NCBI GenBank assembly: GCA_902625475.1
Contig: CACOBR010000001.1
Location: 1-64,000 of the forward strand
From: an uncultured Alphaproteobacteria bacterium
GTDB taxonomy: Bacteria; Pseudomonadota; Alphaproteobacteria; Rhodobacterales; Rhodobacteraceae
Length of the DNA stretch: 64,000 nt
Direction: 5' to 3'
The position numbers and the translations under genes are program-made. Below are positions 1-64,000 of the stretch, piece after piece. The notes under the pieces were generated by a model. That model saw nothing but the letters and a program-made list of their open reading frames with translations. It searched no databases and had not been told where the DNA came from. Positions within the stretch are counted from its first letter, which is position 1; every line of letters begins with the position of its first letter.

Positions 1-135
1 TTATCTCTATGTCCACTCCTATCTTAACATTCTATAAAAATCGGTTCTATCGCAGTTTAACTTCTTAGCAATAGCAGATGCTCCTAATTAACTAAATATC
101 ATACCTAACATAACCCCCATCATAAGGCTCATACA

Positions 136-220
136 GACTCAAGATTTTCTCTAGAGTCCTATATACCTTTCTGCAAACCTAATATGACTCTCCTGACTCA
201 TCCTGGAGTCACTGAGAGTC
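136..220. promoter_or_regulatory. Cluster of six GANTC sites (CcrM-type methylation motif), overlapping a nested hairpin at 186-220
   Basis: GACTC 136-140, GAGTC 154-158, GACTC 186-190, GACTC 195-199, GAGTC 206-210, GAGTC 216-220; GACTCTC..TGACTC / GAGTCA..GAGAGTC inverted repeat. Confidence 0.6.
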
Positions 221-464
221 CCTTTTGGTCATACTTAATGACCTATCATCCTAGCTGCACACATTAACAAATCATCTAAAGTGGTTAACAAGCTGTATCA
301 CTAATCTGTGTAACATATTGAATATACATACGTATGTAGGGGGGTGGCTCATGCATGCCCTAGTTAACACTTAGGTGGGGCATTCCCTATAATAGTAACA
401 GATAATTTAGTGTGAAAGAAAACGTGTCTGTTGACAGTGACTCACAAATACCCAACCTGCTGTT

Positions 465-537
465 ATTGCTTACATTAAGATGTGAGAGGTGCTTCATAGA
501 GATAAACTAGTACTTCTCAGCCGAACCATACTTATAT
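465..537 (-). repeat. Intergenic repeat; reverse complement matches 8916-8983
   Basis: rc contains TATGGTTCGGCTGAGAAGTACTAGTTTATCTCTA...CTCACATCTTAATGTAAGCAAT; the other copy has TATGGTACGGCTAAGAAGCTCTAGTTTATCTTTA...CTCACATCTTAATTTAAGCAAT. Confidence 0.75.
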
Positions 538-702
538 GTTTCAAATTGATTTGTAAGCACTTTTTGATAATTCAGATTAGTTGTGTGAAAGATTATGAAA
601 AATAAATGTGCCTCAGCTCATTTTACGAAACGTGATAATAACTACTATTATGTTCGTCATCATGGACACAAATGTATTTAACGAAGTAGAAGATACTTAG
701 AC

Positions 703-969
703 TTAAAAAACTGAAATGCCTCGGCTTCCTTCCACTTTTGCCATAGTCATCAATTCTTTTGTTTTCGGAAGCGTATAAAAATGTTTATCTAAAAAATTAA
801 CGTTTGATTGAAATGCTTCTTTTGTATCGTATTCAAATAAAAGACCTAATTTAAATGTATCACCTTTGTTCCAAATGCTTGTAGAAACAAAACGTTTTAA
901 ACCACGCTTTTTCATTTCAGGCGCCCATTCTTTAGTAGTAGCATCAATATGCTTTATCATCTCTTTCAT
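703..969 (-). CDS. Small dimeric alpha/beta-barrel (ABM-like) protein
   Basis: 88-aa ORF; similar to the ORF at 24496-24816 (LLFEY..LDKH..GSRGI). Confidence 0.6.
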   Translation of the reverse strand: MKEMIKHIDATTKEWAPEMKKRGLKRFVSTSIWNKGDTFKLGLLFEYDTKEAFQSNVNFLDKHFYTLPKTKELMTMAKVEGSRGISVF

Positions 970-1108
970 TTCAAATTCTGTTACAAAGGCAAGAGTGGTA
1001 TAATTAATAAGTGTAGATATAGTAATCTTCCATATTTTATTAACTTAAATTTAATATAATTAAATGTAAATTTCACTCAATTATGTAATTTTTTATGTTT
1101 AACCTTAA

Positions 1109-1153
1109 CGGTTATGTTGATAGTTTTCTAAGAATAGAGGATATGTTATAATT
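1109..1153 (+). repeat. ~45-bp intergenic repeat, copy A (GGTTATGTTGATAGTTTTCTAAGAATAGAGGATATGTTATAATT)
   Basis: Shared with 2780-2826, 5198-5244 and 10458-10505; contains TTGATA and TATAAT-like boxes. Confidence 0.65.
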
Positions 1154-1203
1154 GTTTTTTTTAATAAGAAAATGAAACTAATTAAATTGTATTGAGGTTT
1201 ATC

Positions 1204-1344
1204 ATGAAAGTTATAGAACTTCACAAAAAACAGATGGAGTGGTGGAAAAATAAATTAGGAATAGACGACTATGCAGTTGCCTGGATAGCATTTATAAAAG
1301 GTTTAATTATTGGTTCCTTACTTACCTATTATATCAACAACTAA
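1204..1344 (+). CDS. 46-aa membrane microprotein (MKVIELHKKQMEWWKNKLGIDDYAVAWIAFIKGLIIGSLLTYYINN)
   Basis: Not in ORF track; close paralog at 23528-23662. Confidence 0.7.
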   Translation: MKVIELHKKQMEWWKNKLGIDDYAVAWIAFIKGLIIGSLLTYYINN

Positions 1345-1352
1345 TATTAGTA

Positions 1353-1733
1353 ATGATGAGAATTTTTACTTACATAATATTTTTCTTCATTATGATTTCA
1401 AATACAATTAATGCAGAGATCTTTAAAACTAGTTGTATAGACGAAGGTGACCTTTCCAAATCAGAATATAAGATGTTCCAACTTCAAATTAATAAAGATA
1501 ATGAAAAATTGAACTGGGCTGATGATGGTTGGAGATCTTTTAAAGAAAGTTCTTTTCAAGAAAGTGCCGGTTATCTTTATTGGGATAATGTTAATGCAAT
1601 TGATGGTACATCAATTACGTATTTTTTTGGTAAGAAAAAGTCTATGTTGATCGTCACCCAATTTGGATTTGAATCTAAAGATTATTTTGGGAGACAAGGC
1701 AATATTTATAAAGATATTTTTAAATGTTTTTAA
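1353..1733 (+). CDS. Hypothetical secreted protein (signal peptide)
   Basis: 126-aa ORF, N-terminal hydrophobic signal ending ..NTINA. Confidence 0.65.
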   Translation: MMRIFTYIIFFFIMISNTINAEIFKTSCIDEGDLSKSEYKMFQLQINKDNEKLNWADDGWRSFKESSFQESAGYLYWDNVNAIDGTSITYFFGKKKSMLIVTQFGFESKDYFGRQGNIYKDIFKCF

Positions 1734-1749
1734 TCATTGATTAGGTTAT

Positions 1750-1995
1750 GTGTCACCTTGTCACTTGCGAATAGCTGATCAGTTATGCTTTGCAATTTTT
1801 ATTGCTTGTATCATATCCACATTTTTAACATTTCTACTACTTTTTTGGGAAGCATTATTAGGTGCTAGATGGATCTTCAAAACTGTTAGAAATAATAGAG
1901 AGAATATCAGCAACTTTATCTACAATACATACAACTTAACTGAAACCACTTTTCAAAAAATTAAAGTAAGTGTTAATAGGAATAAGTTTAATTAG
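1750..1995 (+). CDS. Hypothetical membrane protein, MSPCHLRIADQ family copy 1
   Basis: 81-aa ORF, near-identical C-terminal half to 4889-5134. Confidence 0.5.
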   Translation: MSPCHLRIADQLCFAIFIACIISTFLTFLLLFWEALLGARWIFKTVRNNRENISNFIYNTYNLTETTFQKIKVSVNRNKFN

Positions 1996-2047
1996 TTTTT
2001 AATTAATATTTATTGAATTAGTTTCTATTTTAAGCTATAGATCAATT

Positions 2048-2115
2048 AGGCATTTAATTACCAACTTGTGCGCCTTTACATCCTGTCTAAAGCACTAAAG
2101 CGGAGGAAATCAAAT
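2048..2115 (+). ncRNA. Putative structured 5' leader (H-type pseudoknot-like), copy 1
   Basis: AGGC-20nt-GCCT P1; CTTGTGC in L1 pairs with downstream GCAC(TA)AAG; ends GCGGAGGAAATCAAATG. Confidence 0.5.
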
Positions 2116-2317
2116 GAATATTCTAGATAAAGAATACCAATCTGTTTTCACAGAACTAGATGATATTGATGATAAAAATAAAATTTATCTTTATAAAAAA
2201 TATAATCAGAAAGAAGTATTTCAGCTTTCTTGTTTTGGTGTGAATGATATTCTACAACTAGAAAGACAAGGCATCCATTTATCACCTCAAGAATATATAG
2301 ATTTGGGTGGGGGATAA
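2114..2317 (+). CDS. Hypothetical protein
   Basis: 67-aa ORF preceded by GGAGG RBS and the repeated leader. Confidence 0.55.
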   Translation: MNILDKEYQSVFTELDDIDDKNKIYLYKKYNQKEVFQLSCFGVNDILQLERQGIHLSPQEYIDLGGG

Positions 2318-2347
2318 TCTAAACAATCATTAATTCAGGCATTTAAT

Positions 2348-2417
2348 ACGGCAATTTAAATTCAACTTGTGCGCCGTGGAATAATTCCAAAAGCACTAAA
2401 GCGAAAGAAAATCAAAT
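2348..2417 (+). ncRNA. Putative structured 5' leader (H-type pseudoknot-like), copy 2
   Basis: ACGGC-20nt-GCCGT P1 (compensatory relative to copy 1); same CAACTTGTGCGCC and AAAGCACTAAAGCG; ends AAATCAAATG. Confidence 0.5.
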
Positions 2418-2769
2418 GAAATACATTTATAAAAAAAATAAGAAATATCCTAACATCAATAAGTATTTGATTATTCAGGAGGAAGACTTAGTTCACCAAA
2501 TGATATGGCCAAATAGACCTTTTATTTATCAATATTTTGTTTTTATGAACCACAGACCATTACCTCCGTGTGTTCATACAAAGAATTGGCAGATTGATAA
2601 TTTTGATGCTGTTTTTTATGCAGATGGAACTACTGAAGCCTTATGGGAACAAGATTTGATATATTACGATGAAAACCATACTCCTCTATTTACAGAGAGT
2701 TTACTTAAATTTGGAAGTAATTGGTCACAGCTAATAGCATCAAGAGTAATAAGTATTAAAGATATTTAG
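2416..2769 (+). CDS. Hypothetical protein
   Basis: 117-aa ORF directly downstream of second leader copy. Confidence 0.6.
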   Translation: MKYIYKKNKKYPNINKYLIIQEEDLVHQMIWPNRPFIYQYFVFMNHRPLPPCVHTKNWQIDNFDAVFYADGTTEALWEQDLIYYDENHTPLFTESLLKFGSNWSQLIASRVISIKDI

Positions 2770-3013
2770 CTATGTAAAAGTTAGTTGTGCAGTTTTCTAA
2801 TAAAAGAGGTTATGTTAATGTTGATGTATAAAATTAAAAAATATAGCTAATTAAATTTTAATAAGATAAACAATAACAAAATAATAGTATCAGCAATAAT
2901 ATTACTCATCTTTCCTATTAGTTTTTGAGAAAAATGGGTTAAACTATTGGGATACCTCCAAATAATTATTTAACTAATCTGAAATTTGCTTAAAGATATC
3001 TTAATCAATACGG

Positions 3014-4768
3014 TTAAAAGCTTAAGACATATATGCCGCCTGTTAAAAAGATACTTTTTTCTTTTCTAAGGTGATTAGTAGAAAAATGAGAGATACTGTA
3101 GTCAAATTTCTCACATAGATTTTCAATGTAACTTTTTGAATGTGAGTATCGTGCAGACCTACGAATATGATAGCCATCATTTTCTGTATGTTCAGTAGAA
3201 AAAACTAAATGACCAGATTTTTTATTTCTAGACTTAATCAATCTAAATATTTCAGTGAGCTCACCGACATAAATAAAGACATCTAAGGCTATATAATAAT
3301 CAAAATCAAGAGGCATTGTGGATAGATATTCCACTATATCAGTTTGTGTTAATTGATCGTAAACATTTTTTTGATTAGCGATTGCTAGCATTTTTTTTGA
3401 CAAATCAATGCCCTCAAGTTTTGAGCAATAATTTTTTACCTCTATTCCAAATAATCCAGTCCCACAACCTAAATCTAAAACAGAACCCAGCGGCTCTTTA
3501 TTAGTTGGTTTAATTAAAATATCTTTTATTAATTTAGGAATTTTATATTCTAATTTGTCAACGAGGGAGGCTTCAAATGTATCAGAATATTCGTCAAATA
3601 ATTTTTCAACAAACTCCCTAGGTGCTGTTTGATTTATATTTCCAGTAAGTGCAGATAGCATATGCTTCGCAGTTCCACAATTAGGTTTTATAGAAAGTGT
3701 TTTATTGTAAGCCTCAATGGCTTCTGTTAAATTTCCTTGCTCTTTAAGAACAATGCCCATGTTGTTATAGGCATCAGCATAATCAGGTTTGATAAATACA
3801 GCTTTTTTATAAGCCTTTATGGATTCTTCCGACTTGCCTTGATCTTGAAGAACAGTGCCCATGTTATTGTAGGCTTCAGCATAATCAGGAATAATGGAGA
3901 GAGCTTTGTTAAAAGCCTCTATCGCTTCTTCCCACTTGCCTTGATCTTTGAGAGCATTGCCCATACTGTTAAAGGCTTGAGCGTAATCAGGCTTGAGTGA
4001 AAGAGCTTTGTTAAAAGCCTCTATCGCTTCTTCCGACTTGCCTTGATCTTTGAGAGCAAGGCCCATATTGTGGTAGATATCAGCATCATTTGGATTTATA
4101 GATAGTGCATTATTGTAAGCCTCAATGGCATTTTCCAACTTATTTTGATCTTGGAGTGTAACGGCCATATTATAAAAGGTATCAAAACTATCAGGATTAA
4201 CTGATAGAGCCTTCTTGAAAGCTTCTATTGCCTCATCATATTCTTCATTTTTTCCTAATGCTACACCTAAATTATTATAAGCTTCGTAGTACTGAGGATT
4301 AAGTTCAATTGCTCTTTCATAAACCAAGATTGCTTCATTATATTCCTCCATCTCTTTATAGACATTACCGAGGTTATTATATGCTTCAGCATAGTCTGGC
4401 TGAAGTTCAATGGCCTTTTTAAGATTAGACTTAGCTTCTTGATATTTCCCCAAATTAATAAGTACAGCCCCTAGATTATTATAAGCATGAGGATGATGGG
4501 GGCGAAGTTTGATGACTTTATGAAAATGTTCAATCGCAATCTCTTTATGTCCCTTTTCGAAAGAGATTGCCCCTATTATATTGTGAAGGATTAAAGTGTG
4601 GGGATATTCTTTAATTAGCTGAGAAGACCGAGATAAAACATCATCATACTTACCCTGATGATATAGGGTGACAAGCGCATTAATAACTTCTTTAGGCGCA
4701 CTTTTGTGATTTATCTTTTCAAGCATAGGGGGGGCTAAATCGTTATATTCCAGTCCTCTCCCTCGCAA
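3014..4768 (-). CDS. TPR-repeat protein with C-terminal SAM-dependent methyltransferase domain
   Basis: Multiple 34-aa TPRs (A.YNNLG..L...G...EAI..Y..A...KP.Y) followed by VLDLGCGTGLFGIE methyltransferase motif. Confidence 0.9.
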   Translation of the reverse strand: MRGRGLEYNDLAPPMLEKINHKSAPKEVINALVTLYHQGKYDDVLSRSSQLIKEYPHTLILHNIIGAISFEKGHKEIAIEHFHKVIKLRPHHPHAYNNLGAVLINLGKYQEAKSNLKKAIELQPDYAEAYNNLGNVYKEMEEYNEAILVYERAIELNPQYYEAYNNLGVALGKNEEYDEAIEAFKKALSVNPDSFDTFYNMAVTLQDQNKLENAIEAYNNALSINPNDADIYHNMGLALKDQGKSEEAIEAFNKALSLKPDYAQAFNSMGNALKDQGKWEEAIEAFNKALSIIPDYAEAYNNMGTVLQDQGKSEESIKAYKKAVFIKPDYADAYNNMGIVLKEQGNLTEAIEAYNKTLSIKPNCGTAKHMLSALTGNINQTAPREFVEKLFDEYSDTFEASLVDKLEYKIPKLIKDILIKPTNKEPLGSVLDLGCGTGLFGIEVKNYCSKLEGIDLSKKMLAIANQKNVYDQLTQTDIVEYLSTMPLDFDYYIALDVFIYVGELTEIFRLIKSRNKKSGHLVFSTEHTENDGYHIRRSARYSHSKSYIENLCEKFDYSISHFSTNHLRKEKSIFLTGGIYVLSF

Positions 4769-4888
4769 TTATTATACCATATCTAAACCTATACAGCTCT
4801 TTATGACGAGAAAAATCTTGATACAGAAAAGGTGATAAACTTTATTTGGTTCAATGAATTAAAATGTAACTCTTTTTGATTAGATTAT

Positions 4889-5134
4889 GTGTCACCTTGT
4901 CACTTGCGAATAGCTGATCAGTTTTGCAATGTTGTATTGATGGTTTGCGTCATATCTACATTTTCAACACTTCAATTACTTAGTTGGGGAGCATTATTAG
5001 GTGCTAGATGGATCTTTAAAACTGTTAGAAATAATAGAGAGAATATCAGCAACTTTATCTATAATGCATACAATTTACCTGAAACTACTTTTCAAAAAGT
5101 TAAAGTAAGTATTAACAGGAATAAGTTTAACTAA
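4889..5134 (+). CDS. Hypothetical membrane protein, MSPCHLRIADQ family copy 2
   Basis: 81-aa ORF paralogous to 1750-1995. Confidence 0.5.
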   Translation: MSPCHLRIADQFCNVVLMVCVISTFSTLQLLSWGALLGARWIFKTVRNNRENISNFIYNAYNLPETTFQKVKVSINRNKFN

Positions 5135-5197
5135 ATTTTTGTTTGTGTTAATTCTGTTTTTTTATTAATAGTCCTGACAACTATTCTACAATACTAA

Positions 5198-5244
5198 ATG
5201 GTTTTGTTGATAGTTTTCTAATCAAAGAGAATATATTATTATAG
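5198..5244 (+). repeat. ~45-bp intergenic repeat, copy C
   Basis: GGTTTTGTTGATAGTTTTCTAATCAAAGAGAATATATTATTATAG. Confidence 0.6.
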
Positions 5245-5408
5245 ATCAAATCATATTAACAACGATCAGAATAATACTATCAGCAATACTATTACTTATC
5301 CTTCCTATTCAGGTTTGTATTGAAGATTAATCAAAAGGTACATTTACTTGTAAGGCTAAATATCAAAAGGTAATAGAAATGAAAGAATGTATACATTAGG
5401 AATAAACA

Positions 5409-5783
5409 ATGAAGGAAAATATAGAAACATTAAGTCACTCAATACTAGATACACGCTTTGCAAAAATAGTTATTGGGAAATCATATCTTGGGGATTTTGT
5501 TAGATCAGTTTGTGTTTGTATCTTTTATGGGGTGATAATCCTTTTGGCCACGATGCTTTTGGTAGCCAAGTATTGAGAAAGCTCAGCATCTGGGGCGGTT
5601 GGTTTTGTGGCAGTTTTTGGTTTATTGGCCTCAGTGCCAGCTGGTATTGTATATTTCATACTATTGGCTTTAGGGCGAGCTTTACGAAGAATAAAAACTT
5701 TAAGCAACATTTTTAGAATAATGGCCTTAATTTGGTTTTTCATTATTCCTCTGACCGTTTTATTTGTTTTAGTTTTTAATTAA
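5409..5783 (+). pseudogene. Membrane-protein ORF interrupted by a single in-frame TGA (5574-5576)
   Basis: MKENIETLSHSILDTRFAKIVIGKSYLGDF..LLVAKY*ESSASGAVGFVAVFG..RIKTLSNIFRIMALIWFFIIPLTVLFVLVFN; C-terminal piece is conserved in the fragment at 8986-9059. Confidence 0.55.
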
Positions 5784-5979
5784 AATGAGCTCTGGTATTG
5801 TGAGTATAAAACATTTGAGGATTTAATGAATTAGGTCTATCTAATGGTAGATAACTACTAAACTGACTATTAACCTTCCAACTCAATTACTTAACACTCA
5901 CCACCTATCTGATCCATATCGTTCAGATCATTATAGTCTCTGATATATTTAAATCTTAGAATGTATGGAAAGAAGTATC

Positions 5980-6261
5980 TTATTCATTTTCACAAAAAGT
6001 GCTATATATGACGGTATAATCTGCTGCTGTTGATGCATAGAAAGAGCCTTTTTCCTCATTTTTTTGTTTCCACTCTTTACCAGATAATTTTGTAAATAAA
6101 ACAATTGCATTATACAGATCAGTACACTCTTTTTCTTTCCATTTTTTTTCTGTTTCCTTTGCATTAGCTAATTGTATATTCACAAATAATGACATTACAA
6201 CTATCAATATAAGAGAAATAATTCCTTCAATGAGAAATGCTAAATCACGTATTTTCATCAC
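5980..6261 (-). CDS. Hypothetical protein with N-terminal TM/signal
   Basis: 93-aa ORF, hydrophobic N-terminus. Confidence 0.5.
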   Translation of the reverse strand: MMKIRDLAFLIEGIISLILIVVMSLFVNIQLANAKETEKKWKEKECTDLYNAIVLFTKLSGKEWKQKNEEKGSFYASTAADYTVIYSTFCENE

Positions 6262-6395
6262 TAATACCTTTCCTTATCTAAGCACTCTACAAACACTAAT
6301 TCTATCGCATTTTAACTGCCAATCATACTACGTGATAAGCTTACTTATCATTTAAATGGTTGCCTAACTATAACAATGACTTATACATACTATAT

Positions 6396-6455
6396 GATAT
6401 GATATGATATGATATGATATGATATGATATGATATAATATGATATGATAAGATAT
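6396..6455. repeat. (GATAT)n pentanucleotide tandem repeat, ~12 units with two interruptions
   Basis: Direct reading: GATAT x8, AATAT, GATAT, GATAA, GATAT. Confidence 0.95.
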
Positions 6456-6762
6456 GGAAAGAATTCTATACTGGAAGTATTAAATGTTTGGATGCAAAAG
6501 ATATAATAATTAATTGATAGCAATATTTATAAGATATTATAGATCTTAAGATTAGGTTGCATAAGCAGTAAGATTTTATTTTATAAAATTAAAACTTGAG
6601 AATTAAGGAGGGAGCTTCAGTTTGTTTACTGGAATGATTTATAGAAAATATAAGAATAGCAAACATCTAAAATACAAAATAAAAAATACTCAAATTTTAT
6701 TTTTTATGTTGTATAGAAAATATAGTAATCATACTTATAAATCTTTATAGGAGAATTAAAGC

Positions 6763-7167
6763 ATGGAAACAAATATTAATATATCTGGGATCTTAATTAT
6801 TTTACTTATTTTAACTCCTTTTTTAATTATTTTTTTGCACGTTATTTTGGGAGCAATTTTTATGGGCATGCAAAAAAAAGTTAAACTTACTCATTCAGAT
6901 TCAGGTTTGAATAAAAATGGATATTTTGGTTATTGTTGGACATATTGTATTTTTGGTTTTTTTGTACCAATTTTTAGGGGAGAAATAGGTATAGGACTTC
7001 TTCATTTAGTTTTTTCAATTTTGACATTTAATATTTTCCAATTAGTTATGCCTTTTTTGTATAATAAACAATATACTAGCCGTATGCTTACTAGTGGCTG
7101 GAAATTATCAGATGAAAATACTGTAAATGCATCAGCGCGTAAGAAGCTCAAAATTTCTGAATTATAA
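6763..7167 (+). CDS. Membrane protein, HrgC/DUF2628-like
   Basis: GYFGYCWTYCIFGFFVPIFRGEIGIGLLHLVFSILTFNI pattern. Confidence 0.6.
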   Translation: METNINISGILIILLILTPFLIIFLHVILGAIFMGMQKKVKLTHSDSGLNKNGYFGYCWTYCIFGFFVPIFRGEIGIGLLHLVFSILTFNIFQLVMPFLYNKQYTSRMLTSGWKLSDENTVNASARKKLKISEL

Positions 7168-7302
7168 AACAAAAAATTATTAATTTTATAAATCAATAAT
7201 TTTCAAAAAAGTTAATTTGAATTCTAATTTTTTTGTGCATTACCTTGAATATAATAATAACAAACCTGCAAATATATTTATAAGTTATACAAACTATCTG
7301 AT

Positions 7303-7664
7303 GTGATATAATGTAGCTGAGAAGTCGTCATATGAACTATGATTCAAAAGCTCGTTGAATTTTCCAGTAGATAAACTTCCATTCGTTTGTTCAGCTTAAA
7401 CTAATATATTTGATTTGGGCTTACTTTCTTGGATAACATCATGCGTTGCAACGATATAGTTTTCGTTTTCGCGGATTGTTTTTAAGTTATTAATTCTTTA
7501 TCCGCCTGCAATACACAAACTTTTTGTATTTTTTAAATTATCCAGTTCACCAGTGGTATCTTCAAACTTAAAATCATCTGAAAGATATTTTTTTCAAGAT
7601 GAGTGAAGTCCTTTGTTTCTAAAGTTTTATCCCATGCTTCTAAGACAGTATTTGCTTGTATCAT
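7303..7664 (-). pseudogene. Remnant of an NTF2/SnoaL-like protein
   Basis: MIQANTVLEAWDKTLETKDFTHLEK / LSDDFKFEDTTGELDNLKNTKSLCIAGG*RINNLKTIRENENYIVATHDVIQ..: frameshift plus in-frame TAA stops. Confidence 0.5.
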
Positions 7665-7756
7665 TTAGATTATTCCCTACAAATTATTCATTATTGTTTA
7701 TTGATCATTATTGTTTATGGATAAAAAAATTTCTCTATTGTTGTTTTTAAGCATAC

Positions 7757-8034
7757 TTATTCTTGTTTTGAAGTTAAGCATTCAGTGTTCACGAATGCAT
7801 CTGGATAATTTGTAAAGTAATCTTCACATATTGGCATCATGATAACAGTCTCAATTACAGTACCACCTTGCCTTCTTATTTCTGTCAACTCTTCGTCAGC
7901 ACCAAATGCTTGAAGCACCTCTATATTTAGAAACATAACGATTGCATGAAGTTGAATAGGGTCATCCTTTTCTGTTTCTGCGAACAAAACTTTATTCCCA
8001 TTTCACCTAGTCTTTTATCTTGTGATTTGACCAT
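7757..8034 (-). pseudogene. Frameshifted ABM/DUF3764-like small protein
   Basis: MVKSQDKRLGEMGIK then VLFAETEKDDPIQLHAIVMFLNIEVLQAFGADEELTEIRRQGGTVIETVIMMPI in the next frame; aligns with 23145-23414. Confidence 0.55.
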
Positions 8035-8205
8035 GGTAGACCATGTATAAATACTTTTATTTATTTATTACATTTCGATACTAAAATGATGGACAAAATA
8101 CTTTAAGTTTACCTAGATTATAAATTTTTCATATTTGATGAAAATTTTTTTAAGTATAAAAACCATTATCCTGTTTCAATTAACCTCTGAGTGCGTCTGT
8201 TCAGA

Positions 8206-8706
8206 TTAAATGTCTTGCACACATTTTTTTAGGATTTCTATTGATGAAATTGCTCCTGATAAGTCAAATTCTGCAATCAACTTTTTATCATCATTCCAAT
8301 GATACATTTTATTACCATTTTTAATCTGTTCATAAATCACATCAAGTTTATTTTGATCAGCATCTCTAAAATAAAAATATATTGATCCATCCTCTATTGT
8401 TGGAGTTGAAGAATACCAAGCTTCATTTTTATCAACACTAAAAGTCATTCTTTCAAGTTTACTGTTTATATCTTCGTCTTCATACCAAAAACCAAATATA
8501 CTGTATTCTTCTTCTGGATTGATTTCTATGAAAAATTCCTTTTCATCAGTTATTAATCCAGCTGCGCAAGATACTCCACCATAATCATATTCCCAAATAG
8601 CTACTTTCCAAGATCCTTCATTAAAAATGAATTCTTCATTATAATCTTCAGCAAAGCTAGCTGTTGATAAAAATAGTAAACTTATTGTTGATATTATTCT
8701 GATCAT
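8206..8706 (-). CDS. Hypothetical secreted protein
   Basis: 166-aa ORF, signal peptide MIRIISTISLLFLSTASFAEDY. Confidence 0.7.
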   Translation of the reverse strand: MIRIISTISLLFLSTASFAEDYNEEFIFNEGSWKVAIWEYDYGGVSCAAGLITDEKEFFIEINPEEEYSIFGFWYEDEDINSKLERMTFSVDKNEAWYSSTPTIEDGSIYFYFRDADQNKLDVIYEQIKNGNKMYHWNDDKKLIAEFDLSGAISSIEILKKCVQDI

Positions 8707-8915
8707 TACTGATGTACCTTAGATAAAACATAATATAACTTCTTATTTTGTAAAACAATAAACAAATTAAAAAAGATGATATTTGCTTGTTCACTTCATA
8801 TTTTTTTTATACTATGTTGAACTGAGTTCATCTATTACTGGTGATTATTAATTACTAATAATAAATAATAATAAATAAACTATAATATTAATGATTTATA
8901 CATAATATCTTATGT

Positions 8916-8983
8916 GATATGGTACGGCTAAGAAGCTCTAGTTTATCTTTAGGAATTACCACTCACATCTTAATTTAAGCAAT
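8916..8983 (+). repeat. Intergenic repeat, matching reverse complement of 465-537
   Basis: See 465-537. Confidence 0.75.
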
Positions 8984-8985
8984 CT

Positions 8986-9059
8986 TATAAGAATAGTAGC
9001 TTTAATTTGGTTTTTTATTATTCCTCTGACATATTTATATGTTTTAGTCTTTTATTAAA
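8986..9059 (+). pseudogene. 5'-truncated paralog of the 5409-5783 gene
   Basis: LIRIVALIWFFIIPLTYLYVLVFY*; similarity continues ~65 bp past the stop (GTATTAGGTCTATCTGATG). Confidence 0.6.
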
Positions 9060-9343
9060 ATGAGATTAGGCAACGTCAGTATAAAATATTAGAAGATTTA
9101 ATGTATTAGGTCTATCTGATGCTGCATTTCTACTAAACTGCTCTATCCTACCAAAATACCCATCTATCCTTGTGAAATATATAAATGATAATAAGCCAAT
9201 TATAGTAATTATTAACAGTAGAACTTTAATCATCCTCATCTCTTCTATTAGATACAAAGTATCCAAAAGTTATAAGGATAATTGCTCCAATCAGTACAAG
9301 AATACCTTTTATCATCTAATTGCCCTTTTTTAAGTACTATTAA

Positions 9344-9643
9344 TTATTTGTAAGGATCATTAAACATACATTCTAACCTATCAAAAGTTTTTTTATCATC
9401 ACTGATTTTGTAAATAATAGATCTAATTGTGCCTTTTCAATAAAAATTATAAAATAGCAGACATTCTGCTGATCGATATTCTAACCAACTATTTCTAGCT
9501 TTATTAAAAAAAGAGTCAGATCCTGAATCTTCAATTTTTAGAAATTCAACCAATTTCTCACTCTCTACCTTTTCTAAAATGTTGAGTGCATCAGTAAAAG
9601 AAATCATACATCTATTCATTTCATAATTTGTTAAGTTATCCAT
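9344..9643 (-). pseudogene. LprI/DUF1311-like protein with a single in-frame TGA (9437-9439)
   Basis: ..WLEYRSAECLLFYNFY*KGTIRSIIYKISDDKKTFDRLECMFNDPYK; W..YR..EC and GTI..IY are typical of the LprI family. Confidence 0.5.
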
Positions 9644-9703
9644 ACATTCCTTTAAATCAATTTTCTGATTTTATCATAGTATTTTATTATGGTGTATTTA
9701 TTA

Positions 9704-10024
9704 TCAAACAACTAGAAAAAGAAGTGATAAACTTAAGGAAATTTCTGTGCATTTCAAAGCTATTTTCCGTAAAATACTATGTTTCTGAAGTCCAAGTATT
9801 TTGTCTTTTGACAATTTATTTGTAGAATTACCCTTTTTTTTACTAAGTTTTTGAAAGATTGCTGCAATCACGCTATATAGTTTTAAAAGTTGAGTATCAT
9901 TGCATATAGTTTGTTCTCTGATGGTGTAAGCATTATTACAATTGAAACTCGCTCCTAAAATCAGATTTTCACCAAAAATTATAAAAAGAATTAAAATAAA
10001 GGAAATTTTTGTTAGTTTTTTCAA
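9704..10024 (-). CDS. LprI-N-like secreted protein, C-terminus likely degraded
   Basis: Signal peptide then SFNCNNAYTIREQTICNDTQLLKLY (C..A.T..E..IC.D..L). Confidence 0.45.
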   Translation of the reverse strand: MKKLTKISFILILFIIFGENLILGASFNCNNAYTIREQTICNDTQLLKLYSVIAAIFQKLSKKKGNSTNKLSKDKILGLQKHSILRKIALKCTEISLSLSLLFLVV

Positions 10025-10077
10025 TTTCTAATGATCAAACCTAAATAATTTAATACTTACCAACTATCTGACCTTTA

Positions 10078-10287
10078 TCATACAGTAATTATAGATATTA
10101 GCAGTTCCCACACACCTAGTATTTGGAATAGTATAAAAACTAAGAAAATGATAATGAAAATTCTGCTAGCTCTATCTTGTTTTTGCCATGCTCCTTTAAA
10201 TCCAAACTTAAAAACGTCAGGAACTATTTGCCATATATGGAAGTGATAGTACCATTGCCATTTATCTTTATTATCTTTCTTACTCAT
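10078..10287 (-). CDS. Hypothetical protein, C-terminal TM helix
   Basis: 69-aa ORF. Confidence 0.5.
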   Translation of the reverse strand: MSKKDNKDKWQWYYHFHIWQIVPDVFKFGFKGAWQKQDRASRIFIIIFLVFILFQILGVWELLISIITV

Positions 10288-10457
10288 TAATCCTCCAAAT
10301 CAATTACGCATCACTAACAATCTAATACCTTAATAGTCCTGAAAATAGTGCCAACAGATAATAATTATAAAGACTACCAAGCTAATCCTAATATCCCTTT
10401 TCAATATAAATATTAGAAACTTAAAAGCTTTTTTAATTCGATTATTCTATTATTATA

Positions 10458-10505
10458 AATGGTTTTATTGATAATTTTCTAATGACAGAGATTAGGTTAT
10501 AATTA
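10458..10505 (+). repeat. ~45-bp intergenic repeat, copy D
   Basis: AATGGTTTTATTGATAATTTTCTAATGACAGAGATTAGGTTATAATTAC. Confidence 0.6.
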
Positions 10506-10716
10506 CATACAAATTACTTTTTGATTGGAGATTGGAATAGAATAAGCAATAATTAAATATGGAATATTTATTATTGTTGTTATTAGCCTATACATCACTT
10601 TTTTAATTCAAGACATTTTTTTCTTTGTAATTCAAAACCTTTGATTTAGTTTATTTTATAACATTATTCATCTTAAAAAGAATTATGCTATTTTTAACAT
10701 AAAGAGGAGCTAGAAA

Positions 10717-11028
10717 TTGTCGGATGAAACATGGACTATAATTAAATACAAACCTAAAGAGGGTTGTGAAGAACAGTTTATTGAGTCTCTAAAACGACTA
10801 TATCAATTGATGAGAGACAATAAAAAGTATGATTATCTCAATGATTTTATTAAAATTGATGCAACTGGTGAATATGTTCAAATAGCAAAGATGCCCAGTA
10901 TTGATGCATTAATTGACGGACAAGTTGCCGGATTGGAGTGGCTTGATAGTGTTGATCATTTGTTAGAAAGATATCCTGACGATAGTAGAACTGAAGCCTT
11001 TTCTGGAATAAAAATTCCTCTAGATTAA
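10717..11028 (+). CDS. ABM-like small protein
   Basis: 103 aa, TTG start after GAGGAG; IIKYKPKEGCEEQFIESL; paralog of 24059-24364. Confidence 0.7.
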   Translation: MSDETWTIIKYKPKEGCEEQFIESLKRLYQLMRDNKKYDYLNDFIKIDATGEYVQIAKMPSIDALIDGQVAGLEWLDSVDHLLERYPDDSRTEAFSGIKIPLD

Positions 11029-11052
11029 CTAACGAGCAATAAAGGTGAAATT

Positions 11053-11967
11053 ATGAAGAAAATAGCAATTGTGACAGGAGCATCAAGAGGGTTAGGACGT
11101 GGGACTGCCCTAATATTGGCAACTGAAGGAAATTATAGTGTTTACGCAACTGCAAGAAATGCTGATGCTCTTAATAAATTAAAAGAAGAAGTAGTCTCAT
11201 CGGGGTGCGAAGGTGAGATTATACCCTATATTTTAGATCAAAATAATGACGATGAAGTAATTGAATTTACTAACAAAATTAGTTCCAATGAAGACAAAAT
11301 AGATTTGCTTGTTAATAGTGCTTATGCTGGTTTAATTGCTATGACACCTCATTTTGGTAAACCATTCTGGGAAAGACCTATATCTGTTTATGATGAGCAT
11401 ATGGATGTTGGTGTTAGAAGTTCATATGTAATGAGCAAATTAATTATACCTAAAATGATTGAAAATAAGGATGGATTAATTATTCAAATTTCAAGTGCAG
11501 GTGGTTATTTATATTTTTGTGATGTTGGTTACGGAGTTTCTCATGCAGCAATGGATAGACTTACACTTGATATGGCAACTGAATTGAAAAATCATAATGT
11601 TAAAGCAATTAGTTTACACCCAGGTGGAGCCCAAACTGAAGTTGCATCATTTCCTGATGGGGAAAGTCCAAAATATGTTGGTAGATCAATTTTAGCACTT
11701 TGTGAAAATGCAGATGACAATTTTTTAACTAAAGCAAATGGAAAAACATTACTTACTGCTGAACTTGCCATTCAATTTGGATTTAAAGAGGATTACGATA
11801 AAGATGGATCAATTAACAATGCTAGATTAGAAGCCACTAAATTTTTTAAAGAAACTATGAGTAAACCATTAACTCAATATAATTTAGAAGCTCAACTACC
11901 AAATTATACTGATTCAAATAACGAGGGATTTGCAAATATTTTTCCGGGAGCAAAAAAATTTCAATAG
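11053..11967 (+). CDS. Short-chain dehydrogenase/reductase
   Basis: IAIVTGASRGLGRG, YGVSHAAMD, 304 aa. Confidence 0.9.
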   Translation: MKKIAIVTGASRGLGRGTALILATEGNYSVYATARNADALNKLKEEVVSSGCEGEIIPYILDQNNDDEVIEFTNKISSNEDKIDLLVNSAYAGLIAMTPHFGKPFWERPISVYDEHMDVGVRSSYVMSKLIIPKMIENKDGLIIQISSAGGYLYFCDVGYGVSHAAMDRLTLDMATELKNHNVKAISLHPGGAQTEVASFPDGESPKYVGRSILALCENADDNFLTKANGKTLLTAELAIQFGFKEDYDKDGSINNARLEATKFFKETMSKPLTQYNLEAQLPNYTDSNNEGFANIFPGAKKFQ

Positions 11968-12092
11968 AATATATTATTTCATATCAGTAAGTGTGTGTAA
12001 ATTATTGATATGCAGTCATTTTTATTCACAGATATTAATGGCAATAATGCAAAAATTTCAGACCAGAAATACTAAATTATTTGGAGTTAATA

Positions 12093-12422
12093 ATGGATGA
12101 TGATAATTATAAAAATTTTGTTAGCGTAGTTTTATTAAGTTTTCCATCTCAATTACAGTATGATCTATGGTACGAAAAATATAATACATTCTATTCTCCA
12201 AAAGCAGTTGAATTTTTAAAATCTAATGGTCAAATTATGCAATCAGCTACCTTAGTTGATGATAATAATGATATGATAAGAGTTTCTTTAATATGGGTTT
12301 ATAAAAATAAAAAAGCTTACGAAGATTGTCAAAAGTTTCATGGAAAGTGGGCAAAAATTGGTGGTGATTTTATAGGTAAAGCATCTGGTTATCGTGGTAA
12401 TGAAATTTGGGGATTTAGTTAA
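12093..12422 (+). CDS. Small hypothetical protein, possibly ABM-like
   Basis: Start moved to ATG 12093 because the track's TTG lies in a GGAG RBS. Confidence 0.6.
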   Translation: MDDDNYKNFVSVVLLSFPSQLQYDLWYEKYNTFYSPKAVEFLKSNGQIMQSATLVDDNNDMIRVSLIWVYKNKKAYEDCQKFHGKWAKIGGDFIGKASGYRGNEIWGFS

Positions 12423-12703
12423 TATTCATAATAAAATCTTAATTATCCATTTTTTCAAAAGATATTAGGATTCCATTTCCATAAGTTTACTCTCAAACTG
12501 CAGTTAACCATTCACTTTTCATACATCTTTATCACTAGGATACTCAAAGACTCTTAACCTATCACTTATTATATATCACATAATTAAAGGTAATGTTGAA
12601 AAAGAAATAATTTTGATTAACCAATCCCATTTTTTTGACTTTTTTATTATACCTAATTAAGATACGATGATGGATTGTTAATATAATATAAAGGAAGAAT
12701 GAA

Positions 12704-13075
12704 ATGGCCAATTTATATTCTAAAAATTTTAACGACGCAGATGAAGTAAAGAATCCTCCAAAGGCAAAAGTCCAGGTTGTTAAGCTTGGAAACGTAAATG
12801 CTTCGAAACTAGTATTGGAGCCTGGTTGGAGATGGTCAGAGTGTATTAAACCAACAGTTGGTGGAGATAGTTGTCAAGCAGGTCATGTGGGAGTAGTTAT
12901 TTCAGGGCGATTAGCCTGTACTCATGATGATGGTTCAAAAATTGAAGTTGGACCAGGTGATGCTTATTATTTTGCGCCTGGACATGACGGTTGGGTAATT
13001 GGAGATGAGCAGTGCGTTATGTATGAAATTGTTGAAGGTGGTAAAGACTTCGGTCCATGGAAGCATGCTAATTAA
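12704..13075 (+). CDS. Cupin-domain protein
   Basis: LEPGWRWSECIKP..HVGVVISGRLA..DGSKIEVGPGDAYYFAPGHDGWVIGDE. Confidence 0.85.
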   Translation: MANLYSKNFNDADEVKNPPKAKVQVVKLGNVNASKLVLEPGWRWSECIKPTVGGDSCQAGHVGVVISGRLACTHDDGSKIEVGPGDAYYFAPGHDGWVIGDEQCVMYEIVEGGKDFGPWKHAN

Positions 13076-13337
13076 TTTACCGTGAAAGAAACAAAACCTA
13101 ATTTATAAAAAAATAAATATTTAACCTATTGTTATTAATTACTTAAGATGTGAGTGATGAATGGTATAAGTTTTAAACTAAAGCTCAGCCTCATCACTAA
13201 TATTTCTTATACGTTGATATAGAAGAACTTTTGGTGACAAAAGTAAGTAACTTCAATATAAATAAAAAAAGATTGGTTTATCTCTAGAAATTAATTTTTT
13301 AGTTACTATTTTATAGTTTCAATCAAGGAGAACTATA

Positions 13338-13583
13338 ATGTTAAAGAAAATTACTTTTTTATTTTTTATATTGCTAACGCCTACATTATCATATTCATAT
13401 CAATGTACCATGCTCATGAGCAACGTTGATAGTGCAATTATGAAAATGGATAGCAATAAATATTCAAGTTTAATAGAAGCGGCAAAAATGCTCAAAAATG
13501 AGGGTGAGAAAGCACATGATAATGGTAATCATTTGTTATCTGAAGAAATTTTAAACGCTGCTTTAAGATTGCTGGACGTCTAA
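13338..13583 (+). CDS. Small secreted protein
   Basis: 81 aa with signal peptide. Confidence 0.6.
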   Translation: MLKKITFLFFILLTPTLSYSYQCTMLMSNVDSAIMKMDSNKYSSLIEAAKMLKNEGEKAHDNGNHLLSEEILNAALRLLDV

Positions 13584-13643
13584 TTTTAAATTAACGTTTG
13601 AACTATCTTATCTTTTAAGCATTCTTAATCCTGAGGTTGTAAA

Positions 13644-13874
13644 ATGAAGTTTTTGTATATAGCAATAAGTTTTTTGTTTATTTCTTGCCAATCCGACAAC
13701 AAAAACTTCATTTCGACTAATGACTTTGGACATGATGACAACTCAGGATATTCTTCATCTAGTTCTTATAGTTCACAGGAAGTTTCCACTAGTATGGGTT
13801 CAGTATCTGTTAGTTCGTCTTCTTCAGGCTCTTCATCAATCAGTTCTAGTTCAAGTTCTGGTTATTCATATTAA
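13644..13874 (+). CDS. Small lipoprotein with Ser-rich tail
   Basis: FLFISC lipobox-like; SSSSSYSS..SSSSSGSSSISSSSSSGYSY. Confidence 0.65.
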   Translation: MKFLYIAISFLFISCQSDNKNFISTNDFGHDDNSGYSSSSSYSSQEVSTSMGSVSVSSSSSGSSSISSSSSSGYSY

Positions 13875-13910
13875 ATAGATCTCGGTTATTTAATTTACAG
13901 ATTTAATTTA

Positions 13911-14249
13911 ATGATATCTACATTTCAAATATTAAAGGCGTTAATATCTGCTTTTTTAATACTTGTAGCCACTGAAGTATCCAATAAATCTACTATAATT
14001 GCTGCCATAATTATAGCTTTACCATTAGTATCTATAATATCACTATCATGGATATGGCTAGAAACTAAAGATATTGAGAAGATTTCTGTTCTAAGTAATC
14101 AAATATTTTGGTTTGTTATACCCGGATTACCAATGTTTTTATTGTTACCTATTCTCCTCAATAAGGGACTAGGTTTTTATATTTCGATGGTTATAAGTTG
14201 TGGAGTTACTGTTATTCTTTTTTATGTAATGCAAAGAATTTTAAGCTGA
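13911..14249 (+). CDS. DUF3147-like membrane protein
   Basis: ATEVSNKSTIIAAIIIALPLVSIISLSWIWLETKDIEKISVLSNQIFWFVIPGLPMF. Confidence 0.75.
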   Translation: MISTFQILKALISAFLILVATEVSNKSTIIAAIIIALPLVSIISLSWIWLETKDIEKISVLSNQIFWFVIPGLPMFLLLPILLNKGLGFYISMVISCGVTVILFYVMQRILS

Positions 14250-14372
14250 TTACAAATTTAACTTTAACAAAAATAATAATAAACAATTATATAAGTGTTA
14301 TTTATTAATTTTTTCGTGCTTAAATAAATCAATAAATAAAAAAGGTCTATTTATCTACTTAATCTATAAAAT

Positions 14373-14570
14373 CTGTGTCACCTTGTCGCTTGCATATAGT
14401 TCATCAATTATGATAATTAAAAAACTGATTTAATTCTTATTTTATTACTTCGAAAACATAATAGGACCCTAAAAAAATTTTTCACAAATTCTTTAGAGAA
14501 CTCAAAATAAATATTAGCAGTCTTAACCGTAATATTCAAAATAATGAAGACTTTTTTTCTAATTGAAAAA
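14373..14570 (+). pseudogene. Degenerate third copy of the MSPCH(L)RIADQ repeat/ORF
   Basis: TGTGTCACCTTGTCGCTTGCATATAGTTCATCAATTATGATAA matches starts of 1750 and 4889 ORFs but terminates. Confidence 0.5.
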
Positions 14571-14624
14571 TACATTTAAAACAATTTAGTTTGCTAATTA
14601 TTAAAAAACATAAGGAAAGTCATT

Positions 14625-14984
14625 ATGAATACAACAAAGATATCATGCACTATTGTCTATATAATTTTTATGTTAGGTACTTTTTATACAATTGGAAATG
14701 TATCTCAATTTTTTGATGTTAATTCATTCATATTCGTAATTGTTGTTGGTGGACTTTATGCATTTTCTGTGAAGGGTGAAAATACTTATATACAAAAATT
14801 TGGAGATGGTACTGTAAGAGCAGGTTGGCTTGGTTCATTGATTGGAGTAGTGGCAATTCTTGGAAGCCCAGTGTTTGCTGGATCTGTTTCCAATTTAGAA
14901 GCACTGGGAGCAGCTTTAGCAATTGCATCACTCACAATTTTATATGGTTATTTCTTTAAGCTAGGTTCTATTATTCTGGATTAA
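14625..14984 (+). CDS. Hypothetical membrane protein (MotA-like N-terminus)
   Basis: 119 aa, multi-TM, FDVNSFIFVIVVGGLYAF. Confidence 0.55.
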   Translation: MNTTKISCTIVYIIFMLGTFYTIGNVSQFFDVNSFIFVIVVGGLYAFSVKGENTYIQKFGDGTVRAGWLGSLIGVVAILGSPVFAGSVSNLEALGAALAIASLTILYGYFFKLGSIILD

Positions 14985-14988
14985 TTTT

Positions 14989-15822
14989 TTATTCTAAAGG
15001 TATGCTAATCATTAATGCAGCCCATAAAGTTTCCCATACGGCTTTTTGTTTTGATGAGGGGTTAGCTTTTCTTAATTTTACTGCATCAAAAAGGTAGTCA
15101 TATCCCTTTTTTACTGGAATTTTAACAATGCCATCTTTTGAAGTTTTAGTTGTGAAGATAGACACAGTATTATCTAATGATCTTTCAAAAACCTCCACTT
15201 GTGCATTACTTCTTGGGTTTCCTTGATAATTTAATTTTAGTTTAACATAATTTTGGTTTTTATCTGTATAAGGATTATTTAATAATACAAATTCTGTCAA
15301 TAATCCAAAGTTTGAGTCATTTCCAAAACTAGACCCAATACCAACAATTACTTTTGCAAAACGAGTATATGTTTCTTTAAAATATTTTTCTGGAAAACCA
15401 TTATTTATATGTAGGTTTTTTACAGGCCCCAAATCTTTATGCGTAGCAAACTTTTCAAATTTTTCGAATGTCTCATATGTGATGATAGATGGTTTTGAAA
15501 TATAAACGATAGACGTTAGGCCATTTTCACTAAAAGTTTCTGAGAAGGCAGGAATATTTCCTAATCTTGACTTTACATTACTTTTTTTTCCATTCTGGCT
15601 CCAATAAAATTCCTCAACCTTGTTAGGAATGTAAGGAAGATTACTTCCTTGTAATTTTTCTCCAATTTTTATGTTGACTTCTAAAACACCGTTTGTATCA
15701 ATCTGAAATGAATTTGCCTCTAACCACATTTCGTGAGAATAAGAAAAAGCAGCGTAAAAAACTAAATAAATTAAGGAAAATAGTTTAACAATGAATAAAT
15801 TATCTTTATTTGTTATAATCAT
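14989..15822 (-). CDS. DUF4198-like periplasmic protein (Ni/Co uptake-associated)
   Basis: Signal peptide, SHEMWLEANSFQ.. Confidence 0.65.
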   Translation of the reverse strand: MIITNKDNLFIVKLFSLIYLVFYAAFSYSHEMWLEANSFQIDTNGVLEVNIKIGEKLQGSNLPYIPNKVEEFYWSQNGKKSNVKSRLGNIPAFSETFSENGLTSIVYISKPSIITYETFEKFEKFATHKDLGPVKNLHINNGFPEKYFKETYTRFAKVIVGIGSSFGNDSNFGLLTEFVLLNNPYTDKNQNYVKLKLNYQGNPRSNAQVEVFERSLDNTVSIFTTKTSKDGIVKIPVKKGYDYLFDAVKLRKANPSSKQKAVWETLWAALMISIPLE

Positions 15823-16930
15823 TTTATCATTTAAGACTAACTTAATATTTTTTCCATTTCAACTATCATCACATGAATTATCACCAAATATTATAAATCT
15901 ACAATTAGAAAAAAATCGTATTGATATAAAATTCACAACTAATCTTGAGGCCTATTTGGCTGGTGTAGATTTTTCAATAATTAATAATACGAATGAACAC
16001 GATGAAGAGGAATATTATAAAAAACTTAGAAAATTAAATAAATCAGAACTAACAGAGATTTTTTTAAAAAAATGGGATTCTTTTATTTCTTTATTTTACA
16101 TATCTCTAGAAGATGGAACAAAACTTAATAATTTCAATTTTTCAAAAGTTGATACAGAAAACATCGATAACCCTGACGTTTCTCGTTTAAGCACTGTGCA
16201 CTTTTTTATTGAAAATCCTGGAATGAAATCATTTACATTCCAAGCATCTACAATACTAGGAGAAATAATCTTTCGTCAAACAGGAGTGCAAAATGGAATA
16301 ACTCAATATTTATTTACAGGTGAAAAAAGTGAAATTGTTTCTTCCGTAGCTGGAAAACCTATAATCTGGTATGATACTTTTTTGGAATATATACCAGTTG
16401 GATTTACCCATATTTTACCAAAAGGGCTTGACCATATTTTATTTGTACTTGGTCTACTATTTTTAACTCCAAAATTCTATCCATTACTATTACAAATATC
16501 AATTTTTACCTTGGCTCATACAATAACATTAGCCATAAGTTCTCTAAAAATCATTACTATTTCTTCAAAAATTGTTGAACCTTTAATTGCAGCATCCATT
16601 ATCTATATTGCCGTTGAAAATTTTTTTAATGCATCACTTACAAAGAATAGATCTATAACGATATTCTTTTTTGGTTTATTACATGGGCTAGGTTTTGCAA
16701 GTGTATTAAGTAACTTTGGTTTACCAAGCGCTAATTTTGTATGGGCTCTAGTTGGGTTTAATATTGGAGTTGAAATTGGGCAAATAACGATAATATTTGT
16801 TTTTTATGCAATTTGTATTTATTGGATTAATACAAAAAATTATTATACCAAATTTATTTCAATGCCAGGATCTGCAATTATTGCTCTAATTGGTGTATTC
16901 TGGTTTTTTGAACGGACCTTATTTACTTAA
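15791..16930 (+). CDS. hupE: HupE/UreJ_2 family protein
   Basis: GFTHILPKGLDHILFVLGLLFL..FTLAHTITLAIS..GLLHGLGFASVL. Confidence 0.85.
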   Translation: MNKLSLFVIIILSFKTNLIFFPFQLSSHELSPNIINLQLEKNRIDIKFTTNLEAYLAGVDFSIINNTNEHDEEEYYKKLRKLNKSELTEIFLKKWDSFISLFYISLEDGTKLNNFNFSKVDTENIDNPDVSRLSTVHFFIENPGMKSFTFQASTILGEIIFRQTGVQNGITQYLFTGEKSEIVSSVAGKPIIWYDTFLEYIPVGFTHILPKGLDHILFVLGLLFLTPKFYPLLLQISIFTLAHTITLAISSLKIITISSKIVEPLIAASIIYIAVENFFNASLTKNRSITIFFFGLLHGLGFASVLSNFGLPSANFVWALVGFNIGVEIGQITIIFVFYAICIYWINTKNYYTKFISMPGSAIIALIGVFWFFERTLFT

Positions 16931-17083
16931 ATTTAAAAATTAAAAAAATAAATCATTCAAAAAATAAATGAGTTTTTACGGATTTAGTTTATTTTGCTAT
17001 TTTTATTTTTCTTATTAGTTAATAAAATATTCTTAAATTGAAACGGTATTGGTATTCTAAGTTTTTAAAGTTAAGATAATAAT

Positions 17084-18568
17084 ATGTACATTATTAATCC
17101 AACCAGAAAACACAGTTATAGCAGACCTTTAAATATATTTCTTGATACACACAATTCCGAAATAAAAGAACTAGCAAATACTATTTTTAAAAAATACTTC
17201 AACGCAGAAGAAAATGTAATTATTAAGAAACATCTAGAAGTGCTTATTCTTGATCTTTATATTGCTTGGAATACTGATCCAAAGTTGGAGATTGTTATTC
17301 ATATGTCTCCTAACTCTTATACTAAAGTAAGAAGATATAATCAGTTAAATATAAATGAGATAATGATTGATGTAGTAACTTTATTAATAAACCATGAACT
17401 TATTATTGGACATGAAGGTTTAGAAAATAATAAAAAAATAACTTATGTCTGTGCATCGTTAACTTTAGAAAACTATTTTAAAAAAATTAAAGTGAGTGTT
17501 TTTGACATAAACCAATACCAAGAATTAATAATTCTAAAAGACAACGCAAAAAAAGATATTGATTATGAGGACAATTCTAAGACCAAAGATATAAGAAAGG
17601 TGTTAGAACAATATAATGAAATTCTAAGAAAAACATTTATAGATATTCCATTCTTAGAGAAGAGTTATCTTGAATACAAAGGAAAAAAATATAACGTTAA
17701 TCAGCACTCTAAATTAGTTAGGAAAATATTTAGTAATGGATCTTTTGATAAAGGTGGTAAGTTTTACGGTGGGTGGTGGCAACGAATTGGTGAAAAACAA
17801 AGAGAAAAAATCTTAATGGATGATAGAGAAACAATAGAAATTGATTACAAATCTTTACATCCTGTACTTGCCTATGCCAAAAAAGGAATAGACTTTTGGA
17901 AAAGAACAAATACGACCAAATATAGCTATTTTAATGATTCATATGATGTTTCTATTTCTGGAATAAAGGATAAAGAAGATAGTAGAGCAGTGGTAAAACT
18001 TTTATTCCTTACTGCACTTAATACTAACAGCGAAAAAGAATGTTTTAATAAATTCAGAGATCAATGGGATTATGAGTTACATTCTTATAAGGGATTATTT
18101 TCTGACATTTTTTTACAAGAGTTATTAGATACTATTAGAGACCGTCATTATCAAATAGATGATTTGTTCTGTTCAGGTATCGGACTTGATTTACAGAAAT
18201 TGGATAATGAAATAATTGAATACATAGTAAGTGATTTTACTGAACGTAATTTGCCTATTTTGTGCAATAATGACTCCTTTATTATCTGGAAAGAGCAACT
18301 AGATCTTTTAGTTAATAATATGCATACGGCTATTAAATGGGTAATAGGTGGAATAGTAGAAAATTCTCAGATACAAACTAATCAATTTAACATTTTAGCT
18401 TTTAAAGATGATATATTAAGGAATATCGATAAATCTATACCTGATCAAAATTATTCTGATAGTATTATAAAGTCATCTATTTCATCAGATAGATGTGTAG
18501 GTTATATTGAAAGATGGAATAATCATAAAATATACTTTTATGAAAAATATGATCATTTTAAACAATAA
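17084..18568 (+). CDS. Orphan protein with family-A/T7-like polymerase palm-type motifs
   Basis: GKFYGGWWQ..EIDYKSLHPVLAYAKKG (motif A-like), RAVVKLLFLTALNT (motif B-like), CSGIGLDLQ..NDSFIIW (motif C-like). Confidence 0.6.
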   Translation: MYIINPTRKHSYSRPLNIFLDTHNSEIKELANTIFKKYFNAEENVIIKKHLEVLILDLYIAWNTDPKLEIVIHMSPNSYTKVRRYNQLNINEIMIDVVTLLINHELIIGHEGLENNKKITYVCASLTLENYFKKIKVSVFDINQYQELIILKDNAKKDIDYEDNSKTKDIRKVLEQYNEILRKTFIDIPFLEKSYLEYKGKKYNVNQHSKLVRKIFSNGSFDKGGKFYGGWWQRIGEKQREKILMDDRETIEIDYKSLHPVLAYAKKGIDFWKRTNTTKYSYFNDSYDVSISGIKDKEDSRAVVKLLFLTALNTNSEKECFNKFRDQWDYELHSYKGLFSDIFLQELLDTIRDRHYQIDDLFCSGIGLDLQKLDNEIIEYIVSDFTERNLPILCNNDSFIIWKEQLDLLVNNMHTAIKWVIGGIVENSQIQTNQFNILAFKDDILRNIDKSIPDQNYSDSIIKSSISSDRCVGYIERWNNHKIYFYEKYDHFKQ

Positions 18569-18614
18569 TTGGATTAAATATTGCATGGGTTTATAAGGGG
18601 CAGAAAGAGCAGTT

Positions 18615-18673
18615 CCACAAGAAATTGCAAACCTCATGTTTCTGTCATATCGCAATTATACAGGCTCTTGTGG
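18615..18673. other. Inverted repeat/structured element
   Basis: CCACAAGA-AATTGC ... GCAATT-(8-nt bulge)-TCTTGTGG. Confidence 0.7.
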
Positions 18674-18827
18674 ATTAATTAAATAATATTTAAAGATTAT
18701 ATTTGAATTTGATACAGAAACCTTTTTTTGGCAAATTTATAATACATGTAAGATTTTTGTCTGACGCTACGTCATGTTTGAAGTGTTCAGGTGCTTTTCC
18801 TATGATCTTTACTAATTGGAGATGATA

Positions 18828-20720
18828 ATGGCTAAACAAAACATTGAAAGGAAGATTGCAGTTATTTTTGCAACTGATGTAGTCGGTTATAGCAAACACA
18901 TGGAATCAGATGAGAGTGAAACTATTCATAATCTACGAGAGTGTGAGTCCATATTAACCAAACTTTTCTCTAAGTATGATGGTCGAATGTTCAATACAGG
19001 AGGAGATTCATTTCTTGCAGAATTTCAAAGTGCGGTATCTGCAGTTGAATGTGCAGTTGAATTTCAATCTTTAATAGAAAAAAGAAATACTTCTGAAAAA
19101 ACTAGTGTCAAGCTTCAATTTAGAGTTGGTATTAATTCAGGTGATGTCGTTAAAGAAAAAGATAATTTATTAGGTGATGGTGTGAACATAGCATCAAGAT
19201 TAGAAGCATTATCTCAACCAAATGGTATAACAGTTTCGAAAGTAATCTATGATTATGTAAAAGGAAAAACAGACTACGAATTTAATGATATAGGAATACA
19301 AAAAATTAAAAAAAACGAATTTCATGCATTTGATCTTATTTTAAATGTATCTCAAAAAAGAAAAGTTCGTAAACCCAATTTAACTTTAAAGTTTGTTTCA
19401 ACTATATCATTTGTCCTTTTATTATTGATTGGTTTTATAGGTTATTTTTCATTTCAAAATACGTCAAATATAACATCAGCTCTTGAAAATAGAATTTCAT
19501 TATTAATCTTACCTGTTGAATTAAAAACTGAAAATAAAGAACTTGAAGTTTTAGCTAGTGGTTTGAATGATCAATTATCCATAACATTAGGGGTCTATGA
19601 CGAATTATATTTATTTGACACTACATCAGTTGAATATTTTATTGAAAATAAAATATCGAATAATGATTTGTATCAAAAACAAGGTGTAAATTATTTATTA
19701 GCAGGTAATCTCCAGTCTATTGCGGATAGGTCAAGAGTTACATTAAAACTCGAAAATCTCAAAAAAAATAAAGTCATTTGGAATAAATCATTTGATTTTA
19801 GAAACGATGAAATTTTCGAAATCCAGGATGAAATAAGTGATGCTGTGTTATCAGAAATTATACCTAATGTTATGTCGCTTTCGGTAGGTAATGAAACTAC
19901 TAAAAATGAGTTTTCACCAAAAGTTTATTTGAATAGATTAAAAGCGAGGGTATCATTTGAAAAACATACTCCCGAAGGAATACAAGAATTTGCTAAGTTA
20001 TTAAAAGCTAATCGGAATTTAGAACCTAATAATCCATATTTAGATATGGATGAAGCTTGGATGTTAATGGGTGAAATTTGGTTTGGTGTATCACAAGAAT
20101 ATGAAAAAAATGTTAAAAAAGCCTATGAATTAACACTTAAAGTACTATCATTTGATCCTGATTATCCATATGCATTGTCTTTAGCCCAATTACTAGAACG
20201 TAAATTTTTAGGTATGAAAGAAAAAGCATGTTCTAGGTTGGATAAAATGGTAAATATAACTAATGATCCTTCAATTTTATCATCTGCTGGTAGCCTTGCC
20301 AGGGATTGTGGAAAATTTGAACAATCTCTTGTTATATTTAAAAATATTGAGGATAAAGCACCCCATTTTCGTTTGTGGTTCAAAAAGGACTATGCTTGGA
20401 CATTTTTAATATCTCAATACATGGAAAAAATTGACAATTTTGATGAAGCGAAGATTTTTATAAATAACCAATTAGATAAGCAATTTACTGAAGATGGAAT
20501 TAATGAGATGTGGCTAATAATGCTTGCTTACATTGCTAGCGTAGAAGGAGACACTGATAAAGCAAAATACTATTTTATCGAACAAACAAAAATGACTAAC
20601 CCAATTAATGTTATTTGGTCAAATAAATATCCTGACATTTTAGACGAAAACCCTTCATTTAGAGATAGTTTTTTTTCAGAACTAGAAAAATTAGGACTTA
20701 AATTAAAACAAAAAATTTAG
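18828..20720 (+). CDS. Class III adenylate/guanylate cyclase with TM segment and TPR-like C-terminus
   Basis: KIAVIFATDVVGYSKHMESDESETI..FNTGGDSFLAEF..RVGINSGDVV; start moved to ATG 18828. Confidence 0.9.
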   Translation: MAKQNIERKIAVIFATDVVGYSKHMESDESETIHNLRECESILTKLFSKYDGRMFNTGGDSFLAEFQSAVSAVECAVEFQSLIEKRNTSEKTSVKLQFRVGINSGDVVKEKDNLLGDGVNIASRLEALSQPNGITVSKVIYDYVKGKTDYEFNDIGIQKIKKNEFHAFDLILNVSQKRKVRKPNLTLKFVSTISFVLLLLIGFIGYFSFQNTSNITSALENRISLLILPVELKTENKELEVLASGLNDQLSITLGVYDELYLFDTTSVEYFIENKISNNDLYQKQGVNYLLAGNLQSIADRSRVTLKLENLKKNKVIWNKSFDFRNDEIFEIQDEISDAVLSEIIPNVMSLSVGNETTKNEFSPKVYLNRLKARVSFEKHTPEGIQEFAKLLKANRNLEPNNPYLDMDEAWMLMGEIWFGVSQEYEKNVKKAYELTLKVLSFDPDYPYALSLAQLLERKFLGMKEKACSRLDKMVNITNDPSILSSAGSLARDCGKFEQSLVIFKNIEDKAPHFRLWFKKDYAWTFLISQYMEKIDNFDEAKIFINNQLDKQFTEDGINEMWLIMLAYIASVEGDTDKAKYYFIEQTKMTNPINVIWSNKYPDILDENPSFRDSFFSELEKLGLKLKQKI

Positions 20721-20842
20721 TACTTATTTTATTTTTTTACTAAGCATTTTGTTTCAAAAAAGTCTAAATATGGACTTAGTAATTATAACACTTATTTACT
20801 TTTATATCATTAAATAACAAACCAAAACTTTTTTTTAATTAT

Positions 20843-21109
20843 TCAACCTATATATACCGTTCGCTCTGTAGTCTCTAAGATATGACCTGACTCTAAAATT
20901 GCATCTTTGTTCTCTTCCATAAAGTTAGCTGCTTTCTCATCATCAGCCATACGAACTACTATACAAACCTTTTGAGGATCATCTTCTGAACGGCCTCTAT
21001 ATAAAGGTGTCATTCCCGCAACTGCTTGAATTTCCCTGTGGCTATCAAAATTTTTTTCCCAATGTTCATATGATTTGTTAATTTTAAAAGTCATTACTTG
21101 AGTTTTCAT
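20843..21109 (-). CDS. ABM/DUF3764-like small protein
   Basis: F.INKSYEHWEKNFDSHREIQAVAGMTPLYRGRSEDDPQKVCIVVRMAD. Confidence 0.75.
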   Translation of the reverse strand: MKTQVMTFKINKSYEHWEKNFDSHREIQAVAGMTPLYRGRSEDDPQKVCIVVRMADDEKAANFMEENKDAILESGHILETTERTVYIG

Positions 21110-21136
21110 TTTTTCTCTTTCTTTTTGTTTATTTCA

Positions 21137-21493
21137 TTAATTTAATTCAAACATTTTTTCTCCCATTATTGACATTGTTGCAAATTCAAGATTTGCAGCT
21201 AAAAATCTCTCAAAATGTGGAGCTTTACTTGCTCTTTCAATATGTGCTTGAATGTCTTCTGGTTTATTCCAGATTTCATTTATTGTAAAAATAATATTAC
21301 CAGTTGTTCCTTCTTCGGGATGCATTGGATTGGATAATTCTGCAGCCTTTGTGAAATAAGTATGACAAGGTTTTACTACTTTAGTTCCATCAGCATAAGT
21401 CGATTTCATAAAAGTTGCATGATCCATTAAAGTTTCTTCAACATCATGAACCCTTTCTTCTGGTACTTTGTAACAAATATTAATACACGGCAT
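21137..21493 (-). CDS. ABM-like monooxygenase-fold protein
   Basis: 118 aa; FTINEIWNKPEDIQAHIERASKAPHFERFLAANLE. Confidence 0.75.
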   Translation of the reverse strand: MPCINICYKVPEERVHDVEETLMDHATFMKSTYADGTKVVKPCHTYFTKAAELSNPMHPEEGTTGNIIFTINEIWNKPEDIQAHIERASKAPHFERFLAANLEFATMSIMGEKMFELN

Positions 21494-21740
21494 TATTTTT
21501 TTCCTATACTATTTCATACAAAATTTAAGTTTAATTAGCTATGATTATTAAAATCAACAGTAACTTGACGTCAATCTTCCGAAGAGTATTTTGTACTAAA
21601 CTTACAACTCATAATTCTCAGTGATTTTCATATCATATTTTTAAGAAAACAATTATTCATCAAATAATTAGAATTTATTAATTTCTAGTTTTTGTTATTA
21701 AAAATTAATATTAATAAAAAATGATAACTTATAATGAAAA

Positions 21741-22616
21741 ATGAATAATTTTATTGCTATTAGTTTTATGCTGGCTGCCTCTCTTTTCTTTGCATTAGCT
21801 ACCGTTTTTGTGAAAGGGATCGGTCGTTCTTATTTTGGTGAAGGTGTTCATCCTTTTCAAATTGCATATGCAAGATTTTTTTTCTCATTTATATTTCTGA
21901 TAATAGTATGTTGTTTTATAAGACCAAAAATTGAATCATTAAATAAACGGTTACATTTACTCCGATCATTTTTTGGCTGTTTAGGTGTATCAATTTTATT
22001 TACTGCTATTTTGTATATACCTATTAGTGATGCAACAGCTATTACATTTCTGAATCCAATTTTTGCAATGTTTTTTGCAGTTATCCTTTTTAAGGAAAAC
22101 ATAGAGTTTGTTCGTTGGGGAGCTGCTATAGGTTCATTTATAGGTGGGATAATTTTAATACGTCCAACGTTAAACTTCAATTTTGACCCAGTAGCACTTC
22201 TTTGTTTGATTGGAGCGATAATAATGGGTTTGGAAATTATTTGTATAAAGATATTATCTAGTAGAGAGAAAGTATTTAACATATTGTTATTTAATAACTT
22301 TTATGCAATGTGTATAGGGTCTTTAATAATTCCATTCTTTTTTCATCTAGTCTCATTTCAGGAATTTATTGTATTAATAATTATTGCTCTTTGTATGTTA
22401 TTAGGTCAATTTTGTTTTATTAAATCTGTCAAACAGGCAGAAACAAGTTTTTTGATGCCATTTTTTTTTACAACACTCATTTTTGTAATCATATTGGATT
22501 TAATATTCTTTAATTCTTTACCTGATAAAATAAGTTATTTAGGCGCAACTATCATAATTACTGGTTCATTAGTTGTAGCTTTTAAAGAATTACAGAATAA
22601 TGAGCCCAAAAATTAA
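21741..22616 (+). CDS. EamA/DMT-family transporter
   Basis: 10 TM-like hydrophobic pattern, typical EamA repeats. Confidence 0.9.
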   Translation: MNNFIAISFMLAASLFFALATVFVKGIGRSYFGEGVHPFQIAYARFFFSFIFLIIVCCFIRPKIESLNKRLHLLRSFFGCLGVSILFTAILYIPISDATAITFLNPIFAMFFAVILFKENIEFVRWGAAIGSFIGGIILIRPTLNFNFDPVALLCLIGAIIMGLEIICIKILSSREKVFNILLFNNFYAMCIGSLIIPFFFHLVSFQEFIVLIIIALCMLLGQFCFIKSVKQAETSFLMPFFFTTLIFVIILDLIFFNSLPDKISYLGATIIITGSLVVAFKELQNNEPKN

Positions 22617-22729
22617 ATTTATAATAATCTTAACATAGTTATAATTTTGCCTCTATTAATTAATATTAGTAAATATTTTAATTTATAATATAAATTAATA
22701 ATTTATTACAAAAGAGGGGATAAAAAATT

Positions 22730-22855
22730 ATGGATTTAGAAGAAGTTTATCTAAGACAAATAGATCAAAAAATTAAACAAAATAATGATTTACAGGAAGA
22801 AACTAATAAACTTTTAAAAGAAATCATCTTAGCATTAAAAACCAAAAAAGAGTGA
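22730..22855 (+). CDS. Small hypothetical protein (MDLEEVYLRQIDQKIKQNNDLQEETNKLLKEIILALKTKKE)
   Basis: Not in track; GAGGGGA upstream. Confidence 0.45.
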   Translation: MDLEEVYLRQIDQKIKQNNDLQEETNKLLKEIILALKTKKE

Positions 22856-23144
22856 TAATAATTTGAATTTATTAAATTTTAAAATACAGAAACTAAAATT
22901 TCTTATAATCAATATTTACTTATAAATTCTTGTCAGAATAATTTTATTGCTGATAATTACTAAGATACATTATATTTCTAAGTTATAGTTTTTATTAAGT
23001 TTGATTATGTAGTTATAGATTAAACTTGTAGGCCTAATTCATCAATAATTGTTACAAGACAAATTATCAAAGTTTACCTAAGGTTATTCTTTTTTACTCT
23101 ATAACAGTAATATATTATTATACCTTATTATATTGGAGAATAAA

Positions 23145-23414
23145 ATGGTAATTATTGGAAATTTTAAAGTATCTAAGGGCTATGAAATATGGAAAAAAGC
23201 ATTTATTGATAATCATAGTATGAGAGAAAAGCATGGAATTAAGGTTCTTGCATTTGGTCAAAATAAAATGGACAATGATCACGTTTATACTGTAATTGAT
23301 GTTCCTTCATTAGAAGTAATGCAAAATCTTATGAAAGAACCTGAAATGATTAAATTAAGGGAAAATGCTGGGGTTATACCTGAAACTCAAGAAATGGTAA
23401 CAATTAAAGAGTAA
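23145..23414 (+). CDS. ABM/DUF3764-like small protein
   Basis: MVIIGNFKVSKGYEIWKKAFIDNHSMREKHGIKVLAFG; start moved past RBS. Confidence 0.75.
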   Translation: MVIIGNFKVSKGYEIWKKAFIDNHSMREKHGIKVLAFGQNKMDNDHVYTVIDVPSLEVMQNLMKEPEMIKLRENAGVIPETQEMVTIKE

Positions 23415-23527
23415 CTTAATAAAAGTGTTGGGTTTGTTAACTACATAAAATGTTTAATAAGAATTTATGAAAAATTAAATAAAAATTTTGTTAGATTATT
23501 CTAAAATAAATATAATAGGGGTCTAAA

Positions 23528-23662
23528 GTGTTTTTAATAAATAGCCACAAAAAACAAATCTTATGGATCAAAAATAAACTTGGAATCAGTAATTATATTA
23601 TTGCTTGGATAGCTTTTATTAAAGGTCTAATTATTGGTTCTTTGATAACCTACTATTTATAA
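23528..23662 (+). CDS. 44-aa membrane microprotein, paralog of 1204-1344
   Basis: MFLINSHKKQILWIKNKLGISNYIIAWIAFIKGLIIGSLITYYL; GTG start. Confidence 0.7.
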   Translation: MFLINSHKKQILWIKNKLGISNYIIAWIAFIKGLIIGSLITYYL

Positions 23663-23801
23663 TCTAAAAAATCTAAGTATTTGGATTTTAATTTATTTAA
23701 TTTGGGATAAGTATTTGAAATTTTGTGTATTTTTTTTGTTATAATCAATATTAAAATTTACATGATTATAGGAGAACAAAAAAATTTTAGTAATCAGAAT
23801 A

Positions 23802-24044
23802 TTGTTAATAATTAGTTTTTCCATCATATTACATCCGATTTATTCAGAAAATATAAGTGAACATCAAAAGCTTGAGGAATGCCTTAGTGAATTTTATCAG
23901 GGACGTCCGAGAGACTATCCACCTAGGGCAGAGAAAAAAAAGATTTTAGTCTTTAAATCTCACAATGGTACTGAGTATCACCACATACAAGAATTGAGAG
24001 GGATGGAAGCAGTTTGTTATAAATTATTTTCACCTAAAAACTAA
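23802..24044 (+). CDS. Small secreted protein
   Basis: 80-aa ORF with signal peptide-like N-terminus. Confidence 0.5.
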   Translation: MLIISFSIILHPIYSENISEHQKLEECLSEFYQGRPRDYPPRAEKKKILVFKSHNGTEYHHIQELRGMEAVCYKLFSPKN

Positions 24045-24058
24045 AATATAGAGTATTA

Positions 24059-24364
24059 CTATAGATAATCATTATAGTTCACAACAGGTCCTGAAAATGA
24101 GTGGAAACTTTCTCCGTCTTCATAAGGCTCTACATACACCCTCATCATTTCACTTACACGATTATCTCTATTCATAATATCAACAAAACTGTCAATGCTA
24201 TGGTGTAACCCAATTAGAGCAAATTCTCCAGTTCCTAAATCAATAATTTGATGCATTATATCATCAAAAGGGTAATCTCTTACATATTCAGCAAAAGCTT
24301 TAAATAAAGCCTCTGTTTGACCTTCTTTAGGCTTAAATCTCATACAATTTATCATACCTACCAT
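24059..24364 (-). CDS. ABM-like small protein
   Basis: MVGMINCMRFKPKEGQTEALFKAF; start moved to ATG after GAGGAAA. Confidence 0.7.
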   Translation of the reverse strand: MVGMINCMRFKPKEGQTEALFKAFAEYVRDYPFDDIMHQIIDLGTGEFALIGLHHSIDSFVDIMNRDNRVSEMMRVYVEPYEDGESFHSFSGPVVNYNDYL

Positions 24365-24495
24365 ATTATTTTTCCTCATTTTTCAAATTTTTTTAAAATA
24401 GACATAGTTAAGAAAAATTTCAATTACTAGCATTATTACATTCATATAAACAACAATTGACCGAAAACCTTATTCTTCATTATAAATGCCTTTTT

Positions 24496-24816
24496 TTAAA
24501 ATTTTTGCACAATTATTCCTCTAGAACCAACAACTTTTCTATTAAAATCTTTAAAATAAGGCAATGTATGTTTATCTAAGATTTTTTGACAATCCTTATA
24601 AGCTTTTTCTCCTTTATATTCGAAAAGTATTCCAACACGAAATGCTCCTTCTTTATTTCAAATTTTTATTACCACCCTTCTAGCTAACCCTGCTTTTTTA
24701 AATTCTGCTATTACTTCTTTTGTATAAAAAGTATCGTGTTTTGAAATAAATAAATCTAATTCAGCTTTCGATATAAAATCTCTAGCATTATAGTTAATAA
24801 GGTTAACTTCAAACAA
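24496..24816 (-). pseudogene. ABM-like protein with single in-frame TGA (24658-24660) at a Trp-equivalent position
   Basis: VVIKI*NKEGAFRVGILFEYKGEKAYKDCQKILDKH..GSRGI vs 703-969 SIWNKGDTFKLGLLFEY..LDKH..GSRGI. Confidence 0.6.
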
Positions 24817-24959
24817 TTTTTATTATCCAAAATATAAAGATCTGCAGTTTTTATTTAATAATAAAAATTCAAAGTATTCTTAACCATTATGATATAATGT
24901 TTTTTATTGATTAAATAAAAAAATTTATTTTAAGACTAAAACAACCTACCTATCGAATT

Positions 24960-25541
24960 TTATTCAACAATTAATTGAGAAAACACCTTTTCCCACATAT
25001 GAGCTATTTTTTCATTATTTCCATCATAATTAGGATCTGAATATAGAAAATAAAGTCCTTTTGCTGCCCAAATAACTCCCAAATTATAAGATTCAAAAAA
25101 GAGTTTTTTTGCTAATTTAAAATCTTGAGTAACATCGTCTCCAAGATAAAATAAAGTAGCTAATGCAAATGCTGCGGCTGGATATCCCAATTCGTATGAT
25201 TTATTTAAATCAGATATTGCATCATTAATACTTCCAATCTTTAAAAATCCACGAGCTCTTTGAAGATAAAATCTTGAAATGTTATCAGAATTTTTTGCTT
25301 TTATTAAAGCATTTGTACAATTTATAATTATTTTTTTTGCATCAAGATCTTCAAATAAAACAGGTTTTGAAGTTTTTTTAGGGTCAGCTTCAAGAGCACC
25401 TAATTTATCACAAATGTTAATAGGGTATGCTTTATTAAATGAAAAAAATATTAAAACTACAATTGAAAATATTAAATAATTTTTCTTTTTGTTAAAGATA
25501 TAAACCCATAATTTTTCTATATATTTTTTATTGAATAGCAT
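24960..25541 (-). CDS. Sel1/TPR-like repeat protein
   Basis: SINDAISDLNKSYELGYPAAAFALATLFYLGDDVTQDFKLAKKLFFESYNLG. Confidence 0.7.
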   Translation of the reverse strand: MLFNKKYIEKLWVYIFNKKKNYLIFSIVVLIFFSFNKAYPINICDKLGALEADPKKTSKPVLFEDLDAKKIIINCTNALIKAKNSDNISRFYLQRARGFLKIGSINDAISDLNKSYELGYPAAAFALATLFYLGDDVTQDFKLAKKLFFESYNLGVIWAAKGLYFLYSDPNYDGNNEKIAHMWEKVFSQLIVE

Positions 25542-25546
25542 TTTAT

Positions 25547-25984
25547 TTAATTATGATCACATGAATTATTATTACAGTTTAATAAAGAATTAGTTAGCTC
25601 ATCATATGAAGAATATGTCATACATTTACCTTTTTTATAATTTCCGAATCTTAAACTATTTGTATTTATTATTAAGTTTCTATTTCCCCAAAAAAATCTT
25701 AGTTTCAATAAATATTTATCTTCTAGTTTGTAAGAATTATTATTTAGTATAATTATATCATTATCTTCTAAACCAATTAGCTTATAATTGTTTGTATCTA
25801 TCCAAATAAAAAAGGCATTTTCAAACTTTGCATGTTCATCTGTAAAATCACATTTAAATCCAGTATGTACTATTTTATTTACTATTTCCGCTTTTGAGGG
25901 TAATAGCAAAATAAAATTTGAAGCAGTTATTATAAAAAATGTTACAAAAACTGTTGTTGCAACTATGATTTTATTACTTGTCAT
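25547..25984 (-). CDS. Hypothetical secreted/membrane-anchored protein
   Basis: 145-aa ORF, N-terminal TM. Confidence 0.55.
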   Translation of the reverse strand: MTSNKIIVATTVFVTFFIITASNFILLLPSKAEIVNKIVHTGFKCDFTDEHAKFENAFFIWIDTNNYKLIGLEDNDIIILNNNSYKLEDKYLLKLRFFWGNRNLIINTNSLRFGNYKKGKCMTYSSYDELTNSLLNCNNNSCDHN

Positions 25985-26122
25985 TTTTTTAAGTTAAAGT
26001 TTTTCTGAATACATTTATAATATTCTTTCAATATATTTGACTTCTATAAATTTTAAATAATTACTAAAATTTAAAAGATATACAGAAACTATTAACAATT
26101 TTAGTTATAAAAATTTTATTAT

Positions 26123-26506
26123 CTAATTTTTTTTAAGCTTAATAAACGTTATTAGAGATAAAATAGCTATAAAACCAGTTCCAATGATAGGTGGGATAGC
26201 AGAAATTTTTCCTAAAATATGTAAGATTAAGTTAGTTAGAAATATGGCGCTAAATGCTATTGTATAGCCTCTCATTACTATTTTTTGAAACTCAGTTCCT
26301 TCAATATTTCTTATATGAAATGAAATGGTAGCTACTGCAAAAATTACACTTGCCAAGGCATATCTAAGAGTTACTAAATCATTAAAGCCTTGCCCCTCAG
26401 AATTGGGAAATTGTTCACTTGTCACAAATTCAGGCGCAAAAAACATACCTAAAGAAAAAAACAGTGCTATGATGGTTGCTACAGTTAAAGTTAATTTGGG
26501 CGTCAT
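26123..26506 (-). CDS. DUF4345-like membrane protein
   Basis: 127 aa, four TM-like segments. Confidence 0.55.
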   Translation of the reverse strand: MTPKLTLTVATIIALFFSLGMFFAPEFVTSEQFPNSEGQGFNDLVTLRYALASVIFAVATISFHIRNIEGTEFQKIVMRGYTIAFSAIFLTNLILHILGKISAIPPIIGTGFIAILSLITFIKLKKN

Positions 26507-26633
26507 TATTTTCTCATAATGTTTAATATTTAATTCTTTATTAATATAAAATAGTATGAAAATAAATATACTATTTTAAAGTTAATTTATACAAAAAAAA
26601 TATTCTATATTTGAAGAAAAATAAGGAAACAAT

Positions 26634-26726
26634 ATGACTGACTTTAGTTTAAGATGTAAATTATTAATGTTTTTTACTATTATGCTACTCTCTGCTTGTA
26701 ATGACAGTAGTGGTGGTATTTATTAA
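26634..26726 (+). CDS. 30-aa candidate lipoprotein (MTDFSLRCKLLMFFTIMLLSACNDSSGGIY)
   Basis: AAGGAAAC upstream; LLSAC lipobox; not in track. Confidence 0.5.
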   Translation: MTDFSLRCKLLMFFTIMLLSACNDSSGGIY

Positions 26727-26899
26727 ATGTTCATTTTAGAAGGGTGGAAGATGCAAGATATTTATTCAAAATGGTAAATATTTATTTTCATTGCTATATT
26801 GTTGCATAAGCTTGTTATGAACACTTTAAGCATATTCTGAAGATTTAAATTGTTTTGACTAAAGATATAAGTTTTATAAAAATAAACGGTTTTAATATT

Positions 26900-27334
26900 T
26901 TAAGCTTTACTTCCTCGTAGTGCGAAAAATAATCCACCAACCCATAACAAAACATGCAAGTTATCGTAAAGTAATATATCTAACAAGCTTTCTGGCTCAC
27001 CAATCCATATAACTCCAGTTGTAATACAACCAATTGTAAATCCACTAAATCTTGTTATTAAATCACCAAAAATTTGTAAATTCTGAAAGGACTTGATGTT
27101 CAACAATCCACCAAAAATCAATCCTAAACCAGCACCTAATTCGCCATGTGCAACTACCCACCAAGTTAAGTATGATAAACCATATGACTCAGCTTCTGAA
27201 GGGTCCAACGGTAACTTCATTAAACCTTGTTGGATAAAAATTACTGCTAACGGTATTCTTAATAACCAATGAGATAAGCAAAATTCAGGTATATTCTTTA
27301 TAGTGTTACTTAGAATTGAGTTTAATGCAAACAT
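26900..27334 (-). CDS. DoxX-like membrane protein
   Basis: LLRIPLAVIFIQQGLMKLP..VVAHGELGAGLGLIFGG. Confidence 0.65.
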   Translation of the reverse strand: MFALNSILSNTIKNIPEFCLSHWLLRIPLAVIFIQQGLMKLPLDPSEAESYGLSYLTWWVVAHGELGAGLGLIFGGLLNIKSFQNLQIFGDLITRFSGFTIGCITTGVIWIGEPESLLDILLYDNLHVLLWVGGLFFALRGSKA

Positions 27335-27442
27335 GTTAAATACCTCCGATCTGAGACATATATATGATGTTATCTAATATTTGGAATGACTATTTTTGTC
27401 GCAGTTGTACTAAATCAATTATCAAAGACATTAATCTAAAAT

Positions 27443-28324
27443 TTAATTCTTTTTATACTTATCAGCGTAAATTCCAACAAAAACTCCAAATATAACTAAA
27501 ATGGATGATAAAAAGGAAAGATAAGTTAATTTTTCATCTAAAAATGATATACTTAGAGCAAGAGCTATCACAGGAACAAGTAACTGAACAAGGGCTGCTA
27601 TAGTTTTTTCAAGATAAGGCAAAATAGTATACCATAATGAATATCCAAGACCAGACATTACAGCACCTGAGCATATAGCTAAAAATATTCCAAAATATGT
27701 TAAATTTATGTTTTCAGGATAAATAACGAAACTTATCATTACAATAGGAATAGTAAAAATGAAATTTGACATTGTTGTTGTTAATGGATTTTTACTTTTT
27801 GTTCCACTTACAGAATATATACCCCAACCTAAAGCTGCCATTAACATCAGAATTATTCCATTCATTGGTTGAGATGAATTAAGATTAAATGGAAAAAATA
27901 ATAGTATAATTCCTATCATCGCTGCAATCATACCAATCCAATTGAATAAAGTAGGTCGCTGTTTGGTCAGGATAGATGAAGTAAACATTACTACTTGAAC
28001 ACCTCCAAATAAAATAATTGATCCTATTCCAGCTTCTAAAAAAATATAAGCATAGTGAAAACCAACCATATATAAAGACAATCCAATTACACCCTGTAAA
28101 TTAGGTTTAATATTTATGACAGGATAAAGTCCAAAACGGAAAAAAACTAAAATTATTAAAATGATTGATCCACTTATTAATCTTATTAAAGAAAAATATG
28201 ACGGACCTATTTCTTGATTGGCAATAGCAACGCGTGCTAATAAAGAGTTTGCAGCAAAAGCTGACATAGTTAAAATAACAAAAAAAACTAGCCTTCCAAT
28301 TTTAAAGTTTTTTTCAGACGACAT
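27443..28324 (-). CDS. EamA/DMT-family transporter
   Basis: NSLLARVAI..GPSYFSLIRLISGS; LVPVIALALSISFLDEKL. Confidence 0.9.
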   Translation of the reverse strand: MSSEKNFKIGRLVFFVILTMSAFAANSLLARVAIANQEIGPSYFSLIRLISGSIILIILVFFRFGLYPVINIKPNLQGVIGLSLYMVGFHYAYIFLEAGIGSIILFGGVQVVMFTSSILTKQRPTLFNWIGMIAAMIGIILLFFPFNLNSSQPMNGIILMLMAALGWGIYSVSGTKSKNPLTTTMSNFIFTIPIVMISFVIYPENINLTYFGIFLAICSGAVMSGLGYSLWYTILPYLEKTIAALVQLLVPVIALALSISFLDEKLTYLSFLSSILVIFGVFVGIYADKYKKN

Positions 28325-28383
28325 TTTTTATAAGATATTTTTTTTATTAGAAAATTAAGGTCAATTATATAATTTATTACCAA

Positions 28384-29172
28384 TTAGCTGAAAATTTTTA
28401 TTAACTTTTTATTTTTTTCTTTCCAGCTAAGATCAGTTTTTAAAGCTGAAATTGTAATAAAGCTTTTATCAAGATAGTACTCGTCTATCTTTTTAAAACT
28501 TTTTGAATTTTGTTTGTTATGTCTTACCCACAAAAAATTTCTTTCAGTTGATTTTGATTGTGGAACCATCTCAAAAGTTGCTTTTTTTCTTTTTCCAGAA
28601 TTACATATTTTAATACCTTTTACCTCTTTAGTAGAGCATGAAGGGAAGTTTATATTATAAAAACCCATGAACTCTGAATTAGAAAAAGGATTATCTTTTA
28701 AAATCTTTTTACAAATATTTAGGCCATATTTTGTAGCACATTTAAATGGATTATTTGATGAATAGGTTTCTTTTGAATATTGCTGACTAAGTGCAATAGA
28801 TTTTATTCCATTCAATGCGCCCTCCATGGCTGCACCAACTGTTCCCGAATATAAAATGTCATCAGCTATATTCCTTCCCATGTTTACACCTGATATAATC
28901 AAGTCAGGTTTTTTATCTTTCATAACATAATTTATTCCTGCTAGTACGCAATCTGCGGGTGTTCCTTCTAGAGCATATTTATTATTACTGATTTTTTGAA
29001 TTAATGATGGTCTAACAAAAGATATACTATGAGATACTCCAGATTTTTCAGTCGTTGGGGCTATTATAGTAATACATCCTTTTTTTTTTTGTATAAGTGA
29101 TTTTGCTATGTTATAAGCTACATCAAGCCCAGGTGCATTTATTCCGTCATCATTAGTAATTAAAATCTGCAT
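28384..29172 (-). CDS. surE: 5'/3'-nucleotidase SurE
   Basis: MQILITNDDGINAPGL..LEGTPADCVLAGIN..VSGVNMGRNIADDILYSGTVGAAMEG. Confidence 0.95.
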   Translation of the reverse strand: MQILITNDDGINAPGLDVAYNIAKSLIQKKKGCITIIAPTTEKSGVSHSISFVRPSLIQKISNNKYALEGTPADCVLAGINYVMKDKKPDLIISGVNMGRNIADDILYSGTVGAAMEGALNGIKSIALSQQYSKETYSSNNPFKCATKYGLNICKKILKDNPFSNSEFMGFYNINFPSCSTKEVKGIKICNSGKRKKATFEMVPQSKSTERNFLWVRHNKQNSKSFKKIDEYYLDKSFITISALKTDLSWKEKNKKLIKIFS

Positions 29173-29535
29173 TAATTATTCCTTTAATTGAATTCAATAT
29201 TTCTTTTATGATTTAAATTGTATTAAGTAATATTTTTTTTGAAGAATTATCAAATTTCTATTTAAATACTCTCAAACATGGAATGATCACATTCAAATCT
29301 GACATTTAATATCTCAATGAATTAATCTTATACTTTAAAAAAAAATAGGAAAGATCGTATTTAATATTTAAGTTATTTTTTTAAAGATTTTTCAGATTAA
29401 AAACCTAGCATAAACAATACATTATTTAAAAAAACTTATGAATTTTAAGTTTTCTTTTCTTGTTTGGAAGATTTTTTATAATACAAATGTAATAATTACA
29501 ATCTATGTCACTTTAAATTTGTTAGGAGAATATTA

Positions 29536-29715
29536 ATGAAGCAGAATATAATTATTTCATTATTACTTGTTTTAGTAATTCTACAGCTTGTGAGTGTAAA
29601 GTTTTCACATGATAATAGTTATAGATTGAGCTCTATTGTAAAACACTCGGCAAATACCTCAAATGACATTAATTACATTTTAAATTTTGGTATTAAGTCA
29701 AAAGACAACAATTAA
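29536..29715 (+). CDS. 59-aa single-TM microprotein (MKQNIIISLLLVLVILQLVSVKF..)
   Basis: Not in track; AGGAG upstream; N-terminus like 30269-30469. Confidence 0.5.
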   Translation: MKQNIIISLLLVLVILQLVSVKFSHDNSYRLSSIVKHSANTSNDINYILNFGIKSKDNN

Positions 29716-29934
29716 ATACTTTGTTAATCAATTTAAGATTTTTGTGAAATATTAATATTTTCTTAATTGTAAGTTAATAACCAATAGCAAAAAAAACTTT
29801 CAAATCTAAATCTTATATTTTAGACATAGACAATTTATTAAATTACAGTATTAGTATTGTTATGTTTTTTCTTTATATTAACAAATATAGAGAAAGTTGA
29901 TTTTTTTCTAATATTGATTAATAGAGGTTATAAA

Positions 29935-30141
29935 ATGGCAAATGGAAAGATTAAATGGTTTAATCCCAAGAAAGGGTATGGATTTATTGAACCCGAAGAT
30001 GGAGACAAAGACGTTTTTATTCATATAAGTGCTCTTGAAAAAGCAGGTATAAAATTTTTAAATGAAAACCAAAAAATATCTTATGAAGTCAATCAAACTA
30101 AAGGTAAATTATCAGCTGGTAATATAAAACTTTTAGACTAG
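29935..30141 (+). CDS. cspA: Cold-shock-domain protein
   Basis: MANGKIKWFNPKKGYGFIEPEDGDKDVFIHISAL; track start too far upstream. Confidence 0.95.
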   Translation: MANGKIKWFNPKKGYGFIEPEDGDKDVFIHISALEKAGIKFLNENQKISYEVNQTKGKLSAGNIKLLD

Positions 30142-30268
30142 TTATTTTATGAAATTTATTTTTTATATTTGAATTTTTTTAAAATTATTTTTTAATTTAT
30201 TCTTCTTTTTTTTATGAAATAATATATCAAAATATTATTTTCATTTTGATTTTTTGAAGGAATAAATT

Positions 30269-30469
30269 ATGAAACAAAACACAATAATTTTGTTATTATT
30301 TGCATTATTAACTACACAGGTTGTAGATATATTTCAAATGGAAAAAAAACTTTATCCAATTATAGATGACATAAGAATAGAGCTAGATGAAGTGAATGCT
30401 CATCTAAAAAAAATAGATATAAGTAATGATAGTAATATTTTTTTGGAACTCCTGAAAAAAGCACTGTAG
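30269..30469 (+). CDS. 66-aa single-TM microprotein (MKQNTIILLLFALLTTQVV..)
   Basis: ORF with GGAATAAATT upstream; N-terminal similarity to 29536-29715. Confidence 0.55.
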   Translation: MKQNTIILLLFALLTTQVVDIFQMEKKLYPIIDDIRIELDEVNAHLKKIDISNDSNIFLELLKKAL

Positions 30470-30598
30470 ATATTAAAGTAAAATTCTCACATTATTGAAT
30501 TAAAATTATTAATTGTTGCAAACTTTATTTTATCTACACTATATATATAATCGAATTATCCTAGATCTGTAATTTTTAGGGAGTTATTTATTAAAAAA

Positions 30599-31666
30599 AT
30601 GTCTTTAATTACAACTGTAGTAGGGTCATTCCCCAAGCCTAGTTATGTACCAATTGAGGATTGGTTTGATGCTGCCAGAAAAAGAAAGGGGATGAATACG
30701 TCAGAAGTTACAAGGCTTTATACTGATTATAAAAAAAAACAAAATCACAGCCACGAAAAATTGTTCGTTAAAGCAGCAGCAGAAATTATTGATCTGCAAA
30801 TAAAAGCAGGGATTACAATACCAACAGATGGCGAAGTCCGACGTGAAAATTATATTCACTACCATTGTCGTTTTCTAAATGGGTTTGATTTTGATAATTT
30901 GGAATTTCGAATATGGAGAGATGGTGCCTATGAATCTTTCTTACCTGCAATTAGAAATAAAGTCTCTCATAGTGGCAACATTTATTCTGTTCATGATTTC
31001 AAAAGTAGTCAAACAGTATCTCCGGTTCCTTTAAAATTCACACTACCTGGTCCATTGACCATAATGGATACTGCAGTTGATTGCTGTTATTTTGATAGAC
31101 CAAAATTAAATAAGGATATTGCTGACACTGTAAATAAAGAAATATTAGCATTAGCAGAAGCTGGTTGTACTTACATCCAAGTAGATGAGCCTCTTTTTGC
31201 TCGACAAGTTAATGATGCCTTATCATTTGGGATGGAAGGTTTAGATCGTTGCTTCCATAAAGTCCCTAAGAATATCACAAAAATTGTACACATGTGCTGT
31301 GGTTATCCTGATTATGTTGATGATATAAATTATAAAAAAGCTAATCCTGAGAGTTATTTCATTTTAGCAGACCACATTGACAAACTATCAATTGATCAGG
31401 TTTCCATTGAAGATGCACATTGTTGTAATGACTTAAAGTTATTGGATCATTTTGAAAATTCTACAGTAATTTTAGGATTAATTGCTATTGCAAAGAGTCA
31501 AATAGAAAAAGTTGATGAAGTTGAAGATCGCATTAAAAAAGCCTTAAATCATATTGAGAAAAAGCGATTAGTAATTGCCCCTGATTGTGGATTAGGCCTT
31601 TTAAACTCAAAACTTGCAGAAGCAAAATTAAAAGTCATGTGCGAAGCTGCTTCTAGAATTAAATAA
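30599..31666 (+). CDS. MetE-like (cobalamin-independent methionine synthase C-terminal domain) protein
   Basis: TTVVGSFPKP..KFTLPGPLTI..YIQVDEPLFAR..KIVHMCCGY..IAPDCGLG. Confidence 0.85.
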   Translation: MSLITTVVGSFPKPSYVPIEDWFDAARKRKGMNTSEVTRLYTDYKKKQNHSHEKLFVKAAAEIIDLQIKAGITIPTDGEVRRENYIHYHCRFLNGFDFDNLEFRIWRDGAYESFLPAIRNKVSHSGNIYSVHDFKSSQTVSPVPLKFTLPGPLTIMDTAVDCCYFDRPKLNKDIADTVNKEILALAEAGCTYIQVDEPLFARQVNDALSFGMEGLDRCFHKVPKNITKIVHMCCGYPDYVDDINYKKANPESYFILADHIDKLSIDQVSIEDAHCCNDLKLLDHFENSTVILGLIAIAKSQIEKVDEVEDRIKKALNHIEKKRLVIAPDCGLGLLNSKLAEAKLKVMCEAASRIK

Positions 31667-31687
31667 ATTTATTTATAAAACAATTTA

Positions 31688-32461
31688 TTAATGAATTTCT
31701 GTGATTACACTTGATAAATTCTCTATTTGAAATTTAACAACATCACCTGATTTTGGTTTTTTTGTTTTTAACAAACTTCCAGTTATAATTATACTACCTT
31801 TATCTATTTTTTTATTATATTTACAAAGATGCCTAATCACCCAACCTAGAGAATTCAAAGGGTCAGTATTTGAAAGTTTAGATTCCCCTATTAATTCGTT
31901 ATTCCAATATAATTTTGAATTTAGTTGATTTAAGTCTAAATTTCCCCAGTTTTTGATTGGATTTCCTAAAATAACTCCTGCAGACCAAGCATTGTCAGCT
32001 ATAAGTGTTAATGCATCAAGGTTTATGTATGATGCATTTCTATCGTCAATTAACTCAAGGCTAGCATAAGCTCTATTTATATAATTTTTTATTTCAATAT
32101 TTTTGTCATTTAATGTAACTGGTAATATATCTTGGTTAATTTCAAACGCTACTTCAAATTCAATTCCTAAGCTATTGAAATTATTCAAATTTATAGGTTT
32201 TGATGATTGAAAGATTTCCTTTTTAAAGACTCCTCCTGCTATCGGATTACTAATAGAACATAATTGTTGTTGAACTTTCGAGGCTAATGCAATTTTATAG
32301 CCACCAATTTTTCCTCTTTTTGCATTTTTTTGAAAAATAAATTGGGCATTATATGCTTCATCTTCATTATTTAAAATAAGTGGTTTTTCTAAATTTTTAA
32401 AAGGAATACCGGTATTATGCTCAGATAATATTAATTCAGAAATTTTGAAAAGTTTATCCAT
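31688..32461 (-). CDS. 2-keto-4-pentenoate hydratase-like protein
   Basis: GGYKIALAS..GIEFEVAFEI..ASLELIDDR. Confidence 0.75.
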   Translation of the reverse strand: MDKLFKISELILSEHNTGIPFKNLEKPLILNNEDEAYNAQFIFQKNAKRGKIGGYKIALASKVQQQLCSISNPIAGGVFKKEIFQSSKPINLNNFNSLGIEFEVAFEINQDILPVTLNDKNIEIKNYINRAYASLELIDDRNASYINLDALTLIADNAWSAGVILGNPIKNWGNLDLNQLNSKLYWNNELIGESKLSNTDPLNSLGWVIRHLCKYNKKIDKGSIIITGSLLKTKKPKSGDVVKFQIENLSSVITEIH

Positions 32462-32490
32462 GAATTAAAAAATTATTTCTATTACTACTA

Positions 32491-32560
32491 GGGGAGAAAA
32501 CTTAAAAAATTTCCCCCAATAAGTTTTACTCCCCATAGTCGGTCGCGAAATGACACCGAC
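32491..32560. other. Imperfect long inverted repeat plus adjacent GTCGGT/ACCGAC hairpin
   Basis: GGGGAGAAAACTT ... AAGTTTTACTCCCC; GTCGGT 32538-32543 / ACCGAC 32555-32560. Confidence 0.65.
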
Positions 32561-32660
32561 AATCAACCTTAACACATAAAATAAACATAAACAATTCTTG
32601 CATCAGTTGAAATTATTTCTGGACTTTAAGATATCCTAATTTACTTTAAAAATAGTAAAA

Positions 32661-33842
32661 TCAATATTTAAAATCTTTTAATCTTTTAAACAGTTCATTA
32701 ATCTCTGATTTATTTATATTAGCAAAAGCAATTCTAATATGTTTCTTAATGCTTTTATTACTTTTGGGTGTGAACATTGTTTCAGGTAAGGAAAGAATTG
32801 CTTGATTTGATAATAATTTTTTACAAATTACACTAGCACATTCACTAAATGGATGTTCAATATAGGCAAAATAAGCTCCACAACTTTTAAGTTTCCAATT
32901 ATGAAGTTTTTTAAAGCCTCTGATAATTTCCTTTTTTTTATTAAGAATTTCTAGTCGTTCATTTTTTAACCATCTAGTAGACTTTTTTAAACCGTGTAAT
33001 GCTCCAATCTGGCCTAGTTGATTTGGACAGATTGTAACTGTATCTAAAAATTTTTCTATTTGGAATAATCTTTCTTTACTGGATATTATGGCTCCAATCC
33101 TGTGTCCTGTAAGTCTGTAAGATTTTGAAAATGAGTAAAGACTTACAAAAGTATTTTTCCATTTTTTCAACTTAAATAAAGTATGAATGGGATCATTTTT
33201 AGAATGAAAATCTCTGTAGGTTTCATCTAGGATTAATAAAATATTATTTTTTTTTGCAAATTTAAAAAAATTAATAAGCATATCATTTGGGTATTCAATT
33301 CCAGTTGGATTATTTGGAGATACAAGTAAAATTGCTTTTGTTTTTTTATCAATTAAATTTTCAGCATGTTTTAAATCTGGCAAATTTTTATCATTTAGTT
33401 GGAGAATTTTAGATTTGATGCCAGACATATCTAACCACATTTTGTGATTAAAATACCATGGAGTTGGTATAATTATATTATCTCCAGTGGATGCAATAGA
33501 AGAAAGAGTTGCACAAAAAGCCTGATTAGATCCTGATGTTATTCCAATATTATCTTTATTAATATTTGCATCATATTTTTTTTTCCACTTTTCACTCAAT
33601 TCTATTCGTAAATTAGTATTGCCTAAAATAGGTCCGTAAAGATGTGCTTTGTTTTTATTTAAAGCTGCTTTGGCTATAGCTTTACATATTTCTTTTGGAG
33701 GGGGATACATGGGTGCAGCTTGACTTAAATTAAGAAGCTTTTTATCTTTTGGAGTTTTTATATCTTCTAACCATCTAAAGGCTTGTTCAACTGGTGGTGA
33801 GAAGGATTTTTCAAGGTTTTTATTTAAAGGGAGAGTTTTCAT
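32661..33842 (-). CDS. PLP-dependent aminotransferase class I/II
   Basis: NIGITSGSNQAFCATL..SPNNPTGIEYP..SLYSFSKSYRLTGHRIG. Confidence 0.95.
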   Translation of the reverse strand: MKTLPLNKNLEKSFSPPVEQAFRWLEDIKTPKDKKLLNLSQAAPMYPPPKEICKAIAKAALNKNKAHLYGPILGNTNLRIELSEKWKKKYDANINKDNIGITSGSNQAFCATLSSIASTGDNIIIPTPWYFNHKMWLDMSGIKSKILQLNDKNLPDLKHAENLIDKKTKAILLVSPNNPTGIEYPNDMLINFFKFAKKNNILLILDETYRDFHSKNDPIHTLFKLKKWKNTFVSLYSFSKSYRLTGHRIGAIISSKERLFQIEKFLDTVTICPNQLGQIGALHGLKKSTRWLKNERLEILNKKKEIIRGFKKLHNWKLKSCGAYFAYIEHPFSECASVICKKLLSNQAILSLPETMFTPKSNKSIKKHIRIAFANINKSEINELFKRLKDFKY

Positions 33843-33937
33843 TTATATTCATTTTAAAATCTGTTTTAGTTATTGAAATGAGAAGTCTCATTAGGTAAAT
33901 TTTTTATAGATGTTAATTATGTAAATATATATTAGTT

Positions 33938-34033
33938 ATGTCAAAAGGTGATTTATTTATGATGATCGAAGCAGGGCTTATTCTCTCTTTTGTTGGCTAT
34001 ATGTGGTGGAAATCTAAAAGTAAAAAAAAATAG
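33938..34033 (+). CDS. 31-aa single-TM microprotein
   Basis: MSKGDLFMMIEAGLILSFVGYMWWKSKSKKK; not in track. Confidence 0.4.
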   Translation: MSKGDLFMMIEAGLILSFVGYMWWKSKSKKK

Positions 34034-34067
34034 GAGCAAAATAATTTAAATTTTTATGAAATGCTTT

Positions 34068-34565
34068 TTAATTTCTTTCAACTTTCAAAACAAATAATAT
34101 TGCATGTTGGCTATTAATAACAATCATATCTTTTTTTTTGAAATTTAATTTTTCTAAAATACGGATGGAACCATAGTTTTCTATATGTGATAATGCATAA
34201 ATTTTTTGAAATTTTAAATCTTTTATACCAAATTTTAGTACTAATTTAGCAACCTCAAACCCTATTCCTTTTCCCCAAACAGAAGGAGTGTATCTATAAC
34301 CAAAATCAATTCCGTAATTTTCTTCTAAATATCCACACATACCTATTACTTCGTTATTTTTTCTTAAACGAACTATATATCTACCAAAACCACTTTTTTC
34401 ATATGAAGAAATATTTTTTTTTATATAATCAACTGACTGTGAATATGTTTGTTTTTTTCCATCAACAAAATGTCGAACTTTGGGATTACTATCAATTTTA
34501 TTCCAGAAAAAAGCATCAGAAATCATAAACTTTTCGACCTTAAGTCTGTCATTTTTAATAATCAT
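34068..34565 (-). CDS. GNAT acetyltransferase (RimJ/RimL-like)
   Basis: IDFGYRYTPSVWGKGIGFEVAKLVLKFG..HIENYGSIRILEKLNFK. Confidence 0.9.
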   Translation of the reverse strand: MIIKNDRLKVEKFMISDAFFWNKIDSNPKVRHFVDGKKQTYSQSVDYIKKNISSYEKSGFGRYIVRLRKNNEVIGMCGYLEENYGIDFGYRYTPSVWGKGIGFEVAKLVLKFGIKDLKFQKIYALSHIENYGSIRILEKLNFKKKDMIVINSQHAILFVLKVERN

Positions 34566-34649
34566 TACTTTTTAAAATGATACTTTTGAATATATGTGTG
34601 AGTGAAATAAAATTTATATTTTATAATTATGTTAATTTAGTCTAATTTC

Positions 34650-35036
34650 TTAACATATTGGACTAATATTAAAACTTATGATTTTTTCGTCTAAAATTTC
34701 AAAGTATAATTTGCTTGTGCAATTATCGGCAGTTTTAGCAGTTCCTTCAAGTGTTGTTACACTATTCTCAATATTAACTGATTGAAAGGATGTTTCTATA
34801 TAAGGCTTTGCATTTTTAAAAGCTTTTTCAAAAGATTCTAGAGTAAATTCTTTTTTCAAGGCATTATGCATTAGTTCTGTAGCTTCATTATATTTGCCAG
34901 AGCTACTTAATAAGGTAAAGTTCTTAGCAATTTTTCTTTCATTATTAGAAATAGTCCAAATTAATATTAAAGCTGTTATAATAATAGCAACAAGACTACT
35001 TATGATAATAAGAAAATATTTAATGATTTTTTTCAT
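34650..35036 (-). CDS. Hypothetical membrane-anchored protein
   Basis: N-terminal TM; 128 aa. Confidence 0.6.
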   Translation of the reverse strand: MKKIIKYFLIIISSLVAIIITALILIWTISNNERKIAKNFTLLSSSGKYNEATELMHNALKKEFTLESFEKAFKNAKPYIETSFQSVNIENSVTTLEGTAKTADNCTSKLYFEILDEKIISFNISPIC

Positions 35037-35164
35037 TTGAGTAACTTTTTAAATTTTATAAAATAATAAAAACTATGTTAAATCATATATATATAAATGA
35101 TAGTCTTTAATTAAAATAAGTTCTATTAATGAATAATACACTTCTATAGATTCTAAAAATAATT

Positions 35165-35617
35165 ATGTTTTTTATTAATGAAATCACAAAAAACGATTAT
35201 CAATCTTGGAAGATTATTTTTAAAGAATATCTCACATTTTATAACTCAGATCTGACTGATAGCACAATCAAATCTTCATGGGATAAGATAATAAATAAGG
35301 ATGAACAAATCTATTGTTTAGGTTGTTATAAATCATCAGAAAAAAATAAAGAATTAATCGGTATCATGAATTTTATTTTCCATAAATCTACATGGAGTAA
35401 AAAGCAAGTTTGTTATTTAGAAGATTTATTTATTCAAGAAGACTATCGATTAAAGGGTTGTGCTTCATTACTTTTAAAAAATTTGGTTAAAATTTGTAAA
35501 ATAAGCAACATAGAGAAAATATATTGGAAAACAAAATCTGATAATTACCAAGCACAGTCTTTATATGATAAATTTGCTATTAAGACAGACTTTCTAGAGT
35601 ATGAGATACTATTTTAA
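35165..35617 (+). CDS. GNAT acetyltransferase
   Basis: YLEDLFIQEDYRLKGCASLLLKNLVKI..YWKTKSDNYQAQSLYDKF. Confidence 0.9.
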   Translation: MFFINEITKNDYQSWKIIFKEYLTFYNSDLTDSTIKSSWDKIINKDEQIYCLGCYKSSEKNKELIGIMNFIFHKSTWSKKQVCYLEDLFIQEDYRLKGCASLLLKNLVKICKISNIEKIYWKTKSDNYQAQSLYDKFAIKTDFLEYEILF

Positions 35618-35626
35618 ATTCTAAGA

Positions 35627-35833
35627 TTATTCTTTTTCATTTTTTTTTATTAATCCTCCAAATTTGTATGTATCAAAATATAAATAGCTCACTTTTCTAA
35701 TACAGTTATAACAAAAAATTTCCCAATATTTTTTATGGTCATATTGGCATAAATAAAGATTTTTATAGGGTAGTTTGCAGTATGAACAATGTTTTTTTTC
35801 TTTATTTCTCATATGAGAACAAAAGTAGAACAT
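35627..35833 (-). CDS. Small Cys-rich (zinc-ribbon-like) protein
   Basis: HCSYCKLPYKNLYLCQYDHKKYWEIFCYNCIRK. Confidence 0.5.
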   Translation of the reverse strand: MFYFCSHMRNKEKKHCSYCKLPYKNLYLCQYDHKKYWEIFCYNCIRKVSYLYFDTYKFGGLIKKNEKE

Positions 35834-36068
35834 TTAAAAATTGAATTCAAATTATTTTTTTAAAAATTAACCAAAAAAATAGTAAATCAAAAATATTAAA
35901 ACTATCCAAATTGTTATCAAAGTTATCCAGTACCATCTTATCAAAAAATTTTCTAATAACTTATATAATACTAATAAATGAAACATTTTTTTCATGTCTA
36001 ATCTTAAAATAAAACAATTGGTATATTATTTATAGAATATTACTGCACTAATATCTGGAGAAAAATAT

Positions 36069-36209
36069 ATGATTATATCTAATTTAATTACTGCAAAAGT
36101 TAATTTGTTAGCTGGTATAGCTATAGGTGTAAGTTTTGCTATTTTAGCTGATAAAATAAAAAAACAAAATATTTGTAATAAAGAAAAAGAAAATAAAACA
36201 AGTGAATAA
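36069..36209 (+). CDS. 46-aa TM microprotein
   Basis: MIISNLITAKVNLLAGIAIGVSFAILADKIKKQNICNKEKENKTSE; not in track. Confidence 0.4.
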   Translation: MIISNLITAKVNLLAGIAIGVSFAILADKIKKQNICNKEKENKTSE

Positions 36210-36241
36210 TTTATATTTAGTATCAAAACTTTATTAAGATA

Positions 36242-37150
36242 ATGAGTAAAATTAATTGGGTATACCATGAAAATTACGATATACCTCTCAAGTTAAATCA
36301 TCGTTTCACATCTTCAAAATTCTCGGATCTTTTTTATGAATTAAAAAAGACTGTATTATATAAAAATGCAATTATTACTCAGCCTAAAAAAGCTAATATT
36401 ATTGATTTATCTATTTCTCATAGTGTGGATTATATCAATAAAATTAAAAATGGACTACTTAACTATAAAGAAGAACGTAAACTAGGGCTAACATGGTCTA
36501 AAAGGTTGTCAGAAAGATCTTTTCTCGCAGTGAATGGTACTTTATTAGCCTCTAAATTAGCTATATCAAATGGTATTGGGTGTCATTTGGGTGGAGGAAC
36601 TCATCATTCTCATTATGATTACGGATCCGGTTTTTGTGTCTTTAACGACCTTGCATACTCAGCACTTAAATTAATTGAAAGTAAAATAGTAAAAAAGATA
36701 TTAATTTTTGACTGTGACGTTCACCAAGGAGATGGTACGGCAAGAATATTAAGCAAATGTGATGACATTTTTACTTGCTCTATTCATTGTAAAAAAAATT
36801 TTCCTTTGATTAAAGCTCAAAGCAACCTTGATATTGAGTTAGAAAATGATTTAGGTAATTTTGATTATTTGAATAAAATAAAGAAATCAATTGCGTTTTG
36901 TGTAAACCATTTCAAACCAGATTTTGTTTTATATGATGCTGGAATAGATATTCATAAACTGGATGAATTAGGAAAATTTAATATTGATGATGATGGTTGC
37001 TTAGAAAGAGACTTAATAGTATTGAGTTATTTGAAGAATTTATCAATACCAGTCGCAACAGTGATAGGTGGAGGATATTCTAAAGACAAAAAAGACCTGG
37101 CAAAAAGACATTCAATAATTTTTAAAGCAGCCAACCATGTTTTTAGTTAG
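36242..37150 (+). CDS. Histone deacetylase-family (AcuC-like) protein
   Basis: GGGTHHSHYDYGSGFCVFNDLAYSA..ILIFDCDVHQGDGTA..DFVLYDAGIDIH. Confidence 0.92.
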   Translation: MSKINWVYHENYDIPLKLNHRFTSSKFSDLFYELKKTVLYKNAIITQPKKANIIDLSISHSVDYINKIKNGLLNYKEERKLGLTWSKRLSERSFLAVNGTLLASKLAISNGIGCHLGGGTHHSHYDYGSGFCVFNDLAYSALKLIESKIVKKILIFDCDVHQGDGTARILSKCDDIFTCSIHCKKNFPLIKAQSNLDIELENDLGNFDYLNKIKKSIAFCVNHFKPDFVLYDAGIDIHKLDELGKFNIDDDGCLERDLIVLSYLKNLSIPVATVIGGGYSKDKKDLAKRHSIIFKAANHVFS

Positions 37151-37170
37151 AAATTGAAGATAAAATCTGA

Positions 37171-37416
37171 TTAGTTTTTATTGTATTTTAATTCCAAGCA
37201 TCGAAAATCTGCAAATAATTTTTTACCCCCAAAATTTACATGGCATATATTTATATTATGTCTAATGCACCAGATCTGTAATCCTGCAGATGTAAATCCA
37301 ACTTCAAATTTAGAATAACTTTTTAAATTAATTTCAGGGTTTGATTCACTCGACAATTCTTCAACGCATTTATTACATACTATATGGTTTTCAATGGAAT
37401 ATTTTAGATTATCCAT
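37171..37416 (-). CDS. Small Cys-containing protein
   Basis: CNKCVEEL..GLQIWCIRHNINICHVNFGGKKL. Confidence 0.6.
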   Translation of the reverse strand: MDNLKYSIENHIVCNKCVEELSSESNPEINLKSYSKFEVGFTSAGLQIWCIRHNINICHVNFGGKKLFADFRCLELKYNKN

Positions 37417-37442
37417 ATTTATAATCAGAACTTAATAAAATA

Positions 37443-37592
37443 TTATTTTTCGTTAATAATTTTATGAGCGCAACTCTTACAAAAAATACTATTGTTAATT
37501 TTAACAAAATCTTCATCATTAAAAAATTTTTCATTTTCGTAGTAAGTTGTTTTCACACAGTTTTCACACCAAATTTCAAAAGATTGTAGCAT
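37443..37592 (-). CDS. 49-aa zinc-ribbon-like protein
   Basis: MLQSFEIWCENCVKTTYYENEKFFNDEDFVKINNSIFCKSCAHKIINEK; not in track. Confidence 0.55.
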   Translation of the reverse strand: MLQSFEIWCENCVKTTYYENEKFFNDEDFVKINNSIFCKSCAHKIINEK

Positions 37593-38047
37593 TTTAACTC
37601 CTTATTTTTAGATAAATAAGCAGTTAAAATGCCAGATGAATATTATGAGACAACATGTCTCAAATCGAAGGAAAGTAATCTTTTTTTATTTTGATTGGCA
37701 TATAATCTGCATAAATATTTAAAAAAATGGTGTTTATTATGAAAACAGAAATTAACAAAAACTCCAAAAGACATATTAATGAAAAACTCTTTTTGAAATT
37801 TGTTTCATATAATACTTCAAATAAAGAAGATTCAAAAAAAACATTAGCTTTTAGTAATTTTTTTAATAATAAAGGAAAAAGAATTTTTGAAGAAGAAAAT
37901 AAGTCACTTTAATAAAAATTTATTTAAAAGATTTAAATTGAAATATCTGACCTTAAACTTTTTGATATAAATTAGGAGTTGTTTTTTTTTTATTTTGAAC
38001 TTTATATAATTATACAAATTAAAAAAAAATAAAGAATTACCTAATAA

Positions 38048-38272
38048 ATGATCAGAATTTTAATTATATCATTAATTTTTGTAGTTTTTGTTTGGTTATT
38101 TAATAATTTTTCTTCAAAAACTAAATCTCCATTATCACATAAATTAAATACTATTCTGAAAGTTATTTTTTTTGTATTGGTATTTATTGCTATTATACTA
38201 ATTTTACCAAGATTTGGTTTTAATCCACTAGCATTGGTTCAAAAAGTTTTACCTTTATTAGGTATGTTATAA
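38048..38272 (+). CDS. Small membrane protein
   Basis: 74 aa, two TM-like segments. Confidence 0.55.
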   Translation: MIRILIISLIFVVFVWLFNNFSSKTKSPLSHKLNTILKVIFFVLVFIAIILILPRFGFNPLALVQKVLPLLGML

Positions 38273-38291
38273 ATAAAAGTACATAACTCTT

Positions 38292-39344
38292 TTAAACGCA
38301 AGGGTTAGGATCAGATAAATGAATATCATTTATTTTTTTTAAAATTTCAGGACTTAATACTATATCTATACTATCAATATTTTCTTTAAGTTGATCCATT
38401 GATGTTGCGCCAATAATATTACTGGTGACAAATGGCCTGTTGTTTACAAAAGCATTTGCAAATGTTGATGGTTTAATATTTAAATTATTTGCTAAATTCA
38501 CGTAAGACTTAATGGCTTTTTCTCCTCTTTCGGTATGATGACGTGAAAAACGGCGAGGCCATAAAGTATATCTTGAATTTTTTGGATTTTGATTCTCTAA
38601 ATATTTGCCACTTAATCTTCCACCGGCTAATGGTGAATAAGCCAATAATCCACAATTTTCTCTAATGGAAACTTCAGAATTTGCAATATCAAATACTCGA
38701 TTTACTAAACTATAAACATTTTGGATTGACATCATTCTTGGTAAATTTCTTTCTTTTGATATTTCTAAAAATTTCATCATTCCCCAAGGTGTTTCATTTG
38801 AAAGACCTACATATCTTATTTTACCTGAATTTATTAAATCTTGTAAGTTATCTAAAACTTGTTCTATAGGTGTCCAATCTTGATCACTAGGTTCATATTC
38901 AAAGTCTAAAACACCAAATTTAGGAACTTTTCTTTCCGGCCAGTGTAATTGATATAAATCAATATAATCTGTTTTAAGTCTTTTTAAACTTTGGTCAATT
39001 GCATTATTAAGGTTTGTCTTATCAAATCCAAGGTATTTAGAACCTTTTCTAATCCATTCTAAACCCTCAGATTTAGATGCAATTTTAGATGCAAGAATAA
39101 TATCTTTTCTATTTTTTTTATGCTGAAACCAATTTCCAATTATTTCTTCCGTTTTTCCATACGTTTCTTTTCTAGGCATTACAGAATATAATTCTGCAGT
39201 ATCAAAAAAATTTATTCCTTTTTCAACAGCATAATCCATTTGTTGAAAAGCTTCTTCTTGCGAATTTTGTTCTCCCCAAGTCATTGTTCCTAAACAAATT
39301 ACACTAACTTTTATATCTGTAGTTCCAAGTTTTCTATATTTCAT
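38292..39344 (-). CDS. Aldo/keto reductase (Tas-like)
   Basis: MKYRKLGTTDIKVSVICLGTMTWGEQNS..FFDTAELYS..IDLYQLHWPER. Confidence 0.95.
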   Translation of the reverse strand: MKYRKLGTTDIKVSVICLGTMTWGEQNSQEEAFQQMDYAVEKGINFFDTAELYSVMPRKETYGKTEEIIGNWFQHKKNRKDIILASKIASKSEGLEWIRKGSKYLGFDKTNLNNAIDQSLKRLKTDYIDLYQLHWPERKVPKFGVLDFEYEPSDQDWTPIEQVLDNLQDLINSGKIRYVGLSNETPWGMMKFLEISKERNLPRMMSIQNVYSLVNRVFDIANSEVSIRENCGLLAYSPLAGGRLSGKYLENQNPKNSRYTLWPRRFSRHHTERGEKAIKSYVNLANNLNIKPSTFANAFVNNRPFVTSNIIGATSMDQLKENIDSIDIVLSPEILKKINDIHLSDPNPCV

Positions 39345-39491
39345 CTTGTATTTGTAAAATTTTAATTTTTTTTAATTTTTTTTTAAAATATAATATTCTA
39401 TATTCATTATTATATAACAATTCCATAATGTACTTTATTAGAAATTATACCAAAATGACAAGTTCTAGTTTGTAACTCAAAGGTAAATAAA

Positions 39492-40091
39492 ATGTTGAAA
39501 TTATTTTTTATCTTTCTTTTTTGTTTTATGAATATAAATCCAGTTTTTGCAGAAGATTTTATTTTAGGTTTAAAAGCTTTTAAATCTAAAGATTATGATA
39601 CGGCTTTTGAACAATTCCTATCACTAGCCGAAACAGGAGATATTAGGGCACAAACTTATATCGGAATGATGTATTTTAATGGATTATCAGTAACTAAAAA
39701 CTTAGAAACTGCTGCAAGTTGGTATATAAAAGCAGCTGAAGAAGGTCATCCTCATGCACAATTCTACCTTGGATGGATGTATGATCATGGTAAAGGGTTA
39801 GAAAAAAACAAACAGTTAGCTTTTAAGTGGTTAGAAACGGCAGCAAAACAAGGGCATCCCAGAGCACAAAATAATGTAGGCGTTATGTATTATAAAGGGG
39901 AGGGAGTAAAGAAAGACCTTCTATTAGCTCAAATGTGGTATATAATTTCTTCATCTAAAGGAATGAGTGAAGCCAAAGAAAATATGATCACTTTGAATGA
40001 TAATCTTACAAAAAAACAAATTTCTCAAATTAAGCAAATGGCTAAAAATTGTATGGTAAGCAATTATCAAAATTGTAAAAAATTAAATTAA
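39492..40091 (+). CDS. Sel1-repeat secreted protein
   Basis: A..YIGMMYFNGLSVTKNLETAASWYIKAAEEGHPHAQFYLGWMYDHGKG. Confidence 0.9.
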   Translation: MLKLFFIFLFCFMNINPVFAEDFILGLKAFKSKDYDTAFEQFLSLAETGDIRAQTYIGMMYFNGLSVTKNLETAASWYIKAAEEGHPHAQFYLGWMYDHGKGLEKNKQLAFKWLETAAKQGHPRAQNNVGVMYYKGEGVKKDLLLAQMWYIISSSKGMSEAKENMITLNDNLTKKQISQIKQMAKNCMVSNYQNCKKLN

Positions 40092-40104
40092 AAAAAAGTT
40101 AATT

Positions 40105-40638
40105 TTGGAAAAAAACTTAGACAGTATATCTATTGGTAATTCATATCATATCAGTCAAATTGTGTTTCACTGGATAATAGCTCTTCTAGTTATTTATCAA
40201 TTGATTTTTGGAAATAAAATTGAGTTCTTAGAATTAGAAGTGTGTAAAAATAATGCTATAAATACCTTGAAAAGTTGCCAATATCTAAATACCCATTACC
40301 TCATAGGTGTTTTCATTTTTTTACTGATGATTTTAAGAGTTTTCCTTAGGTTTCTATTTGGCGCCCCACCACTTTCTAAATCAGTTCCAAAAATAATTAT
40401 AATTTTTGCAAGAATATCTCATATTTCTATTTATTTTATTTTATTGTCAATGCCAGTTTTTGGATTATTTATGTATTATTATAATTCAGAAATTTCTCGT
40501 TTTTTACATATATATTTTTCTAAAGTTTTATTATATCTAATACTCTTACACATATGTGCAGTAGCTTTTCATGAAGGAGTCTTAGGTTCAAAACTTTTTT
40601 ACCGTATGGCATCAATATATAAAAAAAAGAATGATTAA
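40105..40638 (+). CDS. Cytochrome b561 family protein
   Basis: QIVFHWIIALLVIYQ..NTHYLIGVFIFLLMILRVFLRFLFGAPPL..HICAVAFHEGVLG. Confidence 0.85.
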   Translation: MEKNLDSISIGNSYHISQIVFHWIIALLVIYQLIFGNKIEFLELEVCKNNAINTLKSCQYLNTHYLIGVFIFLLMILRVFLRFLFGAPPLSKSVPKIIIIFARISHISIYFILLSMPVFGLFMYYYNSEISRFLHIYFSKVLLYLILLHICAVAFHEGVLGSKLFYRMASIYKKKND

Positions 40639-40640
40639 GT

Positions 40641-41063
40641 TTAGTTTATTATTGGCTTAACAACAATATTACCATCTTTGAGCCACTCTGTTATTCCATC
40701 TGTGACATCATATATCGATTTATAACCCAATTTTTCAGAAAGAAACTTTGCTACAATTCCCGTTCTCCTGCCAGTTCTACAAATTAAAACAATTGGGTCT
40801 TTTTTAGAGGCAATTTGATTTAATTTATTTAACCAATCATTTGTATTAGCTTTTCCATTTTTGTCAAAGAAGGTCATTAAAATACTATTTTCTATAATTC
40901 CCGTTGCTTTCCATTCTTCTTCTCTTCTAATATCAATAATGGGAACATTATTTTCTAATAATGATTTTAATTGAGAATTACTAACTTCTGTCACTTCAGA
41001 ATAAGTTATTGAAGTTAAAATGGTATATATAATTGTAGAAATATAGAGTATTTTATTTTTCAT
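40641..41063 (-). CDS. Rhodanese-like protein (exported)
   Basis: VPIIDIRREEEWKATGII..IVLICRTGRRTGIVAKFL. Confidence 0.9.
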   Translation of the reverse strand: MKNKILYISTIIYTILTSITYSEVTEVSNSQLKSLLENNVPIIDIRREEEWKATGIIENSILMTFFDKNGKANTNDWLNKLNQIASKKDPIVLICRTGRRTGIVAKFLSEKLGYKSIYDVTDGITEWLKDGNIVVKPIIN

Positions 41064-41111
41064 AATTATGAATTAATAATTTTTATTTAAATTTAAAGAG
41101 GTTTTGGTTTC

Positions 41112-42275
41112 TTGAATAACATAACGGTAAATAAAATCAAATGTCAAAGGGATCTATTTAATATTCCTGAACACATAGTCTATCTTAATACAGCATACAT
41201 GTCTCCTTTGTCTAAAAAGGTTCAAGAGGCTATACTTAATGGGTCGATTATTGAAACACAACCTTGGAAAATTGACCCTAAATTACATTTTTTTAGCTTT
41301 ATAAATCAAATTAAGATTTCTTTTGCTGAACTATTTAAGATTTCTAATAAAAACGTTTCTTTGATACCATCTGCTTCTTATGGTATTTCGACAGCTGCTA
41401 AAAACATTAAATTAACAAAAACAAAAAATAAAATATTAATTTTAAAAGACCAATTCCCTTCTAATGTTTATCCTTGGATGGAACTTGTGAGAAATAATAT
41501 GGGTATTATAGAAAAGATTGATTCATGCAATGAAAATTCAATTACTGAGAAATTAATCGATAGCATTAATGAACAGGTTACAGCAGTTGCTATACCAAAT
41601 ATTCGTTGGACTGATGGGTATGTTCTTGATTTGGAAAGGATAAGTATTGCTTGTAAAAATTACGACGTAAAATTAATTCTAGATCTAACACAATCTGCTG
41701 GTGCGATGGAAATTGATATGGGTAAAATAAAGCCTGATTTCGCAATTATTGCTAATTACAAATGGATGTTAGGTCCATACTCAACTGGTTTTATGTATGT
41801 TTCTGACAATTTTATAGAAGGAATACCTTTAGAAGAAACATGGATAGGAAGAAAAAATAGTGAAGATTTTTCAAAATTAACAGTTTATCAAAGTGAATAT
41901 AATTCAGATTCTGTAAGATTTGATATGGGGCAAAGAGCAAATTTCACATTAATGCCAGGTGTAATGGCCTCACTTGAGCAACTTCATGATTGGGGTATTA
42001 AAAATATTGAAAATACACTATATGAAAACAATAAAATAATTTGTAAGGGTCTGAATGAATTAGGTTTTGATATTCTAGAAGAAAATAAGAGAGCTCCACA
42101 CTTTATCAGTGCTAAACTTCCTAGTTTAGACGGAAATTTAGTAATTAAAAAACTCAAAATGAATAATATTTTTATTTCTGAAAGGTCTGGGTATTTAAGG
42201 ATTACTCCTCACTTATGGAATAATGAACAAGATTTTTTAAAATTATTGGAATGTTTAAAATTGATAATTAATTAA
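41112..42275 (+). CDS. Aminotransferase class V-like protein
   Basis: VYLNTAYMSPLSKKVQ..LILDLTQSAGAMEIDMG..IIANYKWMLGPYSTGFMYV. Confidence 0.9.
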   Translation: MNNITVNKIKCQRDLFNIPEHIVYLNTAYMSPLSKKVQEAILNGSIIETQPWKIDPKLHFFSFINQIKISFAELFKISNKNVSLIPSASYGISTAAKNIKLTKTKNKILILKDQFPSNVYPWMELVRNNMGIIEKIDSCNENSITEKLIDSINEQVTAVAIPNIRWTDGYVLDLERISIACKNYDVKLILDLTQSAGAMEIDMGKIKPDFAIIANYKWMLGPYSTGFMYVSDNFIEGIPLEETWIGRKNSEDFSKLTVYQSEYNSDSVRFDMGQRANFTLMPGVMASLEQLHDWGIKNIENTLYENNKIICKGLNELGFDILEENKRAPHFISAKLPSLDGNLVIKKLKMNNIFISERSGYLRITPHLWNNEQDFLKLLECLKLIIN

Positions 42276-43164
42276 ATTCAAATCTTTTTTTTCTTTTCAT
42301 TATTGAGATAAGAGAATTAAAGGTAATTGCAATTAGTAATACAAAACCTCCAATAAAGGTGAGTTTAGAAGCACTTTCCCCTAAGAATAACCAAACCCAT
42401 AGTGGTGCTAGCAACACTTCACAAAGTGATAATAGTGTTAATTCCGCTGCTGGTACTGTTTTAGATCCTATTGTGTAAAGAATTAAACCAAGACCAACTT
42501 GAAATACACCTAAAAACAAAGCAAAAAATGCATCATTTTTTGTTAAAATTAAATTAACATTTTGAAATTTACAGATTATAATTGTTAGAAAAATAGCTAA
42601 CAATCCTGAAAGAAAAACTGAGGGTAGCATATTATTTTGTTTTCCCCATCTTAAAGATACTGTAAAAATTGAAAAACCAAATGCAGAGATAATTCCGCTA
42701 ATACTACCATTGATGGAATTATTACCAAAACTATCCAAAAACATAAGTATTATTCCTGAGAAGGCTATCAATATTGATAATAAGGTATGAAGAGATACTA
42801 TTTCTTTCAAAAAATAATAACCTAAAATAGAGGTAATTAATGGAGCTGAAGCAAATAGCAACATTGCATTTGCTACACTTGTGTTTTGTACTGCATAAAT
42901 CCCACCAGAATAAGCTATGAATAATCCTATAGCAGCAATAAAAACAGGGGTCTTAGATTGATATATTAAGATAAATGGATTTTTTTTTGTTGTAATTATT
43001 AAAACTATAAATAAAAAAACTACTAAACTTAATGACCTATAAAGTAATATTTGCCAGACATTAGCATTCTCAATCATTCTTATTCCAATACCCATCATGG
43101 ACCAAAGAATTCCAGCTACAATCACATAATAAATTCCTAAATTTTTTTCTTTATGGAGATACAT
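42268..43164 (-). CDS. EamA/DMT-family transporter
   Basis: NANVWQILLYRSLSL..PAAELTLLSLCEVLLAPLWVWLFLGE. Confidence 0.92.
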   Translation of the reverse strand: MYLHKEKNLGIYYVIVAGILWSMMGIGIRMIENANVWQILLYRSLSLVVFLFIVLIITTKKNPFILIYQSKTPVFIAAIGLFIAYSGGIYAVQNTSVANAMLLFASAPLITSILGYYFLKEIVSLHTLLSILIAFSGIILMFLDSFGNNSINGSISGIISAFGFSIFTVSLRWGKQNNMLPSVFLSGLLAIFLTIIICKFQNVNLILTKNDAFFALFLGVFQVGLGLILYTIGSKTVPAAELTLLSLCEVLLAPLWVWLFLGESASKLTFIGGFVLLIAITFNSLISIMKRKKRFEFN

Positions 43165-43297
43165 ACTGTTTATAAATAAAGTTTTGATATTAGAAAAACC
43201 GCTATATCAAAATTTATATAAGTACAATATTTATCTTGAAATAATTATCATATAAGCTATCAATATAAAATTTTTCATATGTAAGTACACATTTTTT

Positions 43298-43912
43298 ATG
43301 TCAAAATACTTAATCTTAGGTAAATCTGGTGCCGGTTCATTAATTCCTGAATTTTTATTTACGGAATTGGGTATAGATTATGAAATCAAATTCATAAACA
43401 AGAAAGATATAATTAAAGCAGGTAAAAAAGGTTACAACCCTTTAGGGAAAATTCCTGTTTTAATTTTACCCAATGGTACTGAAATTTTTGAGTCATTAGC
43501 TATAGTTAATTATATAACTATGAGTTATAAAGGCCTTTGTCCTTCAATTGATAGTAATGACTATTTTCAATATTGGAGAATGCTAAGTCTTATGGCAACT
43601 ACGTTATATTCTGGCTATCATCGACAGCACCATAGGGATTTTTATGTTGATGAACCTGAATTCGAAAGTTTAAAATCAAAAGCCCAAAAAGAGCAATCAA
43701 TAATTTTTGATTATATTGAAAAAAACTTAACACCCTACATTTGTGGCAAAACTATAACTGCTGTTGATTTTTATTTGTATACATTAACAAGGTGGGATTT
43801 TGATAAAACAAAATTACGAAATGGAAGGCCTAATCTTACTAATTTCCTTGATAAGTTAAGATCAAGACCGTCGATTACCAGGGTATTAAGCCAGCAACCT
43901 AAAAAAACTTAA
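43298..43912 (+). CDS. Glutathione S-transferase-like protein
   Basis: NPLGKIPVLILPNGTEIFESLAIVNYI..YICGKTITAVDFYLYTL. Confidence 0.9.
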   Translation: MSKYLILGKSGAGSLIPEFLFTELGIDYEIKFINKKDIIKAGKKGYNPLGKIPVLILPNGTEIFESLAIVNYITMSYKGLCPSIDSNDYFQYWRMLSLMATTLYSGYHRQHHRDFYVDEPEFESLKSKAQKEQSIIFDYIEKNLTPYICGKTITAVDFYLYTLTRWDFDKTKLRNGRPNLTNFLDKLRSRPSITRVLSQQPKKT

Positions 43913-43926
43913 AGTGAGAATGAAAT

Positions 43927-44412
43927 ATGCCTAGTTTTGATATTGTAAGTAAAATCGATATGAGTGAATTGAAGAATGCTATATCTAATTCAATGAAGGA
44001 AATTAGTCAGAGATATGATTTCAAAGGCTCTATTTCTAATATTGAATTAGAGAATGACTTTTTAATTGTACATACCGAAGATGACTTAAAAGCAAAGCAA
44101 GTAAATGATATTTTAATTAGCAATTTGGTAAAAAGAAAAATTGACCCAAAATCAATAAAGGAGTTTAAGAGAGAAACTGCTTCAGGTAATTCAATAAGAA
44201 TTTTATTTACAATAATCGATGGTATTGATAAAGAAGACGCAAAAAAAATAAATTTAGAAATTAAAAAAAGTAAACTAAAAGTAAAAAGTCAAATTCAAGG
44301 TGACGAGTTGAGAGTTTCGGGCCAAAAACGAGATGATTTACAAAATATCATAAATTTAATCAAAAACCTTTCCTTAGATATTCCAGTGCAATTTATTAAC
44401 TTTAGAGACTAA
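43927..44412 (+). CDS. yajQ: YajQ family protein
   Basis: MPSFDIVSKIDMSELKNAI..EISQRYDFKGS..VRVSGQKRDDLQ-like motif. Confidence 0.95.
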   Translation: MPSFDIVSKIDMSELKNAISNSMKEISQRYDFKGSISNIELENDFLIVHTEDDLKAKQVNDILISNLVKRKIDPKSIKEFKRETASGNSIRILFTIIDGIDKEDAKKINLEIKKSKLKVKSQIQGDELRVSGQKRDDLQNIINLIKNLSLDIPVQFINFRD

Positions 44413-44441
44413 ATATCTATTCACAATGATAAGTTGATTTT

Positions 44442-46136
44442 ATGAAAGAATATATCCCAGAATTATATGTAACTGGTAAAAGTTTAGATTATTATAAAAA
44501 AAAAGCACCTTCCCTTAAATCTTATAATTTAAACTTACGCCAGACTTGTGATCTAGATTTAATTTTGGATGGTTCTTTTTATCCTTTGAAAGGGTTCTTA
44601 ACACAAAAAGAATATTTGTCGGTTTGTGAAAATATACATTTACCAAGTGGTGAATTATGGCCAATTCCAATTAACCTTGATGCACCGGAAGAATTTGCTG
44701 ATACTTTAACAATAGGTGAAGAAATTTCTCTTAAAGATCAAGAGGGTGTAACCCTGGCAATATTAGTTGTTGAAGACATTTGGTGTCCTAAAAAATTATT
44801 CGAAGCTGATAAAGTATTTGGTTCTACCGATAATGAACATCCAGGAGTAAATTATCTTTTAAATAAATCTAACAAAATTTACATTGGTGGTAAATTAATT
44901 GGAATTAATAAGCCTACTTTTTATGATTTTAAACATTTAAGAAACTCTCCTAACGAATTAAGAAATATTTTTAATAAATTAGGTTGGTCCTCAGTGGTTG
45001 CTTTTCAAACAAGAAATCCACTTCATCGTGCTCATTTTGAACTTACTTCAAGAGCATCATCAGAGAGTGAAGCAAATTTATTAATTCATCCGGTTGTGGG
45101 GATGACAAAACCAGGCGATATTGATCATTTTACAAGAGTACGTTGCTATGAAGCTATTTTAAAATATTATTCAAAATCTACTACTTGCTTATCACTCCTT
45201 AACCTTGCAATGAGGATGGCTGGTCCCAAAGAAGCTATTCTTCATGGATTAGTTAGAGCTAATTATGGTTGTACTCATTTTATTGTAGGAAGAGATCATG
45301 CTGGGCCTGGGTTGAAAGCTAATAAGGTTCCATTTTATCAGGAATATGAAGCACAAGATTTGTTTTCTAAATATCAAGATAAAATAAATATTAAATTATT
45401 AAAATTTCAGAACTTTGTGTTTTTAGAGGATAGTGCTGAATATGTTCCTATTAATGAGGTGCCAAAAAAATCAAGTGTAGTACAAATATCAGGTACTGAG
45501 TTACGCAGAAGACTTAATAAAGATCTTAATATACCCGATTGGTTCTCATTTCCAGAGGTTATAAAAGAACTAAAAAAAACAAGGCCACCATTACATAGAC
45601 AAGGTTTTGCAGTATTTTTTACAGGTTTGTCTGGTTCTGGGAAGTCAACTATAGCAAATGCTTTAATTAATATGCTTTTAGAGATTGGAGATCGATCAGT
45701 TACTTTGTTAGATGGAGATATAGTTAGAAAGAGGTTAAGTTCTGAACTTGGTTTCTCTAAAACTCATCGAGATATTAATATCAGAAGAATTGGATTTGTG
45801 GCAATGGAAATTGTAAAAAATGGAGGTATTGCAATTTGTGCTCCAATTGCTCCTTACCAAAAAACTAGAGATGATGTGAGAGAAGAAATTGAAGCTTTTG
45901 GTTCATTTATTGAAGTCTATTTATCTACTCCTCTTGAAACTTGTGAAAAAAGAGACAGAAAAGGTCTATATAAATTGGCAAGAGAAGGTAAAATCAAAGA
46001 ATTCACTGGAATTTCAGATCCTTACGAAATTCCAGACAACCCAGAATTAATTTTGAATTCGGAAAATAAAAAAGTTGAAGAGTGTGCTTCATTAATTATG
46101 CTAAAACTTAAGAGTATGAGATTAATTTCTGGATAA
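44442..46136 (+). CDS. sat/cysC: Bifunctional sulfate adenylyltransferase/APS kinase
   Basis: FQTRNPLHRAHFEL..GRDHAGPG plus C-terminal FTGLSGSGKSTIANAL..LDGDIVRKRLSSELGFSK. Confidence 0.95.
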   Translation: MKEYIPELYVTGKSLDYYKKKAPSLKSYNLNLRQTCDLDLILDGSFYPLKGFLTQKEYLSVCENIHLPSGELWPIPINLDAPEEFADTLTIGEEISLKDQEGVTLAILVVEDIWCPKKLFEADKVFGSTDNEHPGVNYLLNKSNKIYIGGKLIGINKPTFYDFKHLRNSPNELRNIFNKLGWSSVVAFQTRNPLHRAHFELTSRASSESEANLLIHPVVGMTKPGDIDHFTRVRCYEAILKYYSKSTTCLSLLNLAMRMAGPKEAILHGLVRANYGCTHFIVGRDHAGPGLKANKVPFYQEYEAQDLFSKYQDKINIKLLKFQNFVFLEDSAEYVPINEVPKKSSVVQISGTELRRRLNKDLNIPDWFSFPEVIKELKKTRPPLHRQGFAVFFTGLSGSGKSTIANALINMLLEIGDRSVTLLDGDIVRKRLSSELGFSKTHRDINIRRIGFVAMEIVKNGGIAICAPIAPYQKTRDDVREEIEAFGSFIEVYLSTPLETCEKRDRKGLYKLAREGKIKEFTGISDPYEIPDNPELILNSENKKVEECASLIMLKLKSMRLISG

Positions 46137-46175
46137 TGAAAAATTATTAAATTTAATTATCTGGGAGATAAAACA

Positions 46176-46952
46176 TTGAACTTAGAAAATTTAATTTCTT
46201 ATTTGAAGCCAGTAGTTTTAGAAGCTGGTAATGAAATTATGAAAATTTATAGAAATGGAGCAAAAGCAGAATATAAAGAAGATGGTTCACCAGTAACAAT
46301 AGCTGATAAATTATCTGAAAAAATTATATTAAATAATTTAAAATCGATTGCCCCGACTATACCAGTTGTAAGTGAAGAAAACACTAGTAGCCATATTAAT
46401 ATTTCAGCTGAAAAATATTTTTTGGTTGATCCTTTGGATGGAACAAAAGAATTTTTAGATTTTAATGGCTCAGGAGAATTTACAGTAAATATTGGTTTAA
46501 TTTCTAATAATCAGGCAATTATGGGTATTATCTATGCTCCTAATTTAAAACAAATGTATTATGGTTTAAATAGGAAAAAGTCTTTTTTTGAAAATAAAGA
46601 TGGTGAAATTTTACCTATTAAAGTCAATAAAAATAAGAGTAAAGATATTATTGCAATTGCAAGTAAAAAGCATCAATCTTTGAAAACAGAGCAATGGTTA
46701 GCAGAAAGAAATATTTATAATGTTATTTCGGCTAGTTCTTCGTTAAAATTCTGTGCTATTGCAAAAGGTGATGCTGATGTTTATCCAAGATTTTCACCTA
46801 CAATGGAATGGGATATAGCTGCTGGTGATGCAATACTTTCTGGTGCTGGTGGAAGAATTACCATAGGAGATTCAAAGAATCCAATTTCATATGGTAAACC
46901 AAATTATAAAAATTCAGAATTTATAGCTTGGAGTGGCCTTAAAATAGTTTAA
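46176..46952 (+). CDS. cysQ: 3'(2'),5'-bisphosphate nucleotidase
   Basis: GSPVTIADKLSE..FLVDPLDGTKEFL..MEWDIAAGDAILSGAGG. Confidence 0.93.
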   Translation: MNLENLISYLKPVVLEAGNEIMKIYRNGAKAEYKEDGSPVTIADKLSEKIILNNLKSIAPTIPVVSEENTSSHINISAEKYFLVDPLDGTKEFLDFNGSGEFTVNIGLISNNQAIMGIIYAPNLKQMYYGLNRKKSFFENKDGEILPIKVNKNKSKDIIAIASKKHQSLKTEQWLAERNIYNVISASSSLKFCAIAKGDADVYPRFSPTMEWDIAAGDAILSGAGGRITIGDSKNPISYGKPNYKNSEFIAWSGLKIV

Positions 46953-46962
46953 AGGAAATTTT

Positions 46963-47583
46963 ATGAAAATAGATCATTTTGCTGTATCTGGTATGAAATT
47001 AGAGGAAGCTACTGAATATGTAGAATCTACACTAGGCTATAAAATGGAAAAAGGGGGTAAGCATAAATTATTTGGAACTCATAACAATTTACTTGGTTTA
47101 AAAGACGGTTTGTACATAGAGGCTATTGCAGTTGATCCTACAGTAAAAAATTTAAACTTTTCTAGGTGGTTTAATCTTGACAATTTTTATGGTAATCCAA
47201 AATTAACAAATTGGATTTGTAATTGTGAAAATATTGATCAATGCATGCTGCATTTTGATGTTGATGTTGGTGACATTTTAAAAATTAAAAGAGATAAATT
47301 AAATTGGAAAATGACAGTAAAAAATGACGGTTTATTACCTTTTAATAATACTTTCCCTGCTATTATTGAGTGGGGTGATAAAACAACTCATCCATCAAAA
47401 AGTTTACCTACAGTAGATTGTGAGCTATTTCATTTGTCAATTTATCATCCATTAGTAGAGGATCTAAAATTTAATTTAAAAAATTTAAATGATAAGAGGA
47501 TTTCTTTTATTCAAAATAATGAAAAGGGTATAGTCGCTGAATTTAAAACAAAAAAAGGGAATAAAATTCTATCAAGTTTTTAA
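46963..47583 (+). CDS. VOC/glyoxalase-like-domain protein
   Basis: IDHFAVSGMKLEEATEYVESTLGYKMEKGGKHKLFGTHNNLLGL. Confidence 0.85.
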   Translation: MKIDHFAVSGMKLEEATEYVESTLGYKMEKGGKHKLFGTHNNLLGLKDGLYIEAIAVDPTVKNLNFSRWFNLDNFYGNPKLTNWICNCENIDQCMLHFDVDVGDILKIKRDKLNWKMTVKNDGLLPFNNTFPAIIEWGDKTTHPSKSLPTVDCELFHLSIYHPLVEDLKFNLKNLNDKRISFIQNNEKGIVAEFKTKKGNKILSSF

Positions 47584-47605
47584 TTTAATATAAAATGATT
47601 TTAAG

Positions 47606-48145
47606 ATGGATTATGAAAATATAGTTAAGTTTTGGTTTGATGATATAGATCAAATAAAATGGTTCGAAAAAGATGATAATTTTGACGAATTATTAAAAAA
47701 TAAGTTTAGTTCACATGTTGAATTAGCTTTGGATAAAAAACTTGATCATTGGAAATCTGACATTAAAGGTTACTTAGCATTAATTTTACTGTTAGATCAA
47801 TTTACAAGGAATATTTATAGAAATTCTCCAAAAGCTTTTGTGGGAGACAAAAAAGCTTTAAATCTTTCTTTAAGTGGAGTGAGTCAGGGATTTTTGAAGC
47901 ATGAGAATTTATCATGGAGACATTTTTTACTAATGCCTATGATGCATAGTGAAACACTTGCAGTTCAAGAAATGTCATTACCACTTTTCAAGAAATATAC
48001 TAACGAAAAAACATATGACTTTGCAAAAAGGCATTATGAAATAGTAAAAGATTTTGGTCGTTTCCCTCATAGAAATAAAATTTTAGGAAGAGATTCTACT
48101 AAAGAAGAAATTCAATTTTTAACACAACCAGGTTCTTCCTTTTAG
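47606..48145 (+). CDS. DUF924-family protein
   Basis: FWFDD..KWFEKDDNFDELLKNKF..LALILLLDQFTRNIYRNSPKAF..RFPHRN..LGR. Confidence 0.92.
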   Translation: MDYENIVKFWFDDIDQIKWFEKDDNFDELLKNKFSSHVELALDKKLDHWKSDIKGYLALILLLDQFTRNIYRNSPKAFVGDKKALNLSLSGVSQGFLKHENLSWRHFLLMPMMHSETLAVQEMSLPLFKKYTNEKTYDFAKRHYEIVKDFGRFPHRNKILGRDSTKEEIQFLTQPGSSF

Positions 48146-48182
48146 ATATAATTTTTAAACCAAAATATGAATCAAAATTAAA

Positions 48183-49079
48183 ATGAAATTTCCATCGAAA
48201 TCAGTGGCTAGTGGTCACATTGCCATGCTTATATTTTCCTTACTTGTTTCAGGTTCTTTTGTGCTCGGTTCAATAATAGCAAACCTAATCGACCCTGATT
48301 TTGTAACCTTTCTTAGGTTTGTTATTGCTTTTTTACTTATAGCAATACTTATTATATTTCAGGATAAGTTTCATCTAATGAAAGGGTTATCTCCATTGAA
48401 GAGCTTAATATTAGGTGTATTAATTTCAATTTATTTTATAACAATGTTTGAGGGATTAAAAACTGCTAATTCGACCTCTATGGCAGTTGTTTTTACACTT
48501 ACCCCATTACTAGCAGGTTTATTTGATCTGATTTTTTCAAATCGTATTATGTCAATAAAAGTTTGGATAACAGTAATTATTGCAGCTATTGGAGTATTAT
48601 GGATAATTTTTGATGGTAAAGTTGAAAACTTAATTCAGTTTAAAGTTGGCTATGGAGAAAAACTTTTTTTCATTGGGTGCATTTGTCATGCTTTATATGC
48701 TTCATTGATACCAAAGTTTAATAGAGGTGAGCCTGCAATTATTCAAACTTTTGGTACATTAATATCTGGGGTTATTATTTTGGGATTATTTTCTAATGAA
48801 AAAATTATCTATTCAAGTTGGTTTGATTTTCCAATTATTGTTTTATTTACAATTTTTTACTTAGCAATATTTGCTACCGCAGCTAGCTTTTTTTTAATCC
48901 AATATTCTGCTATTAGGTTAAGTTCAATTAAAGTTATGGCATATACTTATGCTGTTCCAATTTGGGTAGTTTTATTGAAAATTTTCTTTTTTAACCAATT
49001 TCCTAATAAAATTACTTTTATTGGAGCATTTATAATTATGATCTCCCTTGTAATTTTGTTATTTAATGATGAAGGTTAA
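48183..49079 (+). CDS. EamA/DMT-family transporter
   Basis: SGSFVLGSIIANLIDPDFVTFLRFVIAF and second EamA repeat. Confidence 0.92.
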   Translation: MKFPSKSVASGHIAMLIFSLLVSGSFVLGSIIANLIDPDFVTFLRFVIAFLLIAILIIFQDKFHLMKGLSPLKSLILGVLISIYFITMFEGLKTANSTSMAVVFTLTPLLAGLFDLIFSNRIMSIKVWITVIIAAIGVLWIIFDGKVENLIQFKVGYGEKLFFIGCICHALYASLIPKFNRGEPAIIQTFGTLISGVIILGLFSNEKIIYSSWFDFPIIVLFTIFYLAIFATAASFFLIQYSAIRLSSIKVMAYTYAVPIWVVLLKIFFFNQFPNKITFIGAFIIMISLVILLFNDEG

Positions 49080-49096
49080 AAGATAGTAAATTTTAA

Positions 49097-49705
49097 TTAA
49101 TCACTTAATAATTGATAGTGAATTTCTTTAATGATGCATTCCTTGCCATTGATTGGCACAATATCCATAGGACAAACTGACATTATTAAGATACAATCCA
49201 TCTTTGCTTCAAAAATAATATAGTCATTTTTCGTAGATAAAGGTGGAGAAAATGTCACTTTTCCATCTATATTTACAGGTATATTCATCCAAAGGTTAAG
49301 AGGAGAGGGGCATCCAATAGATTTAAAGCCTAAATTATCCAATGTATTCATTAAATTATCTGTACAATTATCATGATATTCTTCACAACCTAGCATTTTA
49401 TATCTGTAAGTATCACAAGCTGCAATGAGTGTGTCATGCCTGCCTTGTGAGCTATCTTTAAGAATATACAGAATTGGTTGCCTTTTGTTTGTGTATAAAA
49501 ATTCACCTTCTTTAGGAAAAATTGAGCTTGTAACAGCTCTATTATGTTCCATTGACATATATTCCTTGACGTCTGCCTGATTAAAACACCATGTATCGAC
49601 AACTTGTGTTCCATGTGTATTGATTATTTTTATTTTTTGATTTTTTGCTAAAAAAATACTTTTGGACTTTCTTGGAGGAATTTTAATTAAATTATTATCA
49701 TTCAT
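49097..49705 (-). CDS. DUF1989 (urea carboxylase-associated family) protein
   Basis: GTQVVDTWCF..EYMSMEHNRAV..DTLIAACDTYRYKMLGCEEYHDNC. Confidence 0.9.
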   Translation of the reverse strand: MNDNNLIKIPPRKSKSIFLAKNQKIKIINTHGTQVVDTWCFNQADVKEYMSMEHNRAVTSSIFPKEGEFLYTNKRQPILYILKDSSQGRHDTLIAACDTYRYKMLGCEEYHDNCTDNLMNTLDNLGFKSIGCPSPLNLWMNIPVNIDGKVTFSPPLSTKNDYIIFEAKMDCILIMSVCPMDIVPINGKECIIKEIHYQLLSD

Positions 49706-50150
49706 CTTCTGCTATATCCTCTAGCCAAAGCTCAGGTTTTTCTTTAATGAATTGTGACATAAGCTGAATACAATTTTTATCATTAGCAATAAGTACCTCA
49801 ACACCTCTTGATGTAAGAAATTCTTCATTTCCTCCAAAACTCTTATTTTCTCCAATTACTACTTTTGGGATACCAAATTGTACAATTGTTCCACTACACA
49901 TCATACACGGACTTAAACTAGTATATAGCACAGTATCTTTATAAGTTTTTTGTCTACCTGCTTTTCGTAAAGCATCCATTTCACCATGTGCTATTGGATC
50001 TCCTTTTTGTACTCTTTGATTTCTTCCTTGTGCTATTATTTTTCCATTTCTTGCTAAAACTGATCCAATTGGACATCCTCCCTCTTGGAACCCTTCTTTT
50101 GCCTCTTCATAAGCTATTTTAAGTAATTTTTGATCTATTTCACTAAGCAT
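49698..50150 (-). CDS. Cytidine/deoxycytidylate-type deaminase, yeast Fcy1-like cytosine deaminase
   Basis: HGEMDALRKAG..TLSPCMMC-type LYTSLSPCMMCSGTIVQFGIPKVVIGEN..FIKEKPELWLEDIAE. Confidence 0.85.
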   Translation of the reverse strand: MLSEIDQKLLKIAYEEAKEGFQEGGCPIGSVLARNGKIIAQGRNQRVQKGDPIAHGEMDALRKAGRQKTYKDTVLYTSLSPCMMCSGTIVQFGIPKVVIGENKSFGGNEEFLTSRGVEVLIANDKNCIQLMSQFIKEKPELWLEDIAEDE

Positions 50151-50164
50151 TATAAGTTAAACTC

Positions 50165-51046
50165 CTATAAAATTTTCTTGGTATAATAGGGTAATTTTTC
50201 AACACTTGGTGACCAAATTTTTTTATTTTTTAAATCTTCTAAATGTTGAACAATATCTTCTAGTTTAGCAAACCATACATTTTTTGTTGAAAGTGTCTTT
50301 TCTATCCACTTTTCAACCTGTTTCCAGCGTGCTAAACGACCAGTTAAAAAAGGGTGAATAATTAACATAAAAAATCCACCTGCTTCATATTGTGCTTCAA
50401 ATTCTTCCCAAAAACCAAATAGTCCTTTTGAAGGTGCCTGAACTGGCATCATATAACCAATTTCTTCATAATGTGCAAAAGGGGGCCAATCATCGGTTCC
50501 CCAATGAACAGGTATTTCATATAAATTACCCTTTGGTGTTTGGAGTTCATAAGGTATATCATCAGCCATCATAGAACTATCATACTTGAATTTATTCTCT
50601 ATCATTAAATCAACTACCTCATCAGTAATATTGTATACTGGCGCTCTATACCCTATTGGATATTTACCACAAATTTCTTTATGAATTTCAAGAGTTTTTT
50701 CAAACCATTCTTTTTGATTTCCATATGTTTTGATAGGATCCTCATGTAAGTATCCGTGATGACCAATTTCATGTCCATCTTTAAGGATTAGTTCAATTTG
50801 TGATTGATACTCTTTTATACACCATCCAGGTATAAAAAATGATTGTTTTAGACCAAACTTCTGGTAAGTATCTAAAATTCTAGGAATTGCAACATTAGGA
50901 CCATATTTCCCCATTGATATTGGGTATAATCTTCTAAAACTGTCGTTAGGTTTAGAAATATGTATTAAGCTATCCGCATCCATATCAAAGGAGATTGATA
51001 CAGCACATTTTGCTTTATTGGGCCAAGGAATTGGATTCCTTATCAT
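50165..51046 (-). CDS. Polysaccharide deacetylase-family (PuuE/PgdA-like)
   Basis: VSISFDMDAD..FFIPGWCIKEY..HEIGHHGYLHEDP..FMLIIHPFLTGR. Confidence 0.9.
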   Translation of the reverse strand: MIRNPIPWPNKAKCAVSISFDMDADSLIHISKPNDSFRRLYPISMGKYGPNVAIPRILDTYQKFGLKQSFFIPGWCIKEYQSQIELILKDGHEIGHHGYLHEDPIKTYGNQKEWFEKTLEIHKEICGKYPIGYRAPVYNITDEVVDLMIENKFKYDSSMMADDIPYELQTPKGNLYEIPVHWGTDDWPPFAHYEEIGYMMPVQAPSKGLFGFWEEFEAQYEAGGFFMLIIHPFLTGRLARWKQVEKWIEKTLSTKNVWFAKLEDIVQHLEDLKNKKIWSPSVEKLPYYTKKIL

Positions 51047-51049
51047 TAT

Positions 51050-52135
51050 TTAATCCTTTTTTAAAGTATGGACATTCTTCTTTGACCAACTAAGCCAATA
51101 TTTTTCACCATTTTGAATGTTTAATTTTGAATATTCTCTTTCTTGCATTTGAATTTTAAATTCAGTTCCATCAACGCTTTCTAAAAATAAAGTTACCATT
51201 GAGCCGATATATTCTTCTGAAATAAGCTTGCAATTTACTATATTAGAATTTTTTGGTTTTACTAATGAGAAATTCATTAAATCTGCAGAAATTATGTAAT
51301 TTAAAGTATGACCAAGCTCTATATTTTTGTCTATTATTTCAAAATTATAGTTACCTGAGTTAGTTTTTATAAAAGCTATTTTTGATTTTATATCATAAAC
51401 CTTTCCACTAAGTATATTGTTTCTTCCTACAAATTCAGCTACGAATTGATTAGCTGGAGATCTATAGATATCTTTTGGTTTGCCTATTTGTGAAATTTCT
51501 CCAACATTCATTATTATGACTCTATTCGCCATTGCAAATGCTTCTGATTGTGAATGAGTTACATAAACAAAAGTAATACCTAATTCTTTTTGTAATTGAG
51601 TAAGTACTGCTTGCATTCTAATTACTAAATGAGCATCTAATGCTGACAAAGGCTCATCAAGAAGTAGGATTTCAGGTTCCATCACCAATGATCTTGCTAA
51701 AGCGACTCGTTGTTTTTGTCCCCCTGATAAAGTTGAGATATCTCTTTTTGCAAGTTCTCTAACTTCTAGTTTTTCAAGCCATTCTAATGATTTTTTTTGT
51801 CTTGTTTTTGAAGATACACCTCTCATTTTAAGCCCAAATTCAACATTTTCTTGAACGTTTAAAAATGGAAATAATGCCAACGATTGCCACACTAAAGGAG
51901 TATCTCTTTCGTGGGGTTTAACATTATTCATGAGACGGTTATTAAACCTTATTTCTCCTGATGAAGGATTTTCTAGTCCTGCTAGCATTCTCAGAGTAGT
52001 TGTTTTACCACAACCAGAGGGTCCCATAATTGCAAGAAACTCCCCTTTATCAATTTCGAAATTTAAATTGGTAACAGCATTCATTTTTCCAAAATTTTTA
52101 GTAACATTTTTGAAAGATACTAGTGGATAAGTCAT
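51050..52135 (-). CDS. ABC transporter ATPase, spermidine/putrescine (PotA) type
   Basis: Walker A GPSGCGKTTTLRMLAGLE; LSGGQKQRVALARSLVMEPEILLLDEPLSALD. Confidence 0.97.
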   Translation of the reverse strand: MTYPLVSFKNVTKNFGKMNAVTNLNFEIDKGEFLAIMGPSGCGKTTTLRMLAGLENPSSGEIRFNNRLMNNVKPHERDTPLVWQSLALFPFLNVQENVEFGLKMRGVSSKTRQKKSLEWLEKLEVRELAKRDISTLSGGQKQRVALARSLVMEPEILLLDEPLSALDAHLVIRMQAVLTQLQKELGITFVYVTHSQSEAFAMANRVIIMNVGEISQIGKPKDIYRSPANQFVAEFVGRNNILSGKVYDIKSKIAFIKTNSGNYNFEIIDKNIELGHTLNYIISADLMNFSLVKPKNSNIVNCKLISEEYIGSMVTLFLESVDGTEFKIQMQEREYSKLNIQNGEKYWLSWSKKNVHTLKKD

Positions 52136-52138
52136 TTA

Positions 52139-52936
52139 TTACTTTTTTCCTTTCATCTGCCAAGTTAAGAAGAAAATCTGAGCTGTAATTACAAGTGTTA
52201 TGGATGTGAAAAATACAAAAGTACCAATCGCATTGACTTGAGGATCAATATTTCCTTGGACAATTTCAAGTATAATAACAGGTACAGTTTTATTTAATCC
52301 TGAAACAAACCAAGAAATCGCAAATTCATCAAAAGATACCGCAGCTGTTAAGCAAAGAGAGGAAATAATAGCTGGTCTACAATAGGGTAATATAACATTT
52401 CTCATTGTATCCCATTCAGAGCCACCTAAATTCCATGATGCTGCTTCTAAGTCTGGATCCATTTGATTTAATCTAAGCCTTATAATTGCCATAGCAAATG
52501 GTGCGGTAAGAACACTATGTGCGCAAATTATAGACCATAATTGTCCAGACATACCTATTTTAGAGAGCCAAGCCAACATTGCAAGAGCAAGTATAATTAA
52601 TGGAATGGTTGGTGGTAATAATACTAGTGCTAAATATATACCCTTAAACTTAAAACGGTATCTGTAGTCAGAATAGGCAGTGCAAAAGCCCAAAAAAGTA
52701 GCAATTAAACAAGTTATTGATGAAACAACCACACTATTTATGGCAGCTTGCCATATTTCAGCATCATTAAAAATTTTGATATACCATTCTATTGAGAAAT
52801 TTCCTAAAGGTATGGTCGGAAATCTTTGTGAATTGAAAGAAAAGATGATACTAAATGCTATTGGAGTAAAAATAAAAACAAAAATAAAAAACAAATAAAA
52901 TTTCAAAATTAAGTTATAAAATTTATCTTTTGTCAT
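52139..52936 (-). CDS. ABC permease, PotC type
   Basis: DPDLEAASWNLGGSEWDTMRNVILPYCRPAIISS EAA loop. Confidence 0.95.
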   Translation of the reverse strand: MTKDKFYNLILKFYLFFIFVFIFTPIAFSIIFSFNSQRFPTIPLGNFSIEWYIKIFNDAEIWQAAINSVVVSSITCLIATFLGFCTAYSDYRYRFKFKGIYLALVLLPPTIPLIILALAMLAWLSKIGMSGQLWSIICAHSVLTAPFAMAIIRLRLNQMDPDLEAASWNLGGSEWDTMRNVILPYCRPAIISSLCLTAAVSFDEFAISWFVSGLNKTVPVIILEIVQGNIDPQVNAIGTFVFFTSITLVITAQIFFLTWQMKGKK

Positions 52937-53789
52937 TTTTAAAACTTTTTGAATACGCTGTCATTATTCCTATAAAAGCAATAGCAAATAAAGTCACCAT
53001 CATTACAATAGCTACAACTGCAGCTCTTGGCCATTGTTGACCTGATTTTGTCGTATCTAATATTAAAATGGGTAAAGTTGGTTCTTGAGATCCCCCAAGA
53101 TAAAAAGGAGCAACAAAATCTCCAAAAGAAAGAATAAAGCAAAAAACTGCAGCTATTATAAACCCTGTTTTAGAGAGAGGAATAATAACTCTTTGAATTA
53201 TTAAATATGGTTTACATCCTAAATTAAATGCTGCTTCAATCAAATTTTTGTCAATATTTGCCATTGTTACTGTTTGTAATATTATAACTAATGGAAGTGT
53301 AAGTGTCATATACCCAACCAAAGTGCCGATATGAGTGTTAAGCATTATAAAAGGGCCTAAGTTTATATAACTTAAAAGAGCATTTATTACGCCTTTTTCA
53401 GCTAATATAACATACCATGAAAACGTACGAACAAGGTAACTAGTGAAAAAGGGTATAATAAGTAAAAATATTGCCCACCTTCTAAAGTTTTCTGAAACTC
53501 TAAATGCTAATGTAAATGAAGCCGGGAAGGCAATAACCATTGTCAACAAAGTACTTATAAAAGCTATAATTAAAGTAAACCAATAACTGTCCCAAAAATA
53601 GTTTTTCGAAAACATTTTTGTCCAATTAATGAATTCAAATGCTTCTGTCATTCTATAATTTTTCACTAAAAAGAATGACATAGCGACCATGAATAAAACG
53701 GGTCCTACAAAAAACAGGAGTTGCCAAAAAATAATTGGTACTCTGAAAGTAAGGGAATATAAGTTTATAGTTTCTCTATTTGATTTCAT
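52923..53789 (-). CDS. ABC permease, PotB type
   Basis: NLIEAAFNLGCKPYLIIQRVIIPLSKTG; start trimmed to MKSNRETINLYS because the track start lies in a hairpin. Confidence 0.93.
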   Translation of the reverse strand: MKSNRETINLYSLTFRVPIIFWQLLFFVGPVLFMVAMSFFLVKNYRMTEAFEFINWTKMFSKNYFWDSYWFTLIIAFISTLLTMVIAFPASFTLAFRVSENFRRWAIFLLIIPFFTSYLVRTFSWYVILAEKGVINALLSYINLGPFIMLNTHIGTLVGYMTLTLPLVIILQTVTMANIDKNLIEAAFNLGCKPYLIIQRVIIPLSKTGFIIAAVFCFILSFGDFVAPFYLGGSQEPTLPILILDTTKSGQQWPRAAVVAIVMMVTLFAIAFIGIMTAYSKSFKNDKR

Positions 53790-53800
53790 ATCAAAAAAAA

Positions 53801-53820
53801 GGGCGGTATTAAAACCGCCC
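53801..53820 (-). terminator. Hairpin plus U-tract between substrate-binding protein and permease genes
   Basis: GGGCGGT..ACCGCCC followed (minus strand) by TTTTTTTT. Confidence 0.85.
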
Positions 53821-53836
53821 AATTTATAAAACTTAT

Positions 53837-54955
53837 TTATGCATTTTTATATTCAGACCAAAAATCATTCCAGTCTTCTAATGACTGCTGTTTTGGAATA
53901 TCTCTGTAATGAATTCTACCATCATTTATTAAGGCAATAGGATCATTAGCCATACCTTCCATTTGATGACTTCTTTTAGCTTCCTTTGGATCGGCATCAA
54001 TTAGTGCAGCTCTTCCTGCTTTTGTGATACAAAAACCTGGATATGCGGCCATCTGTGCAGATTTAACTTGTCCTTCTGGGGATAGCATATAATTAATAAA
54101 CTTTTTAATAATTTCAGTTTTGTCTGTACCTTTTCCAATACAATAACTTTCAGTCCATTGTATTCCACCTTCTTTAGGAATAACTGATCCAACAGGTGCA
54201 CCATCTTTTTCTAAAACACCAGTAATCCAATCTCCAATACCACACATAGCTAACATCTCACCATTTTTTAATGAGTTAAATGTTCCACCATAATCAAAAT
54301 ATCCTCCTACCTGTGGCCTTAATGACATAGTAACATCTTGTACGGCATCCCATTTTTTTGTATCCAAATCCCACAAACCAGATCCATTACCATTATATAA
54401 ACTCATCATACCTAAGCTTGGTAAATGCCAATCAAAGTGACCCACTTTTCCTTTAACGTTATTTTTCCAGAAGCATGAATAACTTTGTGCTTCTTCTTCT
54501 GATATTGCAGTTTTATTGTATGAAACTCCTAAATGACCACCCCTAACCATCACAGAGTGAAGTTTCCCATTAGCCCAATGTCCAGGGAATTTTGTAAAGT
54601 CTTCATGAAGCATATCATCAAATGGATAATCTGATGGATTTAGATCTTCGATATAACCAGCCATATTTAATTGTTGAACAAATTCTGCATCAGAAAGTAT
54701 AATATCGTATGTACCTGGTGGAGACTGAGCGATCAATGCTAGCATATTATCACCGCCTGCATAATATTTAGGAATAAATTTTACATTATTTGCAGCTTCA
54801 AATTCACCTACAATATCAGGTTCGCCGTGTCCATACCAAGCAAGCATATTTAATTCCAAAGTAGAAGCCCAAGCTCGACTTACAAATGGCATACTTAATG
54901 CTGTTGCTCCAGACAATTTTAAGAAATTTCTTCTATTATTAATTCTTGAGGTCAT
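53837..54955 (-). CDS. ABC substrate-binding protein, PotD type, with Tat-like signal
   Basis: NNRRNFLKLSGATALSMPFVSRAWA; spermidine-binding-type body. Confidence 0.93.
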   Translation of the reverse strand: MTSRINNRRNFLKLSGATALSMPFVSRAWASTLELNMLAWYGHGEPDIVGEFEAANNVKFIPKYYAGGDNMLALIAQSPPGTYDIILSDAEFVQQLNMAGYIEDLNPSDYPFDDMLHEDFTKFPGHWANGKLHSVMVRGGHLGVSYNKTAISEEEAQSYSCFWKNNVKGKVGHFDWHLPSLGMMSLYNGNGSGLWDLDTKKWDAVQDVTMSLRPQVGGYFDYGGTFNSLKNGEMLAMCGIGDWITGVLEKDGAPVGSVIPKEGGIQWTESYCIGKGTDKTEIIKKFINYMLSPEGQVKSAQMAAYPGFCITKAGRAALIDADPKEAKRSHQMEGMANDPIALINDGRIHYRDIPKQQSLEDWNDFWSEYKNA

Positions 54956-55127
54956 TTTTATCTCCCGTTTTTTTATTATGAAAAAGCAAATTATAAAAAT
55001 TAATGATTACCTTCCTGTGTGGTATTTGAAAAGGCTTGCTTTAATCTATAATGAAAATATATTAGATTTTGTTTTATAGTTTGACAATCTGTTTTAAACC
55101 TAAATTTAATAAAATTAGCTTAATATT

Positions 55128-55868
55128 ATGAACAGAAGTGATTTTCATAAGTTTTTTAAACAGATTGGACCTATTGTTCTTCCTGTAATTCATGTTAAAA
55201 ACTATTTTCAGGTTATTGAAAATATTGACAAAATAATCTCAGAAGGTGCACCTGGTTGTTTTTTAATAAACCATGATTTTGGAATTGATGAATTTTTGCC
55301 AATTATAACAAAAGTTCGATATAAATTTCCATCATTATGGTTATCAATTAATTTTTTGGCTAATACTGGAAAGGTAGCTTTTCCGATATTATCTGATTTG
55401 TCCTCTCAAGGTTGTAAAATTGACGGTTATTGGGCTGACGATGCATGTATTGATGAAAATGGTAAAAATCTTGAAGCAAAAAAAATAAATCAAATTAAAA
55501 AAGATTGTAATTGGCAAGGTTTATATTTTGGTGGAACTGCTTTTAAAAAACAAAGAGTTATTTCAGAAGATCAATATATAAATGCCGCAAAATATGCTTC
55601 AAAATTTATGGATGTTGTTACAACATCTGGGGTTGCAACTGGTAAAGAAGCAAAAATATCAAAAATTCGATTATTTCGTTCCTCTATAGGCGATAAACCA
55701 CTAGCATTAGCTTCAGGTATTACGGTAGATAATGCTAAAAACTATTCTGAAGTTGATTGTTTTATGGTTGCAACTGGTATCAATTATGATGACAATTTTT
55801 ATGAAATTGACGCTATGAAATTATCGAAATTACTAAATGTATGCCGACAAATAGGAAAAGGGGAATAG
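55128..55868 (+). CDS. BtpA-like TIM-barrel protein
   Basis: LPVIHVKNYFQVIENIDKIISEGAPGCFLIN..DVVTTSGVATGKEA..PLALASGITVDNAKNY. Confidence 0.65.
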   Translation: MNRSDFHKFFKQIGPIVLPVIHVKNYFQVIENIDKIISEGAPGCFLINHDFGIDEFLPIITKVRYKFPSLWLSINFLANTGKVAFPILSDLSSQGCKIDGYWADDACIDENGKNLEAKKINQIKKDCNWQGLYFGGTAFKKQRVISEDQYINAAKYASKFMDVVTTSGVATGKEAKISKIRLFRSSIGDKPLALASGITVDNAKNYSEVDCFMVATGINYDDNFYEIDAMKLSKLLNVCRQIGKGE

Positions 55869-55870
55869 CT

Positions 55871-56512
55871 ATGAAAAAAAATAATCTCGCTAATGAAAGA
55901 GATGATCGATGGTATTTAAATATTATGTCGCCAAATACTAAAGGAGGTAAATTTGCCTGGCTTGACCCTACCTCTATATACATAAATACCAAAGCATTTC
56001 ATAATCTTCTTGATGATTTATTGTTAGACCTTAAAGGATATGATTGCGACGTTGTAGCTGGGATTGATGCCATGGGGTTTGTTTTAGGATCAGCTTTAGC
56101 AGTAAAACTTGGTAAAGGTTTCTTACCTATAAGAAAAGCAGGGAAATTATGTGTTGATACAGAAAAAGTTGAGTTTGTTAATTATTCAAAAAGAAATCAA
56201 GAAATGGAAATAAGATTTCCCGCCTTTGAAAAAGGAACAAAAGTATTTATTGTGGATCAGTGGGTAGAAACAGGAGGAACAATGAATGCTGCAATTCAAT
56301 TAGTTGAAAGACAAGGTGGTCTAGTGAATGGGGTTATATCTCTAGCTATTGAAGAAAATGATAAAACCAAAAACCTTCGGAATAATTACAATTGTTTTTC
56401 AGCAGTAGTACCAGGCTCTCAATGGCAAAAACAATGTAATAGGCAGTATTTAGATAGTTTTAAAAATTATAAGCCAAACATGGCTTTTCCAAAAAAAATA
56501 AATAAGAACTAG
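55871..56512 (+). CDS. Phosphoribosyltransferase-family protein
   Basis: VAGIDAMGFVLGSALAVKLGKGFLPIRKAGK..VFIVDQWVETGGTMNAA; start moved to ATG 55871. Confidence 0.85.
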   Translation: MKKNNLANERDDRWYLNIMSPNTKGGKFAWLDPTSIYINTKAFHNLLDDLLLDLKGYDCDVVAGIDAMGFVLGSALAVKLGKGFLPIRKAGKLCVDTEKVEFVNYSKRNQEMEIRFPAFEKGTKVFIVDQWVETGGTMNAAIQLVERQGGLVNGVISLAIEENDKTKNLRNNYNCFSAVVPGSQWQKQCNRQYLDSFKNYKPNMAFPKKINKN

Positions 56513-56515
56513 TTT

Positions 56516-57073
56516 TTATTGATCATTAAAGCTTACTTTTCCAATATAGGAAAGATTTCTATTCATTTGCGCATAATCAATACCATAACCTACTACAAAC
56601 TCGTCAGGTATTTCAAATCCAGTCCATCTAGATTTAATTTCTACTTCTCTTCTAGAAGGTTTATCCAATAACGCGCATGCCTCAATTCTTTTTGGGTTTC
56701 TAGAATTCAATAGTTGTAGAACATGTTTCAGAGTATGTCCTGTGTCAACTATATCTTCAACTACTAATACGTCCTTACCAGATATTTCACCTGCTAAATC
56801 TTTTAATATTTTCACTTCTCTAGAACTCTCTGTTGAGTTTCCATAAGAAGAGGCCTCTAGAAAATCTATTTCAATTGGAAGATCTATTTCTCTAGCAAGG
56901 TCTGCAATAAAAACAAAAGAGCCTCGAAGTAGACCTACAACAATAAGTTTTTCGGTATTGTTGAAGTAATTGGTAATATCTTTAGCTAGTGTTTCAACTC
57001 TTGCTGCAATACTTTTTGCAGAAATTAATTGATCAATACTATATTTGGAACTAGACATCAAATTACCTTTCAA
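56516..57073 (-). CDS. hpt: Hypoxanthine phosphoribosyltransferase
   Basis: [52 protein letters not shown]. Confidence 0.95.
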
Positions 57074-57095
57074 TTTTTTTTAAGGAGATATTGAA

Positions 57096-58034
57096 ATTAA
57101 GTCAAGTTGTGAAAACAATTCAAAAATCTGGATTGCAGTTGATTGGGGCACAAGTCATTTGCGATATTGGATAATAAATAGAGAAAATTTTGTAATTAAA
57201 AAAGAAAATTCCATACCTTTAGGAATTAAATTTATAAATAATAAAAACTATGAAAAAATATTAGAGAATGAATTTAAAGATTTTCTCTCTAATAATCATG
57301 TTGTGGATGTTTTATGCTGTGGTATGATTGGTTCAAAACAAGGTTGGCAGGATGCTGGCTACTTAAAGGTACCTTTTATTCCTTTATTTCATAACCAACT
57401 AGTTTCCATCAAAACTGTAAATAAGAAATTAAACATCTTTATTGTACCAGGCCTTAAACAAAATGATCCCCCGGATATAATGAGAGGCGAAGAAACTCAA
57501 GCCTTAGGAATTATTACAAAATATAAAAATTTTGATGGTGTTGTTTGTTTTACAGGTACTCATTCAAAATGGGTTCAAATTGTCGGTAATGAAATAATAT
57601 CATTTGAGACTTTTATGACTGGTGAACTGTTCCAGATTATTTCTCAATATTCAATTTTAAAAAATTCTATATCTTCTGCCAATTTTAACAAAAGCCTTGC
57701 AATAGAATATGCAATGATTTCATTTTTAGAACCTCAAAAGTTTTCAAAAAAATTATTTGAATTAAGAGCTAGAAATCTTATTCAAAATTTGAATTCATCA
57801 AAAATCTCTTCTGCATTATCTGGATTGATTATCGGTTTAGAAATTGCGGGAAGTCGTAAATTTTGGATGGGAAATGATGTAATTCTAGTAGGAAGAAGTC
57901 CAATGGTTGACATTTATCAAGCTATTTTAAAAAAACAAAAAATAGAAACTAAAACTATAGACTCAAATTCAATATCTCTTATAGGTCTAAAATCAATATA
58001 TAAAAATTACATTGGTTTTGAAAAAAATAAATAG
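57096..58034 (+). CDS. dgoK: 2-dehydro-3-deoxygalactonokinase (DgoK-like); probable non-canonical start
   Basis: WIAVDWGTSHLRYWIINRE lies upstream of track start 57159; only ATT codons (57090/57096) available after TAA 57081. Confidence 0.8.
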   Translation: MKSSCENNSKIWIAVDWGTSHLRYWIINRENFVIKKENSIPLGIKFINNKNYEKILENEFKDFLSNNHVVDVLCCGMIGSKQGWQDAGYLKVPFIPLFHNQLVSIKTVNKKLNIFIVPGLKQNDPPDIMRGEETQALGIITKYKNFDGVVCFTGTHSKWVQIVGNEIISFETFMTGELFQIISQYSILKNSISSANFNKSLAIEYAMISFLEPQKFSKKLFELRARNLIQNLNSSKISSALSGLIIGLEIAGSRKFWMGNDVILVGRSPMVDIYQAILKKQKIETKTIDSNSISLIGLKSIYKNYIGFEKNK

Positions 58035-58119
58035 AATTCAATCAAGTACAAAATTATCATATACAAAACTTGCATATAAATATATCAAATAAATGATTTG
58101 AAAATTTATTTTTGATTTA

Positions 58120-58755
58120 ATGCTCTTACAGAATTGGCTTTATTTATCTTTTATTTGTTTTCTTGGAGCCTGTTCACCAGGCCCAAGTGTAGTTGTTGTA
58201 TTAGGATTTGTATTTTCAGAAGGTAAAAAAGCTGGTATTTCAGCATCTATTGGTCATGGTTTTGGTGTATTTTGCTATGCATTTCTATGTGCTATTGGTT
58301 TAGGATATTTAATAGAGATTTACGTTGTTTTTTTTACAACCTTAAAGTATTTAGGAGCATTTTTTCTTTTATATTTGGCCTTTATGATTATTCGCAATTC
58401 TTTTTCAAAACAAAAACAAGAACAAAGTCAAAATTATTTAGAAATAGATGTAAAAAAAAATAGATTTGTAGAGGGATTTATTGTTGCTGTTTTTAACCCA
58501 AAAATTGCAATCTTTTTTCTTTCATTGTTTAGTCAATTTCTTTCAAGTGAACAAACTTATATAACTCATTTATTCATGGCAATAATAGCAGGAGGAATTG
58601 ATACTTTAGTATATTGTATTATAGTTTTACTAGCTTCTAGAAAAAGAACTGTAAGTTTTTTTGATAATTATGGGACTAAAATATCTGTAATTTTTGGAAT
58701 AATGCTAATTTTTCTTTCACTATCACTTTTTATTTCTTTATTAAGTGATCCTTAA
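58120..58755 (+). CDS. LysE/RhtB-family exporter
   Basis: CSPGPSVVVVLGFVFSEGKKAGISASIGHGFG..FNPKIAIFFLSLFSQF. Confidence 0.93.
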   Translation: MLLQNWLYLSFICFLGACSPGPSVVVVLGFVFSEGKKAGISASIGHGFGVFCYAFLCAIGLGYLIEIYVVFFTTLKYLGAFFLLYLAFMIIRNSFSKQKQEQSQNYLEIDVKKNRFVEGFIVAVFNPKIAIFFLSLFSQFLSSEQTYITHLFMAIIAGGIDTLVYCIIVLLASRKRTVSFFDNYGTKISVIFGIMLIFLSLSLFISLLSDP

Positions 58756-58771
58756 AAGGAATTATTTTTCA

Positions 58772-59500
58772 TTAGTAAGTTGCTCTACCACCTGATATAT
58801 CAAATACGCCTCCAGTAGAAAAGGAGCATTCAGATGAAACTAACCAGCAGACTAATGATGATACTTCATCAATTGTACCAAAGCGACCCATAGGTATTTT
58901 TGAAAGCATGTACTTAATATGATCATTTGTCATTTGATCAAATATTTCTGTCTTTACTGCGGCGGGTGTAACACAATTAACAGTAATGGGGTAAGTTGAT
59001 AGTTCTTTTCCCAAGGATTTTGTTAAACCAATTACTGCTGCTTTTGAGGAACTATATGCTGCAGCATTAGGATTGCCTTCTTTTCCAGCTATTGAGGATA
59101 TGTTTACAATCCGTCCATATCCATTGTTAATCATCAATGGAATACATGCTTTATTAGCAAAAAAAGTTCCTTTAGTATTAATGTCAAAAACGTATTGCCA
59201 TTCTTTTTCTGTATATTCCCAAGTCTTTTTATTTGGCCCAGTTATTCCTGCACAACAAACTAAAATATCTAATTTTTTTAAAAATTTAATGCTTTCTTCA
59301 ATTGCTTTTTCTATTTCATTCCATCTTGTTACATCAACATTTACAAAAAGACTATTCTCAGAATTGTAATTATCTTTTAGTGACATAATGTCCCAAACAA
59401 CTACTTTTGCACCTTCACTTAATAATCGTTGAAAAATTGCGTGTCCTATACCTGAACTTCCACCTGTAATTATTACATTTTTATTATTAAACCTGCTCAT
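58772..59500 (-). CDS. SDR family oxidoreductase (FabG-like)
   Basis: NVIITGGSSGIGHAIF..VNISSIAGKEGNPNAAAYSSSKAAVIGLTKSLGKEL. Confidence 0.95.
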   Translation of the reverse strand: MSRFNNKNVIITGGSSGIGHAIFQRLLSEGAKVVVWDIMSLKDNYNSENSLFVNVDVTRWNEIEKAIEESIKFLKKLDILVCCAGITGPNKKTWEYTEKEWQYVFDINTKGTFFANKACIPLMINNGYGRIVNISSIAGKEGNPNAAAYSSSKAAVIGLTKSLGKELSTYPITVNCVTPAAVKTEIFDQMTNDHIKYMLSKIPMGRFGTIDEVSSLVCWLVSSECSFSTGGVFDISGGRATY

Positions 59501-59751
59501 TGTTTACAATAAACCTTATTTTTATGTAGTAAATATTGTTTAAATTAATAAACCAAAAAAAAGTTGATATATGAGTTAAACTCATGTAATAGAGAATTCC
59601 AATTTATTTTGAGAGAAAATTAATAAATTTTCAATGGTTTTTTAGCTTGTATGAGTATTAATAGAATTAACAAATATAGATTTCAATCTTTAAATATCTA
59701 CTTCCAATATTATTTACTAAACTTTAAATCAACAACTTAAATTTTTATACT

Positions 59752-62700
59752 ATGGTCAAGAATTATATCAAAAGCACTAATTTAAAGGGTTTGTACGACC
59801 CATCTTTCGAACATGATGCTTGTGGATTAGGGTTTGTCGCTAACATAAAGGGGATTAAAAGTCATAAAATTATTCAAGATGGTATAAAAATACTTGAAAA
59901 TCTTGAGCATCGTGGTGCAACTGGTGCTGACCCACTTGTAGGTGATGGAGCAGGAATGTTGCTTCAAATACCTCATGAATTTTTTGTAAATGAATGTAAG
60001 TATCTTAAATTCCAACTTCCAAATGAGGGCAGTTATGGTGTTGGAGTATTTTTTATGCCACAAGACATTCAAACTGTTGATAAATTAACCCAAATTATAG
60101 AAGAAACTTGTTCTTCTGAAAAAATAGAAATATTGGGTTGGCGAAATGTCCCTACTGATAATTCATGTTTGTCATTAGACAAAGACATCAAAAAAGCTGA
60201 ACCAGTTCATTTTCAATTATTTCTTAAAAAAAATGATGACCTTTTACAGGATCAGTTTGAAAGGAAATTATTTGTTTTAAGAAAATGTATTTCCAACAAT
60301 GTTATTAATCAAATTGGTGATATAGAAGATTTTTATCCTGTGTCCTTATCCTCAAGAACAATTGTGTATAAGGGCATGTTTCTCGCTGATCAGCTAGCTA
60401 AATATTATCCTGATTTAAGTAATAAGAAAATTAAATCAGCACTTGCATTAGTACATCAACGGTTTTCTACTAATACTTTCCCATCTTGGAAGTTGGCTCA
60501 TCCTTACAGGATGGTTTCTCATAATGGAGAAATTAATACACTAAGAGGAAATTATAATTGGATGGCGGCAAGACAAGCTTCATTGTCTTCACCTCTTTTT
60601 GGCGATGATATTGAAAAAATTTGGCCTATATCTTACGAGGGTCAATCCGATACTGCGTGTTTTGATAACGCTTTAGAATTGTTGGTGCAAGGTGGCTATT
60701 CAATTTCTCATGCAATGATGATGCTTATCCCTGAAGCTTGGTCTGGAAATCCACTTATGGATGAAAAAAGAAAATCTTTCTATGAATATCATGCTGCTAT
60801 GATGGAACCTTGGGATGGTCCAGCTGCCCTTGCTTTCACTGATGGAAGGCAAATTGGTGCAACTCTAGATCGAAACGGTTTAAGACCAGCAAGATATTTT
60901 GTCATGGATGATGATACGGTAGTTTTAGCATCTGAGGCTGGTACTTTACCCGTTGATGAAAGTAAAGTCATTTCTAAATGGAGACTACAACCAGGAAAAA
61001 TGTTATTAATAGATCTGATTGATGGAAAGATTATTTCAGATCAAGAAATTAAAAATCAATTATGTAATGCTAACCCCTATAAGAAATGGTTGGAAAATAC
61101 TCAAATTATTCTTGAAGATGTAGATAACAAATCAATTGAACAGAGAAAACTCGATAATGAAGCATTAAATAAGGGGCAAAAGATATTTGGTTACAGTCAA
61201 GAAGATTTAAAAGTATTAATGACACCAATGGCTGTTACTGGTCAAGAAGCTATAGGTTCTATGGGAACTGACACACCAATTTCTGCAATCTCAAATAAGC
61301 CTAAACTTTTATACACATATTTTAAGCAAAACTTTGCTCAAGTAACTAATCCTCCAATAGATCCTATTCGTGAAGAGTCAGTAATGAGCCTAGTTTCACT
61401 GATTGGGCCAAGACCAAATTTGTTTGACTTAGAAAATCTTTCTACAACCAAAAGGTTAGAGGTTAGGCAGCCCATTTTGAAAAATTCTGATTTACAAAAG
61501 ATTAAAGATATTAGTGACATAGGTGATAACCAATTTTTATCTAGAGTTATAGATGTAACTTTTGATAAAAAAGTTGGTCCAGAAGGAATGAAAGACTGCA
61601 TTGAAAAAGTTTGTGAAAGAGCTGAAAAATCTGTTTTAGCTGGTGAAAATATTATCATCCTTTCTGATCGTCAGTTTGGTCCTAACAGAATACCAATACC
61701 TATGTTGCTTGCTACGTCAGCGGTTCATCATCATTTGATTAGGAAAGGCCTAAGAACATCCGTGGGTCTTGTTGTAGAATCCGCAGAGCCTAGGGAAGTG
61801 CATCACTTTGCAGTACTTGCAGGATATGGGGCCGAAGCAATTAATCCTTATCTTGCATTTGAAACTTTAATTAATATGCATCAAAATGGACTTTTTCCTA
61901 AAGAAGTAAACGAAAAAGAAGTAATAAAAAGGTACATAAAATCCATAGACAAGGGTCTTTTAAAAGTAATGTCAAAAATGGGGATATCTACTTATCAATC
62001 TTATTGTGGAGCACAAATTTTTGATGCAGTAGGTCTGTCATCTGCATTTATTGATCAATATTTTTCTGGTACAGCCAGTAAAATAGAGGGTGTAGGTATT
62101 GAGCAGATTTCCAAAGAAACATTCATTAGGCATGAAATATCATATAGTGATTTACCCATACTTAGACATTCCTTAGATGTTGGTGGTGAATATTCAGTTA
62201 GACACAGAGGTGAGGCTCACGCATGGACTTCTGATGAAGTGACGTATTTACAGCATGCTGTTAGATTAGGAAACAGTAGTGACTATAAAGAATATGCACG
62301 TTTAATTAATGATCATGATAAACGTTTATTAACTATAAGAGGTCTTTTCAGGCTAAAAGATGCCAATGAATGTAATTCTAGAAGTATTTCAATTGATGAG
62401 GTTGAGCCCGCAGCTGAGATTGTAAAGAGATTTGCGACTGGGGCTATGTCCTACGGTTCTATATCCGCTGAAGCCCATGAAAATCTTGCAATTGCCATGA
62501 ATCGTATTGGTGGAAAATCTAATACTGGTGAAGGAGGCGAAGAAGTAGAGCGATTTGTTCCAATGTCTAATGGTGATAGTAAAAGATCCGCAATCAAACA
62601 GGTAGCCTCAGGTAGATTTGGTGTTACTACCGAATATCTTGTAAACTCTGATATGATACAAATAAAGATGGCACAGGGTGCAAAGCCTGGTGAAGGAGGT

Positions 62701-64000
62701 CAATTACCTGGTCATAAGGTAGATGCAGTGATAGCAAAAGTAAGACATTCAACTAAGGGTGTTGGACTTATATCTCCTCCTCCCCATCACGATATTTATT
62801 CTATTGAAGATTTAGCTCAGTTAATTTACGACCTTAAAAATGTTAATCCTGATGCAGATATTTCAGTTAAATTGGTATCTGAAGTTGGAGTAGGAACAGT
62901 TGCAGCTGGTGTTGCTAAAGCACATGCTGATCATGTTACTATATCAGGTATGGAGGGAGGCACTGGAGCAAGTCCTCTTACATCTGTTAAGCATGCAGGT
63001 TCTCCATGGGAAATGGGGTTAGCAGAGACTCATCAAACTCTACTAAACAATAAATTAAGATCAAGAATTAAAGTTCAAGTTGATGGTGGCTTAAGGACCG
63101 GTAGGGATGTAGTAATTGGAGCACTTCTTGGAGCAGACGAATTTGGGTTTTCAACAGCACCACTTGTGGCTTCGGGATGTATTATGATGAGGAAGTGTCA
63201 TTTAAATACCTGTCCTGTTGGCGTAGCAACTCAAGACCCTGTATTAAGAAAGAGGTTTACTGGTCAACCTGAGCATGTGATCAATTTCTTCTTTTTTGTA
63301 GCTGAAGAAGTAAGGGAATTAATGGCTAATCTTGGGTTTTCAAAATTTAATGATATGATTGGTAAAATTGAGTATTTAGATCAAAAAGAAGTTATTAATC
63401 ATTGGAAAGCAAAAGGTTTAGATTTTAGTAAGTTGTTTTTTGATCCAGATCCTTCCAATTCACATTCAAAATTTTGTTGTGAAGATCAAAACCATTATCT
63501 TGAAAAAGTTCTAGATAAAAATATCATTAACTTGACCAAAGAATCAATTGATAAGCGTAGTGCAACAAGAATTAATCTCCCAATATCAAATTTTAATCGC
63601 TCAACTGGAGCTATGCTTTCTGGTTATATTTCAAAAAAATTTGGATTTGATGGTTTAAAAGAAAATTCTATTCATATCAAATTCAAAGGTACTACTGGTC
63701 AAGCATTTGGTGCTTGGCTTTGTAATGGAGTTTTATTTGAAGTAGAAGGTGAAGCTAATGATTATGTAGGTAAAGGATTATCTGGTGGTAATATTATTGT
63801 TTACCCTTCAGAGAAAGCTACTCTGCTTGATAAAAATAATTCTATTATAGTTGGTAATACAGTTTTATATGGTGCAATTGCAGGAAAATGCTTTTTTAGA
63901 GGTTATGCGGGTGAAAGATTTGCAGTAAGAAATTCTGGTGCTATAGCTGTAGTTGAAGGTGTAGGAGATCATGGATGTGAATACATGACTGGAGGAATAG
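59752..64000 (+). CDS. gltB: Glutamate synthase large subunit (partial, runs off window)
   Basis: [39 protein letters not shown]; open to 64000, absent from track. Confidence 0.97.

Follow-up and report, generated by a model that had tools for sequence, protein, structure and literature searches.

A divergent subtype of the SAM-V riboswitch fold likely controls exchangeable cargo genes of phages and genomic islands

What might two tandem copies of a structured leader, each placed before a different orphan ORF, sense and control? The question arises in a 64 kb stretch of DNA, here called the window, which forms the end of a 150-kb contig in an incomplete genome of 1.5 Mb. The initial annotation had proposed two copies with P1 stems AGGC/GCCT and ACGGC/GCCGT and a 20-nt loop, arranged as an H-type pseudoknot akin to SAM-II or SAM-V, and had inferred a riboswitch-like element of a possibly divergent or unassigned class. 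Inspection of the sequence confirmed both copies, their P1 stems and the loop (Table 1), which in each copy is followed by GCACTAAAGCG ahead of the RBS and ATG; GCACUAAAGCGGAGG precedes the ATG at 2114 in copy 1, and GCACUAAAGCG precedes the ATG at 2416 in copy 2. The second helix required correction: the proposed GTGC-GCAC pairing held, but the proposed CTT-AAG pairing across a 2-nt bulge did not, and P2 consists in both copies of UUGUGC paired with GCAC-U-AA, with one bulged U that corresponds to U47 of SAM-V. The two copies form a 66-nt repeat with 71% identity.

Table 1 Features of the two leaders and their ORFs, in window coordinates.
Feature	Position	Strand	Remarks
Leader copy 1	2042..2111	+	SAM-V-type aptamer and expression platform; basis RF01826, model R2, sequence
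Copy 1 P1	A2048-C2051 with G2072-U2075	+	AGGC/GCCU
Copy 1 third strand	U2053-U2055	+	
Copy 1 P2	2066-2071 with 2092-2095 and 2097-2098	+	
Copy 1 ligand-site residues	U2096; A2099	+	bulged U2096 = U47; A2099 = A50
Copy 1 P3	2078-2080/2084-2086	+	
Copy 1 Shine-Dalgarno	2102-2106	+	
Orphan ORF, 67 aa	2114..2317	+	under leader 1
Leader copy 2	2343..2412	+	between the two ORFs; basis RF01826, model R2, sequence
Copy 2 P1	A2348-C2352 with G2373-U2377	+	ACGGC/GCCGU
Copy 2 third strand	U2355-U2357	+	1 nt later than in copy 1
Copy 2 P2	2367-2372 with 2393-2396 and 2398-2399	+	
Copy 2 ligand-site residues	U2397; A2400	+	bulged U2397
Copy 2 P3	2378-2381/2385-2388	+	
Copy 2 Shine-Dalgarno	within 2401-2410	+	weak
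Orphan ORF, 117 aa	2416..2769	+	under leader 2

At its own cut-offs, Rfam gave no match anywhere in the window. When positions 1900-2600 were searched permissively (matches with E up to 10), the two best matches by far were to SAM_V (RF01826), both covering model positions 1-66, with 31.2 bits (E 0.005) for copy 1 and 29.5 bits (E 0.012) for copy 2; neither reaches the gathering cut-off of 41 bits. SAM-II (RF00521) matched neither the window leaders (E up to 10) nor any other part of this genome, and the Rfam SAM/SAH family matched neither positions 1900-2600 (E up to 10) nor the metK loci described below (E up to 0.5). A covariance model, R2, built from 13 metK, metY and bhmT leaders of other bacteria and containing no sequence of this genome, scored copy 1 at 61.5 bits (E 1.6e-12) and copy 2 at 66.7 bits (E 9.4e-14) in 151 kb. 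The leader match therefore exceeds chance, with full-length SAM_V matches and R2 E values of about 1e-12 to 1e-13. Across the whole genome, R2 recovered four tandem copies only, plus one chance-level match; Rfam likewise placed a second tandem SAM_V pair at C1:113426-112965 (minus strand), whose leaders stand before a 58-aa ORF and a paralogue of the 117-aa ORF with 74% identity. Weak Rfam matches on two other contigs of this genome (C16 and C18) were taken as chance because they lack the UUGUGC/GCAC core.

Other genomes extend this assignment. SAM_V matches were present in 4 of 11 same-genus genomes, one of them above cut-off; the relatives that pass the RF01826 cut-off include L010 with 42 bits and three phage leaders (L022, L026 and L028) with 43-46 bits. 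At the metK leaders, Rfam SAM_V gave no match with E up to 0.5, and its cut-off misses most members of this subtype. The proposed pseudoknot layout thus held, as SAM-V type by RF01826 and R2 and not as SAM-II. Of the suggested "divergent or unassigned class", the first part held and the second did not: we regard the leaders as a divergent SAM-V subtype because it precedes metK, metY or bhmT elsewhere and because some phage members pass the SAM_V cut-off.

Neither window ORF matched a Pfam or NCBIfam family above cut-off, and no methionine or SAM gene was found under either window leader with these collections, as the initial annotation had stated, although metK, metY and bhmT do lie under other members of the family. 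Both ORFs are under purifying selection, with a dN/dS of about 0.23 for the 67-aa ORF against a relative (dN 0.40, dS 1.75) and about 0.11 for the 117-aa ORF against its paralogue (dN 0.16, dS 1.42). Relatives of the 67-aa ORF occur in two genomes (G005 and G006), each behind its own SAM-V-type leader. The 117-aa ORF has one paralogue, 74% identical, which lies behind a SAM-V-type leader on an island at G000:C1:113035-113379; a search of 101 genomes found no relative beyond its own. The AlphaFold model of the 117-aa protein was uninformative (pLDDT 39); that of a 165-aa cargo family reached pLDDT 44, and both were left out of the fold search.

Direct repeats of 278 nt with 86% identity (window 1737-2014 and 4876-5153), both containing an 81-aa ORF, lie on either side of the leader cassette and a TPR-methyltransferase gene (3014-4768); they possibly delimit a segment that was duplicated or inserted. 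A 49-nt intergenic repeat occurs three times, at window 1104-1152, 2773-2821 and 5194-5242, one occurrence being directly after the 117-aa ORF.

One alternative is that the two leader copies arose simply because a coding or promoter segment was duplicated locally. The 278-nt repeats that flank the cassette speak for it, since they imply that the region underwent duplication. Against it, the leaders lie outside these repeats, the copies differ by compensatory stem changes, their ORFs are unrelated, and homologues of the leader stand before dozens of unrelated ORFs, so that this explanation is all but excluded. The initial annotation had accepted that its reading would fail if there were no homologues, or if the region were a duplicated coding or promoter segment; neither is the case, since the leader is conserved before ORF families among which no homology could be detected.

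The homologues were collected with the exact pattern (C)TTGTGCNCC...AAAGCACTAAA(G), which fixes P2 and does not include the third strand. This search yielded 31 viral contigs as well as 100 stretches from species-representative genomes, most of them of marine Alpha- and Gammaproteobacteria; by a rough estimate, 2-3 matches in the genome collection would be expected by chance. P1 is present at the expected place in 141 of 149 distinct sites (all loci), and among sites with a 14-nt loop (n=119) two U of the third strand are invariant and the first U is kept in 106. A blastn search of named phages and plasmids with the leader found no credible match. The leader also occurs in three contigs with misfit names, recorded as Ruminococcaceae (L064), Dehalococcoidia (L151) and Flavobacteriales (L149), which probably reflect binning contamination.

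Compensatory changes occur in P1, P3 and P2a across some 140 related leaders. In an alignment of 64 non-redundant sequences (A1), P1 pair 4 is AU, CG, GC or GU, P3 pair 2 is GC, CG or AU, and P3 pair 3 is CG, AU or UG. Pairing is retained in 90.4% of cells, compared with 83.5% after shuffling and 28-50% with slid partners, and two-sided changes are seen in 62 cells, compared with 16 after shuffling. P1 and P3 therefore covary, P1 as had been claimed for the two copies from sequence alone, whereas the invariant P2 provides no evidence of covariation because the search pattern fixed it. Within P2a, pair 15:53 (register -4/+3) is CG in 133 leaders and UA in 7, and pair 14:54 (register -5/+4) is CG in 58, UA in 51 and UG in 25; this covarying register covers the Shine-Dalgarno sequence and is the one proposed for SAM-V (PMC6061858). 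Single-strand folding of the window copies without pseudoknots showed no excess stability (z +1.25 and -0.74), which is expected of an H-type pseudoknot.

The residues of the ligand site are conserved as well. In SAM-V, where third-strand uridines contact SAM, U9 is at 3.3 A from the ligand's sulfonium and the ends of SAM are held by U47 and A50 (PMC6061858); U20, U47, A48 and A50 are present in the sequence of both window copies. Several features count against the SAM-V reading. Compared with SAM-V, the loop that separates the third strand from P2 has 2 extra nt; in copy 2, the UUU is displaced by one position and the Shine-Dalgarno sequence is weak. Position 18 is C in both window copies, whereas it is A in SAM-V, where A18 touches A50; C is also found in most of the family, including the metK, metY and bhmT leaders of the subtype, with A in 15 of 141. 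Positions 11, 17 and 52 switch together between GGA and AAC, with no crossover between the states among leaders with 14-nt loops, a linkage that could reflect a base triple atop the binding site or simply mark two lineages. Each state is found both with orphan genes and with metabolic genes: the window leaders belong to the AAC subtype, which also precedes bhmT (L055 and L094), and GGA leaders also precede orphan genes.

Evidence that bears on the ligand comes from members of the subtype that precede metK (methionine adenosyltransferase), metY (O-acetylhomoserine sulfhydrylase) and bhmT (betaine-homocysteine methyltransferase). Leaders before metK and metY occur in marine bacteria, the cultured Lentibacter sp. 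XHP0401 among them. Each of four metK leaders is preceded, further upstream, by a SAM-I/IV riboswitch that scores above cut-off. In these loci (L063, L064, L109 and L148) it lies about 490-600 nt upstream and the SAM-V-type leader directly precedes metK; in L148, the Lentibacter locus, a 136-aa ORF stands between the two. The only SAM-I/IV riboswitch of the present genome, also above cut-off (C1:114121-114029), lies on the same strand as the second tandem pair, some 600 nt upstream of it, and islands at L021/L146 and L088 share this layout. The upstream distance is 93 nt in L090 and about 2.2 kb in L066. As SAM-I/IV is a structurally unrelated SAM sensor, its presence in these operons independently supports SAM as the signal. 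Leaders near or above the Rfam cut-off also directly precede an OmpW-family outer-membrane protein in three genomes (L155, L156 and L157 in G383, G306 and G085), and in six OCS116/PS1-clade and similar contigs (L058, L069, L110, L112, L131 and L143) the leader precedes a conserved 430-aa protein, without a Pfam match, that adjoins a UmuC-like gene.

Two further explanations must be weighed against these data. First, the fold may be that of SAM-V while the subset before orphan genes has shifted its ligand to SAH, decarboxylated or otherwise modified SAM, or a phage-made nucleotide. Sulfur genes are absent downstream of this subset, position 18 is not that of SAM-V, and the linked difference at positions 11, 17 and 52 splits the family; moreover, SAM aptamer variants can take a different ligand, as shown by a SAM-I variant that binds spermidine (PMC10853860), which makes this a real rival. 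However, the positions with a known role in recognising SAM and excluding SAH (U9/U20, U47 and A50) are retained, neither the AAC nor the GGA state is confined to one kind of downstream gene, and SAM-I/IV aptamers stand in some of the same operons. We therefore consider a ligand shift unlikely. Second, the pseudoknot might set translation constitutively or bind a protein without sensing any metabolite, with mobile elements having copied a reliable expression signal. In favour of this, the leader is strongly conserved in sequence before very different genes, and a Shine-Dalgarno sequence and an ATG 7-18 nt downstream nearly always follow it. Yet the SAM-site residues would then need no conservation, and the same leader precedes three SAM or methionine genes and occurs in operons headed by SAM-I/IV; this explanation, too, appears improbable.

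Beyond the metabolic genes, the OmpW porin and the 430-aa protein, the downstream genes are mostly unrelated orphan ORFs that fall into many small families. Profile-profile comparison detected no relation between the cargo families and no hidden common family, and searches of Pfam, NCBIfam, PHROGs and PADLOC matched a few of the other cargo proteins to families, for example SNF2 helicase, OmpW and Mrr-like. Leaders are carried by a phage group with SU10-type portal and capsid genes, where all 15 leaders (on 14 contigs) have as their neighbour one and the same large, functionally uncharacterised gene, which runs on the opposite strand 115-1654 nt away; their other flank often holds portal or terminase. 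This one site is occupied by at least 8 unrelated ORFs. Some leader-carrying phages (L033, L034 and L078) have group I introns near their capsid genes.

In bacteria, the cassette is often found on islands that carry defence genes and are linked to an integrase or a tRNA. A tyrosine recombinase lies near the leader in 10 of 67 orphan-type loci and in none of 19 other loci, a count limited to the kinds of tyrosine recombinase searched and to short contig stretches, and tRNA genes are often nearby. Among the neighbours in 22 selected loci are Zorya type II, NERD-helicase and restriction-type genes, and DISARM-type genes are found among the island defence genes. The second tandem pair of the present genome (L007, G000:C1:106000-122000) lies between a phage-type integrase with an AlpA-like gene and genes for DrmA/DrmB and a NERD-UvrD helicase. 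A protein of some 200 aa, with RRSFLIGSG as its twin-arginine-like start, recurs on islands and is often encoded next to SAM-V-type leaders (L007:5913-6509, L101, L085, L090, L123 and others). No integrase or tRNA was seen near the window pair, whose mobility is therefore inferred from the paralogous copy. The mobile context of the family is shown, while the role of the cargo and the benefit of controlling it are inferred; to our knowledge, the cargo genes have no SAM-linked role.

With SAM-V residues and the P2a register both present, the simplest reading is an OFF switch whose cargo is made at low SAM, and we consider it likely that the window leaders belong to a SAM-V subtype and act as riboswitches that turn translation off. 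SAM binding and the direction of control are inferred, and no binding, probing or expression data are available; the earlier claim of a riboswitch-like element is supported with that reservation. In known SAM-V RNAs, SAM bound in the P2 triplex closes P2a over the Shine-Dalgarno sequence (PMC6061858), and as P2a pairs with that sequence here, translational repression is the expected outcome. In the proposed mechanism, the mRNA leader would fold into an H-type pseudoknot of P1 and P2 with a small P3 hairpin, and SAM, when plentiful, would occupy the P2 major groove, flanked by bulged U47 and A50 and lying against the U20:A48.U9 triple. Bound SAM would lock the third strand and P2a, which contains the Shine-Dalgarno sequence, and leave the downstream ORF untranslated; a fall in SAM would open P2a and allow the ORF to be made. 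Since the second window leader lies between the two ORFs, each gene of the presumed transcript would have its own switch. A scan for sigma-70 promoters and terminators around the pair found nothing above shuffles.

More broadly, it is likely that mobile elements use this subtype to control swapped cargo genes, SAM binding again being inferred, and the leader would then serve as a transferable unit through which mobile cargo responds to the SAM level of the host. Possible reasons for phages or islands to monitor SAM include methionine or SAM limitation of the host and loss of SAM during infection. A bolder and more speculative reading is that a portable SAM-gated cassette travels with mobile elements in marine Proteobacteria, at a single fixed site in one phage group and on defence islands linked to tRNAs, and carries ever-changing small genes, which could be released when SAM drops through methyl-donor use or SAM-degrading enzymes in infection, and which could act in phage-host or phage-phage conflict. 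Riboswitches are generally thought to serve host metabolism. If the proposed control is correct, the SAM level would be a cue for mobile accessory genes, with one small aptamer reused before unrelated phage and island genes. The leader family also defines a coherent and testable regulon of small unknown proteins. Phage riboswitches have been called rare (PMC9004378), and in the literature searched no paper dealt with SAM riboswitches of phages or of defence islands. SAM-V itself is known, and this subtype may have been mentioned before, as the original paper (Poiata 2009) lay outside the literature searched.

Among known systems, the closest is SAM-V (RF01826; metY and bhmT of Ca. Pelagibacter ubique; PDB 6FZ0). 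The order of P1, P2 and P3 is the same, as are the UUGUGC/GCACUAAA core, the AUUU third strand, bulged U47 and A50, the placement of P2a over the Shine-Dalgarno sequence directly before the gene, and metY and bhmT among the targets (PMC6061858). The present family differs in its loop before P2, usually 14 nt rather than 12, in having C rather than A at position 18 and G rather than A after A50, and in a P3 that is usually 3-4 bp. Unlike SAM-V, the window copies and many others fall below the Rfam cut-off, and the targets are mostly orphan genes, many of them mobile, rather than sulfur genes. SAM-II (RF00521, SAM_alpha) lacks the P3 hairpin that these leaders have (PMC6061858). Tandem SAM-II/SAM-V and SAM-I/IV with SAM-II "bi-mechanism" riboswitches (PMC9481103) resemble the present operons in placing two classes of SAM sensor on one transcript; here, however, SAM-I/IV lies upstream and the SAM-V-type leaders further down, mostly with an ORF between them, a pairing absent from the list in that paper. 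The glutamine riboswitch of methylophage Melnitz (PMC9004378) is likewise a metabolite riboswitch in a marine phage, but it belongs to another ligand class and is tied to a tmRNA gene, whereas the leaders described here precede variable small ORFs at one phage site.

Follow-up and report, generated by a model that had tools for sequence, protein, structure and literature searches.

The TV-Pols described by Iyer et al. (2008, PMC2579912) are minimal family-A palm polymerases without a nuclease. They are marked by an arginine in a hairpin, two aspartates, and an aspartate plus an RxxxK motif in the fingers, and they belong to mobile elements with integrases or resolvases, in hosts that include Rhodobacterales and Paracoccus denitrificans. 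An integrase, resolvase, transposase or D5 helicase is frequently encoded near a TV-Pol, but not in every member (PMC2579912). The divPolA2 proteins of Caudoviricetes have a PolA palm without exonuclease, an N-terminal globular domain and variable gene neighbourhoods, and have been described in phages only. Yutin et al. (2024, PMC11348598), who modelled AUR84708 as divPolA2, found it in phages beside a normal PolB and reported similarity to both DNA and RNA polymerases; a repair polymerase and an RNA polymerase were both considered possible. The CcPol-MP and PolA-SSB primases of SCC elements are likewise family-A polymerases of mobile elements (PMC7581432, PMC10061031). CcPol prefers dNTPs and primes DNA synthesis only with its partner MP, both metal-binding aspartates being needed (PMC7581432), and the PolA-SSB primases have an adjacent OB-fold SSB-like partner. 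Among the polymerases covered by the papers that were found, CcPol is the one with biochemical data.

The gene studied here lies in the window, i.e. the whole 64-kb stretch of DNA that was analysed (Table 1). It is a single-copy ORF with an ATG start, uninterrupted across its 494 codons, in an assembly that is about 66% complete; residue n starts at position 17084+3(n-1). The flanking genes had been named as hupE and an adenylate cyclase in the preliminary description, and Pfam agrees. The polymerase itself has no match in Pfam, NCBIfam or PADLOC, and no nuclease is fused to it, no Pfam domain being found in the protein. It does match PHROG 4756, a family of unknown function (E 4e-42). The downstream cyclase has many paralogues in the genus, up to 13 matches per genome in genomes G000-G011. 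A 41-aa ORF at 22730-22855 (+), starting with MDLEEVYLRQIDQKI, is kept across the genus, and a relative of it lies directly upstream of, and divergent from, the polymerase at loci L018 and L019.

Table 1. Positions of the polymerase gene, its predicted parts and its neighbours in the window.
Feature	Positions	Strand	Source
HupE/UreJ_2 membrane protein, upstream anchor of the locus	15791..16930	+	Pfam
Degenerate TATTRGTAATGKAAG copy, 2 mismatches	17047..17061	+	Motif scan
Minimal family-A palm polymerase, TV-Pol/divPolA2-like, 494 aa	17084..18568	+	
N-terminal domain (residues 1-146), winged-helix-like, possible DNA-binding	17084..17521	+	AlphaFold2 and Foldseek
Hairpin GGKFYGGWWQ...R240, invariant Arg codon 17801-17803	17753..17803	+	64-protein alignment
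Motif A TIEIDYKSLHP; metal ligand D254 17843-17845; H259 17858-17860 at D+5	17831..17863	+	
Fingers: D285; R301 17984-17986 and K305 17996-17998 of RxxxK; invariant N313 18020-18022 at K+8	17936..18022	+	
Motif C NNDS; D397 18272-18274 invariant; N396 for near-invariant His	18266..18277	+	
Class III adenylate/guanylate cyclase, downstream anchor of the locus	18816..20720	+	Pfam

Residue conservation was counted in an alignment of 64 homologous proteins. Nine residues (G225, G229, R240, E252, D254, Y287, K305, N313 and D397) are invariant (64/64). The TV-Pol marks named above are present: the hairpin arginine R240 and the metal aspartates D254 and D397, the fingers aspartate D285 (61/64), and R301 (63/64) with K305 of the RxxxK motif. 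The palm-like order and spacing of motifs A, B and C, already recognised in the preliminary description, thus go beyond chance, and the aspartates it had singled out in motifs A and C are the invariant ones. The motifs are indeed there, but the first of them begins about 70 bp earlier than proposed. The asparagine it had read in place of the motif-C histidine is real. Histidine occupies this position in the other 62 of the 64 homologues, and among the 64 the asparagine is confined to the window species and its 92%-identical neighbour species. In the hairpin, position 226 is Lys in the window copy and Arg in 61/64. With N396 and K226 both at nearly invariant sites, the activity of the window copy may be altered.

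By these features the window polymerase fits the TV-Pols, and by sequence it fits divPolA2. The minimal palm without nuclease, the integrase/resolvase neighbourhoods and the hosts are common to the TV-Pols and to the window family. Moreover, a profile built from bacterial members only, free of phage proteins, matches AUR84708 (E 7.8e-27), and divPolA2 belongs to the same family. Contexts differ, however: TV-Pol neighbourhoods include D5 helicases, whereas the window locus has neither a D5 helicase nor element genes, and in contrast to the phage-borne divPolA2 the window gene is chromosomal and alone, with bacterial relatives in tRNA-integrated elements. Nor does the locus contain an SSB-like partner as in the PolA-SSB primases, its flanks being HupE and the cyclase, or any helicase. 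In Microcystis phage Ma-LMM01, MAP_030 (L100, 22749-24266, minus strand) adjoins a transposase and has no Pfam match. From this neighbour and the look of its motifs we infer that MAP_030 is the Ma-LMM01 TV-Pol mentioned by Iyer et al. An hhalign comparison of the window family with it was weak (E 0.028), with motif A in register, and family profiles A2 and A3 gave no significant match in Ma-LMM01.

AlphaFold2 run on the family alignment gave a model of the window polymerase with pLDDT 87 and pTM 0.87. The 50 best PDB matches in Foldseek were family-A DNA polymerases or single-subunit mitochondrial RNA polymerases, as expected if the palm core foreseen in the preliminary description is present. 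The best match had E 5e-4 and probability 1.0, with TM-scores of only about 0.15-0.35, so that the similarity is limited to the core. The top matches in BFVD were phage proteins of the same family (E down to 2e-21), one of them, from a Rheinheimera Barba phage, annotated as DNA polymerase. PDB sequence searches with the single protein or with a profile returned nothing useful, and the fold assignment therefore rests on structure comparison; in a single hhalign comparison with Pol I, motifs A and C were in register (E 0.004). For the thumb, which is a bi-helical coiled coil in the TV-Pols, the model has one long helix (residues 165-183), and a second helix is not clear. As far as sequence and a predicted structure can tell, a palm fold, a two-aspartate active site and the RxxxK of the fingers are shown for the window polymerase.

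The N-terminal domain is predicted to contain helices at residues 45-64 and 93-103 and a beta wing at 107-124 (pLDDT 83 for AlphaFold2 of the fragment). Its Foldseek matches are weak (E 0.04-0.2) and mostly to winged-helix proteins, including MarR/PadR regulators and plasmid replication initiators (5kbj, 4pql, 4pt7). In divPolA2 this domain has been left unassigned, whereas in the window polymerase it reads as winged-helix-like; that of CcPol-MP looks different.

The palm core, the aspartates of motifs A and C and the RxxxK are shared with Pol I and T7 DNA polymerase. In contrast to these enzymes, the window family has no exonuclease domains, and two further positions differ. The positions of E710 in Pol I and Y639 in T7 RNAP control the choice between ribose and deoxyribose. 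Five residues after the motif-A Asp, the Pol I proteins that were fetched and T7 DNA polymerase have Glu and T7 RNAP has Gly, whereas the family has His in 61/64. Eight residues after the motif-B Lys, a Tyr is found in the Pol I proteins, in T7 DNA polymerase and in T7 RNAP (Y639), and Asn in 64/64 members of the family. Both usual nucleotide-sugar gates are thus replaced family-wide (Glu to His in motif A, Tyr to Asn in motif B), which is a new point; the replacement may affect nucleotide choice.

The preliminary description had seen an orphan outside any phage context. This is true of the window, but not of the family, which occurs in phages and, in bacteria, mostly next to integrases or tRNA att sites. 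Using tblastn, relatives at about 22-30% identity were found in at least 53 phage records, mostly of Vibrio and Aeromonas phages, as well as on two plasmids or chromids of Alphaproteobacteria. In GTDB genomes, a scan gave 177 encoding stretches, of which 80 loci, mainly from Rhodobacterales and SAR116, were kept. Scans of IMG/VR with single proteins found no relatives, and an alignment of 15 members (A1) proved too heterogeneous to be scanned with patterns. When the window's own taxonomic family was sampled, 33 of 198 good genomes (17%) gave matches, of which many are shortened or interrupted by stops; in its genus the gene is present in 4 of 12 genomes. This patchy spread is as for a mobile gene. 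One genome of the genus, G004, has three divergent copies (L017, L019 and L034), one with an internal stop, which suggests repeated arrivals.

At 48 of 84 loci (L016-L099), a tyrosine integrase of one cluster (representative: DUF6538 plus Phage_integrase) is encoded no more than 7 kb from the polymerase; the two share a strand in 27 cases and are on opposite strands in 25. A resolvase is found in the neighbourhood at 10 loci. In about 20 Rhodobacterales loci, tRNA-Gln(TTG) or its 3' end adjoins the polymerase gene. Elements of about 6-13 kb that contain both polymerase and integrase are delimited by direct repeats of a tRNA 3' end, the tRNA being that for Asn, Leu, Val, Thr, Glu, Met, Cys or Gln. 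One of these bounded elements (L018, 10.3 kb, at tRNA-Asn) is in G007, from the window's own genus. Small elements of this type, such as L018, L038, L092 and L094, differ in their cargo, among which are restriction-modification systems of types III and IIG and homologues of Cas9/Cas1. Going by gene content and repeats, the family is shown to be closely tied to integrase/tRNA elements and phages.

Inverted repeats of about 245-490 bp, 85-100% identical, enclose the polymerase in 13 Rhodobacterales loci and in three further ones that are truncated at a contig end. The tRNA-Gln att core TCCTACCACCCCAGCCA marks the start of the arms in L035, L036, L039, L047, L048, L056, L060 and L066, with one-base variants in L035 and L066, and those of L089 come within three bases of the core; inverted repeats also surround the polymerase in L046, L053, L068, L070 and L144. 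Since L036, L048 and L056 lie inside long contigs, the repeats there are not contig-end artefacts. Comparison of L056 with L144 showed a collinear chromosome side (80%) and a reversed polymerase module (96.2%); in the pairs L068/L089 and L039/L046 the polymerase is collinear and the integrase module reversed. Of L144-L146 only L144 adds evidence, since L145 and L146 match L072 and L036 at 100% identity and so are not independent cases. Besides these, seven other loci that were tested have no such inverted repeats, and the inverted-repeat cassette therefore belongs to a subclade. In Rhodobacterales the att core is located at the outer ends of the repeats, and relative to the tRNA the polymerase occurs in both orientations. 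The opposite orientations could be explained either by integrase recombination at inverted att sites or by homologous recombination between the arms. We found no counterpart in the open-access literature, neither inverted pairs of att sites nor integrative elements of this kind that can invert.

A motif near TATTRGTAATGKAAG is located upstream of the polymerase in about a third of the loci, and often inverted on its other side. At two or fewer mismatches it was counted in 8 loci, against 0.15 expected from mononucleotide shuffles, a count that overstates significance because the motif was picked from the same loci. Its recurrence across lineages is the stronger argument. An origin, an operator or an integrase arm site are candidates for its nature. 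A retron-like ncRNA upstream of the polymerase was also envisaged and set aside, as the motif recurs inverted across the gene in Rhodobacterales elements.

At the window locus itself, no integrase was found anywhere in the 64 kb and no inverted repeat flanks the polymerase. In a search for bounding repeats, direct or inverted, the longest exact match was 14 bp, the same as in shuffled sequences. In a second species (G001) the order hupE-polymerase-cyclase is kept with 86-90% DNA identity, and the polymerase frame is open in both species. Between the two, dN/dS is 0.142 for the polymerase and 0.095 for its palm, at a dS of 0.26 that is like that of the neighbouring genes. Elsewhere in the genus, in G007 no polymerase accompanies hupE, whose neighbours are rearranged, and the polymerase copy of this genome is elsewhere, and in G004 the polymerase is at another locus where DNA similarity is restricted to the gene. 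Because G004 and G007 carry the gene elsewhere, and a hupE-cyclase site lacking it was not found, an insertion at this locus would be putative. In the tree, the window copy groups with L016 of G001 (100/100), then with L017 of G004, then with the integrase-linked L018 of G007, and these four copies are nested in a clade with SAR116 elements. The sequence thus shows a window copy under purifying selection at a fixed locus, without integrase, att or inverted repeats. Its presence at the same locus in the second species together with the dN/dS of 0.14 makes it look retained by the host. A loss of mobility followed by host retention would be the simplest reading; it draws on two species, which is few for domestication. 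A HupE/UreJ_2 gene is also present as cargo in the polymerase cassette of L048 (11798-12880), and the resemblance to the window HupE may be coincidence. We considered whether HupE could be former element cargo, but L048 is the one relative with HupE inside the cassette, a single and weak case.

Regarding function, the preliminary description had proposed a primase-polymerase, a terminal transferase or a defence enzyme. The first is best supported, by homology and context, whereas the other two gained no specific support. The gene most likely encodes an element-derived primase-polymerase, whose function would most likely be the template-dependent synthesis of primers or of short strands. As for the elements, their winged helix would bind DNA near the element end, with the upstream motif as a possible site, and the palm would prime and extend short strands on the single-stranded DNA of the excised element. 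The window copy would derive from such an element, would then have lost its mobility, and the host would retain it as an active polymerase in some priming or gap-filling role. We consider it probable that the protein is, as a whole, a minimal family-A polymerase of the TV-Pol/divPolA2 kind with a winged-helix-like N-terminus, derived from an element and kept by the host for such a role. Evidence against the primase reading is that no SSB partner or helicase gene adjoins the window polymerase, while CcPol needs MP. It is possible, and we propose it more tentatively, that the window gene is the host-retained descendant of small tRNA-integrating elements that carry the polymerase in an invertible cassette, and that with its gates replaced the enzyme hardly distinguishes dNTPs from NTPs in priming. 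Alternatively, the protein could be a DNA-directed RNA polymerase, or a polymerase of low discrimination whose products are RNA or mixed strands, which is one option raised by Yutin et al. for divPolA2. The mitochondrial RNA polymerases among the Foldseek matches, the same dual similarity in the published divPolA2 analysis (PMC11348598) and a D+5 residue that, as in T7 RNAP (Gly there), is not Glu would all agree with it. We nevertheless regard it as unlikely: the K+8 Tyr of T7 RNAP (Y639) is Asn in 64/64, Foldseek of the N-terminal fragment gave no match to a T7 RNAP-type promoter-binding domain, the integrase/tRNA context suits replication more than transcription, and CcPol, of a related type, prefers dNTPs (PMC7581432).

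The absence of mobile machinery at the window locus, the changed motif-C His and hairpin Arg226, and the many family copies that are truncated or with stops, including one in G004, could also mean that the gene is a decaying mobile-element relic without present function. This reading is weakened by the frame that is open in both species, by the dN/dS of 0.14 (palm 0.095, dS 0.26) and by the intact metal aspartates, K305 and N313, and we find it improbable. An enzyme of defence or phage interference, i.e. polymerase-based immunity, could be imagined for a gene standing alone between unrelated genes, the more so as the elements of its relatives carry restriction-modification of types III and IIG and Cas9/Cas1 homologues. 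Yet the polymerase is the constant part of these elements and the defence genes their variable cargo, the family also occurs in phages themselves, at times in multiple copies (PMC11348598), and PADLOC gave no match, which makes this explanation very improbable.

The probably element-derived polymerase of the window belongs to a family that joins two separate literatures, that of the TV-Pols of bacterial mobile elements and that of the divPolA2 of phages. For divPolA2, a phage protein without an assigned role, it suggests a likely existence as the primase-polymerase of mobile elements. The conserved His and Asn at the sugar gates make the nucleotide choice of minimal family-A polymerases testable by two point mutants. 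If true, the flipping, from one related genome to another, of a polymerase cassette with inverted att bounds would make for an unusual organisation of an integrative element. Finally, the window gene would offer a natural case of such a polymerase kept by a marine bacterial cell without the element.
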